Of a stretch of DNA of 64,000 nucleotides, positions 1 through 64,000 are shown in pieces (within the stretch, counting starts at the first letter, position 1; every line of letters starts with the position of its first letter). The stretch covers positions 2,490,471 through 2,554,470 of the forward strand of contig OX638379.1 of the NCBI GenBank assembly GCA_951813605.1, in the 5' to 3' direction. The DNA is from an uncultured Bryobacterales bacterium. GTDB lineage: Bacteria; Acidobacteriota; Terriglobia; Bryobacterales; UBA6623. The notes below the pieces were generated by a model. The model worked only from the letters and a program-made list of their open reading frames with translations, was not told the DNA's origin and made no database searches. Position numbers and translations under genes: made by a program.

Positions 1-1
1 C

Positions 2-451
2 TTCGCCATCCCGATGACGATGTTGAGATTCTCGCGCGAGTTCGAGAGGGACGCCGACTTCCTCGGCGTTCAGTACATGTACAAGGCCGGTTACGACCCG
101 ACATTAATGGTCCAATTCTTCGAACGCCTCAAGGCTATGCAGAAGAAGAAAAAGAACGCCATCGCGCGAGCGTTCAGTTCGCATCCGCTGACCAAGGACC
201 GCATCAATGCCGTGCAGAAAACGATCGACGGGCTGCTTCCCGAGCAGCCGGCATATGCCGTCACTAGCAGCGAGTTCGAGGATGTCAAGGCTCGCGTGGC
301 GCGGCTCAATTCGGCGCGCAGGCCGGCGCAACGCGATCCGAACCGTCCGACGCTGAGGCGCACCTCGGACAACGAGCCTATCCTGCCTGGCGAAGTCGAG
401 CCGGAGGATGAGGACGACCGGCCTAAGCTGACACGACGCAATCTCTCCTGA
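2..451 (+). CDS. M48 family metalloprotease, C-terminal part (gene starts before the window)
   Basis: The frame is open from base 2, so the gene begins outside the window; the ATG at 14 is internal. The visible part starts just before the helix that carries the third zinc ligand of M48 peptidases (SREFERDADFLG, glutamate ligand) and runs into the family's AGYDP segment. The HEXXH motif would lie upstream and is not seen. A conserved helical part is followed by SSHPLTKDRI, typical of BepA/HtpX-like peptidases, and then a charged, proline-rich tail of about 60 residues. Such proteins are usually exported and act in envelope protein quality control. No TPR domain is visible after the peptidase, unlike E. 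coli BepA. A strong hairpin follows the stop codon. The family call is fairly safe; the exact role is not. Confidence 0.8.
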   Translation, partial: FAIPMTMLRFSREFERDADFLGVQYMYKAGYDPTLMVQFFERLKAMQKKKKNAIARAFSSHPLTKDRINAVQKTIDGLLPEQPAYAVTSSEFEDVKARVARLNSARRPAQRDPNRPTLRRTSDNEPILPGEVEPEDEDDRPKLTRRNLS

Positions 452-467
452 CAGGTGCCAATACGTT

Positions 468-500
468 GCCCGGGGCTGCGCTGGCCGCAGCCCCGGGCTT
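468..500 (+). terminator. Rho-independent-type hairpin after the M48 gene
   Basis: A perfect 13-bp GC-rich stem (GCCCGGGGCTGCG at 468-480 with its complement at 486-498) closes a 5-base loop. It lies 17 bases after the stop codon at 451. Only two T follow, so the U-tract is weak. It sits between convergent genes and may also serve the minus-strand aminotransferase that ends at 537. Confidence 0.7.
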
Positions 501-536
501 AACACTTGAACAGCCGGCGGCGGGCAGCTTGCCCGC

Positions 537-1904
537 CTATCTTCCCGCAAGCCAGTCCGCGGTTGCGCCGAGGGCCTCGCCAAACCGATCTAGGATCATT
601 TCTGTTTCCGCTTCCGTGACGATCAGAGGCGGCGAGAACGCGATCGAATCGCCCAGAGCTCGCAGCACGAGGCCGTGCTCGAGCGCTTTATTCATGCAGT
701 ACTCGCCTACGCCCAGCCGCGCGTCGAACCGCTTCCTGGACCGCTTGTCGGCGACCAGCTCGACAGCCGCCATCAGGCCGACTCCTCGCACCTCCCCGAC
801 GAGGGGATGGATCGCGAAGCGCTCCCGCAAGCCGTCGAGCAGCCGCGGGCCGAGGCGCCGAACGCGTTCGACAATGTCGCGCTCCTCATAGATTTTCAGG
901 CACTCGAGCGCCACGGCCGCGCTTACGGGATGCCCGCTGTAGGTGAACCCGTGGGCAAATGTGCCAACTTCCTCGCTCCCTCGGACCAAGACTTCGTATA
1001 CCTTCTCGTTGACCATCACAGCGGAAATCGGGGCGTAGGCAGACGAGAGCTGCTTGGCCGTGGTGAGCATGTCCGGCCGCAACCCGAAGGTCTGCGATCC
1101 CCACATGTTGCCGGTTCGCCCGAAACCGCAGATGACCTCGTCGGCGATGAAGAGCATGTCGTGCTTCCGGGTGATCTCCTGAACCTTTGCAAAATAGCCT
1201 CGCGGCGGGAGCAGAACGCCCCCTGCCCCCATCACCGGTTCCGCGATCATGGCCGCGACGGTTTCCGGCCCTTCGTCGACAATTTGCTGCTCCAGCTCGG
1301 ATGCCAGGCGCGCGCCATACGCTTCTTCGGACTCGCCCGGGCGCGCGCCGTGGTAGTAGTGCGGACGAGACGCGTGGATCACATTGGCGATGGGCAGATC
1401 GAACTTGAGATGGTTGCGGAAGATGCCAGTAAGGCTTCCCGCCGCGACCGTGGAGCCGTGGAAGCCGTCCTTGCGCGCGATGATCTTTTTCTTCTCGCTG
1501 CGTCCTAGGGCGTTGTTGTAAAACCAGACGATCTTGACGACAGTGTCGGATGCCTCGGAACCTGAGTTCGCAAAAAACACCTTCGACATTGGCGATGGAG
1601 CGGTGCGAAGGAGGCGCTCGGCCAGTTCGATCGCGGGCGAATGGCTGCGCGAGGTGAACAGATGCATGAAGGGAAGCGTCTGCAACTGCCGGTAGGCCGC
1701 CTCGGCCAATCTGGTCTCGTTGAAACCCAGCGACGCACACCAAAGCCCCGAAGCAGCCTCCAGGTACGCCCTCCCATCCTCGCCGTACACCCACGCGCCA
1801 TCACCCTTGGCGATTACTAGCGGCCCGCCGCGCTCGTGGCTTGACGGGTTGGTGAAAGGGTGCAGGACGCTGGAGACGTCTCGAACTGCGCTGGATTCAG
1901 GCAT
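537..1904 (-). CDS. Class III omega-aminotransferase (PLP-dependent, putrescine/amine:pyruvate type)
   Basis: A 455-residue fold-type I PLP enzyme. The start is the ATG at 1904; the frame is open further upstream to 2126, but that extension is not homologous in character. Family features, numbered from this start: SGSEA at 115-119 for phosphate binding, the cofactor-ring aspartate D255 in FIADEVICGFGRTG, and the Schiff-base lysine K284 in TTAKQLSS. The N-terminal LHPFTNP and the GLWCASLG segments match omega-amine:pyruvate aminotransferases such as SpuC-type enzymes. It probably moves the amino group of a polyamine, omega-amino acid or aromatic amine to pyruvate. BioA is an alternative because a biotin operon lies 5 kb away, but the SpuC-like segments and the separate locus argue against it. 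The substrate cannot be fixed from sequence. Confidence 0.85.
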   Translation of the reverse strand: MPESSAVRDVSSVLHPFTNPSSHERGGPLVIAKGDGAWVYGEDGRAYLEAASGLWCASLGFNETRLAEAAYRQLQTLPFMHLFTSRSHSPAIELAERLLRTAPSPMSKVFFANSGSEASDTVVKIVWFYNNALGRSEKKKIIARKDGFHGSTVAAGSLTGIFRNHLKFDLPIANVIHASRPHYYHGARPGESEEAYGARLASELEQQIVDEGPETVAAMIAEPVMGAGGVLLPPRGYFAKVQEITRKHDMLFIADEVICGFGRTGNMWGSQTFGLRPDMLTTAKQLSSAYAPISAVMVNEKVYEVLVRGSEEVGTFAHGFTYSGHPVSAAVALECLKIYEERDIVERVRRLGPRLLDGLRERFAIHPLVGEVRGVGLMAAVELVADKRSRKRFDARLGVGEYCMNKALEHGLVLRALGDSIAFSPPLIVTEAETEMILDRFGEALGATADWLAGR

Positions 1905-2122
1905 GTCTAAGCGAGTATATCCACCCGCTGTGACCGAGTTGCCTGCGATGAGTCGCGGCGACTCTGCACGGCATCCATAGGGAGGAACACCGGCCCGTTG
2001 AACCTGGCAAGGCAGCGCCCAAGGTGCCAGCCGCACGAAAGGAGCTTCCGTGGAGCGCCGGACCCCATCGATACCACTAGGGAGTGCCCGTGGGATCACC
2101 GCTAATTGCCGGCCGCTTTGAT

Positions 2123-2921
2123 TCAACGAACCCGCTCGAGCAGCTTGAGTGCGTTTCGAACGATCGGCTGGTCTTCCAGCGAACCGTCCACGCCGTACAC
2201 GCCGCCGTCATGATCCGCGAACCGAGCCAAGACCGCCTTCGCATTGTCGATTTCTTCCTCGGACGGCGAGAATACTTCGTTGACTACGGCAACTTGCCTT
2301 GGATGGATCGCGGCTTGGCCCGAAAATCCCAGCCTCCTGCTTCGCCAAGCCGCACGTCGCACCGCGCCAAGGTCCCGGTACTGCATCAACGGCGAATCGA
2401 ACACCTCCTTGCGCATGGCGCGGGCGGCATTGACGACGCTGCTCCGAGCGAACACTACCTCGGACTCACCTTCCGTTCGCATGATCCTAGCCTCGACGGT
2501 GTAATCCTCGGCTCCGAAAAGCAAACCCGCAACGCGGGACGAGCACGCCCAACGGAGACTCGATGAGCGGAAAGACGACCGTGGCATCGGGCAATTCGGG
2601 AAGCAGTGCTTCGACGTCGCGAGCCGTCTCGCACTTCGGGATCACGACACCGCCGGGCACGCACTTCCGCATCGCGGCGCAATCAGTCTTTACAAGGTCC
2701 GGACGGTTGGAATTGATGCGAATCAGCACCCAGGTGCCACTTGTGGCGAATGTTGCCATGGCTTCCTGCGTGATGGCGCGAGCGGAAATCTTGTTGGCGT
2801 CTGCCACCGCGTCCTCCCAATCCAAGATCAGCGCGTCCGCGGAGACATCGACCGCCTTGGCTAGCTTTCGCGGACTGTCGCCGGGGACAAAGAGAATGCT
2901 ACGAATTCTGCCTGGATCCAT
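2123..2921 (-). pseudogene. CitE-like HpcH/HpaI aldolase (citramalyl/malyl-CoA lyase type), broken by a frameshift
   Basis: Two overlapping minus-strand reading frames make one protein. The first (2921 down to about 2540) has the CitE N-terminus: RSILFVPGDSP, LILDWEDAV and the acidic IES segment of the barrel. The second (about 2545 down to 2123) resumes with SSRVAGLLFGAEDYT, then AAIHPRQ and a normal C-terminus. At the junction the usual stretch between the IES-GVL strand and the S-RVAG strand appears short by about 7-8 residues. The lesion therefore looks like a small deletion not divisible by three, not a one-base slip. Family members cleave citramalyl-CoA, malyl-CoA or similar acids. The divergent MaoC and acyl-CoA dehydrogenase genes suggest a C5 dicarboxyl-CoA pathway. 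An assembly error remains possible. Confidence 0.75.
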
Positions 2922-3299
2922 TGACTTCTACCTTTCGCTGTCACTGTGGTTCAAAGGCGGACGCACTCTTCGATTCTCCCGCGCTGCTGTGTGCGCGAAA
3001 CTGCGAGGGCAACCAATACCGCAGCAAGATCGGCAAGTGTCGTGACATTCACGTGCGGATCTGCGGTACCGCCGAGCACTGGATATTCTGCGAGGTGATT
3101 GTCCGCCGTTTCAGCCTGCTCGCCATTTCCGGAGGACGGAGCGCCCGATCCCGTTCTTGGAGACCGCTCCTGATCGAGAAACGGTGGCGGCAGGCTCTCC
3201 AGCCGGTCTCGGCTTGTACAGTTGGCCATCACTGAACTCATAATGGTCGCTGAACACTCGCAGTATGGGCGAGTGGATTCGAGGAGGCGAACGCTCTTC
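2922..3299. other. Divergent intergenic region between the citE-like gene and maoC
   Basis: These 378 bases separate the minus-strand citE-like locus from the plus-strand maoC gene. Open frames exist on both strands but show no family features and low-complexity Arg/Ser/Ala composition. Promoters for both directions probably lie here, but no strong sigma70 hexamer pair was found. A GAGGAGG ribosome-binding site at 3281-3287 belongs to maoC. Confidence 0.5.
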
Positions 3300-3761
3300 A
3301 TGGCCTACGGGCGATACTTCGACGAATTCGAGGTCGGCCAGGTGTTTCGACACTGGCCGGGTCGGACCATTTCGGAAGCGGATGACACTTGGTTCTCGCT
3401 GCTGACAATGAACCAGCACCCCGTTCACATCGACGCGCACTACGCAGCCCGCACCCAGCACGGGCAGAGGTTGGTGGTCGGCCCCCTAGTGTTCAGCATT
3501 GTGGTCGGCATGAGCGTGGCGGACGTCAGCGGCAGGGCAATTGCCAATCTCGACTACAGCGAGGTCAAGCATGTCGGACCGGTGTTCCACGGGGACACGA
3601 TCTACGCGGAAAGCCGCATTGCCGGCCTGCGCGAGTCGAAGTCGAAGCCGGACCGAGGATTGGTCTACGTTGAGAGCCGCGGGTACAACCAGCGGGACGA
3701 GACGGTGCTCACTCTCAAGCGGACGGTGCTCGTGCCGAAGCGCCCCCGAGGTGCGGAATGA
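3300..3761 (+). CDS. MaoC family (R)-hydratase, itaconyl-/mesaconyl-CoA hydratase-like
   Basis: 153 residues from the ATG at 3300, which has GAGGAGG about 12 bases upstream; the longer frame from 3222 lacks such a site. The protein is one hot-dog domain: YFDEFEVGQ near the start, then the hydratase-2 region with D/H residues in LTMNQHPVHIDAHYA, then GDTIYAESRI and a C-terminal KRTVLVPKR. This pattern (fully conserved LTMN-P-H-D and RESKSKP segments) is typical of MaoC proteins found beside CitE-like lyases, such as itaconyl-CoA hydratase. It overlaps the next gene by 4 bases (ATGA), so the two are very likely co-translated. Hydration of a C5 enoyl-CoA is the likely reaction, but the substrate is inferred. 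Confidence 0.85.
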   Translation: MAYGRYFDEFEVGQVFRHWPGRTISEADDTWFSLLTMNQHPVHIDAHYAARTQHGQRLVVGPLVFSIVVGMSVADVSGRAIANLDYSEVKHVGPVFHGDTIYAESRIAGLRESKSKPDRGLVYVESRGYNQRDETVLTLKRTVLVPKRPRGAE

Positions 3762-4921
3762 GTGCTCCGCTAACAGCCGAGCAGCGACAGATCCGCGACG
3801 CCGTGCGAGAGGTCTGTTCCGACTATCCCGGCGAGTACTGGCGAAACCTGGACGAGGTGCAGGGATACCCGACCGAGTTCGTGCGCGCGTTGACCCAGGG
3901 AGGCTGGCTGGCCGCGCTGATACCGGAGCAATACGGCGGAAGCGGGCTTGGGATTCTCGAGGCGAGCCTGATCATGGAAGCGATCAACGCTTCCGGCGGA
4001 AACGCAGCGGCTTGCCATGCCCAGATGTACATCATGGACGTTGTCACGCGTCGCGGGACGGAGCAGCAGAAGCAGCGTTTCCTGCCGGCGCTGGCGAGCG
4101 GCCACCTGCGCCTGCAAGCCTTCGGCGTCACGGAGCCGACAACGGGATCGGACACGACGCAGTTGCGAACGCGCGCCGAGAGGCGCGGAGACCGCTATGT
4201 CGTGCACGGCCAGAAGGTCTTCACCTCGCGTCTCGAGCATTCGGACCTGATGCTCTTGCTTGTCCGAACGACTCCGATCGACGAGGTCCAGAAAAGGACC
4301 CACGGCCTTTCGATTCTGCTGGTGGATCTCGCAGAAGCCGCTGGCAATGGCATCGAGGTTCGACCGCTCCGGACGATGATTAACCATCACACGTGCGAGC
4401 TCTTCCTTGACGGGCTCGAAGTGCCCGCCGCCAACCTAATTGGCGAGGAAGGCGAAGGGTTCCGGGCGCTGCTGGACGGCCTCAACGCCGAGAGGATCCT
4501 CATCGCGGCGGAATGCATCGGAGACGGCGATTGGTTCATTCGGAAAGCATGCGGCTACGCCCGGGAAAGGGTCGTGTTCGCACGGCCGATCGGCCAGAAC
4601 CAAGGGATCCAGTTCCCTCTTTCCCAGGCTTACGCTCACACAAGAGCCGCCGACCTGATGCGGTTCCGAGCGGCGGGATTATATGACGACGGCCAGCCAT
4701 GCGGCCCTCAAGCGAACATGGCGAAGCTGCTTGCTGCGGATGCCTCTTGGGAGGCGGCCAACGCCTGCCTGCAGACCCATGGCGGGTATGGCTTCGCCGC
4801 GGACTACGACGTGGAGCGAAAATTCCGGGAGACCCGTCTGTACCAAGTGGCACCGGTCTCGACGAACCTGATCCTCGCCTACATCGCCGAGAAGGTGCTG
4901 GGGCTGCCAAGATCCTATTGA
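3758..4921 (+). CDS. Acyl-CoA dehydrogenase
   Basis: 387 residues, the usual length for soluble FAD-dependent acyl-CoA dehydrogenases. The start codon overlaps the maoC stop. Features in order: N-terminal helical domain with IPEQYGGSGLG; FAD/substrate beta domain with FGVTEPTTGSDT and the KVFTSR strand; C-terminal helical domain with QTHGGYGFAADYDVERKFRETRLYQ. The segment where MCAD-type enzymes carry the catalytic glutamate (YEGTSQ) reads VAPVSTN here, so the base must come from another position, as in isovaleryl-CoA-dehydrogenase-like subfamilies. It likely oxidises a short or branched acyl-CoA that feeds the MaoC hydratase. The last 7 bases overlap the end of the convergent pgi gene. Confidence 0.9.
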   Translation: MSAPLTAEQRQIRDAVREVCSDYPGEYWRNLDEVQGYPTEFVRALTQGGWLAALIPEQYGGSGLGILEASLIMEAINASGGNAAACHAQMYIMDVVTRRGTEQQKQRFLPALASGHLRLQAFGVTEPTTGSDTTQLRTRAERRGDRYVVHGQKVFTSRLEHSDLMLLLVRTTPIDEVQKRTHGLSILLVDLAEAAGNGIEVRPLRTMINHHTCELFLDGLEVPAANLIGEEGEGFRALLDGLNAERILIAAECIGDGDWFIRKACGYARERVVFARPIGQNQGIQFPLSQAYAHTRAADLMRFRAAGLYDDGQPCGPQANMAKLLAADASWEAANACLQTHGGYGFAADYDVERKFRETRLYQVAPVSTNLILAYIAEKVLGLPRSY

Positions 4922-6639
4922 GCCGCTTCCGCGAAGGCTGCTTCGATCTTGGCCAGCCCGTCGCTCAGGTTTCCGGAGATGTGGACTCTCAGGGCCCGCC
5001 GGCCCAACCGTGCCAAGACATTGAAATCACCGAGCGCCTGAGCAGCCTTCACCACGCCGAAACTAAGGCCTCTTCCCGGCGCGGGTATATCCGCAGCGTC
5101 GTCGCATCCGATCTGAACAAAGACTCCGCTGTCCGGTCCTCCCTTGTGTAACTGGCCGGTCGAGTGCAGGAATCTAGGGCCGAAACCAACGCACGTGGCG
5201 ACTCGTGCGCGGCGTTGCACCAAGCTGCGCATGCGCGCTAGAGCCGCCTCGGTCTGGGGTTCCCTGCTCACGAAGGGCAGCAGGGCGAGATAGTCTCCCG
5301 CGCGGACGCGGTCAAGGTACGAGCTGAGCACGGAGGAGACCGTGGGATTGGCCGAGGCCGCGAGCAAACTCTCGGCCAGGCGGCGGGGCGCGAAAAGCTG
5401 GATCCCGGATTGCTCCAAGAACGCATCCTCGGCCGGGAGGGAGCCGTCGGCCTCGTACGCGGCCGTCAGCTCTCGAGCCGCTACCTTCGCGGATTCGACA
5501 TCCGGCTGGTCAAACGGGTTGATGCCAAGCACAGCGCCGGCGACCGCGGTCGCAATTTCCCAGCGGAAGAATTCCTGGCCGATGTCCTCCAGCTGCTGCA
5601 TGCGGATTCGCACGACCGGATGGCCGCGTCCGGACAGCTCCTCCAATCGCGAGTCTTCGGACCGCCCGAGTTCCGATTCCAACGAGGTTCGAACAAAGAG
5701 CCGATCATTGCCATAACAGGACGGCTCGCCGAGTCTTTCGCCCTCAATCGGGACAATGCCCTTGCCGTGCTTCCCGGTCGACTCGGCAACCAACTGCTCG
5801 ATCCAAGTGCCGAGCGAAGCAACGCCGGGCGAAGTCAGGAGCGTGAGCTTGTCCCTGCCTGCTAGAGCGGCGGTCCCCAGCAAAAGTCCAAGCCGCAGTC
5901 CGGGGTTGTCGATGACGGGCCGCTCAGGGCCGCAAGCCGCGTGCATGTCTCGTGCTCCGTCCAACAGCCTGTCCACGTCGAGTCCCAAAGCCGCGGCAGG
6001 CACAAGGCCGAAGTTCGACAGTGCGGAATAGCGGCCCCCGATCGACGGCACACCGTAGAACACGCGGCCGAATCCCAGGTCCCGCGCGATCGCCTCGAGT
6101 CGCGAGCCGGGATCGGTGATCGCGACGAACTGTCTCGCCGCCCTGAGGGCGCCAATTCGACGGGTGGAGCGATCCAAGAAATGCTGCGTGAGGAGGGATG
6201 TCTCGATCGTGGACCCGGACTTGCTCGCGGAGAGGAAAAGTGTCGTCTCGATGCGGATTGAGTCCTCGCATGCTTGGATCTGGGCCGGGTCGGTGGAATC
6301 GACGACCTTGAGATCGGGGAAGCCTTCGCTTACGCCAAAGCACAGGCGCAGGACCTCCGGGCATAAGCTGGACCCTCCCATGCCGAGAAGAACCGCGTGG
6401 CTGTAGCGCCCACGCACGTGCTCGCGGAAGTCCCGCAGCTGGGCGGTGCGCATCGGTTGCGGCTCGACGACACGCAGCCAGCCCAGCCAGTTACCTTCCC
6501 CGGTCGAGGTCCAAAGCGATTCGTCCCCGTCCCAAAAGCGCTGCATCTTGGCGCCAGCATCCCACTCCTCGGAAACCTTCCGTACTCTTTCTCTCAGTGA
6601 ATCTGACAGCCGCTCTTGTTGAGTGTTGATGCGAGGCAC
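4915..6639 (-). CDS. pgi: Glucose-6-phosphate isomerase, long form related to the PGI half of transaldolase-PGI fusions
   Basis: 574 residues from a GTG start at 6639. The sequence upstream of that GTG is AAAAGGAGGATCGTTCAC, an excellent ribosome-binding site at good spacing, which decides against the ATG at 6762. Two SIS domains are visible: [15 protein letters not shown] for the first sugar-phosphate loop, [11 protein letters not shown], then [15 protein letters not shown]-terminal part with [18 protein letters not shown] is characteristic of the PGI portion of bifunctional transaldolase/PGI proteins; no transaldolase domain precedes it here. The enzyme interconverts glucose-6-P and fructose-6-P in the cytoplasm. 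It diverges from bioB and ends 7 bases inside the acyl-CoA dehydrogenase gene. Confidence 0.87.
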
Positions 6640-6951
6640 GTGAACGATCCTCCTTTTCCATGCACGTTTGGCAAGCGAGCTAAAAGGGAATCGAGAGCTT
6701 GCAGTTCCGCGGCTTCGCGACGGCGGGAAGCCGATGGATCGGTAGGCAGGCGAAACGATCATGCGGGAGCACGTTTCGCCCGCCGGCGCCTAAAAAGCGC
6801 TCTCAAAGCCATCCTAGCAACGAACGTCCTGATGGGCTCGGGACCGACCTTGCCCGGGCGTTCAAGCGCGAACTTGCTGGGTTCGCAGGAACCGGCCAGT
6901 TCGGCCGAGATCCGATCCGTTCCCAAAGCCAGATACGATAATGAGGTCGAG
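6640..6951. promoter_or_regulatory. Divergent control region between pgi and bioB
   Basis: About 310 bases with the pgi ribosome-binding site at its left end (AGGAGG on the minus strand, near 6649-6654). At the right end is a GATAAT hexamer at 6937-6942, resembling a -10 box, only 10 bases before the bioB ATG. If used, it would give a nearly leaderless bioB message. No BirA- or BioR-like operator could be recognised by eye. Confidence 0.3.
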
Positions 6952-7929
6952 ATGATTCGTCATGACTGGTCGCTGCAAGAGATCCGGCTGATCCACGACC
7001 TGCCGCTGCCCGAGCTCCTTTACCGCGCACAGAGCGCTCACCGCGCTTACCACGATCCAGAGGCCGTCCAGGGGTGTGCGCTGCTGAGTATAAAGACTGG
7101 TCACTGCCCGGAAGACTGCGCCTATTGCCCACAGTCCGCTCGCTACGAGACCGGCTTGGGATCCGAACCGCTGCTTAGCGTCCGCGAGACGCTGCGCGCG
7201 GCCAAGAACGCCAAAGCGAACGGGGCGACGAGATTCTGCATGGGAGCCGCGTGGCGCGAAGCCCCTGAGGGACCGGAATTCGAACGGGTTGTCGAAATGG
7301 TCCGGGGTGTGCGCGAACTCGGGATGGAAGCGTGCTGCACGCTGGGCATGCTGACCCAAGACCAGGCAAACCGCCTCGCGGAGGCGGGGCTGACAGCCTA
7401 TAACCACAACCTCGACACGAGCCCGGAGTTTTACGGCGAGATCATCACCACACGCAGCTACCAGGACCGTCTTGACACACTGGCACGCGTCCGTCGCAGC
7501 GGCGTCACGGTCTGTTGCGGCGGCATCATCGGGATGGGCGAGAGCATCGAGGACCGATTGGGGTTGATTCTTCAGCTGGCCCGACAAGATCCCCACCCCG
7601 AGAGCGTGCCCATCAACAGCCTCGTCCGGGTGGCCGGAACACCGCTCGCGGGGCAGGCTCCTGTCGGTGGCTTGGAATTTGCGAGGGTTATCGCTACAGC
7701 TAGGATCGCGATGCCCTCATCCATCGTGCGCCTCTCGGCCGGCCGCCTCGAAATGTCCGAGGAAGGGCAGGCCCTTTGTTTCCTGGCCGGAGCGAACTCA
7801 ATTTTCCTTGGAGAGCGCTTGCTAACGACTCCCAACCCGGCCTCGAGCGAGGACGAGGGACTGCTCTCGAAGATGGGAATGCGGCTTTGCGAGCAGCCGC
7901 TGACGACCGTTTCCGGATCCCAATCCTAG
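6952..7929 (+). CDS. bioB: Biotin synthase, radical SAM
   Basis: 325 residues from the ATG at 6952; the frame is open upstream to 6616, but only the part from MIRHDWSL aligns with BioB in character. The radical-SAM cluster motif is C52-xxx-C56-xx-C59 ([15 protein letters not shown]). Later family segments are [34 protein letters not shown] and the C-terminal RLSAGR with the arginine that coordinates the [2Fe-2S] cluster. It inserts sulfur into dethiobiotin. It is the first gene of a compact bioB-bioF-bioD run (gap of 40 bases to bioF). Identification is secure. Confidence 0.97.
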
Positions 7930-7969
7930 CTCCAGCTGAGACTCGAATCCGCGGAAGGCAACCGACCGG

Positions 7970-9118
7970 ATGGCGACATCGAGCCGCATTCTCGAACACC
8001 GCGTCCTGGCGCGCCTGGCTGAACTGGACGCGCTGGGCATCAGGCGGAAGCTCTCCGAGCCATCCGGCATCGACCTATGTTCCAACGACTATCTGGGATT
8101 CGCGCAGCATCCGCGGATGCGCCGGCGATTCGTCGAAGCCGTCGAAGCGATGGGTGTCGGGTCTACGGGCTCGCGCCTGCTGCGAGGGCACCGCTCCGCC
8201 TTTCGCTCGGTCGAGGAGCGCTTCGCACGCTTCAAGGGAACGCCGGCCGCGCTGTTCTTGGGCAGCGGGTGGGCCGCGAACCTAGGCGTTCTCGCGTCAT
8301 TCCTCAACGAGGACGATGTTGTCTTTTCCGACGAGCTGAACCATGCAAGCTTGATCGACGGAATGCGTATGTCACGGGCGCGGAGGGTCGTGTACGGACA
8401 CTGCGACACTGAGTCTCTTGCGCGACTCATCGAATCTGTTCCCTGCGCTGGCCAGCGATTTGTCGTCACCGAATCGCTGTTCAGCATGGACGGCGATATC
8501 GCCCCGCTGGACTTCTATGCCGAATTGCAGGCGCGCCACGGACTCGCCCTCATCGTGGACGAAGCGCATGCAGTAGGGGTTTACGGCGAGACCGGCAGCG
8601 GGCTCATCGAGGACGTGGGAATCGGAGAGCATGTCTTCCTTTCGGTGAATTCCGCAGGCAAAGCCCTCGGTGTTTGCGGGGCGTTCGTGTGCGGACCTGA
8701 ATGGGCAATCGACTACCTGGTCCAAGCCGCCCGTCCATTCGTGTTCTCGACCGCACCCCCTCCCGCTACCGCCTCGGCCATCGACGAAGCGCTGGACCTG
8801 CTCGAGGAATCGGAGAATCGACGCCGGCACGTTCGCGGCTTGGGCAAGTCGCTGCGGGCTTCTTTGGGTATCGGGGACGGGGACTCGCAGATCGTGCCGA
8901 TCATACTCGGACGCAACGACCTCGCGGTCCGTGCGGCGACCCGACTGCGCGCGCGCGGATTCGACGTGCGCGCGATCCGCCCGCCGACGGTGCCGGACGG
9001 GACAGCACGTCTCAGAGTGTCGCTCAACGCCGGTTTGAGCGAGACAGAAGTCCAGAGATTCGCGAGCCAGCTGAAAGTCATAGTCAAAGAGTTGGAACCT
9101 TGCTTGGCACCTTCGTGA
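7970..9118 (+). CDS. bioF: 8-amino-7-oxononanoate synthase
   Basis: 382 residues, normal for the alpha-oxoamine synthase family. Key features: CSNDYLG near residue 37, GSTGSRLL at 64-71, the aspartate/histidine pair DEAHA at 197-201, and the PLP lysine K231 in NSAGKALG. It condenses pimeloyl thioester with alanine in the biotin pathway. It lies 40 bases after bioB, and its last 19 bases overlap the start of bioD, so translation is likely coupled. KBL and serine palmitoyltransferase are relatives, but the biotin gene neighbours settle the call. Confidence 0.95.
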   Translation: MATSSRILEHRVLARLAELDALGIRRKLSEPSGIDLCSNDYLGFAQHPRMRRRFVEAVEAMGVGSTGSRLLRGHRSAFRSVEERFARFKGTPAALFLGSGWAANLGVLASFLNEDDVVFSDELNHASLIDGMRMSRARRVVYGHCDTESLARLIESVPCAGQRFVVTESLFSMDGDIAPLDFYAELQARHGLALIVDEAHAVGVYGETGSGLIEDVGIGEHVFLSVNSAGKALGVCGAFVCGPEWAIDYLVQAARPFVFSTAPPPATASAIDEALDLLEESENRRRHVRGLGKSLRASLGIGDGDSQIVPIILGRNDLAVRAATRLRARGFDVRAIRPPTVPDGTARLRVSLNAGLSETEVQRFASQLKVIVKELEPCLAPS

Positions 9119-9753
9119 CCGGAACCGACACCGGCATCGGCAAGACAGTCGTGTCGAGCCTGCTGGTGGCATCCATTCGGGGATTCCGACCGACCGCCTA
9201 CTGGAAGCCTGTTCAAACAGGCATCGAGCAAGACGACGACACGGCCGAGGTGCGTCGGCTGGCACGCTGCACGCGCGACGAGATCGTCGACGCCGGAATC
9301 CGCCTGCCCCGTCCGCTTTCGCCGCATCTTTCGGCACGACTCGCTGGCCGCAGCATCGCGGTCGACGAACTCACTGCAATCGCCGACCGCCTGCCGAAAG
9401 ATCGCTTTTGGGTTGTGGAGGGAGCGGGCGGCATATTGGTGCCACTCAACGACATGGAAACCATGGCGGATCTGATCGCCGAACTCCGCCTGCCGGCGCT
9501 GATCACGGCACGATCCGGTCTAGGCACTATCAACCACACGCTTCTGACCCTCGCGGAATTGCGACGGCGCTCTATTCCGATCGCGGGAGTGGTGATGGTC
9601 GGCAAACGGAACGACGAGAACCGCAAGGCAATCGAAGAGTACGGCGGCACTGCCGTACTGGCCGAAGTTCCGTTCCTGGCGAGTCTCGGGCCTGATTCCG
9701 TGGGGAACCTGGCGCAGGGGCTAGCGGCCGAGTTGAGGCGCGTAGCGAGCTGA
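9100..9753 (+). CDS. bioD: Dethiobiotin synthetase
   Basis: 217 residues if translation starts at the TTG at 9100, inside the end of bioF. The frame is open much further upstream, but that is the shadow of bioF. The protein begins LLGTFVTGTDTGIGKT, the P-loop expected within the first 15 residues of BioD, so a start near 9100 is required; no ATG is available there. Also present are YWKPVQTG (substrate-binding lysine), VVEGAGG and NDMETMADL. It forms the ureido ring of dethiobiotin using ATP and CO2. No bioA, bioC, bioH or birA is found in the window. Confidence 0.93.
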   Translation: MLGTFVTGTDTGIGKTVVSSLLVASIRGFRPTAYWKPVQTGIEQDDDTAEVRRLARCTRDEIVDAGIRLPRPLSPHLSARLAGRSIAVDELTAIADRLPKDRFWVVEGAGGILVPLNDMETMADLIAELRLPALITARSGLGTINHTLLTLAELRRRSIPIAGVVMVGKRNDENRKAIEEYGGTAVLAEVPFLASLGPDSVGNLAQGLAAELRRVAS

Positions 9754-9810
9754 CCGCCAGTGCCATGCCGCCCTGCTCCGTAGTCAGGCCTCGTATGATG
9801 GAAATTCGCG

Positions 9811-10008
9811 ATGTTTGGTTCTTCGACTACCATCAAGCTGGACAAGGCCCTATTTGCACGGGTGAGGCGCTGCGCCGACGCTGCCGGCTACTCCTCGCCG
9901 CGGGAATTCGTCGAGCACGTGATCGAAAAGGAGTTGGCGCAAATCGAAGAGGGCGCTTCGGACGAGGAAATCATGAAGAAGCTGCAGGGACTCGGCTATC
10001 TCGAGTAG
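9811..10008 (+). CDS. Small ribbon-helix-helix-like protein
   Basis: 65 residues. The N-terminal STTIKLDKALFARVRRC has the pattern of a ribbon-helix-helix strand and first helix, followed by a loop (YSSPREF) and a second helix VEHVIEKELAQI. The C-terminal half is acidic and helical. Function is not recognised; RHH proteins are usually DNA-binding regulators or antitoxins, but no toxin gene is next to it. A TATGAT hexamer at 9794-9799 is a possible -10 box 11 bases before the start. A gene for a membrane protein follows after only 13 bases, so the two are probably co-transcribed. Confidence 0.65.
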   Translation: MFGSSTTIKLDKALFARVRRCADAAGYSSPREFVEHVIEKELAQIEEGASDEEIMKKLQGLGYLE

Positions 10009-10021
10009 GACTGACGACGCC

Positions 10022-10837
10022 GTGATCGTCGATGGCTTCAACACTCTCCTGCGCACGCTGATCTCGGCGCATGCCGGCTTGTTCGAGCCGGCGCACCCGC
10101 TTGTCGGGCTTGCCTTGGCATCGTTGCTAACCGGAGTAGCGATGCTCTGGGTGGTCGGAAAGACATCGAATCAGCGCGCGATCGAGCGCGCCAAGAAACG
10201 CATGCAGGCGCACCTGCTGGAAATGCGCCTGTACCGGGACGAACCGAGCTTGCTGTTTCGGGCCCAAGGGAGCCTGCTTCTCAATAATGCCCGCTACGTA
10301 GGCCACATGCTGCGTCCGGCACTATTCCTGGCTCTGCCCATGGTCGTGCTCTACGCGCACTTCGACGCAGTCTACGGGCGACGCCCGTTGCATGTCGGGG
10401 AATCCGCTCTGGTCTCGGCGGACACGGGACTCAATGGCACGGAACTCTCGCTCTCAGCGACAGATGGCTTTGAAGTCGAAAGCGTTTCGGTCACAAGCGC
10501 GGCATCCGGCCAAGTCGTTTGGCGCATCCGGGCTACGGAGGAAGTGACAGGCGATCTCGCCCTCAAGACGCCGCAGGGCACCGTTAGCAAGCAGGCGTCG
10601 GCGAGCAATGCCGAGCTGTACGTCTCGGCCACCAGGACCAGCTCGTGGTGGGAGAGACTCCTGCTCTCGCCAGGAGAAAGCGGGTACGTCTCAACCACGG
10701 TCAGGAGTGTCGGCATCGAATACCCGTCCCGGGAGATCGGCGTCGGCGATTGGGAAACCCATTGGGTTGTGTGGTTCCTAGGTATTTCCATCCTTTCCGC
10801 CTATCTGCTCAAGCGACTTTTCGGAATCGTTCTGTAG
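10022..10837 (+). CDS. Membrane protein with two N-terminal transmembrane segments and an exported beta-rich domain
   Basis: 271 residues from a GTG start. A first hydrophobic segment lies near residues 27-45 (LVGLALASLLTGVAMLWVV), then a basic helical stretch (RAIERAKKRMQAHLLEMRLY) and a second hydrophobic segment near 100-115. Residues 130-240 look beta-rich and extracytoplasmic, with a last transmembrane segment near 248-270. The layout of TM, cytoplasmic basic helices, NARY, TM loosely resembles EMC3/YidC-like proteins, but I cannot confirm that family. Role unknown; it is coupled to the small RHH-like gene. Confidence 0.7.
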   Translation: MIVDGFNTLLRTLISAHAGLFEPAHPLVGLALASLLTGVAMLWVVGKTSNQRAIERAKKRMQAHLLEMRLYRDEPSLLFRAQGSLLLNNARYVGHMLRPALFLALPMVVLYAHFDAVYGRRPLHVGESALVSADTGLNGTELSLSATDGFEVESVSVTSAASGQVVWRIRATEEVTGDLALKTPQGTVSKQASASNAELYVSATRTSSWWERLLLSPGESGYVSTTVRSVGIEYPSREIGVGDWETHWVVWFLGISILSAYLLKRLFGIVL

Positions 10838-10932
10838 CAGCATTGGCACGCCCAGCATCGTGTGCTCCGTCCGCTGCTCGAAGCCATATCGGATACACTG
10901 CGACTCGCGGGCGTCAGCCCGACCATATCGCC

Positions 10933-11802
10933 ATGCCTAGGCAACGACCTGCTCATGTCCTGTGCGTCGGGATGGGCTTCCTAGACACAAGGGTATGCGT
11001 GGAGCGATTCCCGCCCAGGCTGCACCGAGAGAACGCTACCAGGCGATACGATGCGCTAGGCGGCCCGGCAACGGTCGGGGCAGTGGCCGTCGTGCTCCTT
11101 GGCGGCACGGCCTCGTTCTGGGGAAGACGCGGTGACGATTTTGCGGGTGAACGCATCGCAAGCCTTCTCGAGGCGCAGGGCGTCGACACTTCCGGCTACC
11201 GCGTGTTTCCCGGCACCAGTCCTACTTGCGAGGTCTTCATCCGGCCGGACGGCGAACGATTCCTGTTTCCCTACCTAGGGGACGGCATGCCGCCCGAGGC
11301 GGATTGGATTCCCGACGAGGCCATCGACGGTGCCGACGCCGTGCTGATTGACGGTCGCTGGCCGGCGGGCGGCCTGCGCGTGGCAGAGCGAGCTGCCGAA
11401 CGAGGGATTCCCATCGTGCATGACTTCGATCAGAACCTTCCCGAAGTCTGGAAAATCGCGAGCCGCGCGACGCACGCCATCGCAGACGAGGACCTAGCCG
11501 ACATCCACGGGGGCGTCGGTCGATTGCTCGAAAAGATCGAAGCGCTGGGGGCTTGGGGCGCCGTGACACTTGGGGATCAAGGCGTGGCGCACCGAGGAGG
11601 TCGCGTCCCGGCGTTCCCAGTCACTGTCCGAGACAGCACGGGGGCGGGCGACGTGTTCCACGGCGCGTTCGCACTGGCGATGGCGCAGGGGCGAGACGAG
11701 ATCGAGGCCGTCCATTTCGGGTGTGCCGCTGGAGCGCTGCACTGCAAGTTCGGGCGCGTTCCCGAATTGGCAGACGTCGAATCCCTGTTGCGCGGGGGGT
11801 AA
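10933..11802 (+). CDS. PfkB family sugar kinase
   Basis: 289 residues from the ATG at 10933; the upstream open frame overlaps the previous gene and is not PfkB-like. The C-terminal PfkB signature is intact: DSTGAGDVFHGAF at 234-246, with the catalytic base D240 and the anion hole. The N-terminal signature is present as GGPATVGAVAVVLLGG near 43-58, slightly different from the usual GG-N-A form. It probably phosphorylates a sugar or nucleoside; ribokinase and ketohexokinase-like roles fit equally well. It is convergent with the subtilase gene, with an 11-base gap. Confidence 0.87.
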   Translation: MPRQRPAHVLCVGMGFLDTRVCVERFPPRLHRENATRRYDALGGPATVGAVAVVLLGGTASFWGRRGDDFAGERIASLLEAQGVDTSGYRVFPGTSPTCEVFIRPDGERFLFPYLGDGMPPEADWIPDEAIDGADAVLIDGRWPAGGLRVAERAAERGIPIVHDFDQNLPEVWKIASRATHAIADEDLADIHGGVGRLLEKIEALGAWGAVTLGDQGVAHRGGRVPAFPVTVRDSTGAGDVFHGAFALAMAQGRDEIEAVHFGCAAGALHCKFGRVPELADVESLLRGG

Positions 11803-11813
11803 CGGCCGAGCCG

Positions 11814-14800
11814 CTACTGCACCGGCAGCAGCACCTCGTTGCTGGAGACGCCGTCCACCTCGACCCGCAGCGGATGGTTTCCGGGCATCAAAGAAGACGG
11901 CAAGACGGCGGTCACCAAGTACAGTCCCGCCATGCTAGGATCCAGCCCCGAGTAGGTCACATCCGCTTCCTCGCCGTCAATCCAGACCCGCGGGGAATGG
12001 ACTGTCGAATTCAACATGCTGCTGACCGATCCCGTGGGTGGCTGCGACTGGACCGGCCCGTTGCCAGTCATGGCGATGGTCACAGCTTTTCCGCGCACCG
12101 CCGGGTTCCCGACCGTGACGGCCGTGCCGTCGGAGCGCAAGGCCGCGACAAATGACTCGTTGCCCGACGGGTAGCTGAATATGCCTGGATCGGTCTCGGC
12201 CACCGGGAACTGAAACGGCGCGGCGCGATTTCCGGATTGCACCTTCACAAAGGCATCCGTGGCGCCGGCCAATTCCCAAGGGACCTGGACTGTCAGGGAG
12301 CTCTCGCTGATGGAAGAGAGCCGACCGGCCGCGCTAACGTCAATGCCCGGCGCGTCAAAAGCAACCGTGACACCCTTGCGAGAAAGCGGGAGCCGGCGGA
12401 CCTGCGGGACGGAAGCCGGCCCCGACGGATGGCTGGCGAACTTGCCACCCGCGATCGTGGCAAGCGAACCCGGGGCGATCCCCCTGGCTGAAGATAGCGT
12501 CGCGCTGTTAGCGATGGAAGCGATCTCCGGCTTCCTGCCGGATGCGTTGTAGAGGAACCGAATCTCGAGTTGACCGACCTTGGCGACGACGAGCTGGTCC
12601 CCGGGGTCGGAATCATAGCGAACCGTGGCGAAAATCAGGCCCGTCTGTCCGGTCACCGGGCTGTTCCGCCGAATCGCGATCGATTCCGGATCGGCGGAGA
12701 ACTGCACGCTGCGGCCCGCGACCGGGACGCCGAACTGATCCAGCACGCGAGCTACGACGGTCTCGGTCGACACTTCGCCCTCGATTCCGATCTCGTATCG
12801 GCCCCGGAACCGCAAGGCGTCGAAGGGCTCGTTGTCCCCGACAACATACATGTACGGAATCGACACGTCACCGAACCCGCTCAAGCTGACCAGCTTCAGG
12901 CGGCCCTCGTACGATCCGGGGGCAGGTTGACTGCCCTCGAGCGCAATCTGCAGCGTCTTGGTCTGGCGGGGTCCGAGCCTGAACACGGCCGCGCGGCGTC
13001 CGTCGATCGTCACGCGCCCATTGGCGTCCGCGTCTCGCGGTTCGATGGTCAATAGGTACGATTGGGCGCGATTGGCCTTGTTGGCGATCGTGACTTCCTT
13101 GCGGACCGGGAACGATACTTCCCGCACCGAGCCGAAGCCGATGGACGGGGGCACGGCAGTCGCGTTCGGACGCAACGCAGCGGCGATGTCCAGCACTCCG
13201 GCACCAGCGGAGGTCAGGCGAGCAGGCTCGCCGTCTTCCAGCACTCGAGGGCTCGCCGAATTGATCAGCGCAGAGGCTACCTGCCGGGCCGTGAAGGACG
13301 GGTAAGCCTGCCAGACGATAGCGACGGCCCCCGTGACGACAGGCGCGGCAAAGCTCGTGCCGCTGATCGTTCGAAAGCCGCTCGGAGCGAACAGGTTGCC
13401 CTGGTCGTTGTACTTCGGCGCGGCTGTGTAGACATCGAGACCTGGTGCCACCAGGTCTGGCTTGGGAAGCAGTGCAAGATTGGGGCCTCGCGAACTCCGG
13501 GGCGCGACGTAAGCCCAATCCCGCTCGGAAACAGCCGGCGTGGGATCCAGCGTCAGCAGGTTCTCGGGATGGGCTAGCAATTCGCGAATGGCACTGCCGT
13601 CCGTGCCACCGACGAAAAATGCCGGTATGTCGGTGTACTCGAGCAGGGCCATCTCCACCAAGTCATCGCCGTCGTGGTTGATGACAAGAACGCCCGAAGC
13701 TCCCGCTGCGTCCGCTTGCTCGACCTTCTCAACGAAAAAGCACTCGCCGCGGTCAATCACGACGATCTTGCCGGCGAGCGCGCGGTCGGGATACTGGCCG
13801 CACCCTTGGGCGTCGATGATTTCGGACGCCGCCACCGCCGGGGCCGTCAAGGGGCCGTCCGCGGCGGGCCCGGTCCCGCTCCTCGCGTGGAAAGCTTGGT
13901 CGGCAACCCGCACCGACTCGTTCAGCGAGGCCGAGTTCCCCGTCCCGCCAACCGTGATCACTCCTGGAGCGCTGCCCGGCGAGATGATCGTGCTCTTCGC
14001 AGGAAATGGTTGCGAGCCGAGGAAGCCGTGGTTCCCCGCCGCGGCAACCACCGCAATGCCGAGGTCCTCCACCAGGCTCTGGGCGGCTACCGCAAGCGGG
14101 TTGCAGACCGCGTCCGCGAAGCCTCTCCCGCAGTCTTGGCCCGTCGCGTCCCACGGGTAGTACATGGGATTGCCAAGGCTCAAGTTCACTATGTCCATTC
14201 CGTCGTCGACGGCATCGTCAAGCGCGGCGATCACGGCATGGTCGGCGGTGTAGAAGTTCAAGCCGGGCGAGCCGAACACCTTGTACACGCCCAGCCGCGC
14301 CTTGGGAGCGATCCCGCTGATCCGCCCCAAGGGCGTGTCCACTCGCTTGCCTGCGGCGATCATCGCGACGGCGGTGCCGTGGCCACTCAGATCCCACGGC
14401 GAATTGTCGTCGGGCGTAGAGGTCGCGGGGGCACGGGAATTCAAGAGATGCACGTAGCTGCGCACTGCGATGACTTTCGTGTTCGCGAGATCCAAATATT
14501 GCGGATCGCCTCGCGGGTAGCCGTCGAGAGAGGGAAGCGAGGTATCGCGAAACGCCTCGTGATCAAAATCGAGCCCGGAGTCAATTACGCCGATTTTCAT
14601 TTCCTGCCCGAACAGCTGCGTGCCAGTAGGACGAATTCGGGCGGCCGATACATGCACGATTGTCGAGACGGTCTTGAGCATCGGTTCATAGCGTTGCCCC
14701 CGAACCACTCCCTTGACGCCGGGCATGTCACTGATTGCAGCCGCCTGCTCGTCCGTCGCTCGCACAAACACTGCATTCAATACGTTTTGCGCGGAACCGA

Positions 14801-15170
14801 TCACCTGTGCGTCGAGGGCCTTGATGGCCGCGATGACCGGGTCCTGGGTTCTGACGACGGCACGTCGCATCAATGCGGCGCTGGCCGCGGCTCTTTGCCG
14901 GGGAATCGCTGCATTCTTGGAGTCTGGTGCTCTAGAAGACCTCAAGCGCTCGCCCACCGACGGACCCTCCAAGAGAACCGTGTATTCGGCTGCCTCGCTA
15001 CTCTCGAACGGCAGCTGGGCGAGCCCGACCGACGAAAGGCCGAGCAGGGAGACCAGAGCTATGAGCGCCGCTACCGCGGTCGGCAAGGGGTGTTGCGACA
15101 GCGACGGGAGAGGGATGACCCACAGCCCGACTCTAGGAATCCGTCCCAATCGGTTATCCATTCCCACCAA
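11814..15170 (-). CDS. Secreted subtilisin-like serine protease (S8) with inserted PA domain and Solibacter-type C-terminal domain
   Basis: 1118 residues. A hydrophobic signal segment lies near 30-51, cut near GLAQ. An inhibitor_I9-like propeptide follows (about 60-165). The S8 catalytic residues are D197 (GVIDSGLD), H264 (GHGTAVA) and S606 (SGTSFAAP), with the oxyanion Asn N380 (AAGNHG). A protease-associated domain is inserted near 465-530, with GKIVVIDRG and AGASGVLVIN. Beta-sandwich domains follow. The last ~240 residues (NSATLSSARGIAPGSLATI onward, with MTGNGPV and the C-terminal LPVQ) match the TIGR03437 domain seen many times in Solibacter usitatus. It is likely exported for protein degradation. 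It is divergent from the sugar porter gene. Confidence 0.92.
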   Translation of the reverse strand: MVGMDNRLGRIPRVGLWVIPLPSLSQHPLPTAVAALIALVSLLGLSSVGLAQLPFESSEAAEYTVLLEGPSVGERLRSSRAPDSKNAAIPRQRAAASAALMRRAVVRTQDPVIAAIKALDAQVIGSAQNVLNAVFVRATDEQAAAISDMPGVKGVVRGQRYEPMLKTVSTIVHVSAARIRPTGTQLFGQEMKIGVIDSGLDFDHEAFRDTSLPSLDGYPRGDPQYLDLANTKVIAVRSYVHLLNSRAPATSTPDDNSPWDLSGHGTAVAMIAAGKRVDTPLGRISGIAPKARLGVYKVFGSPGLNFYTADHAVIAALDDAVDDGMDIVNLSLGNPMYYPWDATGQDCGRGFADAVCNPLAVAAQSLVEDLGIAVVAAAGNHGFLGSQPFPAKSTIISPGSAPGVITVGGTGNSASLNESVRVADQAFHARSGTGPAADGPLTAPAVAASEIIDAQGCGQYPDRALAGKIVVIDRGECFFVEKVEQADAAGASGVLVINHDGDDLVEMALLEYTDIPAFFVGGTDGSAIRELLAHPENLLTLDPTPAVSERDWAYVAPRSSRGPNLALLPKPDLVAPGLDVYTAAPKYNDQGNLFAPSGFRTISGTSFAAPVVTGAVAIVWQAYPSFTARQVASALINSASPRVLEDGEPARLTSAGAGVLDIAAALRPNATAVPPSIGFGSVREVSFPVRKEVTIANKANRAQSYLLTIEPRDADANGRVTIDGRRAAVFRLGPRQTKTLQIALEGSQPAPGSYEGRLKLVSLSGFGDVSIPYMYVVGDNEPFDALRFRGRYEIGIEGEVSTETVVARVLDQFGVPVAGRSVQFSADPESIAIRRNSPVTGQTGLIFATVRYDSDPGDQLVVAKVGQLEIRFLYNASGRKPEIASIANSATLSSARGIAPGSLATIAGGKFASHPSGPASVPQVRRLPLSRKGVTVAFDAPGIDVSAAGRLSSISESSLTVQVPWELAGATDAFVKVQSGNRAAPFQFPVAETDPGIFSYPSGNESFVAALRSDGTAVTVGNPAVRGKAVTIAMTGNGPVQSQPPTGSVSSMLNSTVHSPRVWIDGEEADVTYSGLDPSMAGLYLVTAVLPSSLMPGNHPLRVEVDGVSSNEVLLPVQ

Positions 15171-15316
15171 GAATCGAAAGTTCGCGGGCGATACGATGAG
15201 CCACCCGTGCCGCGGGCTGTCCAGGTCCCGCGCCCCAAGGTCGGCCGCTGTGCGATGCTAGACGATCGCTTGGCTCGCTTCTGGCACGACCCGTTCCGCG
15301 ACCTTCAGTAAACACC

Positions 15317-16657
15317 ATGAACGCGACACTGCTTCGCTGCTCCATTATCGCCGCCCTAGGCGGCCTGCTCTTCGGATTCGACACAGCTGTGATCTCGGGG
15401 ACGACCGATCACCTTCGGGAAGTCTTCGACCTAGAGGGCTTCGGTCTCGGTTTTACTGTGGCAAGCGCTTTGATCGGCACAATCTTCGGCGCGCTGTTCG
15501 CCGGCTATCCGGCAGACCGAATCGGTCGCCGGAACACGTTGATTTGGATCGCCTTCTTTTATTTCGTTTCCGCTGTTGGCAGCGCAGTCGCCTGGGATTG
15601 GTACTCGTTCCTTATCTTCCGATGGCTGGGCGGGCTTGGAGTCGGAGCCTCGTCAGTCGTGGCCCCGATGTACATCGCGGAGATCTCCCCGCCGAAGTAC
15701 CGGGGCCGGCTTGTCGCAATCACCCAATTCAACATCGTGCTCGGCATCCTCGCCGCCTACATGTCCAACTACGGCGTTGCATTGATGAGCTACGGAGCCA
15801 TTGAGTGGCGCGTCATGTTCGGCATCGAAGCGCTGCCGGCGGCGGCCTTCTTCTTGCTGATGTTCGCAACGCCGCGCAGCCCGCGCTGGCTGGTGGCTCA
15901 AGGAAGGAGCGCTGCGGCAGCCAAGGTTCTCGAGTTGGTCGGAGCGGCGGACGTGCCGCGCGAACTGCGCGAAATCGAGGAATCCCTTGCGGAGACGGCG
16001 GAGAGCGCCAAGGAGCGCCTGCTGCAATGGAAATACCATCGCCCCGTGAGCTTGGCGGTGGCAATCGCCACATTCAACCAGCTATCGGGCATCAACGCGT
16101 TGATGTATTACGCGCCCCACATCTTCCGGATGGCAGGCGCGGGAACCGATTCGTCACTGGCGCAAGCGGTGATCGTAGGATGCACCAACCTCGTCTTCAC
16201 GATGGCAGCGTTGCTTGTGATCGACAAGTTCGGCCGCCGCAAGCTGATGGTCGCTGGATCGATCGGCTATATCGTGAGCCTGGCGGCGACCGCGGCCGCC
16301 TTCTACGCCTTCGGGACTGATTTCACTCCATTGGGCAGCATGGTCGTGCTAGCCAGCCTGATGGTGTTCATTGCGTCGCATGCATTCGGGCAAGGTGCGG
16401 TGATCTGGGTCTACCTCAGCGAAATCTTCCCGAATCGGGTCCGGGCCCAGGGGCAGGCACTGGGCAGCTTCACGCACTGGGTGTTCGCTGCCCTGATCTC
16501 TTGGACGTTTCCTGTGATTGCCGAGATCTCGGGAGGCCACACCTTCGCGTTTTACTCGAGCATGATGGTGCTGCAGCTGATCTGGGTGCTGAAAGTCATG
16601 CCGGAGACCAAGGGCGTGGCTCTTGAGGAGATCCAGAAGCGGCTCAGCGGTACCTAG
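15317..16657 (+). CDS. Sugar porter of the major facilitator superfamily
   Basis: 446 residues with about 12 hydrophobic segments. Signatures of the sugar porter family are all present: GGLLFGFDTAVISGT at the start, ADRIGRR in the 2-3 loop, PMYIAEISPPKYRGRL after TM4, a second DKFGRRK in the 8-9 loop, and PETKG at the C-terminus. The closest well-known type is XylE/GalP, a proton-coupled importer of a hexose or pentose at the inner membrane. Its convergent neighbour is a GH95 alpha-L-fucosidase-type gene, so it may import a released monosaccharide. The substrate is inferred only. Confidence 0.92.
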   Translation: MNATLLRCSIIAALGGLLFGFDTAVISGTTDHLREVFDLEGFGLGFTVASALIGTIFGALFAGYPADRIGRRNTLIWIAFFYFVSAVGSAVAWDWYSFLIFRWLGGLGVGASSVVAPMYIAEISPPKYRGRLVAITQFNIVLGILAAYMSNYGVALMSYGAIEWRVMFGIEALPAAAFFLLMFATPRSPRWLVAQGRSAAAAKVLELVGAADVPRELREIEESLAETAESAKERLLQWKYHRPVSLAVAIATFNQLSGINALMYYAPHIFRMAGAGTDSSLAQAVIVGCTNLVFTMAALLVIDKFGRRKLMVAGSIGYIVSLAATAAAFYAFGTDFTPLGSMVVLASLMVFIASHAFGQGAVIWVYLSEIFPNRVRAQGQALGSFTHWVFAALISWTFPVIAEISGGHTFAFYSSMMVLQLIWVLKVMPETKGVALEEIQKRLSGT

Positions 16658-16767
16658 ACCCGGGCTCGCCACTTGGCGCTTGCCGCAGCACCGGGAGGCC
16701 AAGCGACTTCGCTCGCTATCAAGGCGTGCCGGCATGACGAGCGATGCGCCGGTTTCCAGCTGTCATC

Positions 16768-16787
16768 CCGCCGTCAAACGGCGGTTT
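16768..16787 (+). terminator. Hairpin plus T-run after the sugar porter
   Basis: CCGCCGT at 16768-16774 pairs with ACGGCGG at 16778-16784 around a 3-base loop, and TTT follows. It sits about 110 bases after the porter stop and before the end of the convergent GH95 gene. Confidence 0.65.
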
Positions 16788-16825
16788 CCGGACGCCGTGC
16801 GGTAAAAACGCCCGCCTGCGGACCG

Positions 16826-19222
16826 CTAGGCGGCCGCACTTCCAAGCAGGGATTCCTCGCCGAGTTCGAGGATCTGTCCGGCGGGGACCTGGGCGTCGAG
16901 TTCCGTACCGTCGTAGCGGACTACGAAAGGCTTGCCAAGATGCGACTTGATGCGCGCCGAGACAAGCCGCCTTTCGCGCCACTCGATGTCCACGGTGAAC
17001 CCTCCGCGGGCCCTCAGCCCCTCCACGGCTCCGCTGGAAAGTGCGGCAGGAACGGCCGGAAGCAAGTGCAAGTAGCCTGCCTCTCCGCTCTGGACAGCGC
17101 TTTCCCCGAGCGCCGTGCCGTGAGGGTCGTGACTTTGCAAGAGCATTTCGGCGACACCGGCCGTAGCTCCAAAGTTGCCGTCGATCTGAAACGGGGGATG
17201 GGCATCGAACAGATTCGGGTACAACCCGCCCCGTCGCCCGTCCAGCCGCCGCTCCATCCTTTCCGGCACCGGACCTAGCAAGCCCTCCAGAATCTTGAAG
17301 GCATGGTCGCCATCGAAGAATCTGGCCCATAGGTTGACCTTCCATCCCATCGACCATCCGGTCGCGCCATCCCCACGGAACTCGAGTGACTTGCGGGCGG
17401 CCGCAAAAAGCTCGGGCGTTCCGTAAGGGGTGATCTCCACCCCGGGATGCAAGCCGAACAGGTGCGAGACATGGCGGTGCTTGTTCTCTGGGTCGTCGGC
17501 GTCTTCGAGCCACTCCTGCAACTGGCCGAGCCGCCCGATTCGATTCGGCGCAATTCTCGCCCGGACGCGAGCCAGCTCTTGCCTGAACTGCTCGTCAACC
17601 CCAAGCGCTGCCGCTGCAGCAATCGTGTTTCCCATCAGGTTGCGGACGATTTGGTGGTCCATTGTCGGCCCCATGACGAGACCTCCGTTCTCCGGCGAGT
17701 TGCTCGGCCCCGAGATCAACCACTCGCCGTCGGGCGATTCGACGAGCGCATCAAGGAAGAATTCCGACGCGCCGCGCATCAAGGGGTAGGCCGTGCTCCT
17801 CAGGAAATCCAAGTCGCCGCCGTAGAGGTAGTGCTGCCAAAGGTCTTGGCACAGCCACGCGCCGCCGGTGGGCCACACCCCGTGATTGGAATGATTGATC
17901 GGGGCCGTGCCGCGCCACAGGTCGAAGTTGTGGTGCAGGACCCACCCGCGCGCCGCATAATGCTCCCGCGCGGTTTCCGCGCCCGACGCGGCCACTTCCC
18001 GCAGCGCTGCGAACAACGGCCCGTGCGTCTCTGGAAGGCCGGTCGATTCCGACGGCCAGTAGTTCATTTCGGTGTTGATGTTGACCGTGTACTTGCTGTC
18101 CCACGGCGGCTCGTCGGAGTCGTTCCAGAGCCCCTGCAGGTTGGCCGGCTGGCTGTCCCCGCGACTTGAAGAAATCAGAAGAAAGCGCCCGTACTGGAAT
18201 AACAACGCGACGAGCTGCGGGTCCGGCCGCGAGGCGAACTTGGCTATGCGCTCGTCGGTCGGGTCGACCGCGGCCGGAGTCGTGCCCAAGTCGATGCGGA
18301 CCCGGTCAAACAATTCGCGATGACTGGACGCGCTCTCTTGCCGGAGTTCGCGGTACGGGAGGTGGGCAGCGTTTGCAAGCACCGCTAGATTCCGTTCCGA
18401 AGGGTCTGCGGACACATCACGGAAGTTGACGAAGTTCGTGGCCCCGGCCAGCAATAGCGTCGCCTCGTTCGCGCCCTCGACGTGAATCCGGCCTTCATCG
18501 AATGCAGCATCGCCGTCCGTTCGCACGAAGAGACGCGCTTCGAACCGGATCGCGCCGCCGTCGACTCTGCCTGCCAAGCGCAGGGCGCCGCGGTCCTCTC
18601 CGATTGTCTCGACCGGGTGGGATGTCTGCAGCGAGGCGGTGAACGCGAGCCGCCGGTCACCGCTTGTCGTTAGCTGAATTGCCAGAACCTGCCTGGGGTA
18701 GCTCGCGAGGACTTCCTGCCGGTGGGTGACGTCTCCGGCGACGAACTCGACCCGGGACAAGGCATCTTGAATGTCGAGCGAGCGTCGGTACCCGGCAATC
18801 TCGGTGTCGGCAACGCCGCCCCTGTCGATCAGCAGATCTCCAAAGGACTGGTAGGGCCTTTGGCGCAGCGGCACGCTCATGAAGCGCTCCATGGCGAGCG
18901 ACTCGGCCTCGCGTTGCTTGCCCTGGAATAGCAAGGACCGAATTCGGTTCAGCCAGCGATGGGATCCGGGATTGGCGTAGCTGTGCGGCCCCCCTTGCCA
19001 CACTGTGTCCTCGTTGAACTGAATGCGCTCGTTCGCAGCCCGCCCGAATACCATCGCACCGAGCCGGCCGTTTCCCACAGGCAAGGCTTCCACCCATCGC
19101 TCGGCCGGGCGGCGGTACCAGAGCTCGAGAGTCGTCCCCGACTGTCCCGTCTCGCAACCGGGCGCGCCAATGGCAGCGGCGACGGAAGCGAGAAACTCTC
19201 GACGGTCATGTCGGTACGACAT
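16826..19222 (-). CDS. Glycoside hydrolase family 95 (alpha-L-fucosidase-type), exported
   Basis: 798 residues. The N-terminus has a twin-arginine motif ([15 protein letters not shown]) followed by a cysteine that could be a lipoprotein site, so export is expected. GH95 segments: [50 protein letters not shown], then the helical barrel with [36 protein letters not shown] and [14 protein letters not shown]. The general acid and the Asn/Asp catalytic region fall in the usual places by eye. GH95 enzymes are inverting 1,2-alpha-L-fucosidases or alpha-galactosidases. It is convergent with the sugar porter and divergent from an exported metallo-beta-lactamase-fold gene. Confidence 0.92.
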
Positions 19223-19319
19223 CTTGCCTAGTGTAGTGCGCGACCAGCGAGTCTGTGGTCCCGGCCCGGGGCTATACTCGGGAGCACTTGGCAGAGATGC
19301 CTGGACCGCCCACAGAGCA

Positions 19320-20942
19320 ATGCGAAAGACAATCCTGGCAGCGCTAGCAGCGATCGGCCTTCAGACTGGGCAGGCAGCCGCGCAGGATGTGTTGCCGGGC
19401 CATGTGGATCCTGCTCCAGTCCTTGACGCCGTCGCCAAGGCGATGGGGGTCGACAAGCTGCGATGCGTCAGCTTCGCGGGGACCGCATATGCGGGCCAGG
19501 TCGGCCAGAACATAACGCAGGACACCGATTGGCCACTTGGCGAGCCTCTCGAGGAGTACGAACGCACGATCGACTTCGATCGGAAATCCTCCGTCGAGCG
19601 CTTCACGCGCGAGCCCGGCATGAATCCCGCCTCCTGGAAATACGGACCGGGATGGCGAGGAGGCACCCCGCTGCAGGAAAACGAACGCCAGGCATTCGCG
19701 GTCTCGGGCGAACATGCTTGGTACGTGGACGGTCACGGCTCCGAGCCCGTTCCGGCACCGACAAGCGCGGAACTGTGGCAGCTCGATATCTGGATGACGC
19801 CTCACGGGTTTATGAAGGCCGCCAGGCTGCCGGAAGCGCACACCACGGCGATCTGGCGCTGGGAATTGGGCGAGAGCGGCCGCGACGGCGCCACGACGAG
19901 CGACATAGCCAAGGTCATCGTGCTTTCGGCAACCGTGCTCGGCAGGTATCGCGTCAACGCTACGGTGCGGGCGGGCAACCTCATCCAGCGAACCCAGACG
20001 CGAGTGCCCCACCCGGTGCTCGGAGACATGAACTACGAGCATGAATTCACCGAATGGAAGGACTTGGGGAATGGCGTCGTGTTTCCCGCGGGCTGGCACC
20101 ACCACGACGGCTGGGACGACGAGCGCCAAGTGCCCCTCCTTAGCGGCGGGCATAACAGTTTCGGCGGAACCTTTCCCCGGATGCGGATGAACGACTGCGA
20201 ACCGGTCGCGGTGCCCGACAGCGTGCTCGGGGCCGCGCGGCCCCCGAGCGCGGTGGATGTCCAAGAGCTGGCGCATGGAGCGTGGCTGCTAGGAGGGACT
20301 TCGCACAATAGCGCGGCGATCGAGTTCAAGGACTTCGTGGCAGTCGTCGAAGCGCCGCTGAACGAGCGGCGCTCGCTGGCAGTGATCGAGAGAATCGTGG
20401 AACTCGTGCCGGACAAGCCGATCCGCTATCTGATCAATACCCACGCCCACTACGACCATCTAGGCGGGTTGCGCACCTACTTGCACATAGGCGCGACAAT
20501 CCTCACCCATCAAAGGAACCGCCTCTTCTACGAAAGCGAGCTGCTGAACTACGAGCCTCGGACGCTGCAACCGGACATGGTGTCGCTACACCCGCCCACT
20601 GAGATCTCCGAAGGCTACACGATAGAGGACGTGGACGAGAAGTACATTCTTGGCGATGGAGAGCGTTTCCTGGAGATCTACTACGTCCAAGGCATAGGGA
20701 CGCACGTGGAAGGCATGCTGATGGCGTACCTTCCCAAAGAGCGGATCATCATTGAGGGCGACCTTTACGATCCCGGCTTGCTGCCAAAGGAGCATGCGAG
20801 ACCAACAGAGACTGAAAGGGCTTTCTTCAGGAACGTCGAACAGAACCGGCTCCAGCCTCTGCTGGTAGCCCCGATTCACGGCGCCGCGGTTTCGTGGGAA
20901 GAGTTCCTCAACGAAACGGTGCAGGACGGAATCGAGGAATGA
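19320..20942 (+). CDS. Exported metallo-beta-lactamase-fold hydrolase with a large N-terminal domain
   Basis: 540 residues from the ATG at 19320, which opens a clean signal peptide ([22 protein letters not shown]). Residues 25-300 form a beta-rich domain without a recognised family. The MBL domain spans about 315-535, with the metal motif H375-x-H377-x-D379-H380 ([11 protein letters not shown]), a further histidine in IGTHVEGM, an aspartate in EGDLYDPG and the late histidine in APIHGA, so the dinuclear site looks complete. A TATACT hexamer at 19273-19278 is a plausible -10 box. The substrate is unknown; periplasmic MBL proteins act on lactones, esters or sulfate esters. The next gene is over 1.1 kb away. 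Confidence 0.85.
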
Positions 20943-22091
20943 CACGGCAAGTTGCAGAGAACCCGAAACAAATGCTGCGGCTCAACGGAACAAGGAGTGG
21001 GCGAAGAATTGGCTCGAGACCAGATTAGATGCCAGAATCCCTAAGAGTACGGAAGAATAGTTCTGTAAGTGACAATGTGCCATGCCTCGATTTGCAATAA
21101 ATTGGCGATAATCACTGATTGATATAAGAAAATTGAAATCTATGAACGCAATGTATTCTGCCAGAAATCATTCTAATTTCGTCTCAATCCAATTGGATAA
21201 TATGTGAATCAATTCCTTGTCAATATCGTCGAAATATTTATCTATATTAGATCCACTATATTACGAAATATGCCCCGCATTCTCTTACATTAATTGTCTC
21301 TAGAATGCACTACTGTCTAATGGATACGCATGCCGTTTGGGAAAGCCGTCCTCGGCGATTGCGCCGAGAGCGCTGCACAGAAACAAAAGCACCGGCTGAA
21401 GCGCTTCTTTGCAGGCAGTCGGCTAACGGGCAGCCAATCGGGGCATGACCGGGAGTTCGCGACGAGCCCCGGATGCCCCGGAGCGCGTCTTGCGGGCAGC
21501 CCCGAGCGTGGGAAGCGTGGCAGGAGTTCCCGTCTGTGCGTACCGACTCCCCGATGCCCCGCTCGGGGGTTGAGGGGCCTTGCTGCGAGCGATCCTGGTG
21601 CATTAGTCGCCACTCATCCCGACCCGTTGACGATTGGCTAGATCCAGGTCGCGCCACACTTGCTCTCGCACACTAGGCTGGGAATCGACGCCGAGCGCCA
21701 CATCGCGAGAATCCTCGAAGAACTGCTAGGCGACGCCGATATCGGTCGATTGCTCGCCTTGGTCGGCGACCTCATCCGCGCCTTTCCAGAAGGACCGTAC
21801 AGACTGGACCAGTGGCCTAGGCACCCGTCGCCTCAGCTGAACGTGCCCGCGGCCTGCGGGGGGCGGTCGGCTCCGGAACCTGACCAGCGGCTGGAAGCGC
21901 GGGATGCCGTGCTGCAAATCAGCGCGTCGCTCCGACAGCGCGGAGCACGTTCAATGGGCGGGCTCGAATTCGGAGCGGTGGGCGATAACACACGTCACGC
22001 GCCGGAGCGGGTCCTCCGCTTGGCCGTGGGGTAAGATGATAAGCAGGTGGGGGGCCAGCTAGGCTGGCATTTAGAATTAGGAAGGGATCTT
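20943..22091. other. 1.15-kb gene-free region with an AT-rich island and GC-rich inverted repeats
   Basis: No credible gene lies here. The open frames present (for example 21660-22034 plus and 21310-21657 minus) have no family features. About 21050-21310 is strikingly AT-rich against a GC-rich background, with an abrupt return to GC-rich sequence after about 21330. Just after it, CTCGGCG (21351-21357) pairs with CGCCGAG (21362-21368). Further right, CGGGGCAT at 21439-21446 is inverted as ATGCCCCG at 21473-21480, and ATGCCCCG recurs at 21554-21561. The right end holds the leader of the downstream receptor gene. Confidence 0.6.
22054..22068 (+). promoter_or_regulatory. Leader hairpin before the receptor gene
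   Basis: GCCAGC at 22054-22059 pairs perfectly with GCTGGC at 22063-22068 around a TAG loop. It is 23 bases upstream of the ATG at 22092 and just before the Shine-Dalgarno stretch GGAAGGG. It could shape access to the ribosome-binding site or be chance. Confidence 0.35.
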
Positions 22092-25000
22092 ATGAAACAA
22101 CGTCACTTTTGCGCGCGCCGGTTAGGCGGCACCGCGCTTGTTTTGGTCTTGGCCATGTGTTTGGGCACCGCCGCGGCCCAAGACCAGAGCCGCTTGACCG
22201 GTTCGGTGGTTGACAGTACGGGTGCAGCGATTCCAGGAGCCCGGTTGATGCTGAGCAATGTCGCCACGGGCGTCGGGGCGACCGCCGAAAGCAACGAGTC
22301 GGGCGTGTATGTGTTCCCGTACGTCGCCCCAGGGACCTACGCTCTGCAGACCGAGGTCGATGGGTTCAAGACCTCGAATCAAACCGGCATCGTGCTTGAA
22401 ACGGGCACGACGAGCACCGTGAGCGTGCAAATGGAAATCGGCGAATTGACCGAGGTCATCACCGTAGAGGCGACCACTCCGCAGCTCGAGTCGGCCACAT
22501 CCTCGGTCGGCCAGTTCATTGAGCGGCAAACCGTCTTCAACATGCCGATGATCAGTCGCCGCAGCGCTTCCCTCGTGCGGCTGCTCGGGAACATTTCATT
22601 CCGCTCCGAAGACGGCGGGGAGCAAATCCCGAAGTTCTCGATGGCCGGCGGACGCTCGCAAAACCAGATGTGGACGCTCGACGGCTCGGTCGTTCAGAAC
22701 ATGGCGATCGGAACCCAGCAACTGGGCCTGAACCCGCCCGCCGAGTCTTTGCAAGAGTTCAAGGCGGAAGTGAGCAACTACTCTGCCGAATTCGGCCGCG
22801 CCGGCGGCGGATTTATTTTGATGACAACCCGTAGCGGAACCAACGAATTCCACGGAGCGGTCTACGAGTTCTTCCGCAACAACGCGATGGACGCGCGATC
22901 ATTCTTCGCTAGGGAAACCGCGCCGCTGCGCTACAACATTTTCGGCGGATCGCTCGCCGGCCCGATCAAGAAGAACAAATCATTCTTCTTCTTCAACTAC
23001 GAGGGCGCGCGTCGGCGCGACGGCGTCACCTACTCGGGCGACGACGTTCCGCACATACCCGAGAAGAGCGGGGATTTCTCGAATCGCGCGGGGCTGACGC
23101 TCAACGACCCCTTAGGCGGGACGTTCCCCCAAAACACGATTCCGCTAAGCCGGTTCGATCCGATCGCTGCCCAGCTCATCCAGCTGTATCCGGACCCGAA
23201 CGTGGCGAAAGCCCTCTCGAATGCACCTGCGAACAACTATGTGAATAATGCGTCCAACGGCTTGGATCAGAATTACTACACCGCAAAGTGGGACCACAAT
23301 GCGTCGGACATCGACCGCGTTTCGGTCCGCTTCATGCAGGTGAAGGCCCCGCAAAACATCCCGGGAGTCTACCTCTACGACTTCGCCGACCCGCGGGCGG
23401 GCATCCGCAAGAACCGACACCACAACACGACCGTCAACTGGATCCACAACTTCTCGCCAACCATGATCAACGAGTTTCGGTTCAACTGGGGGGATCGACT
23501 CCATATCAACCGCTCCGCAGCACGCAACTCAGGCAAGAACGGGGAGTACGGCATCGGCGGGGTGAATCCGGAATCGTTCGCGCGAATCAATGTCAACGGA
23601 CTGACACCGCTGGTCCCGGGCAACCAAGAGCGCATCCAGACCCCGATTCGCACGATCGAGATCAACCAGAATCAGACCTTGGTCCGAGGCTCCCACCAGA
23701 TCAAGTACGGCTTCAACTGGCGCTACTCCCGGAACATTGACGACCAGAACAACCGCACGGGCGGCCAGTTCGTCTTCGGCAACCGCGCGACGGGCGTCGG
23801 CACGGCCGAGCTGCTTCTAGGGCACGTGAGTTCTGGGGACATCAATGACGCCGACATCTTGGACCGAAGGACAGACTACTACGGCATGTTCGTGCAAGAC
23901 GATTGGAGAGCCACTTCGAAGCTAACGATCAATGTAGGGCTGCGCTACGAGGTGGACACGCCGCTATGGGATCGCAACAATCGCCTGAACGGCTTTGATT
24001 GGAATGCCATCAATCCGGTTTCGGGCCTGCCCGGCGTGGTGACATTCTTCGGCCGGGACGGCCTTGGAAAATACTCGCACGACACATACAAAGGCGCTCT
24101 CGGCCCTCGATTCGGCTTCGCGTACCGCTTCATGGATAACACCGTGATTCGGGGCGGATACGGTATCAACTACTACGGCGCCTACCGCGGGGCTGTACCG
24201 AATGCATTCTCTCTCGGCTTCAGCACGCAAGGGAACTTCAGCTCCCCCGACGGAGGGTTCACCCGCGCTTTCGGCCTGGCCGAAGGCATGCCGGCGACGG
24301 CCTCCGCTGATCTCGGTCCGGGCTTCGGCTCGGTAGAATTCGGGCAGCGCCCGCTGGTCTCGCCTCAGTTCTTCCGCAAGGGGCATCGCAGCGCGATGGT
24401 TCAGCAGTGGAACTTCGGAATTCAGCACCAGCTTCCGAACAATCTCCTCCTCGAGGGAACCTACGTGGCCAACATGGGCCATCGACTGGGCGGCGCCAAC
24501 ACGAATTGGAACCAGATCCCGCTCGTCAACGGGCGCGGACCGGCCATGCAATCGCAGCAGCTCCGAAGATTTCCGACCTTCAACGGCGTTGTCCAGAGGT
24601 CCGTGGACTGGGGGAACTCAGCCTATCATTCGGGCAACTTGAAGATCGAGAAACGCTACTCCGGCGGCTTCAACTTGCTCATGAACTACACGTGGTCGAA
24701 GTACTTGGATGACGTGGAGGCCGGGTCAGAGCTGTCCGAATTCGTAGGCAATCGCGAGCAGCACAAAGAACTGAGACACCTCGACAGGTCGTACTCCGGG
24801 AGCGACATCCGGCATCGCGTGGCTCTGAGTTCGGTCTACGAGCTGCCGTTCGGCAGAGGCCGCAAGTTCGACATCAGCAACGGTGCTCTCAACGCCGTGG
24901 CCGGCGGCTGGGGCGTCGGGATCATCACGGAGTTCCGAACGGGCTCGCCGTTTGTCGTCATCGAAAACAGGAATACAAGCAATACGTATTCCGCCAGCCA

Positions 25001-25361
25001 GCGACCCAATATCCTCGGTGATCCCGCCCAGCTGGCGGGTTGGCGGGACAACGTCAAGGGCGAAACATTCTTCAACACCGCATTGTTCGAGGCGCCGGGA
25101 AGAGGAGTGTTCGGCACCTCGCCGGGTTCGCTGTGCTGCGGTCCGGGACTGGCTAACGTGGACTTCTCGATTCACAAGTGGTTCAATTTCAGCGAGCAGC
25201 GTCGGCTCCAGTTCAGGGCCGACTTCTTCAACTTTCCGAACCACCCGCAGTTCGCCAATCCTGAGGAGCGGCGCGGCCGCGGAGGTTTCGGCATGATCTC
25301 CAGCACACTGCGCGGCACGGGCGGCCGCGTGTCGCAACTCTCCCTCCGACTGGAGTTCTAG
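22092..25361 (+). CDS. TonB-dependent receptor, Oar-like, with N-terminal carboxypeptidase-regulatory domain
   Basis: 1089 residues from the ATG at 22092, which has GGAAGGG upstream and opens a signal peptide ending near GTAAAQ. Residues about 32-110 form a CarboxypepD_reg-type beta domain (LTGSVVDSTGAAIPGARL, GVYVFPYVAPGTYAL). A plug domain follows (YSAEFGRAGGGFI, MTTRSGTNEFHG), then a long outer-membrane barrel ending in LSLRLEF with the C-terminal phenylalanine typical of barrel proteins. The architecture is the one greatly expanded in Solibacter-type acidobacteria. It likely imports glycan or peptide fragments; substrate unknown. A strong terminator follows, so it is probably a single-gene unit. 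Confidence 0.92.
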   Translation: MKQRHFCARRLGGTALVLVLAMCLGTAAAQDQSRLTGSVVDSTGAAIPGARLMLSNVATGVGATAESNESGVYVFPYVAPGTYALQTEVDGFKTSNQTGIVLETGTTSTVSVQMEIGELTEVITVEATTPQLESATSSVGQFIERQTVFNMPMISRRSASLVRLLGNISFRSEDGGEQIPKFSMAGGRSQNQMWTLDGSVVQNMAIGTQQLGLNPPAESLQEFKAEVSNYSAEFGRAGGGFILMTTRSGTNEFHGAVYEFFRNNAMDARSFFARETAPLRYNIFGGSLAGPIKKNKSFFFFNYEGARRRDGVTYSGDDVPHIPEKSGDFSNRAGLTLNDPLGGTFPQNTIPLSRFDPIAAQLIQLYPDPNVAKALSNAPANNYVNNASNGLDQNYYTAKWDHNASDIDRVSVRFMQVKAPQNIPGVYLYDFADPRAGIRKNRHHNTTVNWIHNFSPTMINEFRFNWGDRLHINRSAARNSGKNGEYGIGGVNPESFARINVNGLTPLVPGNQERIQTPIRTIEINQNQTLVRGSHQIKYGFNWRYSRNIDDQNNRTGGQFVFGNRATGVGTAELLLGHVSSGDINDADILDRRTDYYGMFVQDDWRATSKLTINVGLRYEVDTPLWDRNNRLNGFDWNAINPVSGLPGVVTFFGRDGLGKYSHDTYKGALGPRFGFAYRFMDNTVIRGGYGINYYGAYRGAVPNAFSLGFSTQGNFSSPDGGFTRAFGLAEGMPATASADLGPGFGSVEFGQRPLVSPQFFRKGHRSAMVQQWNFGIQHQLPNNLLLEGTYVANMGHRLGGANTNWNQIPLVNGRGPAMQSQQLRRFPTFNGVVQRSVDWGNSAYHSGNLKIEKRYSGGFNLLMNYTWSKYLDDVEAGSELSEFVGNREQHKELRHLDRSYSGSDIRHRVALSSVYELPFGRGRKFDISNGALNAVAGGWGVGIITEFRTGSPFVVIENRNTSNTYSASQRPNILGDPAQLAGWRDNVKGETFFNTALFEAPGRGVFGTSPGSLCCGPGLANVDFSIHKWFNFSEQRRLQFRADFFNFPNHPQFANPEERRGRGGFGMISSTLRGTGGRVSQLSLRLEF

Positions 25362-25385
25362 CCGCGCAACCGCTGGGTTCAACCT

Positions 25386-25414
25386 GGACCGCCGGCAACG
25401 CCGGCGGTCCTTCG
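25386..25414 (+). terminator. Rho-independent-type hairpin after the receptor gene
   Basis: A perfect 11-bp stem (GGACCGCCGGC at 25386-25396 with its complement at 25400-25410) has a 3-base loop and is followed by TTCGTT. It starts 25 bases after the stop codon. Confidence 0.8.
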
Positions 25415-25933
25415 TTGCACTAGCCCCGTGCAGCGAGTGCGACGATCCCGATCATCAAGCTAGGGAACCTTTTGGGGATGCCATCCCCTAGGCCGCTGTT
25501 CTCGGCGAACTCATGAGGGCACTGTCCAATGGACGGATGTGACCACGAGTCTATTCCTAGCGGGATAATTCGGGAGAGGACAGGGGCTTCTTGGTTCAGA
25601 CAATCAGTCAGCCGCTGCCGATCGATGTCAAGAAGCCCGCCACTTTAACCCTGCGAATCGGTGCATCGGCCAGGGCGTCGCAGGGCGACCTAGGCCAAAC
25701 GGCGCTGAATGGGAATGTCATTGGTCGCAGCGAGCTGCGGACCCCTCTGGACGCAGTGCTCGCGTGAAATCCGGCGTCGCAAAGCCGGGGGGTGCAGCAC
25801 GGCAATTGCAAGCACTTCGTACGCAAATCGATCCAACGTGAGGCAGCGGCCGCATCAGCCACCTGTCAGCGGCGCGGACATGATGGATCTCGACATAGCC
25901 GGGTTTGAAGCGCGTCCGGAGTCGGTCTGAGAA
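25411..25933. other. Intergenic region between convergent genes
   Basis: About 520 bases after the terminator of the receptor gene and before the end of the minus-strand DUF1501 gene. Small open frames on both strands (for example 25608-25862 and 25709-25930) show no recognisable features. I see no repeat or RNA gene here. Confidence 0.4.
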
Positions 25934-27397
25934 TCAGGCGATCAATTCGGGGATCAACTGCCCTCCCACCTGCGAGAGCTGCTTGAAGCGTCCGCCGTGA
26001 AAGTACGTGAGCCGATTGTCGTCGAGACCCATCAACCTCAGCCAGGTGACATGCAAGTCCCGCAACGGATGCACGACCTCGACCGCCCTGTTGCCGACTT
26101 CGTCCGTCGCGCCCACGACCGTCCCGGCGGGCGTCCCGCCGCCGGCCATCAGCACGGCCATTGCGTCCGCGTTGTGCCCCCGTCCGTTCGCGTCCACGCC
26201 GCCACGCCGATTGTTGTCCGGAGTCCTGCCAAACTCCCCGGAACACACAACGAGCGTCTCGTCCAGCATGCCTCGCTGCCTGAGATCCCTAATCAGGGCC
26301 GCCAGCGGCTTGTCGACGCTTCGAATGCGCGCCGAGTGGTTGCGCTCCAAGAAGTCATGGCTGTCCCAGCCCCCCGAGAAAATCTGGACGAACCGCACGC
26401 CCTTTTCCACGAGCCTGCGCGCCAGCAGGCACTGGCGTCCGAATGCCCGTGTTCTTTCGTCGTCCAAGCCGTAGGCATCCTTCGATGCCGCCGACTCCTT
26501 GCTAAGGTCCACGAGTTCCGGCACTTCCGCCTGCATGCGGTAGGCAAGCTCGTAGCTTTCCATGCGGGCCGCCAGCTCGTCATGCGAGGGGTGGCGCCGG
26601 GAATGCCTTCGATTCATCTCGGCCAGCATGTCCAAGCTTTGGCGCTGCTGCTCCCGGCTCTTCCATTGGGGAGGCTTCAGGTCCAGCAACGGCGAACCGG
26701 TCGGCCGCAGAAGCGTGCCTTGGTAATGGGCCGGCAGGAACCCATTGGACCAGTTCCCGGCCCCGCCCTGCGGAAACGCCAATTCTGTCATCACCACATA
26801 ACCAGGGATGTTCTGGTTCAGGGTTCCGAGACCGTAAGTGACCCACGCCCCGACACCCGGATCGGCACCGAGCGTGCTCCCGGTGTTGAGATGGTAGAGG
26901 GCATCGGGATGATTCACCGACTGCGCCTGGCAGCCTCTGTAGACGCACAGCTCGTCAGCCACTGCCGGATCCGCCATATGCAAGAACCGGTCGCACATCT
27001 CAATCCCGGAATTGCCGGTCTTTCGAAAGTCAAACGGGCTACCGACGTAGTAAGTCTTGGCCGTGACCTCAACCAGCACCTGCTCGGGATCGCGTACCGA
27101 TTCGGTCAGGTGCAGTTCCCGCAGCTTCGGTTTCGGATCGAACGTGTCCATGTGGCCAGGGCCGCCCTCAAGCACCACAAAGATGCAGGCCTTCGCCTTG
27201 GCAGGGATCATCGGCGATTTCGGCGCGAGGGGGCCGGTCGGCACCCGATCCTCCCCTGCCAGCAGGTCCGAGAACGCAAGCGTGCCGGCCGTCGCTCCGA
27301 GGCCGAACAGCAATTCGCGCCTCCCGAGTCGGGCAGCGTCGCGAGAATCGAACGGCTGCGGCGTCGTGAAATTGGCAGTTCCAGAGCTAGTAGACAT
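25934..27397 (-). CDS. DUF1501 family protein, Tat-exported (cassette 1)
   Basis: 487 residues. The N-terminus has a twin-arginine signal (LGRRELLFGLGATAGTLAF). The DUF1501 body is a sulfatase/alkaline-phosphatase-like fold: EGGPGHMDTFDPKPKL near the start, FDFRKTGNSGIEM, the HPDALYHLNTGST segment, GGWDSHDFLERNH and VCSGEFGRTPDNN toward the end. It overlaps the upstream cytochrome-domain gene by 11 bases, so the two are one translational unit. Biochemical function is not established for this family; it is very common beside PSCyt/PSD1 genes in Planctomycetes and Solibacter-like acidobacteria. Confidence 0.9.
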   Translation of the reverse strand: MSTSSGTANFTTPQPFDSRDAARLGRRELLFGLGATAGTLAFSDLLAGEDRVPTGPLAPKSPMIPAKAKACIFVVLEGGPGHMDTFDPKPKLRELHLTESVRDPEQVLVEVTAKTYYVGSPFDFRKTGNSGIEMCDRFLHMADPAVADELCVYRGCQAQSVNHPDALYHLNTGSTLGADPGVGAWVTYGLGTLNQNIPGYVVMTELAFPQGGAGNWSNGFLPAHYQGTLLRPTGSPLLDLKPPQWKSREQQRQSLDMLAEMNRRHSRRHPSHDELAARMESYELAYRMQAEVPELVDLSKESAASKDAYGLDDERTRAFGRQCLLARRLVEKGVRFVQIFSGGWDSHDFLERNHSARIRSVDKPLAALIRDLRQRGMLDETLVVCSGEFGRTPDNNRRGGVDANGRGHNADAMAVLMAGGGTPAGTVVGATDEVGNRAVEVVHPLRDLHVTWLRLMGLDDNRLTYFHGGRFKQLSQVGGQLIPELIA

Positions 27398-30167
27398 AGG
27401 CGAACTCGTTGGAGTTGAACAGCAGGAGGCAAAAGTCGGCGAGGGCTCGCGTTCGCGCGCTCACGTCGGATGCCCGAGTGTCCGGGGTGTATTGCTCGTA
27501 GACCGGCAGCCATTCCTCGTACGAGAACGGAGCTCCGGTGAACTCCTCGACCAGGGAGCGGGTAATCCGGGTCGGGTATTTCGCCGCTGCGGGGGAGCTC
27601 GAGCGATGACTGGCTTCCATTGCCGAAATGTAGTCGGCTAGCCTGCGCTTGATCTGCGGTTCCGGAAGCCGGGCGAATGCCAGGCGATAGGCCCGTTCGA
27701 TTAGCGAATCCGTGGCAGGCGCTTCCCGTGCCAAGCGCATCGCGAAGGCGATCGAGCGGTTTGTCGAGTATGCCGAATTCATCATGGTGAGCGCTTGGGG
27801 GCTCACCGACGAAGAGTCGCGACGTTCGCAGGAGTCGTTGGGGCTGGGCTGGTTGAACACCTCCATGAGCGGGTCCGCCTGGCCTCTGACGCGGTAGGCG
27901 TAGATCGACCGGCGATTCCGCTGCCCGGGCGTGGGAGAAGGCTGGTATGCCGGGGCGATCGAGAACTGGATCATCCGAGGCTGCAAGGCCACGTCCATGT
28001 TGATTTCCGGCATGGCCGGCAACCCTCCGATCTCTCCGTTCAACTCCCCGGATAGCTGCAACATGCTGTCACGCAATTCCTCTGCCGCGAGACGGCGAGG
28101 GTTGAAGTAAGCCATCAAGCGATTCGCGGGATCTTTCTCGCGCACGGCCGACATGTCGGACCGCTCGCTGGACTGCCGGTACATCTCCGAAGTCATGATC
28201 GTGCGGTGGAGGCGCTTGATCGACCAGCCGTTCTCCACGAAATCGGACGCCAGCCAGTCCAAGAGGGCTTGATCCGTGGGCTTGGCGCCAAGCGCTCCCA
28301 GGTTGTTCGGCGTGGCACCAAGACCGCGCCCGAAGTGGTATGCCCAGACACGGTTGACGATGGAGCGCGCGGTGAGCGGGTTGCGAGGATCGACGACCCA
28401 ATTCGCAAATGCCGCGCGTCGCCCCGCCAAGCCGTCCGGTAGCGCGAACGGGTCCGGCACGCCCGGATACCTCGTGGGCAATTGCGTCGCGCTAAGCACG
28501 CCGGGATTCACGGGCTCGCCGGGGGCGTGAACCGATCCCCCGTCCAGCACCGTCGAATCCGGACGCCAGCTGGCGTCGAGCTTCCCGGGGACGCGCAGCT
28601 TGCGCCCGTTTCCGGGAATGTAGTCCGGCCCGTTGAACACGGTCTGCGCCAGCGGCTCGTAGCGCTCCAGGCGCCGGGTCCAGATCCATTCGTCCTGGCG
28701 CCGGACCTTCAGGCGCCCTTCCTCGGCCGGCGTCAAGCCCCAGTGCCGTGGGGGTTTGTCCTCGTCGGGCAGAGCGTTGCGCTTGCCGGCAGGGACGAAG
28801 GCCATGCCGCGTTCCGCGAACCACTCCCTGGCGGCGTCTTCGATCTTGGACTCCAGCGCGGCCTTCCGCTCCGTGGCGAAGTCACGCAGCTGGCGGACAT
28901 GCTCGCGCCCCGAATCAAACCGGGCCAAGTTCTCGGACGCAAGGAACGCGGCGGGCCGCTCCGCCATCTGAGTCGCGGCAAAGGCCGCGTAAATCCGGTA
29001 GTAGTCGCGAGTGGGGATCGGATCGACCTTGTGGTCATGGCATTTGGCGCAGCGCAGCGGCATGGACAGGAATGTCTGGCCCACGCTATGGACAACGTCG
29101 TCAAGATAGGCTTGGCGCGCCATCTTCTTCGGCACCATCGCCGAGCCCCACGGGCCCATCCGCAGGAATCCGGTCGCCACCCGCATCTCCGGATCGCCCG
29201 GACGCAATTCGTCGCCCGCGAGCTGCTCCACGACGAAGCGGTCATACGGCCTGTCCTCATTGAAGGAACGGATCACGTAATCCCGGTATCGCCAGGCGTT
29301 GGACCGTTCGTAATCGTTGGAATTGCCCGCCGTGTCGGCATAGCGCACGACATCCAGCCAGTGCCGGCCCCATTGCTCTCCGTAGCGCGGGCTGGCGAGC
29401 AGCCGGTCGAGCAGCCGCGCCCAAGCACCGGGCGAGCCGTCTTCAAGGAATGCACGGGCCTGGGCAGGCGAAGGAGGCAGGCCCGTGAGGTCGTACGACG
29501 CCCGTCGCAGTAGAGCCAGATCGGCGGATCTCGGAGCGGCGTCGATTCCGGCAGCGGCCAGCCGGGCTCGATGGAACCCGTCGATTGGGTTCGCTACCGG
29601 GAAGTCGGGAACCGCCGGCTTCGTGAGGGGCCGGAAGGCCCAGATATCTTCCGGCTTGTAGGGGCGCTGCGTCCATTCGTCGGTCTGGCCGCCGCTTGTC
29701 GCGATGCGCACCCCGGCCGCGTCGCCGCGATCGCTATCTGCTGCCGCCAGAATCTCGGCGACTTCCTCGTCGCCGGGCCACGGGGCGCCGAGGTCGATCC
29801 AGGCGCGAACGCGCGCAACCTGGGCGGGGCTCAATCGGTCGTTCCCCTTCGGAGGCATGACGAGATCTCCCGCCTGTCCGGCAACCGCGAGAAACAACGC
29901 ACTCTGGCCCGAATCGCCTGGAACTAATGCTGGCCGTCCCGACTGACCGCCCTGCAGCAAGCCTTCCCTGCTGGTGAGATCCAATCCGCCGAGCAGAACG
30001 CCGGGATTCTGGCCATGGCAGGCCGCGCATTTCGCGGCGAGCAGCGGCTTTATTTCCAGCGCGAAAAGACGCTCGCCGTGCACGGCACTAGCGGCCGCGG
30101 ATTGAGCGGCGAAGCAGGCCCCCGCGAGAAGGCAAACCCCCACTCGGCCCCAACCGAATCCGAACAT
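27387..30167 (-). CDS. PSCyt1-DUF1549-DUF1553 (PSD1) planctomycete-type cytochrome protein (cassette 1)
   Basis: 926 residues with an N-terminal signal peptide. The first heme-binding motif is C47-xx-C50-H51 (KCAACHG) in the PSCyt1 domain, which also has the downstream VMPPKG methionine segment. DUF1549 covers roughly 195-400 and carries a second motif, C373-xx-C376-H377 (RCAKCHDHKVDP). DUF1553 covers roughly 590-880, with ANWVVDPRNPLTARSIVNRVW, HRTIMTSEMYRQSS and RRDSSSVSPQALTMMNS. The protein is probably exported and binds two c-type hemes. The family's reaction is unknown; an electron-transfer or oxidative role in glycan use is often supposed. It is first in a two-gene unit with DUF1501. 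Confidence 0.92.
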   Translation of the reverse strand: MFGFGWGRVGVCLLAGACFAAQSAAASAVHGERLFALEIKPLLAAKCAACHGQNPGVLLGGLDLTSREGLLQGGQSGRPALVPGDSGQSALFLAVAGQAGDLVMPPKGNDRLSPAQVARVRAWIDLGAPWPGDEEVAEILAAADSDRGDAAGVRIATSGGQTDEWTQRPYKPEDIWAFRPLTKPAVPDFPVANPIDGFHRARLAAAGIDAAPRSADLALLRRASYDLTGLPPSPAQARAFLEDGSPGAWARLLDRLLASPRYGEQWGRHWLDVVRYADTAGNSNDYERSNAWRYRDYVIRSFNEDRPYDRFVVEQLAGDELRPGDPEMRVATGFLRMGPWGSAMVPKKMARQAYLDDVVHSVGQTFLSMPLRCAKCHDHKVDPIPTRDYYRIYAAFAATQMAERPAAFLASENLARFDSGREHVRQLRDFATERKAALESKIEDAAREWFAERGMAFVPAGKRNALPDEDKPPRHWGLTPAEEGRLKVRRQDEWIWTRRLERYEPLAQTVFNGPDYIPGNGRKLRVPGKLDASWRPDSTVLDGGSVHAPGEPVNPGVLSATQLPTRYPGVPDPFALPDGLAGRRAAFANWVVDPRNPLTARSIVNRVWAYHFGRGLGATPNNLGALGAKPTDQALLDWLASDFVENGWSIKRLHRTIMTSEMYRQSSERSDMSAVREKDPANRLMAYFNPRRLAAEELRDSMLQLSGELNGEIGGLPAMPEINMDVALQPRMIQFSIAPAYQPSPTPGQRNRRSIYAYRVRGQADPLMEVFNQPSPNDSCERRDSSSVSPQALTMMNSAYSTNRSIAFAMRLAREAPATDSLIERAYRLAFARLPEPQIKRRLADYISAMEASHRSSSPAAAKYPTRITRSLVEEFTGAPFSYEEWLPVYEQYTPDTRASDVSARTRALADFCLLLFNSNEFAYVY

Positions 30168-30324
30168 GGCCAGCAGTACCTAATGTTTATCGTACGTCGG
30201 CCGTGCTCGGCAGATCAAACGATCCCGTGCGGAATTCGCCCGGACGCAGGCAAGATTCGCGGAAATCCGCGCCGCCCGACGCCCGACGGCAATAACGAGG
30301 AGATGGCCTCCCTGGCCGTCGCTG

Positions 30325-30330
30325 TATGAT
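30325..30330 (+). promoter_or_regulatory. Possible -10 box for the tRNA
   Basis: TATGAT lies 15 bases before the tRNA 5' end. No convincing -35 hexamer could be placed at 16-18 bases upstream. Confidence 0.35.
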
Positions 30331-30345
30331 GAAGATCACACGCAC

Positions 30346-30422
30346 GCGCCCGTAGCTCAGCTGGATAGAGCGCTTGCCTCCGGAGCAAGAGGCCGCAGGT
30401 TCGAATCCTGCCGGGCGTACCA
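30346..30422 (+). tRNA. tRNA-Arg (anticodon CCG)
   Basis: 77 bases including an encoded CCA. The acceptor stem GCGCCCG pairs with CGGGCGT (first pair is a G-T wobble); the D arm has AGCTCAG; the anticodon arm CTTGC-CTCCGGA-GCAAG shows anticodon CCG, which reads CGG arginine codons; the T arm has GGTTCGAATCC. It lies between the two cytochrome/DUF1501 cassettes. Confidence 0.95.
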
Positions 30423-30507
30423 TTGATTCGATTGCGGCCACGGTGGCCGCAGCGGTCCAGCAGCTAGCACGCGGGGAGTTGACGTTGCGGGTCGCTCGCC
30501 CGGCAAG

Positions 30508-31482
30508 TCATCGGTTGTACAGAGGCGTCGGGCCGCGCAGTTCCGTCCAGATCCGGTCGCAGGCGGCGAGGGCCTCGTCCGGCAGTGGGTCGCGTTGCGA
30601 CGCGTCGATGTTCTGTTCGAGATGCGCTTGCTTGGAAGCGCCGATGATGACACTCTGCACGCCCGGCCGGTTGCAGACCCACCGCAGTGCCAGCTCGGTC
30701 ATAGAGACTCCGAGACCGGCTGCGATGTCTTTGAGAGCGTCTACCGCGCGAAAGTACGAAGCGTGCCAGAACCGGTTTAGGTACATCTGGTTGCCGTCGA
30801 AGCGAGTGCCCGGGATTGGACCCTTTTCGAACGACTGCTTCCCGCTGAGCAATCCGCCTGCGAGAGGGTTGTAGCAGACATTGGAGATTCTGAAGCGGTT
30901 CGTGAATTCGATGTATTCCTGCTCGATGCCGCGCGCGAGCATGTTGTACATCGGCTGAGCCACCTTCGGGGGCGTGGTGTCGTTGCGCCGCATGTGCGAC
31001 TCCATCTCCGCCATTTGCCAAGCCGCATAATTCGATGTGCCGATCCACCGGATCTTGCCTTCGGTCCGCAAATCGTCCATCATCTGCAGAGTTTCCTCGA
31101 TTGCGACAGCTCTGTCGGGCATGTGCATGTAGTAAATGTCGATGAAATCGGTACCCAGCCGCCGCAGGCTGTCCTCGACCGCGCGCCGAATCGCCGAGCG
31201 GCTCAACCCGCCGTATGAGTGATGGCCGTTCCGCATCATCCCGCGAACCTTCGTGGCAAGGACTACACTGGCTCGGCGCGTGCTGAGGATCCTGCCCGTG
31301 ATCTCTTCCGACAGTCCGCCGTTGTAGACATTCGCCGTATCGAAGAAATTCACACCCCGGTCGATCGCGTAGTCCACCATGCGGGCGGCATCCGCCTCGG
31401 TGACCTGCGATCCGAACGTCATGGTGCCGAGGCAGACGCTCGAGACGTCAATTCCCGTTCCCAGCAAGGTATTGGTCTTCAT
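30508..31482 (-). CDS. Aldo/keto reductase
   Basis: 324 residues, a single TIM-barrel AKR. The catalytic tetrad is D48 and Y53 (FFDTANVYNGG), K78 (VLATKVRG) and H120 (IYYMHMPD). The NADPH-binding end with VIIGASKQAHLEQN is present. The Y53-NGG-E layout and MTFGSQV resemble YhdN/Tas-type AKRs that act on small aldehydes or ketosugars. No signal peptide, so cytoplasmic. It is followed downstream by the tRNA on the other strand and preceded by a secreted PHP-like gene 76 bases away on the same strand, so the two may be one operon. Confidence 0.92.
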   Translation of the reverse strand: MKTNTLLGTGIDVSSVCLGTMTFGSQVTEADAARMVDYAIDRGVNFFDTANVYNGGLSEEITGRILSTRRASVVLATKVRGMMRNGHHSYGGLSRSAIRRAVEDSLRRLGTDFIDIYYMHMPDRAVAIEETLQMMDDLRTEGKIRWIGTSNYAAWQMAEMESHMRRNDTTPPKVAQPMYNMLARGIEQEYIEFTNRFRISNVCYNPLAGGLLSGKQSFEKGPIPGTRFDGNQMYLNRFWHASYFRAVDALKDIAAGLGVSMTELALRWVCNRPGVQSVIIGASKQAHLEQNIDASQRDPLPDEALAACDRIWTELRGPTPLYNR

Positions 31483-31558
31483 CCCGTGTCCCTCTTATTC
31501 GGCAACAATCGCTGTTGCACTGCCCCTGCCCACTTGCAAATTGCTTCCGGGCCCGCGC

Positions 31559-33628
31559 CTAGTTCTGGCCCGGCCGGCGCTCCGGGTTCACGAAGGCGCC
31601 GTTGGCCGCAACGTCCCAGACTGCAACACGTGCCCAAGTCCAGCCCGGGGCGCGCGCCTTCCAATGGTGCGATCCGCTGCCGAATTCGCCGGTTTGAGAA
31701 AGATCCATGATTTGGCGCCGAGTGCCGTGCCCGTCGCCCCAGACGATCTCGGCGAACTGCAGCGGGAAGGTCCATCGGATATCGGCCCTTACTTCGATCT
31801 CGTTCTCGCTGCCCCCGATTTCCCATGACGGCAACAGCACCTCGCCGGTCGTTACGAAGAAGTCCCCTTCTCGCAGCGGCGCTAGAATTCTGCCGTAGTT
31901 TGTGAACTCCGGCAGCCGATCAGCCTTCACGTAGTTGATATTCATGTGCGCGTAGACCTCGTGGCTGGCGTCGAACTGGAAGACATCGACCTCGCCTAGC
32001 AGGCGCTTGTTCATTCCCCAGTTGTGCAGGTCGTCCAGCAGGGTGAGCGTTCGCTCGCCCAGACGCGGGGACGACAGATCGGCCGGCATTGCCTTCCACC
32101 CGGCGCCCAAGTAGCGCCGATCGCGGAAATGCTCCGTGCCTCGAATCGCATCAGGATACCCCGTGGAGCCCTTCGTGCGAGCGTGCGTCTGGTACATCAA
32201 CCCGTCCTCGCGGCGTACCAACTCGAGCACCTCGGCTGCGTCCGCAGCGCTGTAGACGGTGCCGTGCTTCCGGTGCTTCGATACGAACTTCCCGCCCGCG
32301 GGGCGACTCATCCACCAATATACCGGCTTCGGGAAGATCAGGGCCCAATGGCCTCCGAGGTGAACGTTGGCCTCCTCCGATGGAATCAGCAGGAAGTCCT
32401 TGCCCGACTGCGCCTTGCAAGCCTTGAAGAAGCTGTCGAGCTCGCTCAGGCGCAACTCCGTCAAATCCCGCGGGTGCCCGTCGCCGTGGAAGTCCATGAT
32501 GACTGCCGCATCAACCCCCATGTCCCGCAAGACCGTCTTGAAAGGGGGAGTCCAATCGATCCCCTTCTCCAAGGCTTGGACGGTGTAGGCGAGGTGGAAA
32601 TGAGAGGCGAGGGTCTTGAAGCCGCTCAGTTCCGCGAAGCGGTCTCGGTTCGTATAGCGCAGAGCGTCTTCAAGCGCCGCTTCCGGCCCGCCGTCACTCA
32701 CCAGCAGGAACATCGACAGCGACTGCCGGCTGCCCGGAGGCGCGTTCGCCCAGGGGTAGAATCGCCAGTTCGTGTCGCGGACCTGCCGAATTCCCAATGA
32801 CACGCGCCCGCGCCACGAGCGGTGCCAGTTCTGAGAGAGGTTGGATGTGAAGTCGCGGGGAAAGAAGTACTGGTGCGGCGCGGGAAAGGCCGCCACGCTG
32901 CCGTGGCCCCCGGACGTCGCCATGGCCCGGTAGCGCACCTTGAAGTGCACCCGCTCAGGTTGCAGCCCGTTGGCAGACTCTTGCTTTAACTCGCCGCGGG
33001 TGTCGTAGTAGGCCAGGGGAGTGGCCATGTTCCGACCGGGCTGCACCTGCTCGGGAGCCAGGAACTCGATACCCGCGTCGTAAAGGAATGCAACGTTGGC
33101 TTCGTCCGTGACAACGACGGCTTGCTGCTGGATGAGGCGCGAACCCGCGAAGAACGTGTAGACGAGACTGCCGGAGAACGGCCCGGCCCTGAACCCGCCG
33201 CAATGCACAAGGACGCGGCGGCCCTGTGTCTCCACGCGAAGCGAGTCCAGCTCGAAGAGGCCGAAGTGCGCCGACGTGCCTTGCGGGTGCTCCGGCGGGT
33301 AGTCGAAGAAGGCATTCCACCCCTTTCTTCGGACTCCGGTCTCCACCCGGTAGAACGGGCGGCCGCCCCGCAAGACCGGCGCATCCCCGACATTCAGCGA
33401 TCCTATGAGCGCCTTGGAAGGGTCGCGGCTGAAGCTTGCCTGCCACTGCTTGTCGCTGCCATCCTGCCAGCGCACCAGCAACTCCGTATCGCGGACCTCG
33501 ACAGATACAGGCCCGTCTCCGTACGCTTCCGTGTCGACCGGCACGGTCGCCCCGAGCAGCGTGCCTGCGGCAATGACGGTGAGCGCGGCGGAGCGCCGAA
33601 CAACCAGCATGGCGCCCATCATAGCCAA
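31559..33628 (-). CDS. Secreted PHP-like metallohydrolase, function unknown
   Basis: 689 residues with a hydrophobic N-terminus (LVVRRSAALTVIAAGTLLGA) that looks like a signal peptide; the exact start among several early methionines is uncertain. The first ~350 residues are beta-rich with no recognised family. From about 355 the protein resembles a PHP/CehA-type metal-dependent domain: HFHLAYTV, DAAVIMDFHGDGHPRDL, LIPSEEANVHLGGHWALIFPKP and LMYQTHARTKGS supply histidines and acidic residues that could bind two or three metals. The C-terminal ~90 residues look like a beta-sandwich. Phosphoester or carbohydrate-ester hydrolysis is a guess. It is divergent from the second cytochrome cassette. 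Confidence 0.72.
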   Translation of the reverse strand: MAMMGAMLVVRRSAALTVIAAGTLLGATVPVDTEAYGDGPVSVEVRDTELLVRWQDGSDKQWQASFSRDPSKALIGSLNVGDAPVLRGGRPFYRVETGVRRKGWNAFFDYPPEHPQGTSAHFGLFELDSLRVETQGRRVLVHCGGFRAGPFSGSLVYTFFAGSRLIQQQAVVVTDEANVAFLYDAGIEFLAPEQVQPGRNMATPLAYYDTRGELKQESANGLQPERVHFKVRYRAMATSGGHGSVAAFPAPHQYFFPRDFTSNLSQNWHRSWRGRVSLGIRQVRDTNWRFYPWANAPPGSRQSLSMFLLVSDGGPEAALEDALRYTNRDRFAELSGFKTLASHFHLAYTVQALEKGIDWTPPFKTVLRDMGVDAAVIMDFHGDGHPRDLTELRLSELDSFFKACKAQSGKDFLLIPSEEANVHLGGHWALIFPKPVYWWMSRPAGGKFVSKHRKHGTVYSAADAAEVLELVRREDGLMYQTHARTKGSTGYPDAIRGTEHFRDRRYLGAGWKAMPADLSSPRLGERTLTLLDDLHNWGMNKRLLGEVDVFQFDASHEVYAHMNINYVKADRLPEFTNYGRILAPLREGDFFVTTGEVLLPSWEIGGSENEIEVRADIRWTFPLQFAEIVWGDGHGTRRQIMDLSQTGEFGSGSHHWKARAPGWTWARVAVWDVAANGAFVNPERRPGQN

Positions 33629-34096
33629 CGCGGACCATAGTCCCTGGAGCGCGATCCTACTCGCGCCCGGGGGTCAGGGAGCGAGCTGCGGAGTACGAGC
33701 AATCCCCCTTCGAAGCTGCCAGGGACGCCGTGACAAGAGCCGGCGCGGGCACGGAGCGCAACGCTGGCTGGCCATGCTCCTCGCCTGCGTGGAAGCTGGC
33801 TGACTCCATCCAGGCATCCGCGCCGCTCGGCCCCGGCGATCGGCTCTCGCCCCAGGCTCGACAGCGAACATGCCTTCCGGAACGCCCCGGCAACTTCGAA
33901 TGATGCACGGGAGAGCCGCGGCGAACAACACTGCTCGACCAGCCGCGCCGCAGCCACTGCCAAGATGCAAATGGTCTCGGTGAATCCGGGCAAAGACGTC
34001 CTCGCAACTTCCACTCGCAAGCCGCGCGGCAGCAAGAAAAGGGTTGACCGACGGGGCATATTCGCATAAACTGCTAGGCGCGGGGGACTAATAGGA
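33629..34096. other. Divergent intergenic region upstream of cassette 2
   Basis: 468 bases between the PHP-like gene and the second cytochrome cassette. Open frames on the minus strand (for example 33619-34128) lack family features and are Arg/Ala-rich shadows. The only clear element is the cassette-2 promoter at 34044-34072. Confidence 0.5.
34044..34072 (+). promoter_or_regulatory. Sigma70-type promoter for cassette 2
   Basis: TTGACC at 34044-34049 (five of six to consensus), a 17-base spacer, and TAAACT at 34067-34072 (four of six). Transcription would start near 34079, giving a leader of about 18 bases before the ATG at 34097. Confidence 0.55.
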
Positions 34097-36646
34097 ATGA
34101 TCCGGACAATTCTTGCTCTTGCGTGCATTGGCGGGGTCCTGCCCGTGGCGGCTGCGGACGCGCCGGTCTTCGCGGAGGAAGTGGCTCCGATTCTCGAGCA
34201 GCGCTGCGTCCTGTGTCACGGCGACAAGCAGCAGCTGTCCGGCTTGCGCGTGGACAGCCGGGAGGCGCTGCTCCAAGGAGGGCAGCGCGGCCCATCGCTG
34301 GTGCCCGGTAACGCCGATAGCAGCACGCTCTACCTTCACGTCTCGGGCAAGGCCGAGCCGCGGATGCCCTTCGGCAGCACGCTCGCCGAGGGTGAGATTG
34401 CCACGCTGAAGCGGTGGATCGATACCGGCGCGCGCTGGGATTCACCGTCCGAACAGGCGGAGGGCAAGGAGGTCTGGTGGGCATTCCGAGACCCAGTCCG
34501 CCACGATCCCCCCGATCCGAGCGAGCACCCGGTCGACGCCTTCCTGTCGGCCCGCCTGGCTGACGACGGCTTGCGACGCGCCCCCCGCGCCGATCCGTCG
34601 ACTCTGGTGCGCCGGGCGTATCTCGACCTAGTCGGCTTGCTGCCGCCGACCGAAGTCGTCGATGCGTTCGCCAAGGACCCATCCCAAGAGGCTTTCGCGC
34701 GCTTGGTTGACGAGCTGCTCGACTCGCCAAGGCACGGGGAGCGCTGGGGACGGCACTGGCTGGACGCGGTGCGCTACGCGGACTCCTCCGGCTACGAGCA
34801 CGACTACGACCAGCCGCACGCCTGGCGCTACAGGGACTACGTGATCCGCGCCTTCAACGAAGACAAGCCCTACGACCGCTTTGTCCAGGAACAGCTGGCG
34901 GGTGACGAGATCGAGAACCCCAGCTTCGACGCGCTGACCGCGACGGGCATGCTGCGCGTCGGCCCGCGGGTGCTTTTCCGGGAGAAGGACAACCCGCAAT
35001 ACCGCTACAACTACCTTGACGACATGGTCGCCACCACGGGCCGCGTGTTCCTCGGCCTGACAGTGGACTGCGCGCGCTGCCACGACCACAAGTTCGACGA
35101 CATCAAGCAGATGGACTACTACCGCACGATGGCGGTGTTCTTTCCGTACGTGAGGTACGATTTCCCGCTGGCGGACGCGGCAACCGTCAAGCGCCACGAG
35201 GCCGAGACCGCGGCGGTCAACGCGAAGATCGATCCGATCAAGACGCAGATCGCCACAATCCAAGCGCCTTACAGGAAACGCGCGAGCGCACGCGCCCTCG
35301 CAAAATTCCCAGAGGAAATCCAAATCGCGGTGCGCACTCCGAAGCAGGAGCGGACTCCGGGCCAGCAGCTCCTGGCGGCCCAAGTCCAATCCATCCGCGC
35401 CACCGACTACGACGACCTTCTATCGGAGGCCGACGCCGAGCGGCTGGCAGATCTCAAGTCCCAAGTCGCCAAGCTGGAAGGCCAGCTTCCCGATCCCCTT
35501 CCGGCAGCGATGGGAATCCGGGACGGCGACTACCGGTTCGCCCCCGACGGCCTAGGTGACGAGCCCCAGCCAGGCAAGGGAGATCGCCAAGACTTCAGCG
35601 GAATCGACGGGACGTGGCTGCCGACAGCCGGCTACCGGCCACCCTCTGCCCACTTCCTTCCGAACGCCGATTACCGCAACAGGGGGGACGTCGTCGAGCC
35701 CGGCTTCATCGAGGCTCTCGCCCAGGGCACGCCGTTCGCGCCGAAATCCCCCTCTCACCGAATCTCGAGCGGGCGCCGCCTGGCACTCGCGAAATGGATC
35801 GCCTCGCCCGAAAACCCGCTTACGGCGCGCGTCATGGTCAACCGAATCTGGATGCACCATTTCGGCGAAGGACTTGTATACACAGCGAGCAACTTCGGCA
35901 GCATGGGCACACGCCCCACGCATCCCAAGCTGCTGGACTGGCTGGCCACCGAATTCGTCCGGCAGGGCTGGAGCATGAAGGCAATACACCGCTTGATCAT
36001 GACTTCGGAGAGTTACCAGATGGCGTCTGCCCACGGCGACGCTCTTGCAGCCAAGTCAGATCCGGAAAACAAGCTGCTATGGCGCTTCCGCCAGCGACGG
36101 CTGGAAGGCGAGGTCATCCGCGACATCATCCTCGACGCCTCCGGCAATCTCAACTTTGAAGCCGGAGGCCCCGGTTTCTTCCCGCCGATCCCAGAGGAGG
36201 TTCGCGAATCCTTTCCCAAGGGCAAGTGGGACATGGCGGAGCCGGGACCGGAGAACTGGAGGCGCAGCGTCTTTGCCTACGCCAAGCGGGGACTCCGTTA
36301 CCCGCTGTTCGAGGTCTTCGACCAACCGAACATGAACGTCACCTGCGAGCGTCGCACGACCACGACGGTGCCGACACAGGCCCTGACACTTCTCAACAAT
36401 GAATTTGCCTTGCAGCAGGCCCACAGCTACGCCAAACGCGTGTCCCGCGTTGCCGAAGACGACGCCGGGTGGGTCCGCGAGGCCTACCGCATTGCATTGA
36501 GCCGCGCGCCGACCGAGACCGAACTGAAAGCGAACCTTGACTTCCTCCGACAGCAGAAGGAATATCACAGGGGCGACACGGTCAAGGCCCTCACGGATCT
36601 CTGCGATGTGATCCTGAACCTCAACGAGTTTCTCTATGTCAGCTAA
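34097..36646 (+). CDS. PSCyt1-DUF1549-DUF1553 (PSD1) planctomycete-type cytochrome protein (cassette 2)
   Basis: 849 residues with a short signal peptide ending near VAAADA. The first heme motif is C37-xx-C40-H41 (RCVLCHGDK); the second is C325-xx-C328-H329 (DCARCHDHKFDD) in DUF1549. DUF1553 fills the C-terminal third, with SPENPLTARVMVNRIW, RLIMTSESYQMA and RRTTTTVPTQALTLLNN. Between the second heme motif and DUF1553 is a charged helical insert (about 350-470, KRHEAETAAVNAKIDPIKTQ) that looks coiled-coil and is largely missing from the cassette-1 protein. Domain order matches cassette 1, but the sequence has diverged. It is the first gene of a two-gene unit overlapping DUF1501 by 11 bases. 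Confidence 0.92.
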   Translation: MIRTILALACIGGVLPVAAADAPVFAEEVAPILEQRCVLCHGDKQQLSGLRVDSREALLQGGQRGPSLVPGNADSSTLYLHVSGKAEPRMPFGSTLAEGEIATLKRWIDTGARWDSPSEQAEGKEVWWAFRDPVRHDPPDPSEHPVDAFLSARLADDGLRRAPRADPSTLVRRAYLDLVGLLPPTEVVDAFAKDPSQEAFARLVDELLDSPRHGERWGRHWLDAVRYADSSGYEHDYDQPHAWRYRDYVIRAFNEDKPYDRFVQEQLAGDEIENPSFDALTATGMLRVGPRVLFREKDNPQYRYNYLDDMVATTGRVFLGLTVDCARCHDHKFDDIKQMDYYRTMAVFFPYVRYDFPLADAATVKRHEAETAAVNAKIDPIKTQIATIQAPYRKRASARALAKFPEEIQIAVRTPKQERTPGQQLLAAQVQSIRATDYDDLLSEADAERLADLKSQVAKLEGQLPDPLPAAMGIRDGDYRFAPDGLGDEPQPGKGDRQDFSGIDGTWLPTAGYRPPSAHFLPNADYRNRGDVVEPGFIEALAQGTPFAPKSPSHRISSGRRLALAKWIASPENPLTARVMVNRIWMHHFGEGLVYTASNFGSMGTRPTHPKLLDWLATEFVRQGWSMKAIHRLIMTSESYQMASAHGDALAAKSDPENKLLWRFRQRRLEGEVIRDIILDASGNLNFEAGGPGFFPPIPEEVRESFPKGKWDMAEPGPENWRRSVFAYAKRGLRYPLFEVFDQPNMNVTCERRTTTTVPTQALTLLNNEFALQQAHSYAKRVSRVAEDDAGWVREAYRIALSRAPTETELKANLDFLRQQKEYHRGDTVKALTDLCDVILNLNEFLYVS

Positions 36647-38087
36647 AGAACGCTTCGTATCGCGGCGGGACTTCCTGTTCGGGGCCGGCGAGGGCATCAG
36701 CGGCCTCGCGCTGGCGCACTTGCTCCAGCAAGACGGCCTCCTAGCCGCCGAGAGCGCCTGCGTGTCGCGGGGTATCGCCTCGCCCACGGCACCAAGGGAA
36801 CCGCACTTCAAGCCTCGGGCCAAAGCGGTGATCTCCCTGTTCATGAGCGGCGGCGTGAGCCATGTCGACACATTTGATTACAAGCCGATGCTCGAGAAGC
36901 ATCACGGCAAGCCGCTGACCGGCAAGGGCAACGTCCGCGTGCGCCAGGGCTTCCCGGGTCCGCTCATGCAAAGCCCGTTCAAGTTCCAGCGCCACGGCGA
37001 AAGCGGCAAGCTGGTTTCGGAGCTCTTCCCGCACATGGGCTCGATGGTGGATGACCTGGCCTTCGTGCATTCGTGCAAGGGCCGCTCCAACGACCATGTC
37101 CTAGCGCATTACGAGTGGAACACGGGATCGGTGCTGATGGGCCACCCAAGCGTAGGGAGCTGGGTAACGTACGGGCTGGGCTCGGAAAACCAGAGCCTGC
37201 CTGGCTTCGTGGTGGTCTACGACCACCGCGGGGGACCATTCTCGGGGCCTTCCAACTGGAGCAGCGGCTACCTGCCGGCCACTTACCAAGGCACTGTATT
37301 CCGTTCTCAGGGCGACCCCATTCTGGACCTGAAACCCCCGAGCGACCTTCTCGCGCCGGAGCAGCAGCGAGCCCGCCTAGACCATCTCGCGAAACTCAAC
37401 GAGGAGCACGCGAAGCGGCATCCTGGATCGAGCGAGCTGGCGGCGCGGATCGCCTCCTACGAACTGGCCTACAGGATGCAAGGCTGCGCGCCCGAAGCCG
37501 TGGATGTCTCGCAGGAATCGGAAGAGACGAAGCAGCTCTACGGCATGGACGACCCAGTCACGGAGCCGTTCGGCCGCCAGTGCCTGCTTGCCCGCCGCCT
37601 GGTCGAGCGAGGGGTCCGCTTCGTGCAGCTGTACAGCGGCGCGCTGCGACAGCAGAACATCGACACTTGGGACGCCCACAGCAACCTAATCGAGAACCAC
37701 ACGCTCCACGCCGGAGAAGTCGACCGGCCAATCGCGGGCTTGCTGAAGGACTTGAAGCGAACCGGGCTGCTGGACGACACCTTGGTGGTGTGGCACTCCG
37801 AGTTCGGGCGGATGCCGATTTCCCAGCGGGGCGTTGGCCGGGATCACAACCCGCACGCGATGACCGCCTGGATGGCTGGGGCCGGGATACGCGGCGGGCA
37901 GTCTATCGGCGCCACCGACGAATTCGGCTACAAGGCCGAGGAGCAAGTACTCACCTACCACGACCTGCACGCCACGATGCTGCACATGCTGGGCATGGAT
38001 CACAAGCGACTGACCTACTTCTTCAACGGTCGCCACATGCGCTTGACGGATGTGCATGGCGAGGTGATCCCGCAGATGCTGAGCTAG
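36636..38087 (+). CDS. DUF1501 family protein, Tat-exported (cassette 2)
   Basis: 483 residues. The Tat motif VSRRDFLFGAGEGISGLAL is clear. DUF1501 landmarks are SLFMSGGVSHVDTFDYKPML, SPFKFQRHGESGKLVSELFPHM, VLAHYEWNTGS, TWDAHSNLIENH and VVWHSEFGRMP followed by GRDHNPHAMTAWMAG. The start overlaps the end of the cytochrome gene by 11 bases, the same overlap as in cassette 1. The HSEFGRMP-GRDHNP pattern is the better conserved, apparently more typical form compared with the cassette-1 protein, which has a Cys/Ser-rich CSGEFGRTPDNN there. Function unknown; probably works with the cytochrome protein in the periplasm. Confidence 0.92.
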   Translation: MSAKERFVSRRDFLFGAGEGISGLALAHLLQQDGLLAAESACVSRGIASPTAPREPHFKPRAKAVISLFMSGGVSHVDTFDYKPMLEKHHGKPLTGKGNVRVRQGFPGPLMQSPFKFQRHGESGKLVSELFPHMGSMVDDLAFVHSCKGRSNDHVLAHYEWNTGSVLMGHPSVGSWVTYGLGSENQSLPGFVVVYDHRGGPFSGPSNWSSGYLPATYQGTVFRSQGDPILDLKPPSDLLAPEQQRARLDHLAKLNEEHAKRHPGSSELAARIASYELAYRMQGCAPEAVDVSQESEETKQLYGMDDPVTEPFGRQCLLARRLVERGVRFVQLYSGALRQQNIDTWDAHSNLIENHTLHAGEVDRPIAGLLKDLKRTGLLDDTLVVWHSEFGRMPISQRGVGRDHNPHAMTAWMAGAGIRGGQSIGATDEFGYKAEEQVLTYHDLHATMLHMLGMDHKRLTYFFNGRHMRLTDVHGEVIPQMLS

Positions 38088-38554
38088 GGCGCTGCAATCG
38101 GAGGCGGCCTGAATTCCAGGCATTGGGCTCTTGGGCGCGGGACGGAAGCCGTGCGTGTCGGCTGGCGGCGCATGCGGACACAACGCGCGGTCCGAGCGCG
38201 GCGGGGTGTCCAGGACTGATTTGACGTGTTCGATCCGGACACTTCCATCATGAGTTCGAGCCCGGCGGAGACGCTGAGTCTGGTGCAATCTCCCTAGGGC
38301 AGCTCGCGGTAGGTCAAGAACCGCTGGGGTGCGACGCCATACCGGTTCGCTTTGCCATTTTTGGTTCGCAGATCCCCGGAGGCAGCTTGTGGCCGGCCCG
38401 CTGGGAAGTGACGTTCGCCACGTAGGGAGCTGCCGCCCTGTCGCGGAGAGGGCTGCATATCACGTAAGCTGCAAAGGGGCCAGCCCGCGAGCAGTCCCCC
38501 GAGACTCAATCCAGGTTCCGCTCGAGGATCGAATCGGCTGTTGCGGGTGCCTAG
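38088..38554. other. Intergenic region between cassette 2 and the second Oar-like gene
   Basis: 467 bases without an intact gene. On the minus strand the last ~20 codons of an open frame ending at 38294 (NGKANRYGVAPQRFLTYREL) look more like real protein than the rest of that frame, so a short gene remnant is possible. No clear promoter was found. Confidence 0.35.
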
Positions 38555-41383
38555 GTGGCAGTGGCAGCAACAACTGAGTCTGGGCAGGCAAACGGTCGAT
38601 GGCAGCACGATCCCGGGCCAACTTCCCAGCCGCCACCGATACGGCTGTTCAACTCCCCAGACGGCAGAGTCTTGGCTCACGCTGTCCCTGGCGTCATTGC
38701 CGTAGCGGCGCGGGTCACGAGGAGCCTCCCGGGCATTGCTCGAATCGCAGGTCGCTCCGGAATCGGCACGCACGCCGGCGTCGCCTTCACTTGCTTGACG
38801 ACCGTCGTCGCAGCAATGGCGCAGGAGCCCAGCCAGGACCGCGAGATCACTGAGAGCGCACCCTCGGAACAAGCATCCGGCGAGGGTTCCGAGCGCACGG
38901 AGCTAAACCTCCTCGGCTCTGTGGCTGCGGACGAGGGCGAGGGAAGACGCAACGAGAACGTCCGTATAACGCTCATCGACAACAATGTCCTGCGCGAGCT
39001 GACGGCCCGCATGGGGACAACTGCATCAGTGCCGGTCGATCTCGCGATCGAGCACCGCTACTTTGGAGCAGAATTCGGACAGCCGGCCAGGCGCGCGCTG
39101 GAGGCAACGCCGGCACCGGCTGCGCAAGCTCACGGCGAGCTCCGATGGACGCACCAGACCAGCGTGACCAGCGCGAGATCCTTCTTCCAGGTCGGGAGCG
39201 TGCGGCCAGCCCACGACAACTCGTACGGCTTTACGGCAGCCCTGCCGCTTTGGAACGGCACCTCTGCGACGCTGCGAGGCGGGCAGACGCGATCGAGGGG
39301 CAATGTGAATGGCAACGTCCTGGTACCGACCCCCGAAGAGCGCACGCCCCTAACGACCGATCCCGCGACCCGGGCATTTGTCCAAAGGCTGCTCAATGCC
39401 TATCCGCCGGACCTGCCCAACCGAACCGACATCAGCGCTAGAGCGCTGAACGCAAACGCCTTGCAAAGCATCGACAACGATCAGGGCTCGATCCAGATTG
39501 ACCGTTCATTGGGTCAGCAGGGCAAGATGGTCCTGCAGTACAGCTTCACCGGGCAAGACGTCGATGCGTTCCAGCTGGTGGGCGGTCAGAATCCCGACAC
39601 GTCAACCAAGAGCCACCAGGCACGGATCGGCTGGAGCCGAGATTGGTCGCCGAGGACGACGGCGGATTTCGTCCTAGGCTTCGACCGAGTGGGAAGCCTA
39701 TTGGTAAGCGAGGAAACGTCGGTGGGGCCCCTGGTTCTAATGGGGTTTGTCATAGAGTTCCTGGGACCCGACTCCAATATTCCGATTGACCGCGCCCTGA
39801 ACCGCACGCGCGCAGCGGTGCGGACCGCTCACTTGCGAGGCAACCACAACCTGGTGGCGGGAGCCGAGATCCTGCGTCGGCAGCTGAACGGCTACGAAGC
39901 GGAGAGCCACAGGGGCCTGTTTCTGTTTGGCAGTGACTTCGGTCGGAACGCGATTACGAATATTCGATTGGGAACCCCCAGCCTTTACCAAGTCGCGATC
40001 GGGAATATGCACCGCGGGTTCCGCAACTGGGACATGCAGTACTACCTAGGCGATCGCTGGCAGGCGTCTAACGCTTTGACCCTGGATATGGGATTGCGGT
40101 TCGAACCGGTAACCGCCCCTCGCGAGGTCCGCAGCCTGACCGCGATTCCCTACGATTGTGACTGCAACAATCTGGCGCCGCGGTTCGGCTTCGCTTACCG
40201 CCTAGGCAAGGGCCTGGGCGTGTGGCGCGGCTCCTATGCGATCCACTACGGGCAGATATTCAACGTTTCGTACGGGCAAGCCCGCTTCAGCCCGCCCGCG
40301 AATATAGACATCGCGGTTCAGGCCCCGGAGCTGGTCAATCCGCTGGCCGGCTTCGGCCCCGAGGATTTCGACCCCACCGCGCGGTCTACGGTCTTCGAAC
40401 TGGACCCCGAACTCGCGGTACCGTACTCCCACCAGTACGGCCTCGAGTGGCAGTTTCGGCTAGCGGCCGACTGGGCGCTGAGCTTCGGCTACGTTGGCAG
40501 CCGTTCGCACAAGCTGCTTACGCTTTGGTACACGAACCGCGCGCGCCCCGTGCCGGGAATCCCGCAAACAACCGGGACCGTCAACGAGAGGCGGCCCGAC
40601 TCGCGCTACTTCGAGAAGCGCGTGGTCCTGAACGGATCGCGGGCGTACTTCGACGCCGCCAAGACAGTGCTGAGCGTTCCGGGATGGAAGGGACTGGACT
40701 TGGAAGCCTCGTACTGGTGGAGCAAGGCCATCGACCTGGGCAGCGACTTCTCGAACACCGCGTCGGGCCGCGATGCCAGGCTCGGCCGCAGCCAGTCGGA
40801 ATTCAACACGCACGGCGAGCTGCGGGCCGTCAGCCTGTTCGATCAACCACATGCTCTCTTGATCAAGGCGAACTGGAGAACGCCGACAGTCCGCGGCGTC
40901 GGCGCCCGTCTCTTCAAGAACTGGCAATTCAGCGCGGTCGTGCTAGCCAAGGCAGGCACTCCGTTCGATGTGGTCTCCGGGTCAGATGGCGAAGGTTTCG
41001 GTAATGTCGACGGAACCTACGAGGACCGACCCAATGTGCTGGACCCGAGTGTCCTCGGCAGGTCGGTAGATCATCCCGACACCTCGACGAAGCAGCTGCC
41101 TGCGGACGCCTTCGCCTTTATTGGCCCGGGACAAGCGGCCGGCAACCTAGGGCGCAATGCATTCCGCAAGGACGGTGTATTCAATGTCAACGCCGCAGTA
41201 ACGAGAGAGTGGGGCTTGCGGGGCGGTACAGCGCTGCTCTTTCGCGCAGAGTCATTGAATACTCTCAACCACCCGCAGTTCGCGGAACCGCGCTTTGACC
41301 TGACTTCACCCAACTTTGGACAGATCACCAACACTCTGAATGACGGCAGGGCGTTCCGCTTCACCCTCGAAATGAAATTCTAG
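38555..41383 (+). CDS. Oar-like outer-membrane beta-barrel protein without a recognisable regulatory or plug domain
   Basis: Up to 942 residues; the true start is unclear. The first ~80 codons lack a normal signal peptide, while GVAFTCLTTVVAAMAQEP near residues 75-92 looks like a signal-peptide end, so a non-ATG start about 30-50 codons in (for example a TTG near 38672) is plausible. Unlike the other receptors here, it has no CarboxypepD_reg domain and no clear plug with NYSAEFGR or SGTNEFHG. From about residue 130 it reads as a barrel: LRGNHNLVAGAEI, YYLGDRWQASNALTLDMGLRFE, LAPRFGFAYRLG, then LNTLNHPQFAEPRF and the terminal LEMKF. It probably sits in the outer membrane. Transport, if any, may be TonB-independent. 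Confidence 0.8.
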   Translation: MAVAATTESGQANGRWQHDPGPTSQPPPIRLFNSPDGRVLAHAVPGVIAVAARVTRSLPGIARIAGRSGIGTHAGVAFTCLTTVVAAMAQEPSQDREITESAPSEQASGEGSERTELNLLGSVAADEGEGRRNENVRITLIDNNVLRELTARMGTTASVPVDLAIEHRYFGAEFGQPARRALEATPAPAAQAHGELRWTHQTSVTSARSFFQVGSVRPAHDNSYGFTAALPLWNGTSATLRGGQTRSRGNVNGNVLVPTPEERTPLTTDPATRAFVQRLLNAYPPDLPNRTDISARALNANALQSIDNDQGSIQIDRSLGQQGKMVLQYSFTGQDVDAFQLVGGQNPDTSTKSHQARIGWSRDWSPRTTADFVLGFDRVGSLLVSEETSVGPLVLMGFVIEFLGPDSNIPIDRALNRTRAAVRTAHLRGNHNLVAGAEILRRQLNGYEAESHRGLFLFGSDFGRNAITNIRLGTPSLYQVAIGNMHRGFRNWDMQYYLGDRWQASNALTLDMGLRFEPVTAPREVRSLTAIPYDCDCNNLAPRFGFAYRLGKGLGVWRGSYAIHYGQIFNVSYGQARFSPPANIDIAVQAPELVNPLAGFGPEDFDPTARSTVFELDPELAVPYSHQYGLEWQFRLAADWALSFGYVGSRSHKLLTLWYTNRARPVPGIPQTTGTVNERRPDSRYFEKRVVLNGSRAYFDAAKTVLSVPGWKGLDLEASYWWSKAIDLGSDFSNTASGRDARLGRSQSEFNTHGELRAVSLFDQPHALLIKANWRTPTVRGVGARLFKNWQFSAVVLAKAGTPFDVVSGSDGEGFGNVDGTYEDRPNVLDPSVLGRSVDHPDTSTKQLPADAFAFIGPGQAAGNLGRNAFRKDGVFNVNAAVTREWGLRGGTALLFRAESLNTLNHPQFAEPRFDLTSPNFGQITNTLNDGRAFRFTLEMKF

Positions 41384-41437
41384 CGTGAGCCCGCCTCGCG
41401 AGCACCGGTGAGCTGAGGCTCCATCGCCGCCCCCTCG

Positions 41438-42640
41438 CTACGAGAGCTTGAGCACCCTTCCCTCGCGTAACGCTTTGTTCGCCCAATGCGATGTGGCGGC
41501 GGCTTCCACACCGGCACGGATATGCGCGTTTGGCATAGCCCGGTCTCGGATGCAATCAAGCCAGTTCCGCATGTTGTCGAGAGTGCCGTTTCCGTCAACC
41601 CTCTCGATAGTCGAGGTGTCTTCGCTGCGCGCGAAGTGGTGAGTCGGCTCCGCCAGGCTCACTGCCTCGAAGGGTGTTGCGCCTTCCTCGTAGACAGCGT
41701 ACCCGAGCCGAGTCAGCGTCATCATGGCTTGGTCCCCGCGGAACACGATGCCACCTCCCAGCAACCCGAATGTCATGTTGCCCTCGTAGGCCGCCATGTA
41801 TCCCTCGGGGAAAAGCATCGTCGCAGTGACGGTATCGGGCGCTTCCAGCCAGTCTTGGGTATAGGTGGTTCCGGCGGCATGCACCTCGCTCGGCCGCGGG
41901 CTTTTCATGAACCACTGAATCACGTCGATCCAATGCGTCATCAGATCGGTGATGCTGCCGCCCCCGAAGTCCCAGAAGAACCGCCAGAATCGGAACCGGA
42001 CCTTGTCAAAGGGCTGCTTCGGTGCCGACCCCAGCCATTGGTCCCAGTCGAGTTGCCTCAAATCGACCTCTGGAGCGGGGTCCGCTCCGAATCGCGAGTA
42101 GTTTTGCGACCAGTAGCACCGAGCGAACGTGATCTTGCCCAGCACGCCGTCGTCGATCAATTGCTTTGCCTCGATGAAATGTTTCCAGCTTCGTTGCTGC
42201 GTCCCGGTCGCCACGACGCGACGCGACTCTTCGACTGCCTTGACAAGCTTGTCCCCTTCCGCCAGGTTGTGCGTGACAGGCTTCTCGACGTACACATCCT
42301 TGCCCGCCTGCACGGCTTCCATGGTCATCGGCGCGTGCCAGTGATCCGGCGTGCCGATGATGACCGCGTCGATGTCCTTGCTGTCGAGAACTTCACGGTA
42401 ATCGGCAAAGGCCTTTGCGGCCGGACCGAACTGCGCGGCCGCTTGCTCGCGCCTCGGCCGGTACACATCAGACACGCCTCGAACCTCCGCGCCTCCGATC
42501 CCGGGGACATACGAAGTCACGCCGCGCCCCCTGCCGCCGCAACCGATTAGAGCGACGCCGATGCGCTCGTTCGCTCCGAGAACGCGTTGGGCAGCCAGCG
42601 CTGTCGCCGCACTTGCCTGAAGAAAATCCCGTCGTTGCAT
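41438..42640 (-). CDS. Gfo/Idh/MocA family oxidoreductase, Tat-exported (copy 1)
   Basis: 400 residues. The N-terminus MQRRDFLQASAATALAAQ is a Tat signal. The nucleotide-binding Rossmann part has IGVALIGCGGRGRG and VIIGTPDHWHAPM; the catalytic lysine is in VYVEKPVTHNLAEG; the C-terminal alpha/beta domain has FWDFGGGSITDLMTHWIDVIQWF with the family's histidine and aspartate. These enzymes oxidise or epimerise sugars using a tightly held NAD(P). Exported members are abundant in Acidobacteria and Planctomycetes. By eye it is roughly three-quarters identical to the copy at 54966-56162. It is divergent from the Sel1-methyltransferase gene, with a palindrome in between. Confidence 0.93.
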   Translation of the reverse strand: MQRRDFLQASAATALAAQRVLGANERIGVALIGCGGRGRGVTSYVPGIGGAEVRGVSDVYRPRREQAAAQFGPAAKAFADYREVLDSKDIDAVIIGTPDHWHAPMTMEAVQAGKDVYVEKPVTHNLAEGDKLVKAVEESRRVVATGTQQRSWKHFIEAKQLIDDGVLGKITFARCYWSQNYSRFGADPAPEVDLRQLDWDQWLGSAPKQPFDKVRFRFWRFFWDFGGGSITDLMTHWIDVIQWFMKSPRPSEVHAAGTTYTQDWLEAPDTVTATMLFPEGYMAAYEGNMTFGLLGGGIVFRGDQAMMTLTRLGYAVYEEGATPFEAVSLAEPTHHFARSEDTSTIERVDGNGTLDNMRNWLDCIRDRAMPNAHIRAGVEAAATSHWANKALREGRVLKLS

Positions 42641-42716
42641 TGCGCAAGTCTCCTGCCAGAACGACCGGGAGGCGTTTGTTTCGTCAGTCGAATTACCCTT
42701 CGTCGTTCAGCGGCTT

Positions 42717-42728
42717 GAGTGTACACTC
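42717..42728. promoter_or_regulatory. 12-bp perfect palindrome in the divergent Gfo/Idh-Sel1 region
   Basis: GAGTGTACACTC is a perfect two-fold palindrome midway in the 126-base space between the divergent starts at 42640 and 42767. Its size and place suit a dimeric repressor operator controlling one or both genes. I could not match it to a named regulator. Confidence 0.4.
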
Positions 42729-42766
42729 GCTAAATTGGAAATGCAATCGCGGTCAAGCCGCCCATT

Positions 42767-45199
42767 TTGGAACAAATGCAGGGCAGGATCTTGCCTTGGG
42801 TTGCAGTTCGGCGTGCCATCTGTCGGCACAGTAGCCTCATGAAATCCTGCGCAGCCATTATCGCAAGCGCCGTCCGGAGGGCCCGGATCGGCCCACTGGG
42901 GCCTCGCCCGCGGACCGGCGCAATTCTCTCGCTCGCGCTTGCCGCTTGGGCTCCTTGCGAGGTCGGTGCACAGGCTATTCCTAGATCGCCGGCCGAGGCG
43001 GGACAGCATGCCACCTCGATTGAAGCGCTATTGGAAAAGGCGAAGCAAGGACAGGCGCAGGCGCAGTACGATCTGGCCGCCTATTTCGCGAGCGGCAAGT
43101 CGGGCCAGCCTTCGACTGCCGAAGCGGTGCACTGGCTCAGACAGGCCGCCGGGCAAGGCCATGCCCAAGCCCAATCCGACTTGGGCCGCCTGTATCACGG
43201 AGGCTTCGGAGTCCCGAAGGACGCCTCCCAAGCGGCCAAATGGCTGCAACGCGCCGCCGAACAAGGACACGCGCCCTCGCAAGCGGACCTAGGACGCCTT
43301 TACTACCTTGGCGACGGAGTAAAGCGCGACGCGGCTAGAGCCGCAGAGTGGTACGGCAAGGCGGCCAGGCAGGGGATAGCCACCGCGCAATTCAACCTCG
43401 CGGGGCTCCACGCGACGGGAGACGGGATCCCCAAGGACGCCGCGGAAGCGGCGAGTTGGTACCGCGCAGCAGCCGAGCAGGGACTCGCCGAAGCGCAGCA
43501 TGCCTTCGCGGTCGCACTGATCCGAGGCAACGGCATCCATGAGGACTTAGTGGCTGCCGCGGACTGGTTGCGCAAAGCAGCCGGGCAGGGTCTCCCGGAA
43601 GCGCAGTTCCTGCTGGCCAGGCAGCACGAAACAGGTGCGGGCGTGGCTCGCGATTTCGACGAGGCCGTCGGTCTGTACAAGCTCGCATCCGAGCAGGGCC
43701 TGGTTGAGGCGCAGCGTTCATTGGGCCGGCTCTACTGGGACGGACCAAGCGGGATAGCTGATCCCGTGCGAGGGCAAATGTGGCTGATTGTGGCCGCCCG
43801 AAACGCGCCGAAGGGGAGCCGAGAAACGATTGCCTCAGAGCGCGACGAGGCCGCACGCAACCTGACTGCAGAGCAGGCGGCCGATGCAGAGCGCCTAGCC
43901 GGTCGCTGGACAAGAAGAACTTGGGCCGAAATCCAAGACTCGTCGCCGACGAAACTCACTGCGGCCGTACATTCGACGGGCCTTACAGAATTCTTCCGCT
44001 CTGCTGGTCAGCGCATCGCAGAGGCGCAAGTTGAATACGACAAATACTGGCGACCTCACATCGAACGGAGCCGATTGGGCATTCTCGAGGCAGCGCATCT
44101 CGTCCGCGAGCCAGGAACCGCATTGGTGCTAGGAGCCGGAGCGTGCAGGGAGATTCCGTTGGAAGAACTAGCAGAGATGTTCAATCGCGTGGTGCTGGTG
44201 GATCTGGACTCCCCGAGCATGAGCGCTGCGGTCGCGCGGATTCCCCGACACCTACGGAACAAGATCGAGATCCGGGTTTCGGACGTGACCTCGTTCGCCA
44301 AGCCGCTGATGGATGCGACAGCTCACATCATGGGGAACGCCCGGACCGCATCGGACGCCTTTATTCAATTGAGATCGCTGTACGGCGCGATCAATGCAAT
44401 CGAGCGGCCTCCCAGCCTGCCGCAAGCAGACCTCGTCGTCTCCTCTCTGGTGCTTTCCGAGCTCGCCCGTTATCCCAGCACGTACGCGGCTCGGCTATTC
44501 AGCGAAAGATTCAATGCGAACCTGTCCGAATGGAGGGGTTCCGGGGCCCTGTGGAGGACACTTCGCGAGTTCTCCTCGTCGGACCATGCCTCGATGCTCG
44601 CCCGTCTGGTTCGCCCTGGGAGCGTCGTCTATTTCGCCGATACGGTCGGGCGGGGGCCCGATCTACGCTGGGTGGACAGCAAGGAGAAACGGACAGCGCT
44701 TAGGGTCATTGCCGAGGAGCTAGCCCAACTCGGTGTTTTCCAAGAAATCCGCAACCGCCGGGAAGCATGGGAATTTCTCCAGTCCGCTTTCCGCAATCTT
44801 GAATCCGTCGCGAGTGGCTTCGAGCCACGTCAAAGCGGTGTGGCTGAGACGAACCTCGAATCACTGGTTGCCGCTATTGAGGGGGCTCCGGGCCACCCTC
44901 CTGCAGAGGCGGACCGAGTTGCTAATGCGACGACTCAACTGCTTTGTCAAGATCGATTGCCCGTCGATATCGAGATCTCCGCGTACGAGGCCGTGCTCGA
45001 TTCCTACGAATCTGTGGAGCCACGCACTTTGGAAAGACTTCTCGATTGGGACGGATTCTTGGGAGCACTAAGAAGTCTCCGACTCGAACCTATCGGAGCC
45101 GCTAGGAGCTGGAAGTGGCTGGAGTACGCTTGCCAAATCCCGCGAGGATCGGGCGGTTTCACTGTTCGCAGCGTCATACTGCGGAATCTAGGCAAGTGA
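42767..45199 (+). CDS. Sel1-repeat protein fused to a SAM-methyltransferase-like Rossmann domain
   Basis: Up to 810 residues; the ATG at 42839 (residue 25) is an alternative start. A hydrophobic stretch TGAILSLALAAWAPCEVGAQA near 50-70 could be a signal peptide or anchor. Residues 97-348 hold seven consecutive 36-residue Sel1 repeats (A-AQ-LG-LY-G-GV-KD--A--W---AA-QG pattern). After a ~100-residue linker, residues 430-620 resemble a class I methyltransferase: motif I VLGAGACREIP at 454-464, acidic end of the second strand VVLVDLD at 475-481, SDVTSF at 505-510 and ADLVVSSLVLSEL as motif IV. The last ~190 residues are not recognised. A Sel1-methyltransferase fusion is unusual. Sel1 repeats bind protein partners, so the enzyme part may modify a bound protein. 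Function unknown. Confidence 0.75.
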   Translation: MEQMQGRILPWVAVRRAICRHSSLMKSCAAIIASAVRRARIGPLGPRPRTGAILSLALAAWAPCEVGAQAIPRSPAEAGQHATSIEALLEKAKQGQAQAQYDLAAYFASGKSGQPSTAEAVHWLRQAAGQGHAQAQSDLGRLYHGGFGVPKDASQAAKWLQRAAEQGHAPSQADLGRLYYLGDGVKRDAARAAEWYGKAARQGIATAQFNLAGLHATGDGIPKDAAEAASWYRAAAEQGLAEAQHAFAVALIRGNGIHEDLVAAADWLRKAAGQGLPEAQFLLARQHETGAGVARDFDEAVGLYKLASEQGLVEAQRSLGRLYWDGPSGIADPVRGQMWLIVAARNAPKGSRETIASERDEAARNLTAEQAADAERLAGRWTRRTWAEIQDSSPTKLTAAVHSTGLTEFFRSAGQRIAEAQVEYDKYWRPHIERSRLGILEAAHLVREPGTALVLGAGACREIPLEELAEMFNRVVLVDLDSPSMSAAVARIPRHLRNKIEIRVSDVTSFAKPLMDATAHIMGNARTASDAFIQLRSLYGAINAIERPPSLPQADLVVSSLVLSELARYPSTYAARLFSERFNANLSEWRGSGALWRTLREFSSSDHASMLARLVRPGSVVYFADTVGRGPDLRWVDSKEKRTALRVIAEELAQLGVFQEIRNRREAWEFLQSAFRNLESVASGFEPRQSGVAETNLESLVAAIEGAPGHPPAEADRVANATTQLLCQDRLPVDIEISAYEAVLDSYESVEPRTLERLLDWDGFLGALRSLRLEPIGAARSWKWLEYACQIPRGSGGFTVRSVILRNLGK

Positions 45200-45347
45200 T
45201 GGCTCTCCGGACTCACTTTCCCTAGGAATCCCGCTACTTCCGCTAATTCTTGGACTGACAGATTCCCCCGCCGTTGATACTGCCGCGGTGCGGCGTCAGC
45301 TCGCTCGGCAGCGCCCTGCGAGATAGCCAAACAGCACGGGAGGAATC

Positions 45348-47320
45348 ATGACCCAACATTCAAGCAGGATCTTGCTGCTCTCTTTCTTGTCGATGGCTTT
45401 ATCACTCGCTCCATTGATGCAAAGAATCTCGTACGGCCAAGCAGTAGAAGCGACGGCAAATTTGGTCGGCCAAGTCACGGACGAGACCGGGGCCGTTATT
45501 CCCGGCGTCGACTTGACGCTGACAAATCAGGACACGAATATAGCGGTGAACGGACAGGCCAACGCGGTCGGGTACTACCGGTTTTCGTTCCCCAGGCCCG
45601 CCACGTATACGCTTACCGCTCAGCTGACTGGCTTCACGATCAACGCCGTCGAGAATATCGCCTTCCAAGTCAATCAAACCGCGGATATCAACATCTCCCT
45701 GAGTCCCAGCGCGGTGCAAAAGACAGTCACTGGTTCGGCCAGTTCGGCCGTGCTCTCGACGCAGACCTCCGAACTCGGGGAAGTGGTATCGGAGAAACCG
45801 GTGAAGCAGCTCCCCCTCCTGATGCGGGATCCCAGTTCGTTAGTCACCCTAGTCGCAGGTGTAACCGCCGATCACCGCTTGCAGACACGCGGTCTGGACC
45901 GGTCCGGGCTGTCGTTCCAGGGTCGATTGACCATCTCGGCGCACGGGGGAGTTCGCGCGCAGGCCAATGCCATGGTCGATGGCCTGCACGTGACCTTCAC
46001 GCACGCCGCCTTCAACTCCGTGCCGATCGTACTGACGCCCGACGTGACGCAAGAATTCCAAGTCATGACCAATAACTACTCGGCGGAGTTCGGGCGCGCA
46101 AACGTGGTCATGAATTACGCCACCAAGAGCGGAACGAACGAGTTCCACGGAAACGCCTGCCTGTTCCATCAGAACGAGAACCTGAACGCGAACGCGTTGT
46201 TCCTCAATCGGGCCGGTGTCGACAAGACGGAGGCGCGCCGCAACCAGTTCGGGGGCACAATCGGACGGCCTATCAAGAGGAACAAGCTCTGGTTCTTCGC
46301 GGACTGGGAGAAGGTGGTCCAAGCCAGAGCGTTGACGATCGTCTCGCGCATGCCGGACGCGCGCGAGTATGGGAGGCGATTACGCTGACCTCTTCACTTC
46401 GGCCGGCGACCCGATCAGCGTCTACGATCCCTTCGGCACCTACACGGACGCCAATGGCCGGACCTTGCGCATGCCGTTTTTCGGCAACCCAATCCCGGCT
46501 TCTTTGAGCAATCCCTTCGGTCCGCGCGTGGGCCCTTTCTGGGCGCAGCCGAACAACCCCGGATTGGAGGGCCCAACGGCGAGCGCACCAATATCGCCAA
46601 CCTGAACTTGGGCGGCTCGAGCAGGGTGGACTGGAGGCGCTGGGACGTCAAGGCCGACTACCAGATGAATCAGGGCCACAAGTTCATGGGCCGGTATTCG
46701 GCAAGCCTCCTCCTTCTGCCGGCGGTTCGCGTGTACAACACTCCCGGGGAAACAACCCGCCTGAGCAATCGCAACGACCAGCAGCCCGGCAGGCACGCGG
46801 TGCCGTCATGGCCTTGGACGGCCTCGCCAACACTAATGGTCACGCAGGCGTTCAACCACACTTGGTTCCGTGACTACACGCCCCGCGTGAATGGACAGCA
46901 GGGTTTCGATGTGGCGTCGCTTGGCGGCCCATTCAACAAGCCAGAGGCCATCTCGTTCCTCAACGAATGGGGAGGCGGCGCAGCCTTCCCTAGCGTTTCA
47001 CCATCCGGCTACGGACCTCTGAGCGACAACATCTCCAACATTATCGACGAGCCGGCGGCAAACTACTCCTACCAAGTCGGGTTCATCAAGAGCCTCGCGT
47101 CTCGCACCCTGAATTTCGGCGGCAATGCCAATCGCCGGGAAATGAACCGGCGGGCGTTCGGGGGCTTGGGGGGAGCGCTCGATTTCAACGGCAGATTCAC
47201 GCAAGGCCCCGACCCGCTGCTACCATCCGCCAACACGGGCAATTCGATCGCCGATCTCATGGTTGGCCTGCCTGGGGGGGGCTCCATGGCCGCCGGATTC
47301 ACCACGGCGACAATAAATTC
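45348..47320 (+). pseudogene. Decayed Oar-like TonB-dependent receptor, frameshifted twice and truncated
   Basis: The N-terminus from the ATG at 45348 (good GGGAGGA site upstream) is intact: signal peptide, CarboxypepD_reg domain, plug with YSAEFGRANVV and SGTNEFHG. Compared with the intact neighbour at 48119-51751, a one-base insertion near 46368 moves the frame, and a one-base loss near 46577 restores it; between them GGDYADLF and NPFGPRVGPFW read in the shifted frame. Homology then continues through TTRLSNRNDQQPGR and GYGPLSDNISNI to FTTAT, and stops about 10 bases before an IS-like inverted repeat at 47321. The C-terminal half of the barrel is absent. This is a tandem duplicate that has lost function. 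Confidence 0.88.
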
Positions 47321-48003
47321 CCTGATTCCCTAGGAACGGCATCCTATGTTGAGCGGCCAATGGTCGAGGAGGAGGCGTCGCACCAATGCAGACCAAGAGC
47401 GGCATGAGGAGTCTCCTGAACTCGTCGCTTCGTGGTCGCCCGACCCGCACCACCGTGATCGCAGTCCCGGTGCCGGACTGGCGCACGCGGGAGCAGCCAC
47501 CACAACAAACAAGGGCCCACATTTGCTTTTCTTACGCTAAATGATTGACATACAAGGAATTAATTGCGATGATAATGAGTGCCCCGAGCGATTCCCCGCG
47601 GTTTCATGCCCAAGAGCAAGGTCCAGTTCCAGAAAGGCCTCAGCCTCAAAGCCTTCCTCGACCGCTCCGGCTGCGAAGCCCACTGCGAGCAGGCACTGAT
47701 CCGCATCCGCTGGCCCGACGGCCTCGACTGCCCCGCCTGCGGTTCCTCCCGCTTCTGCCGCCTGCACTCCCGCCGCCTGCTCCAGTGCAACCGCTGCAAG
47801 CGCCAGGTCTCCTTGCTGGCCGGCACCATCTTCCAGTCCACCAAGCTCCCTCTCAGCACCTGGCTGCTCGCCCTCTACCTGCCGGCGCAGGCCTTCCCGC
47901 CGAATAGAGAGCGAGAACCGGGAATCGCACACCTGAGCGAGGATCCCGGCAATGGAACGGATCGATTCGTCTCGGCCCAGGATGAGCTTTCTAGGGAATC
48001 AGG
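47321..48003. mobile_element. IS1595-like element remnant with perfect 13-bp terminal inverted repeats
   Basis: CCTGATTCCCTAG at 47321-47333 is repeated as its exact reverse complement at 47991-48003, bounding 683 bases. Inside is the N-terminal part of an ISXO2/IS1595 transposase (47606 to about 47890), with no DDE domain. No clear target duplication was found: the left flank AATAAATTC does not match the right flank ATTTGTTTT. The left end abuts the point where receptor homology stops. The element is too short to be autonomous. Confidence 0.75.
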
Positions 48004-48052
48004 ATTTGTTTTGACACTAGATTGTATTGACACCCCCCGTTTCCTCTTCTAG
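47606..48052 (+). pseudogene. IS1595-family transposase fragment (zinc-ribbon N-terminus only)
   Basis: The likely start is the ATG at 47606. The protein shows the IS1595/ISXO2 N-terminal zinc ribbon: CPACGSSRFCRL followed by LLQCNRCKRQVSLLAGTIF and then STKLPLSTWLLALYL, which in full transposases leads into the DDE domain. Here similarity ends near 47885 and the frame runs into unrelated sequence with a stop at 48052, beyond the right inverted repeat. Only about 95 of the usual ~300 residues remain, so no transposase activity is expected. Confidence 0.82.
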
Positions 48053-48055
48053 GAT
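48027..48055 (+). promoter_or_regulatory. Strong sigma70-type promoter for the intact receptor
   Basis: A perfect TTGACA at 48027-48032, a 17-base spacer and TAGGAT at 48050-48055. It lies 24 bases right of the IS remnant and would start transcription near 48062, 57 bases before the ATG at 48119. A second TTGACA at 48011-48016 has no matching -10 box. A small hairpin (GTGAGG/CCTCAC) lies just before the ribosome-binding site. Confidence 0.6.
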
Positions 48056-48118
48056 TGGGGCGACAAGACAATCCTCAGGACTGCGGTCGTGAGGGTGGAA
48101 GCCTCACTAGGAAGGACC

Positions 48119-51100
48119 ATGAAATCAATTCCCAACCGCAATCGACTCCTTTTCGCCCTCTTTCTTGCGGCTGGACTAGTTGTTCTGACGCAAAGACCTG
48201 TTGACGGTCAAGCCCTGGGAGCGACTGCGACCTTGGTAGGGCAGGTCACCGATGAAACGGGCGCGGTCATTCCCGGGGTTGAGCTGATCCTTACGAACCA
48301 GGACACCAATGTCTCCGTGCCCGGAGAATCTAACGAAGTCGGTTACTACCGGTTCTCTTTCTTGAGGCCCGCAACCTACACGCTCACCGCTCAACAGCCC
48401 GGGTTCACCATCAACACGGTTGAAAACATCGTTCTTCAAGTCAACCAAACTTCGGACATCAATATCAGTCTCAGGCCCAGCGCAGTGCAAGAGACTGTGA
48501 CCGTCTCAGCCAGCACGGCCGTGCTCTCAACGCAAACATCCGAGCTCAGCGAAGTCGTGTCCGAGACCTCGGTCAAGCAGCTGCCGCTTCTGATGAGGGA
48601 TCCCAGTTCCTTGGTCAACCTGGTCGCCGGCGTCACAGCCGATCACCGCTCGCAGACGCGCGGGCTCGATCGTTCGGGACTGTCATTCCAGGGTCGGCTT
48701 ACATTCACTGCAAACGGCGGGGTCCGAGCACAAGCCAATGCCATGGTCGACGGCGTGGATGTGACATTCACACATGCCGCCTTTAACTCGGTACCCATCG
48801 TTCTGACACCCGACGTCACCCAAGAATTCCAGGTCATGACCAACAACTATTCGGCGGAATTCGGGCGGGCCAACGTGGTGATGAACTATGTGACCAAGAG
48901 CGGAACCAATGAGTTTCACGGCAGCGGCTACCTGTTCCACCAAAACGACAACTTGAATGCGAATGCGTTCTTCCTGAACCGGGCCGGCGTCGGCAAGACC
49001 GAGGCCCGGCGCAATCAATTTGGGGGCACGATCGGCGGACCAATCAAGACCAACAAACTCTGGTTCTTCGCGGACTGGGAAAAGATGGTCCAAGCCAGGG
49101 CGCTGACGATCGTCTCGCGGATGCCTGACAACCGCGAGCTGGCTGGAGACTATGCGGATCTGTTCACTACCGCTGGCAATCCGATCACAGTATTCAATCC
49201 GCTCGACACGTACTCCGACGCAAATGGCCGCACATTGCGGCGACCGTTTGCCAACAACCGGATCCCGGACCAGATGATCAACCCGTTCGGGCCGAGGCTC
49301 GCTCCTTTTTGGGGCAAGCCGAACAACCCGGGCTTGCAGGGGCCGAACGGCGAGCGAACCAATATAGCCAATCTGAACGTAGGTGGTGCCAGCAGAGTGG
49401 ATTGGAGGCGCTGGGACGTCAAGGCCGACTACCAGATGAATCAGAACCACAAGTTCATGGGCCGCTATTCAGAGAGCTTTCTTCTGCTTCCTGTTGTTCG
49501 CGTTTACAACACGCCGGGAGAAACCACTCGGCTTAGCAATCGAAACGATCAGCAACCAGGCAGGAACGCCGTGCTTTCTTGGACTTGGACGGCCTCGCCG
49601 ACCTTGATGCTCACGCAGGCGTTCAACCACACTTGGTTCCGCGATTACACACCCCGCGTGGAAGGACAGTTGGGATTCGACGTTGCATCCCTCGGCGGTC
49701 CCTTCAGCAATCCAGATGTCATCTCGTTCCTCAACGAATGGGGTGGCGGAGCCGCCTTTCCGAGCATCTCGCCCAGTGGCTATGGGCCGTTGAGCGACAA
49801 CATTTCCAATATCATCGACGAGCCGGCAGCGAACTACTCGTATCAGGTCGGCTTTATCAAGAGCCTTTCTTCTCACACGCTGAAGTTCGGCGGCAACGCC
49901 AACCGCCGCGAGATGAACCAGCGGGCATTCGGCGGATTGGGCGGCAATTTCGATTTCAACGGCCGATTCACGCAGGGCCCCGACCCGCTGTTGCCTTCCG
50001 CCAACACGGGCAATTCAATTGCCGATCTCATGCTCGGCCTGCCCGCAGGCGGCTCCATGGATGCCGGATTCACGACGGCGACGAAGAACTACTATTACGG
50101 TTTCTACTTCCAGGATGACTGGCGCGTGACGCCTCGGCTTACGCTGAACCTGGGCTTGCGGTTCGAGGTGGAACAGCCTTTCCAGGACCGCTTCGACCAC
50201 TTCTCGCGCGTCGCCCGCGACGTCCGCAGCCCCATCGCCGATTCCGTCGGGCCCAATACGAGTGGCAAGAACCTCGACCAGTTCTTTCAGGATCTGGTCG
50301 GCCGGCCACTCCTGGGGGGCATTGCATGGCCAGGCGTTGCCGGCTTCGGGCGCGGCATCGATTCCACGGACAGGAACAACATTGCGCCGCGACTGGGATT
50401 CGCCTATCGTCTCAGCGAAAGGCTTGTGGTCCGAGGAGGCTTTGCGCGCATCTACGGCTTGAATCCAAACGCGGCGACGGTGGCCGCCGTCGGACCGCCG
50501 GGCAACGGGGCGACAACGCCGATCGTCGCCACGATCGACGGGATCCACCCCAATGTGACCATCGACAACCCCTTCCCGAGCGGTTTCAACGAACCGGAAT
50601 TCGACAAAGACGGGCTGGGGACGGCTCTGGGCCAACGGATTTGGGCCGGGAGCGCCAACGGTGTCGCAGAGACTCCATATCAGTGGCAGTGGAATTTTGG
50701 ATTCCAATACCAGCTGCCCGACGAGTCGATTGTCTCGCTGGCCTACGCCGGAAGTCGCGCGCGCAACTTGACATGCGCCCTGTTCTTCTGTAGCGACCAG
50801 ATCGCCGAGCAGGATTTTTCGAGGTTTCGAGAGAGGGTCTTCGAGACCGTACCGAATCCATTCTTCGGCATCATCACCGATCCGACATCCGCCTTGAGCT
50901 TCCCAGAAGTGCAGTTCGGGCAGCTGCTCCTGCAGCACCCCCAGTACGTCGGGATGTTAAATACCCTGCCTCCCTGGAAGGGACCGAACGGCGACGATTT
51001 CCGGAGCAGCTTCGAATCGATGCAGCTCTCCTACAAGAAGGTCACGGGGGACTTGTCCCTGTCGCTGGCCTATACATTCTCAAAGAACATTACGAATTCA

Positions 51101-51751
51101 GACTCGTTCGAGAACGGCTTTCTCGGCCCCTCGGTGGGTTATCAGAACAACGTCACATTCACCGGGGAGAAATCGCTTTCGGCGGAAGACGTAACGCATC
51201 GAGCCGTGGTCGGTTGGGTCTACGAACTTCCATTCGGGCGCGACAAGCGCTTCGGGAAGGGCATGAACCCCGTAGTAGACAGCATTCTCGGAGGTTGGGA
51301 GGTTGGCGGCATCATGACGCTCTCGAGCGGGTTTCCGATCGGCCAGAACTTCATTTCGCCGGACCTGACCGGCGCCTTCGGAGGCAGCAACCGTTCCGAC
51401 CTGATCGGCAACCCGTGCCTGGCTACCAATAGGCCACGCGGAGAGGAGATCGCACAGTGGGTGAACCCGGCCGCCTTCGCCGCGCCGGATCCCTTCCGAT
51501 TCGGAACGACGCCTCGAACCCTCAACGGCTGTCGTATAGACGGGATAAAGAATTTCGACATCACGGTCGTGAAGCACATTCCCATCAGGGAGACCCTACG
51601 GGCGGAGTTCCGCGCAGAGTTCTTCAATGCCTTCAACCGGCCGCAGTTTCAGGCGCCGAACATGACGTTCGGGAGTGCCTCGTTCGGACAGGTGACGGTT
51701 CAGGAAAACCTGCCCCGCGTCGTCCAGCTGGCGTTGAAGATCCATTTCTGA
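48119..51751 (+). CDS. TonB-dependent receptor, Oar-like, with N-terminal carboxypeptidase-regulatory domain (intact tandem paralogue)
   Basis: 1210 residues from the ATG at 48119, which opens a standard signal peptide (MKSIPNRNRLLFALFLAAG, cut near DGQA); the upstream ATG at 48089 would put ten charged residues before it. Domains: CarboxypepD_reg at about 37-125 (LVGQVTDETGAVIPGV), plug at about 145-310 (YSAEFGRANVVMNYVTKSG), barrel to the end, with YGFYFQDDWRVTPRLTLNLGL, IAPRLGFAYRLS, YELPFGRDKRFG, FFNAFNRPQFQAP and the terminal LALKIHF. By eye it is very similar to the pseudogene immediately upstream, so the pair arose by tandem duplication. Likely substrate: a large nutrient, not identifiable from sequence. 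Confidence 0.93.
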   Translation: MKSIPNRNRLLFALFLAAGLVVLTQRPVDGQALGATATLVGQVTDETGAVIPGVELILTNQDTNVSVPGESNEVGYYRFSFLRPATYTLTAQQPGFTINTVENIVLQVNQTSDINISLRPSAVQETVTVSASTAVLSTQTSELSEVVSETSVKQLPLLMRDPSSLVNLVAGVTADHRSQTRGLDRSGLSFQGRLTFTANGGVRAQANAMVDGVDVTFTHAAFNSVPIVLTPDVTQEFQVMTNNYSAEFGRANVVMNYVTKSGTNEFHGSGYLFHQNDNLNANAFFLNRAGVGKTEARRNQFGGTIGGPIKTNKLWFFADWEKMVQARALTIVSRMPDNRELAGDYADLFTTAGNPITVFNPLDTYSDANGRTLRRPFANNRIPDQMINPFGPRLAPFWGKPNNPGLQGPNGERTNIANLNVGGASRVDWRRWDVKADYQMNQNHKFMGRYSESFLLLPVVRVYNTPGETTRLSNRNDQQPGRNAVLSWTWTASPTLMLTQAFNHTWFRDYTPRVEGQLGFDVASLGGPFSNPDVISFLNEWGGGAAFPSISPSGYGPLSDNISNIIDEPAANYSYQVGFIKSLSSHTLKFGGNANRREMNQRAFGGLGGNFDFNGRFTQGPDPLLPSANTGNSIADLMLGLPAGGSMDAGFTTATKNYYYGFYFQDDWRVTPRLTLNLGLRFEVEQPFQDRFDHFSRVARDVRSPIADSVGPNTSGKNLDQFFQDLVGRPLLGGIAWPGVAGFGRGIDSTDRNNIAPRLGFAYRLSERLVVRGGFARIYGLNPNAATVAAVGPPGNGATTPIVATIDGIHPNVTIDNPFPSGFNEPEFDKDGLGTALGQRIWAGSANGVAETPYQWQWNFGFQYQLPDESIVSLAYAGSRARNLTCALFFCSDQIAEQDFSRFRERVFETVPNPFFGIITDPTSALSFPEVQFGQLLLQHPQYVGMLNTLPPWKGPNGDDFRSSFESMQLSYKKVTGDLSLSLAYTFSKNITNSDSFENGFLGPSVGYQNNVTFTGEKSLSAEDVTHRAVVGWVYELPFGRDKRFGKGMNPVVDSILGGWEVGGIMTLSSGFPIGQNFISPDLTGAFGGSNRSDLIGNPCLATNRPRGEEIAQWVNPAAFAAPDPFRFGTTPRTLNGCRIDGIKNFDITVVKHIPIRETLRAEFRAEFFNAFNRPQFQAPNMTFGSASFGQVTVQENLPRVVQLALKIHF

Positions 51752-51845
51752 CGGATGAGGTCGATCGAAGGCCCGAGAGGGATTCGAATGCCGGCCGACG
51801 CAGGGCGGGCATCGAGTCAACTGGACCGGCTGGATCAGTGGACGA

Positions 51846-51863
51846 ACCGCCGTCCACGGCGGT
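51846..51863 (+). terminator. Possible hairpin terminator between receptor and TPR gene
   Basis: ACCGCCG at 51846-51852 pairs with CGGCGGT at 51857-51863 around a 4-base loop, 95 bases after the receptor stop. No T-run follows, so termination is uncertain. Confidence 0.4.
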
Positions 51864-51950
51864 CGCTTGGCTGGCCGCGCATCATTCCGCTCGAGTAGAA
51901 TGGCCTGGGTGGCTTGTCAGGGCTGCGCCGGAGGAATTGTGAGAGGGAGC

Positions 51951-54812
51951 ATGCGCCTGCATTTCTGGGCAGCGCTCATCCTGACCATCCTCCTCGCCCT
52001 CGCCAGCTCCGCGACGGGGCAGACTGGTTCCAAGAGTGTCGATCCAAGTATTGCCTCGCCCCCGAATTCGTCCGGCATAGGAATGCTGCAAGAGCGGGTT
52101 CGCGATTCCCCTCGTGATCCTGCTGCCCACTATGAGCTCGGGACCGCGCTGGCGAACATTGGGCGCTACGAGGAAGCGGCCCACGCACTTCAGGATGCGC
52201 TAAGGCTCCGGCCGCTTTCCGAGAGAGCCCACTATGCTCTCGGGCTCGTGCGATTTCGGCTCGGAGACTTGGATGCGGCCATTGAGCTCCTGCTGGAGGC
52301 GATCGAACTCGATCCGCACTCTGCGGAGGCTCACAACGCTCTCGGGCTGGTTCTGGGGCAGAAGGGCCGGGACGTTGGCGAAGTGATCTTTCACTTCCGA
52401 GAGGCCGTGCGGAAGAAGCCGGACTTTGCGGAAGCGCATAGGAACCTGGGCCTGATGCTCGCTCAGGCGCGGGATCCGGAGGAGTCGATCAACGCGCTGC
52501 GGGAGGCAGTTCGGCTCAAGCCCGATTGGGCCGAGGCTCATAACTCGTTGGCCGTTGCGATTGTCAGGAGGAGCCCTCGTGAAGCGATCAAGCATTATCG
52601 GCGCGCGCTTGAGTTGAGTCCGGAGTTCGCGGCGGTGCACTTCAACCTGTCCATTGCGTACGGGTACCTGGACGATACGGACAACGAGATCGCGAGTCTG
52701 AGGCGGTATATCGAGTTGAAGCCTGACGCACCCCTCGCACACGGCAATCTCGGGAAGGCTCTCGAGGGAACCGGGAAGGTGACGGATGCAGTGGCGCACC
52801 TTCGACGGGCAATTGCATTGGACGAAAGTTCGGCGACCATGCACTACTACCTCGGTCGCGTGCTGCTCAAGCTCGGTGAATTCAAAGAGGCCGCCCGCGA
52901 ACTGCGAAGGTCCCTAGAACTGGACCCGGAGCTCGTGGAATCGCGTCGACTGCTGGCCAGTGCCTTGCGGAGGGCCGGTAAGGTCGAGGAGGCCAGGGAG
53001 GAGCAGGAAAAAGCACAAGCCGTGACCAAGTCCGACCTCGCCGACTCCGCGGCAGACATAAGAATGTCTCTCGGCCGCCAGAAGTTGAGGGAAGGCGATT
53101 TCGACGAAGCGATTCCGGTTTTCGAGGAGCTGACGGTCTTGGCGGCCGACTGGCCGGAGGCTCACTACTTCCTCGGCGTAGCGCTGATGCAAAACGGCTC
53201 CGCTCGGCGGGCGATTGGGCCGCTGGAGCGTGCGATCGAGCTTCGGCGGGATTTCTTCGAAGCCCACTACAGCCTTGGTTTGGCGTTCCGAGAGGGCCAG
53301 GATCTCGATCAGGCCATGGCAGGGTTTCGCAGGGCTCTCGCCTTACGCCCTTCATCCGCAGAGGCGCATACCTCGCTGGGAGAAGTGCTGGCACAAAAGG
53401 GGCAGCTTGAAGCGGCTGTGCGGTCGGTGCAGATGGCAATCAAGCTGGCCCCGGAGTATCCCGAGGCGCGGCTTCAATTCGGTACATTGCTTGGGCTTCG
53501 GGGCGACGTCGAAGGCTCAATTCAACAATTCCAGACAGCCCTGGACTTGAATGGCGACTACCCAGAGGCTCACGACGCGCTGGGCGTGGCTTTCGCCGCG
53601 CAAGGCGACTCGGAAGGGGCGCTTCGAGAATTCGAAGCTGCGCTGGCCGCAAGGCCCGACTACGCCCTGGCCCACTACCATATAGGCGGCATTCGCCTCC
53701 AGCAGAAAGACTACACGGCTGCCATGGGTGCTTTCCACGAGGCCCTGCGACATCGGCCCGACTACGCCGAAGGTCGCAATCAGTTGGGTGTTGCGCTGGT
53801 GCATCTCGGCCGCTTCGACGAAGCTGTCATCGAGCATCAGAAAGCTCTGGCATTGCGCCCGACCCTTACGGAAGCGCGTTTCAACCTAGCCCTGGTGTAC
53901 GAGCAACAAGGCCGGATCGAGGAACAGATCTCGGAATTCCGGAACGTCATTCGGGGAGATCCTCTCCATCGGGACGCGCAACGGAGGCTTGGCAGGGCAC
54001 TGGAGTCTCTTGGCAGAACGAACGAGGCGATCCAGGTTCATCGCGCGGCTGCCAAGACATGGCCGGACTCGGAAGCACATCTGCTGCTAGGGAGCGCTCT
54101 GGCCAAGGCCAATAGGTACGAGGAGGCAATCTCCGCTCTACGCAAGGCACGAGACCTCGAGCCATCCTTGGTTGCCGCTCACCACCAGCTAGGAATGGCC
54201 CTGCGGCAGGTCGGAAAGCGCGATGAGGCCCTGGAGGAATTCAAGAAAGCTGACGCGATCAGGAATCGAAGTGATGCTACATTCCGCGCGGGTGCCCAGC
54301 TACAAGCGGGTTTGGCAATAGTTGGTTCGGGAGATCTGGAAGGCGCCATCGCGGAATTCGAGCGGGCAGTCGAGTTGGATCCAGACTCGGCCGAAGCGCG
54401 TCAATTTCTTGGAGTCGCTCGGTACCGCAACGGAGATTTGAATCAGGCGATAGGGGAGCTGACGCGGGCGTTGGAATTGCGCCCCGACTACTTCCAGGCG
54501 CGCTACACGCTGGGTCTCGTGCGTGCGAAGCAAGGAGACCTCAGCGGCTCTGTCGCCGATTTCCAGGACGCACTACGAATCGACGACCGCGTAGCCAAGT
54601 GCCACGACGACCTAGGGTTGGCATACGCCAAGCAAGGAAGGCTGGAGGATGCGATCAAACAATTCGAGCGGGCTGCGGATCTCGATCCGGACCTTGCTGT
54701 CGCTCACTACCATCTCGGGTGGGGACTGCGTCAAAGCAACCGGATCGAAGCGGCCCGCAAGGCTTTCGCTGCCGCCGAGCGGCTGGACCCGCGAATGAAG
54801 AGTCCGTTATGA
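51951..54812 (+). CDS. Exported protein made almost entirely of TPR repeats
   Basis: 953 residues from the ATG at 51951 (GAGAGGGAGC upstream); the open frame from 51867 adds residues before a clear signal peptide (MRLHFWAALILTILLALASSATGQ). From about residue 45 to the end it is continuous 34-residue TPR units, about 26 of them, with the A-Y-LG-AL---G--EEA---L--AL-L-P pattern visible throughout (for example HYELGTALANIGRYEEAA near the start and HYHLGWGLRQSNRIEAARKA at the end). No enzymatic domain is seen. Such superhelices bind peptides or assemble complexes; here it would act in the periplasm. It follows the receptor by 200 bases on the same strand, possibly in one transcript. Confidence 0.9.
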   Translation: MRLHFWAALILTILLALASSATGQTGSKSVDPSIASPPNSSGIGMLQERVRDSPRDPAAHYELGTALANIGRYEEAAHALQDALRLRPLSERAHYALGLVRFRLGDLDAAIELLLEAIELDPHSAEAHNALGLVLGQKGRDVGEVIFHFREAVRKKPDFAEAHRNLGLMLAQARDPEESINALREAVRLKPDWAEAHNSLAVAIVRRSPREAIKHYRRALELSPEFAAVHFNLSIAYGYLDDTDNEIASLRRYIELKPDAPLAHGNLGKALEGTGKVTDAVAHLRRAIALDESSATMHYYLGRVLLKLGEFKEAARELRRSLELDPELVESRRLLASALRRAGKVEEAREEQEKAQAVTKSDLADSAADIRMSLGRQKLREGDFDEAIPVFEELTVLAADWPEAHYFLGVALMQNGSARRAIGPLERAIELRRDFFEAHYSLGLAFREGQDLDQAMAGFRRALALRPSSAEAHTSLGEVLAQKGQLEAAVRSVQMAIKLAPEYPEARLQFGTLLGLRGDVEGSIQQFQTALDLNGDYPEAHDALGVAFAAQGDSEGALREFEAALAARPDYALAHYHIGGIRLQQKDYTAAMGAFHEALRHRPDYAEGRNQLGVALVHLGRFDEAVIEHQKALALRPTLTEARFNLALVYEQQGRIEEQISEFRNVIRGDPLHRDAQRRLGRALESLGRTNEAIQVHRAAAKTWPDSEAHLLLGSALAKANRYEEAISALRKARDLEPSLVAAHHQLGMALRQVGKRDEALEEFKKADAIRNRSDATFRAGAQLQAGLAIVGSGDLEGAIAEFERAVELDPDSAEARQFLGVARYRNGDLNQAIGELTRALELRPDYFQARYTLGLVRAKQGDLSGSVADFQDALRIDDRVAKCHDDLGLAYAKQGRLEDAIKQFERAADLDPDLAVAHYHLGWGLRQSNRIEAARKAFAAAERLDPRMKSPL

Positions 54813-54965
54813 CAGGGCGTCCCCGTGCCTCGGTCGCCAACCATCCCACCCTGCCGGGTTCCCAAGACGCTACATGAGCTGGAGTTCCGCTCGCCGAAAT
54901 TGCTTGGGAGCTGGCCTTTTGCCGTGAAACGGCGACCGTAGAAGGAGGCTTCGCCCCTGTGCAGC

Positions 54966-56162
54966 CTAGGTCAGGCCTACAACACGCTTTTCCCGCAGCG
55001 CCATGTTTACCCTGTGGGCAGTATTGGCAGCTTCCACGCCAGCGCGAACGTGCGCGTTGGGAGTGCCTCTGCTTCGGACGCAGTCGAGCCAGTTACGCAG
55101 GTTCTCGGCAGTCCCAGTCCCGTCCATTCGTTCGACGTTCGAGGTTGGCTCCTCGCGTTCGACCGAGCGAATCGGGCGCGGCAGGCCCGGTGCCTCGAAT
55201 GGCATCCTGCCCTCTTCGTAAACCGAGTACCCGTGCCGGTCGATCGCCATCATGGCCTTGTCCCCGTGGAACACGATGCCGCACCCCGGCAATCCGAAGG
55301 TCAGGTTGCCCTCGTAGGTAGCCGTGTATCCCTCGGGAAATAGAAGCGTCGCTGTGACGGTGTCGGGCACGTCGAACCAGTCGTGGACATACGTGGTCCC
55401 GGAAGCGTATGTCTCTTGCGCCTCCGTGCTGTTCAAGAACCACTGTATGACGTCGATCCAATGCGTCATCAGATCGGTCACGCTGCCTCCCCCGAAGTCC
55501 CAAAAGAACCGCCAGTAATAGAATCGCACCTTGTCGAACGGCTGTTTGGGGGCGGGGCCCAGCCACTGATCCCAGTCAAGTTGACCGGCATCGACCTCCG
55601 GCGCTCCTTGTGCCCCAGATTGCAAATGGTTCTGGGACCAGTGGCAGCGGGCGAAAGTGACCCTGCCTAGCTCACCCTTGTCGATCAACCCCTTCGCTTC
55701 GATGAAGTGGTCCCAGCTACGTTGCTGGGTTCCCGTCGCGACAACCCGTCCTGAGGCTTCAACGGCTTTGAGAAGATCCTCCCCTTCCGCCAGGGTATGG
55801 GTGACCGGCTTTTCGACGTACGCGTCCTTTCCTGCCGCCAAGGCGTCGATGGTCATGGGCGCGTGCCAGTGATCGGGCGTCCCGATTACGACTACGTCGA
55901 TGTCGTTGCTCTCGAGAACCTTTCGGTAGTCAGTGAACGCCCTCACTGTAGGGCCGAACTGCGCTGCGGCCTGCAGTCGCCTCGGAGCGTACACATCCGC
56001 AACGCCCCGTATTTCGGCTCCTCCGATCCCGGGAAGATAGTCCGCGACCCCGCGACCCCGCTCGCCGCATCCGATCAAGCCTACGCCGATTCGATCATTA
56101 GCGCCTGAAATCCGACGTGCGCCCAGCGCGGTAGTCGTGGGGATAGAGTCGCGTCGCTGCAT
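54966..56162 (-). CDS. Gfo/Idh/MocA family oxidoreductase (copy 2) with a degraded export signal
   Basis: 398 residues from the ATG at 56162; a longer frame to 56357 exists, but the MQRRD start aligns with copy 1. The Rossmann part (IGVGLIGCGERGRG, VVIGTPDHWHAPM), the lysine motif (AYVEKPVTHTLAEG) and the DFGGGSVTDLMTHWIDVIQWF segment are intact. The N-terminus reads MQRRDSIPTTTALGARRISG, where copy 1 has the Tat pattern RRDFLQ plus a hydrophobic stretch; here the FL residues and hydrophobic core are lost, so this copy may stay in the cytoplasm. Sugar oxidation or epimerisation is the likely activity. It is convergent with the TPR gene at 51951-54812. Confidence 0.92.
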   Translation of the reverse strand: MQRRDSIPTTTALGARRISGANDRIGVGLIGCGERGRGVADYLPGIGGAEIRGVADVYAPRRLQAAAQFGPTVRAFTDYRKVLESNDIDVVVIGTPDHWHAPMTIDALAAGKDAYVEKPVTHTLAEGEDLLKAVEASGRVVATGTQQRSWDHFIEAKGLIDKGELGRVTFARCHWSQNHLQSGAQGAPEVDAGQLDWDQWLGPAPKQPFDKVRFYYWRFFWDFGGGSVTDLMTHWIDVIQWFLNSTEAQETYASGTTYVHDWFDVPDTVTATLLFPEGYTATYEGNLTFGLPGCGIVFHGDKAMMAIDRHGYSVYEEGRMPFEAPGLPRPIRSVEREEPTSNVERMDGTGTAENLRNWLDCVRSRGTPNAHVRAGVEAANTAHRVNMALREKRVVGLT

Positions 56163-56390
56163 CGAATTGACCCCGCGAGAGAGACCCGACACCGCCCTAG
56201 CGCGGGGTAGCGCTCCTTTCGTGGTTCCGCGAGTTGAGGGCGTGCTCGCTCCCAACGACATGTGATCGAGGCCGGACTCGATCAGGCGGGTCGGGCAGAT
56301 ATTGCGGCCCATGAGACGCCGGAGGGGACGGGGAAGACATTTGCGGTGTCCGTGCACACAAGCTGTGAACTGTACCGAAGTTGAACTGAC

Positions 56391-58304
56391 TCATCGGGGC
56401 TCCGCTTCGACGTTGCGGCCAGACTCCGCGGACGGCTTCGCAATCGAGGATTCCAAGCGCTGCTGGGCAATTGCCTGGCGAGCCTCCTTCAGCCGGCTGA
56501 CGATAGCCAAGTTCTTTTCCGCTTCGACACTGTTTCCTAGCATCCGCTGGGCGCGTCCGAGATGGTAATGGAGTTCCTCGTCCTGCCGAATACCTAGGCG
56601 CAGCGCCGCCTGCAGGTGCTCCACCGACTTCTGATACTCGCGTTCCTTGAAGTAGACCCGTCCCAGCGTCTTGTGCGCCCCGGCGGAACGCGGATTTATC
56701 GCAATCGCTCGCTTGAGCGCCTCGTTGGCCTGGGCGGATGCGCCGAGCACGAAGTACACTTCGCCCATTCGGGAGAGAGCCTCCACGGAATACGGGTCGT
56801 TCTCTAATTCGGATCGAAAAGCGGCGAGGGCTTTGTCGTAATCCCTTTGCCCGAGATGGAGCAATCCGACCGCCAGATGGAGCTGGGCGGCACCGGGAGC
56901 TTTGGCGAGCGCCTTGGCGTATTCCGCTGTCGCTTCGTCGATGTCTTCCGCCGAGGCGTGATACTCCGCACGAAGTTGGTGGGTACGGTAGGACCCGGGC
57001 TCCGAGGAAGCGAACAAGTCCAAGTACTCAAGGGCAAGCTCCTCCGCGCACGCCTGCAGATAGAACGCGAATTCTACATTCTTGGGTTGCCGGGAATGGA
57101 GTCGCATCAGATCTTCGACGGCACGGTCGGCCCGCCCCATCGCAAGGTACGCGCGTGCCCGCCAGTACAGTGCCTCGTCCTGGCTGGCGTCTGACTCGAA
57201 GTTCTTCGCCAGTTCGACCACCAAGTCGGGCTGGCCGGCAAGGATCGCATCCCGTGCCCGCGACGTCCAAGACCGCTCCCCCGGAATCCCGAAAGCCGGC
57301 AATAAACCGACGATTCGCACGGCCTCCCCAGGCGCGAGACTCGAGTCCGGGCCGCGGCCCGGGTCCGCCCATGGCAAGGCTCTGGCCGCCTCGGGAGCCC
57401 CATCGTGGAACGCGATAGCGCGTTCGCGCACTGCGTTCGCTTTGTCGTGCAGGCCGAGCTTCGCCAGCGTCCGAACTAGACCGGCCGCCGACTCCAAATT
57501 CGCCGGGAAATTGCTCAGCTCCAGAGCGTGCGAGCGAACGGCTTCCAAGAGGCGGCCATCGTCCTCCAGAACGGCCCCGATTTCGCGGTGAACTCCGGGC
57601 ATCCGCGGCGCGAGGCGTGCGGCGTGCCGCAACTCGTCCAGCGCATTGCGTGTGTCTCCCTGACGCACGAATTTGAGGCCCCTCAGAAGAAACAGCCAAG
57701 GCGACTGCAGGCCGGCGCGTCGCACGGCGAGGAAAGCGCGAGTCGAGAGCTCTCGGTAGACGCGGCCCAAATGAAAGACCAGTTCGTGGTCTTGGGGATC
57801 GAGCCGCCGACACGCTTGCAGTTCCGTTATCGCGCTCGCATATCTCTCGGTTTGGACGTAGCTCATGGCGAGCCACTTGCGCGCTAGCGCGCTGCTGGAA
57901 TCGATGGCGCGAGCGCCTTCAAGCTCTCGAATCGCGAGTTCCGGCCGAGAAGTCAGATAGTAGTCGACGCCGAGGAAAACTTTGGCGGCGAGCAGTTTCG
58001 GATTTTGTCTTAGGGCGGCTCGGAACTCCTCGATGGCGAGTTCGTAGTCCCGTTTGAGATGGTAGGCCAAGCCCAGATTGCTACGCACCTCCGGAACTTC
58101 TGGAGCCAGGGCGACGAGAGCCTTCCACGCCTCGGCCGCGGTCCCGTAGTCCCCGGCTTGCATCGCTTGCTGTGCTCGTCGGTATAGCTCTGCGGGGGTT
58201 GCGACGCTTTGACCGAGAGCGGCGACCGCAGAACCTACGAGCACGCCCAAAGCCAAGCGCGCGGCCAGCCCTGCCAGCAGCCGAAAGACAGGCCAGCGCC
58301 TCAT
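56391..58304 (-). CDS. Exported TPR-repeat protein
   Basis: 637 residues from the ATG at 58304; the open frame to 58532 precedes a clear signal peptide (MRRWPVFRLLAGLAARLALGVLVG, then AALGQ), so the downstream start is chosen. The first ~280 residues and the last ~180 are regular TPR units (ELYRRAQQAMQAGDYGTAAEAW, LGLAYHLKRDYELAIEEFRAAL; then YDKALAAFRSELENDPYSVEAL and GRVYFKEREYQKSVEHL), with degenerate helical repeats between. The C-terminus is charged. No catalytic domain is seen. It is a different protein from the longer TPR gene 1.6 kb away and on the opposite strand. Likely a periplasmic binding or assembly scaffold. Confidence 0.88.
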   Translation of the reverse strand: MRRWPVFRLLAGLAARLALGVLVGSAVAALGQSVATPAELYRRAQQAMQAGDYGTAAEAWKALVALAPEVPEVRSNLGLAYHLKRDYELAIEEFRAALRQNPKLLAAKVFLGVDYYLTSRPELAIRELEGARAIDSSSALARKWLAMSYVQTERYASAITELQACRRLDPQDHELVFHLGRVYRELSTRAFLAVRRAGLQSPWLFLLRGLKFVRQGDTRNALDELRHAARLAPRMPGVHREIGAVLEDDGRLLEAVRSHALELSNFPANLESAAGLVRTLAKLGLHDKANAVRERAIAFHDGAPEAARALPWADPGRGPDSSLAPGEAVRIVGLLPAFGIPGERSWTSRARDAILAGQPDLVVELAKNFESDASQDEALYWRARAYLAMGRADRAVEDLMRLHSRQPKNVEFAFYLQACAEELALEYLDLFASSEPGSYRTHQLRAEYHASAEDIDEATAEYAKALAKAPGAAQLHLAVGLLHLGQRDYDKALAAFRSELENDPYSVEALSRMGEVYFVLGASAQANEALKRAIAINPRSAGAHKTLGRVYFKEREYQKSVEHLQAALRLGIRQDEELHYHLGRAQRMLGNSVEAEKNLAIVSRLKEARQAIAQQRLESSIAKPSAESGRNVEAEPR

Positions 58305-58699
58305 ATCGCGCCCACCTGAAAGCTTCGGGTGGCATTTCGACTCGATCGGAAGCCCTCGCAAACGGGTGACAATCCAACGAGGCGGCAACCGGCGGGTCTT
58401 TCGCGGCGCTTTCCCGGGCGCCGGGTCAGGACCCAGCGTGCTCGCGCACCGCTCCTTGTTGGAATCGTCCGATCCGACTGCGGTGCGTCGAACCGCCACT
58501 GCTTGGTGCTCGCGGGCCCGATCACGGGGCATTTCCGATGAAGCCGTTCGCTTCTTCCAGCCAGTAGCAGAATACCAGTCATTTCATGGAACCGTGCACA
58601 CGACTTCGGATCACGTGGCGGCAAGCAAGGCCGGTCCGCCGCCAGACCAGAACGATCGCGGCACTCCGAGCAGCGCTAGCTCCTGGCGACATGCCGCGA
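58305..58699. other. Intergenic region upstream of the second TPR gene
   Basis: 395 bases between the TPR gene and the nitronate monooxygenase-like gene, both on the minus strand. The long plus-strand frames that cross it (58366-58932 and 58586-60211) are antisense shadows. No promoter, repeat or RNA was recognised. Confidence 0.4.
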
Positions 58700-59701
58700 T
58701 CAGTAGCGCGATGCGGCCGCGATCGCAGCTCGTGCGTCCCTTACGATTCCGCGGACCACGTCGCCAGCAGGCACGACCGCATCGATCATCCCGACACTCT
58801 GTCCCGCGGGAAGCACGCCGCCCTCAGCGTCGCCCTTCAAGCGCCCGCGCATCGATGCCGGATTGCCTACTTCCAGAGCCTGCTTGGGATACGGACGGAT
58901 TGCGTCTTCCCTTTGCGCCCAATAGTCAGTGAAGGAGTTGCGGATCAGTCGGCAAGGTTTCCCGCTATGCGCTCGCGTTACGACGGTTCCCGAGGTCCCG
59001 GTGTCCACGATTTTCGACTTGTAATTGCGGTGCGCCCCTGCTTCTTCAGTCGCTATGAATCGAGTGCCCAGCCAAACGCCCTGAGCGCCCCAGGCAAGCG
59101 CCGCCGCCAGGCTCTGGCCGTCGGCGAGGCCACCCGCCGCCACCACCGGGACGTTCACCGCGTTCACTACCGCCGGCACCAGCGCGGCTGTTCCGACTTC
59201 GCCGACATGGCCGCCTCCCTCCCGGCCGGAGGCAATGACGGCATCGACACCGGCCGCAACCGCTTTTTGGGCATGGCGCTCCGCGCCAACTACCGACATC
59301 ACGTAGATTCCCCGGGCGTGAGCGGCCGGCAGGGCGCCCTTCGGGCTGCCCAACCCCGAAATGAGCACCGGCACCCTCTCTTCAAGCGTGACTTCGATCA
59401 AGCGCTGGACATTGTCGGTGTAAGTGGCAACGGCACCTCCCGTCGCGCGAATCGTCGCGAAAAGGATGTCCACGCCAAACGGCTTCGCAGTGGCGTTTCG
59501 CACCGCCCGGATTTGGTCGCGGAGCTCGTTCGGCCGCATGCTGAGCCCGGTCCCTATCACACCCAACCCGCCGGCCTCCGACACAGACGCTGCCAGCTCG
59601 GATTGGGCAATCATTCCCATTCCAGCCTGCAAGACCGGATAGTCGATGCCGATCGCCCGGCAGATCGGCGTGCGCATAGGGGCCGGAACGCTATTCAGCA
59701 T
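58700..59701 (-). CDS. Nitronate monooxygenase-like FMN enzyme (2-nitropropane dioxygenase family)
   Basis: 333 residues; the ATG at 59677 (residue 9, MRTPICRAIGIDYPVLQAGM) is an equally good start. A TIM barrel with the FMN phosphate site: QAGMGMIAQSELAASVSEAGGLGVIG near the start, VIASGREGGGHVG with the catalytic-region histidine, PVVAAGGLADGQSLAAALAWGAQGVWLGTRF at the C-terminal end of the barrel. Enoyl-ACP reductase FabK belongs to the same superfamily and cannot be fully excluded. It starts 24 bases after the end of the beta-helix gene on the same strand, so co-transcription is likely. Confidence 0.85.
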   Translation of the reverse strand: MLNSVPAPMRTPICRAIGIDYPVLQAGMGMIAQSELAASVSEAGGLGVIGTGLSMRPNELRDQIRAVRNATAKPFGVDILFATIRATGGAVATYTDNVQRLIEVTLEERVPVLISGLGSPKGALPAAHARGIYVMSVVGAERHAQKAVAAGVDAVIASGREGGGHVGEVGTAALVPAVVNAVNVPVVAAGGLADGQSLAAALAWGAQGVWLGTRFIATEEAGAHRNYKSKIVDTGTSGTVVTRAHSGKPCRLIRNSFTDYWAQREDAIRPYPKQALEVGNPASMRGRLKGDAEGGVLPAGQSVGMIDAVVPAGDVVRGIVRDARAAIAAASRY

Positions 59702-59725
59702 GGCTGGTCGGACGGGGCGGGCGCT

Positions 59726-60994
59726 CTACAGATTCCCTTCGACCAAGCGCTTGCTCGCTGTCAGCTCCGCTTTCACCGTCGCCATGTTGCCGGTGATCAG
59801 GTAGGACTGCAAGCCGCCGGCCTTGCTCAGGTTTTCGAGCGCGATGCCGATCTCCTTGACGGCTGGCGCGACCACATTGCGAATTCGCAACCCACCGAAC
59901 CGCTCGTCGGCCCGGATCCGGTACTCGACACCTCGTCCGGGCTGAAGTTCGCCCGTGATCACGATGTTATCAAGCAATGCGTTGTTGGCATCCTCGACTA
60001 CGAGCGCCGCGCCATTCTGGCTGGCGTTTACCAAGGTGACATTGCGCAGCGTCAGGTTGTCACTGTTCTCAACAACGACCCAGGGAGCACGCTGCGGGCC
60101 ACCCTGGATCCGCACATTCTCAATCACCACGTTGCTGGTGTTGCGGACGTGCAGCGGGCGCCACCGGTCGTCTTCCCGGAAATCCTTTCCTGTCACGTTG
60201 CGAATCGTTAAGCCGTTGTGGCCGAAATCCCTGTTCGCGGTGCGAATCGCTGTCACGCAGTCCTTCACTTGCACGCCGTCGATCAGAATCTGGCGGTTGA
60301 TCATGCCTTCGCGGCCGTGGTCCTGCACGTCGACGCCGTAGAAGCTCGACTCGGCATACACATCACGGACCGTGATGTGCTCGCTGCCGTCCGACACTTC
60401 GACAGCTCCGCGCAGCCTCGAGCCATAGCTCCGAATGTTCTCGACCACCAAGTGCCGTACGAATAGACCCTCGTCGCCTTGGCCTCCGATGGAGACAATG
60501 TCTCGAATCGTGTCGCGCGCGGTGAGATTGCGTATGACTCCGTGCTCGATGTTTCCGAACTCGGCTGCGGGGGTGATCATCACACCGTCCTTGGCGCTGT
60601 TGTCGGTTTGCCCGTTCTCGATGACAAACCGCCCCCGCCGGACTACGATCAGGGGCGCCCGATCAGGCTGCTCCACCGAATCGCCGTTGCCAACCAAGGT
60701 GAATTCCCTTATGTGGACATCCTCGGAGAGCACTTCGAGGATCGGCGTCTTGGCCAGTCCCTTCTTAAGACGCATGTTCAGACCCACGAGCGTTAGCGGC
60801 TTTTCAATGCGAGTCGTCTCGGTCACCTCGACTTCGCGGCTGCGATCCGCCACAAGGACAGCATGAGGCGGCGCTTCGCGCACCGCTTCCTTCAGCAAGC
60901 GCGCGTCGATTCGGATCGATCGCTGTCGGGCAGTCGGGCCCTCTGCCGCCGGGGCAGCGACCGACATCGCAAGGAGAAGCGCGAGGTGTTTCAT
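59726..60994 (-). CDS. Secreted right-handed beta-helix repeat protein
   Basis: 422 residues from the ATG at 60994, which opens a signal peptide (MKHLALLLAMSVAAPAAEG); the longer frame to 61126 is not used. The body is a chain of short beta-strand repeats with the N-(V/I)-I-(R/E)-N-V pattern: EGLFVRHLVVENIRSYGS, EHITVRDVYAESS, NGLTIRNVTGKD, SNVVIENVRIQGG, DNLTLRNVTLVNAS. This is the parallel beta-helix (pectate-lyase-like) fold used by polysaccharide lyases, hydrolases and adhesins. No clear catalytic residues could be assigned, so it may bind or cut a polysaccharide. Confidence 0.8.
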   Translation of the reverse strand: MKHLALLLAMSVAAPAAEGPTARQRSIRIDARLLKEAVREAPPHAVLVADRSREVEVTETTRIEKPLTLVGLNMRLKKGLAKTPILEVLSEDVHIREFTLVGNGDSVEQPDRAPLIVVRRGRFVIENGQTDNSAKDGVMITPAAEFGNIEHGVIRNLTARDTIRDIVSIGGQGDEGLFVRHLVVENIRSYGSRLRGAVEVSDGSEHITVRDVYAESSFYGVDVQDHGREGMINRQILIDGVQVKDCVTAIRTANRDFGHNGLTIRNVTGKDFREDDRWRPLHVRNTSNVVIENVRIQGGPQRAPWVVVENSDNLTLRNVTLVNASQNGAALVVEDANNALLDNIVITGELQPGRGVEYRIRADERFGGLRIRNVVAPAVKEIGIALENLSKAGGLQSYLITGNMATVKAELTASKRLVEGNL

Positions 60995-61182
60995 GATCAG
61001 ACGGCCAGACTGTAGCACAAGACCATTGGATTTCAGACAGCTAGCCGCAGGGCCAGGCTGCCAGTTCCCGCCGAACGGACGGGCAGCCCAATTGCTACCA
61101 AGCACTGCTGTCAGTTCGGAGGGCATTGAGCCGAATCGTCAGCCGTGGCGAGGCTCCTTCCCTTCGCGAGCGCGGATGCCTC

Positions 61183-61569
61183 CTAGCTCGGGCACGACGC
61201 TTGGACGACCGTAGCGATCCCGCCCCTGGCTGCGAACCGCCCTTCCACGCAGGCCCCGATTGGCTTAGCGGCGGCAACAACATCGTCCAGGACCTTGTTC
61301 GAAGGTTTCTCTTGGAAGATGCCCAGATTGCGGTGCGCAAGCAAATACAGCTTGAGCGACTTCAGTTCCAAGCACAGCTTGCCAGGCACGGAACGAAGGA
61401 TCAGCGTAGCGAAGTCCGGCAGACCGGTCTTCGGGCAGACGGAAGTGAACTCGGGACACCGAATCTCGATGGTGTGTTCCCTGCCCTGGTATTGATAGGC
61501 CCAGGTCTCAATAGACGGCAATGCGGCGTCGACGCCCGATGCCGCATGAGCATCCGCGCAGTCCGTCAC
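61183..61569 (-). CDS. queF: NADPH-dependent 7-cyano-7-deazaguanine reductase, type I
   Basis: 128 residues, the short unimodular QueF form. The catalytic cysteine C45 is in EFTSVCPKTGLPDF, with the aspartate D52. The strand ELKSLKLYLL and the NADPH/substrate region follow. The usual type I pair H96-E97 (Bacillus subtilis numbering, in FHE) corresponds here to Q86-E87 (IFQEKPSN), so the histidine is replaced. The later RGG turn is present (FAARGGIAT). It reduces preQ0 to preQ1 in queuosine synthesis. Other queuosine genes are not in the window. It lies 31 bases after acs on the same strand. Confidence 0.9.
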   Translation of the reverse strand: MTDCADAHAASGVDAALPSIETWAYQYQGREHTIEIRCPEFTSVCPKTGLPDFATLILRSVPGKLCLELKSLKLYLLAHRNLGIFQEKPSNKVLDDVVAAAKPIGACVEGRFAARGGIATVVQASCPS

Positions 61570-61600
61570 GCCGAATCCCAGATCCGGCGTGTCCCGCGGG

Positions 61601-63526
61601 TCAGTCCTCGTCCTGCTGTGCGGCCAGCCGGTTAATCACGGAAAGGTCCTCCAGCGTCGTGATGTCGCCGGTGACCTTGCTCGTCGTTACGATCTCGCGC
61701 AGCAAGCGCCGCATGATCTTGCCGGAGCGGGTCTTGGGCAGCGCGTCGCTGAAGCGGATCTGCTTCGGCCGGGCGAACTTGCCGATCTGCCGGGCGACCC
61801 ACTCGCGCAGCTCCGCCGCCAGCTCGTCATTCGGATCGTGGCCTTGAATCGGCGTCACGAAGGCGATCACCGCTTGCCCGGTCAATGGGTCGGGCATTCC
61901 CACAACGGCGGCCTCCGCCACTGCCTCGTGACGCACGAGCATCGATTCGAGCTCCGCCGTGGAAAGACGGTGCCCGCTGACATTCATCACGTCGTCAACG
62001 CGCCCGAGAACCCAGATGTAGCCGTCCTCGTCCCGGCGGGCGGCGTCGCCCACGAAATAAAGGCCGGGGATCTGGCTCCAATAGACCTCACGGAATCGGT
62101 CTGGATCGCCCCACAGTGTCCGGAATATCGAGGGCCAGGGCTTGCGGACCACTAGGTAGCCCTCGCCGCCCGGCTCGACCGAGTTGCCTTCCATGTCGAC
62201 CACGTCGGCCGCGATGCCGGGTAGCGGGAAGGTCCCCGAACCAGGTTTCAACGGCGTGGCACCCGGCAGCGGCGAGATCATGATGGAGCCGGTTTCCGTC
62301 TGCCACCACGTGTCCACAATCGGACAGCGGCCGCCTCCGATGACGCTGTGATACCACTCCCACGCAGAGGGGTTGATCGGCTCGCCGACCGAGCCGAGCA
62401 GCCGCAGGCTCGACAGGTCGTGCCGGCCGGGGTAATCGCTGCCGAAGCGGATGAACGCCCGGATCGCCGTGGGGGAGGTGTAAAAGACGTTGACCCTGTA
62501 TTTGTCAATAACCCGCCAGAAGCGATCGGGTCCGGGGAAGTCCGGCGCGCCCTCGTACATGACGGTCGTCGTTCCGACGAGCAGCGGGCCGTAAACGATG
62601 TAGCTATGCCCGGTTACCCAGCCAACGTCAGCGGCACACCAATAGGTGTCTTCGTCCTTGATATCGAACACCCAGCGCATCGCCATCGAGACTTGGAGCT
62701 GGTAGCCGCCCGTCGTATGCACGATGCCCTTCGGCTTGCCTGTGGTCCCGGACGTGTAGAGCACGTACAGCGGATGCTCCGCATCCAGTTCCTCGGCGGG
62801 GCAATCCTCTGTTGCGCTGGCGTCCAAGTCATGCCACCAAGCGTCGCGACCGGCCTGCATTGCGATTTCATTGCCGGTGCGACGGTATACGATCACGCTG
62901 CGGACTCGGGGGCAATCCTCAAGCGCCTCGTCGACCGCCTGTTTGAGGGGGACGACCTTTCCCCGCCTCCAGCCACCGTCGGCGGTGATGACGGCGCCGG
63001 CATCGAGATCAAGGATGCGCGTCTTCAGCGCTTCTGCGGAGAATCCACCGAAAACCACGCTGTGAATGATTCCCAGCCGGGCGCACGCGAGCATCGCGAC
63101 CGGCAGTTCCGGGACCATCGGCATGTAGATGATCGCTCGGTCGCCTGCTCGGAAGCCCTGCCTCTTGAGCACGCTGGCGAAGCGCTTGACGGCCCGCAGC
63201 AACTCTTGGTAAGTCAGAACCCGCTGGTCGCCCGGCTCGCCTTCCCAAACGATCGCCGCGCGATTCTTGCGCCAGGTCTCGCAGTGCCGGTCCAAGCAGT
63301 TGTAGGACATGTTGGTCCTTCCTCCGATGAACCACTTGAAGAACGGAGCGTCCGAGGAATCCAGCACGGTGTCCCATTTCCTGAACCAGTGCAATTCGGT
63401 CTCGGCCAGATCGCTCCAGAAGCCCTCTGGATCGGCTGCGGCCCTATCGACGAGATCTCGATGCACATCCCCTTGCGGGACGTTGGCACGCGCTATGAAG
63501 TCGTCAGACGGATGGTAGATTTCCAT
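61601..63526 (-). CDS. acs: Acetyl-CoA synthetase
   Basis: 641 residues, standard length for Acs. All family blocks are present: [19 protein letters not shown] near the N-terminus, the P-loop-like [78 protein letters not shown] and the C-terminal [14 protein letters not shown] with the lysine that is acetylated in regulation. It activates acetate to acetyl-CoA via acetyl-AMP in the cytoplasm. A small putative DNA-binding protein gene lies 79 bases upstream, and queF follows closely. Confidence 0.97.
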
Positions 63527-63605
63527 GGGGATTCCTCGAGTTGGTGGTTAACGGCCGCGCGCGCTCGTGACAGCAGTCCGTTGGAGGATGGTTGCCGCAG
63601 GACTG

Positions 63606-63863
63606 CTATTGCCAAGCGGTCTGGCTCTGCGCGCTCGTGACGAGCGAATCGAAGATGGCGAGCACCTGCTTGCGATAGACATAGACATTGCGCAGCTGCT
63701 CCCGGAAGTCCTGATCGTACTCTTCGGTACGCATCCACCTCTTGAACACCTGCGGCGGGACGTCGATCTCGGAGCGGAGCACTTCCGCCGAGTGGCCCTT
63801 AAGAAAAAGCCCGAAGAAGAGCGCCGCCTCCCTCTGTGGAGCGTGAAACTCTGATGCGGTCAT
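63606..63863 (-). CDS. Small helical protein with a helix-turn-helix-like segment
   Basis: 85 residues from the ATG at 63863; a longer frame begins at 63941 but adds residues of no clear character. The sequence FFGLFLKGHSAEVLRSEIDVPPQVFKRWMRTEEYD has the spacing of a helix-turn-helix, similar to short transposase or regulator N-termini, followed by a helix DFREQLRNVYVYRKQVLAIFDSLV. It is not assigned to a named family. Its place just before acs suggests a link to acetate metabolism, but this is inference only. Confidence 0.6.
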   Translation of the reverse strand: MTASEFHAPQREAALFFGLFLKGHSAEVLRSEIDVPPQVFKRWMRTEEYDQDFREQLRNVYVYRKQVLAIFDSLVTSAQSQTAWQ

Positions 63864-64000
63864 TCTCGGCACGGCGGTCCATCCAGCAACGGGTTCGAAT
63901 CTGAACGTATCAGTATATGCGCCCGGCGAGCTTGGCAACAACTGGGAGCCACGAGCAATCCCGATGACGGTTCTGGACGCTTCCCCAGATCGCGTGGCGG

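Follow-up and report, generated by a model that had tools for sequence, protein, structure and literature searches.

The window, a stretch of 64,000 nucleotides from an uncultured Bryobacterales bacterium, contains an open reading frame of 810 codons on the forward strand, from a TTG at 42767 to the stop at 45199. The frame reported in the earlier note was borne out by the ORF list. The most likely start is the ATG at 42839, which gives a gene of 42839–45199 (+) and a product of 786 aa; the TTG at 42767 and an ATG at 42776 are possible alternative starts. The genome, assembled as a single contig of 6.19 Mb, has one copy of the gene. From N- to C-terminus, the product consists of a hydrophobic stretch, an array of seven Sel1 repeats and a class I methyltransferase-fold domain, and the three parts that the earlier note had placed in one protein were all present. 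In a full-length model (pLDDT 81.8, pTM 0.52), the first 59 residues were of low confidence, and the placement of the Sel1 array, its cap and the domain relative to each other was not reliable. Across the Sel1 and methyltransferase parts, dN/dS was approximately 0.21–0.25.

The same architecture was found at 56% identity in a second species of the genus, Bryobacterales RHO3_bin_36 (G007, locus L020), together with the same neighbours, namely a divergent oxidoreductase and, downstream, a barrel protein (88% identity) and a TPR protein (65%). It had been considered beforehand that the two halves might be separate genes in homologues and that this gene might be a local assembly join. The first part of this proved correct to the extent that eight relatives carry the domain without Sel1 repeats, and this is the observation that would favour a join or a chance fusion of two genes. 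The join itself was rejected, because the same junction is found, with the same neighbours, in the independently assembled genome of the second species; the window also lies inside a single contig. The likelihood of an assembly join or chance fusion is considered negligible.

In total, the family has ten members: the two Sel1 fusions and eight standalone-domain genes. Within the genus, six of 11 genomes contained the domain. It was also found in one genome from a second genus of the bacterial family, and two genomes from another bacterial family of the order had it at full length. The standalone genes occur in the genus, the sister genus and the other family, and all have a hydrophobic stretch before the domain. 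Among 257 genomes of the order, there were hits in four genomes outside the bacterial family, two of which had full-length members. Among 396 genomes of the phylum, only distant non-exported relatives were seen besides the window's own gene. Other phyla were covered by one scan of genome contigs with short patterns of the window's protein. No description of this methyltransferase-fold family was found in the literature, and neither periplasmic SAM methyltransferases of this kind nor Sel1-methyltransferase fusions were found in the open-access literature.

The gene divergent from the Sel1-methyltransferase gene encodes a GFO/IDH/MocA oxidoreductase (41438–42640, −; Pfam E = 1.9e-22) with a TAT-like start, for which the TAT-signal match was just under the cut-off. 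A divergent oxidoreductase had been described earlier, and the gene is divergent in G007 too, where the L039 sequence includes its beginning. The gap between the two genes holds the 12-bp palindrome that had been noted, GAGTGTACACTC, at 42717–42728. A perfect 12-bp palindrome would be expected by chance in a gap of such size about 3 times in 100 (115 positions × 4^-6). At the corresponding place in the G007 locus (L039) the sequence is GAGTGTACAATC, so the palindromic symmetry seen in the window is not conserved in the relative. These two sequences suggest that GAGTGTACACTC is more probably the extended −10 element of a promoter (TGTACACT/TGTACAAT); a sigma-70 scan of the gap gave no site at the tool threshold.

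Downstream, a CarboxypepD_reg/outer-membrane beta-barrel protein (48119–51751, +; Pfam E = 6.7e-182) is followed by an exported-looking TPR-repeat protein (51963–54812, +; Pfam TPR). The neighbours in both the window and the relative include predicted exported or outer-membrane proteins. The adjacency of the barrel gene was rejected as weak evidence for export, because the genome is rich in such barrels (at least 65 genes of family PF25183). A broken copy of the barrel gene (45348–47333) was also observed, downstream of the Sel1 gene and ahead of the intact barrel gene; its pieces, 45348–46388 and 46608–47333, are 80–85% identical to the relative's intact gene, and the relative has only one barrel copy at the corresponding place. 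Between the broken and intact genes lies an IS1595-type transposase fragment (47579–48052; zinc ribbon E = 4.6e-12). Upstream in the window, a planctomycete-type pair was seen at 34097–38087, a PSCyt1/PSCyt2/PSD1 (DUF1549/DUF1553) gene followed by a DUF1501 gene.

The Sel1 array with its C-terminal helical cap spans 43007–43906 (+). It matched Pfam PF08238 with E = 5.5e-43 and a score of 144.3 bits, against a curated cut-off of 30.7, and six stretches passed individually. The full-length model showed seven helix pairs at residues 73–322 of the ATG form, which correspond to 97–346 of the TTG form and fit closely with the seven repeats at 97–348 proposed from the sequence. The dN/dS value for the Sel1 part was 0.21. 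From the sequences compared, the array appears to be present in one lineage of the family only. In another genus of the bacterial family, two adjacent genes with very long Sel1 arrays were observed (G014:C1:1704218-1708935; open frames of 540 and 1118 aa).

The C-terminal domain (43982–45196, +) was modelled with AlphaFold2 as the C-terminal 405 residues, using nine homologues, and the model had a pLDDT of 88.1 and a pTM of 0.85. It contained the seven class I core strands in order, at positions 46–50, 69–74, 95–99, 149–155, 210–225, 368–380 and 392–402 of the domain, with strands 6 and 7 forming the terminal beta hairpin. In the structural aligner, the best PDB match was the N-methyltransferase NodS (3ofk), with Z = 17.0 and 176 of its 181 residues aligned. 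Of the 1000 PDB chains compared, 941 gave Z ≥ 8; the best Foldseek E-value against the PDB was 1.7e-5. Searching the PDB by sequence or profile yielded chance-level matches only. No Pfam family passed its cut-off in the C-terminal half of the protein, and Methyltransf_11 (PF08241) scored 12.6–14.6 bits, under its curated cut-off of 21.2. Based on the model, the methyltransferase fold is clear despite the sub-threshold Pfam score. The Rossmann region recognised in the earlier note, whose core might have been missing from a predicted structure, was therefore present with all seven strands. The approximately 190 residues that had been left unassigned did not form a separate region; they correspond to a set of helices inserted between strands 5 and 6, together with the last two strands, and lie inside the methyltransferase fold.

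The first part of the protein bears on its location. The region encoded by 42839–42976 (+) is a putative secretion signal, with an arginine-rich start, the hydrophobic stretch TGAILSLALAAWAPC and AQA before the likely cleavage site. A hydrophobic N-terminus, as the earlier note had described, was found in all ten family members, this one included, with lengths of 12–24 residues and hydropathy peaks of 1.9–3.1. For comparison, the maximum was 1.76 in 13 cytosolic-type genes and 1.17 in five non-exported relatives. The peak of the window's protein, 1.90, was the weakest of the family, and for this reason the case for its export rests on the family. Small residues were present at the likely cleavage sites of the family N-termini. 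The positive charges were mostly N-terminal of the hydrophobic stretch and therefore predict an N-in, C-out orientation, with the domain outside.

The two invariant cysteines of the family also bear on location. The first (LLC, 44945–44947, +) and the second (YAC, 45131–45133, +), which is in the last beta hairpin, are residues 322 and 384 of the domain and correspond to alignment columns 371 and 434. Both positions are Cys in 10/10 exported members and in 0/5 non-exported relatives, and in a tree that included these relatives the ten exported rows formed one side of a branch with support of 86/96. Two cysteines of this kind would be expected to bond where conditions are oxidising. Since all ten members have hydrophobic N-termini and share two cysteines that are absent from the five relatives, this small family is probably exported and probably disulfide-bonded, and export of the window's protein itself is considered likely.

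The opposite location was weighed against the same evidence. A cytoplasmic methyltransferase, or one anchored in the membrane and facing the cytoplasm, would have SAM available, and the hydrophobic stretch would then be an uncleaved anchor or would be left untranslated. Starts after the stretch are possible: a TTG at codon 99 of the frame precedes the first Sel1 helix, and the relative has an ATG. However, the stretch is present in every member, and in G011 and G055 there is no start codon between it and the domain. The position of the charges, the short length of the stretches with small residues at the likely cleavage sites, and the restriction of the cysteine pair to the exported clade all argue in the same direction. 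The signal itself had a dN/dS of 0.15 in the G008/G002 comparison, although the value was 0.5–0.6, over few changes, in G001/G006. A cytoplasmic or cytoplasm-facing protein is thus an unlikely explanation, and of the two options that the earlier note had left for the hydrophobic N-terminus, the membrane anchor is less well supported than export.

The donor-binding motifs were examined in the nine aligned members, which share 38–55% identity, and motifs I–IV contained invariant residues throughout. Motif I (VLGAGACR, 44126–44149, +), the glycine loop after strand 1, has V49, L50, G51, G53 and the next E57 invariant. Motif II (VLVDLDS, 44192–44212, +), which includes the acid predicted to contact the ribose of the donor, has invariant D74 and D76. 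In motif III (DVT, 44282–44290, +), D101 and T103 are invariant, and in motif IV (DLVVSSLVLSEL, 44429–44464, +) this applies to D150, V153, S154, S155, L156 and L158. The GxG of the glycine loop and the acid at the end of strand 2 (G51, G53, D74 and D76) are also kept in the five non-exported relatives. Further invariant polar residues were E18, H26, R31, R163, D201, H202 and R224. For three pairs, the dN/dS of the domain was 0.17–0.26. Because the motif residues are invariant and the values for both the domain and the Sel1 part are low, the sequence resembles that of an enzyme or binding protein that is being maintained, not one in decay. With the pocket motifs kept under purifying selection, it most likely binds SAM or a SAM-like nucleoside, and we favour, with reservations, a SAM-type pocket that is still in use.

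An exported protein that has kept the fold and performs no methyl transfer, serving instead as a periplasmic binding or scaffold module, would remove the problem of the missing methyl donor. Many methyltransferases carry an acid two residues ahead of the glycine loop, and this acid is absent from the family (VLGAG); it is equally absent from the non-exported relatives. Sel1 repeats are, moreover, scaffolds by nature. The invariance of motifs I–IV and of many polar residues across the nine members is a more enzyme-like pattern, and together with the low dN/dS of the domain it speaks against such a pseudoenzyme, which is a reasonable alternative but not the probable one. The suggestion in the earlier note of an exported protein with lost catalysis found no support in the sequence, because the donor-binding motifs have been retained under purifying selection.

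Taken together, the best explanation is that the protein is an exported acidobacterial class I methyltransferase-fold protein with a disulfide, a Sel1 docking array and a SAM-type pocket, and we regard this as moderately probable. A Sec-type signal would direct the protein through the inner membrane, and the methyltransferase-like domain would fold outside the cytoplasm with a disulfide between the two family-specific cysteines. The seven Sel1 repeats, lying between the signal and the domain, would most likely serve to dock a partner or substrate within the cell envelope, and the domain would most likely still bind its SAM-type ligand. The architecture, the fold, the recurring fusion, the hydrophobic N-termini of all ten members, the cysteine pair and the conserved motifs were observed directly, whereas export, the disulfide, Sel1 docking and ligand binding are the parts of this explanation that we infer. 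No free SAM pool or SAM source is known outside the cytoplasm, which makes it odd for an exported protein to keep a SAM pocket. That the protein is an active methyltransferase outside the cytoplasm is put forward tentatively. Its substrate would then belong to the envelope or the exterior, SAM would be exported by the cell or come from the surroundings, and the Sel1 array would pick the target; this fuller version is likewise doubtful.

A secreted effector acting inside eukaryotic cells, where SAM is present, would also avoid the donor problem, with the Sel1 repeats as the part that binds host proteins. Papers on sponge symbionts discuss Sel1 among the eukaryotic-like repeats, and the name RHO3 of the relative's MAG may refer to the sponge Rhopaloeides, although the literature found did not name the habitat of RHO3_bin_36. 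Bacteria are known to secrete methyltransferases that act on host proteins; one example, Rv1988, leaves the bacterial cell and works inside host cells, which contain SAM (PMC10117894). Unlike the window's protein, Rv1988 has no Sel1 array. Sel1 counts are similar between groups (6–26 matches per genome in the window's genus compared to 0–20 in other families of the order), and most members of the protein family have no Sel1 repeats. Since there is no clear Sel1 enrichment in the genus and no paper naming the habitat of the MAG, a sponge-symbiont effector is only a weak rival and is judged very unlikely.

Returning to the probably exported methyltransferase-fold protein, its core is shared with several known enzymes. 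NodS (3ofk), TehB, RebM and NNMT have in common with it the Rossmann-like seven-strand core including the terminal hairpin, the glycine loop and the acids of motifs II–IV, at 9–19% sequence identity to the domain in structural alignments. However, they are cytoplasmic, have neither a signal peptide nor Sel1 repeats, and their strands 5 and 6 are not separated by the long helical insertion. The nearest sequence relatives are non-exported Acidobacteriota methyltransferase-like proteins (LGAGNCNDLDL type L018, L029–L032; L010 and L047). These share the LGAG loop, the D-x-D of motif II and the W-x-W of strand 6, but are shorter and have neither the hydrophobic N-terminus nor the cysteine pair. ExoR, AlgK and MotX carry a Sel1 array behind an export signal, as is predicted here (NCBIfam matches of the window's protein at E approximately 1e-14, all far below cut-offs), but without a methyltransferase domain. 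The window's protein is a known class I fold in a new form and does not amount to a novel type of system.

The class I methyltransferases need SAM, which is usually considered a metabolite of the cytoplasm. A conserved, exported-looking family with a branch-specific cysteine pair and kept donor motifs is a direct test case. Either some bacteria perform extracytoplasmic SAM chemistry, or the pocket of a methyltransferase has come to serve a different ligand. The paradox of a SAM-type fold outside the cytoplasm is sharpened by these results, not solved.

A second handle on function is the frequent pairing of the family with an exported-looking protein of the FGE-sulfatase fold, whose gene adjoins six of the eight standalone genes (G001, G002, G006, G007:C18, G008 and G581). 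This partner of approximately 253 aa has its own hydrophobic N-terminus, and FGE-sulfatase was the sole domain matched by Pfam (residues 35–250 of 253). No close relative of it was found in the window's genome. In an alignment to 6muj, the two copper cysteines of true formylglycine-generating enzymes were absent (RGGSYLCHDSYC compared to RGGSWF---RYM). In this respect the partner does not match a formylglycine-generating enzyme, in which the copper cysteines come after RGGS; other residues take their places here. OvoA and EgtB-EgtD combine the same two folds, FGE and methyltransferase, which here are side by side in the six standalone loci. In contrast to those systems, both proteins here look exported and the partner is confined to the FGE-sulfatase domain. 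An ovothiol/ergothioneine-type pair (EgtB + EgtD, OvoA) was also rejected, as there is no DinB-type iron-binding part before the FGE domain.

In G581, from another bacterial family (L045:8849-10750), the methyltransferase-like and FGE-fold genes are divergent, while elsewhere they are co-directional. A conserved run was observed at five loci (L034:3740-11573, L035, L036, L038 and L048). It begins with the standalone methyltransferase-like gene, the FGE-fold gene and a sigma-70-family (ECF-like) gene. It continues with a protein of approximately 698 aa, which has an N-terminal zf-HC2 domain (anti-sigma type) and otherwise no Pfam match, and then with a second barrel gene.
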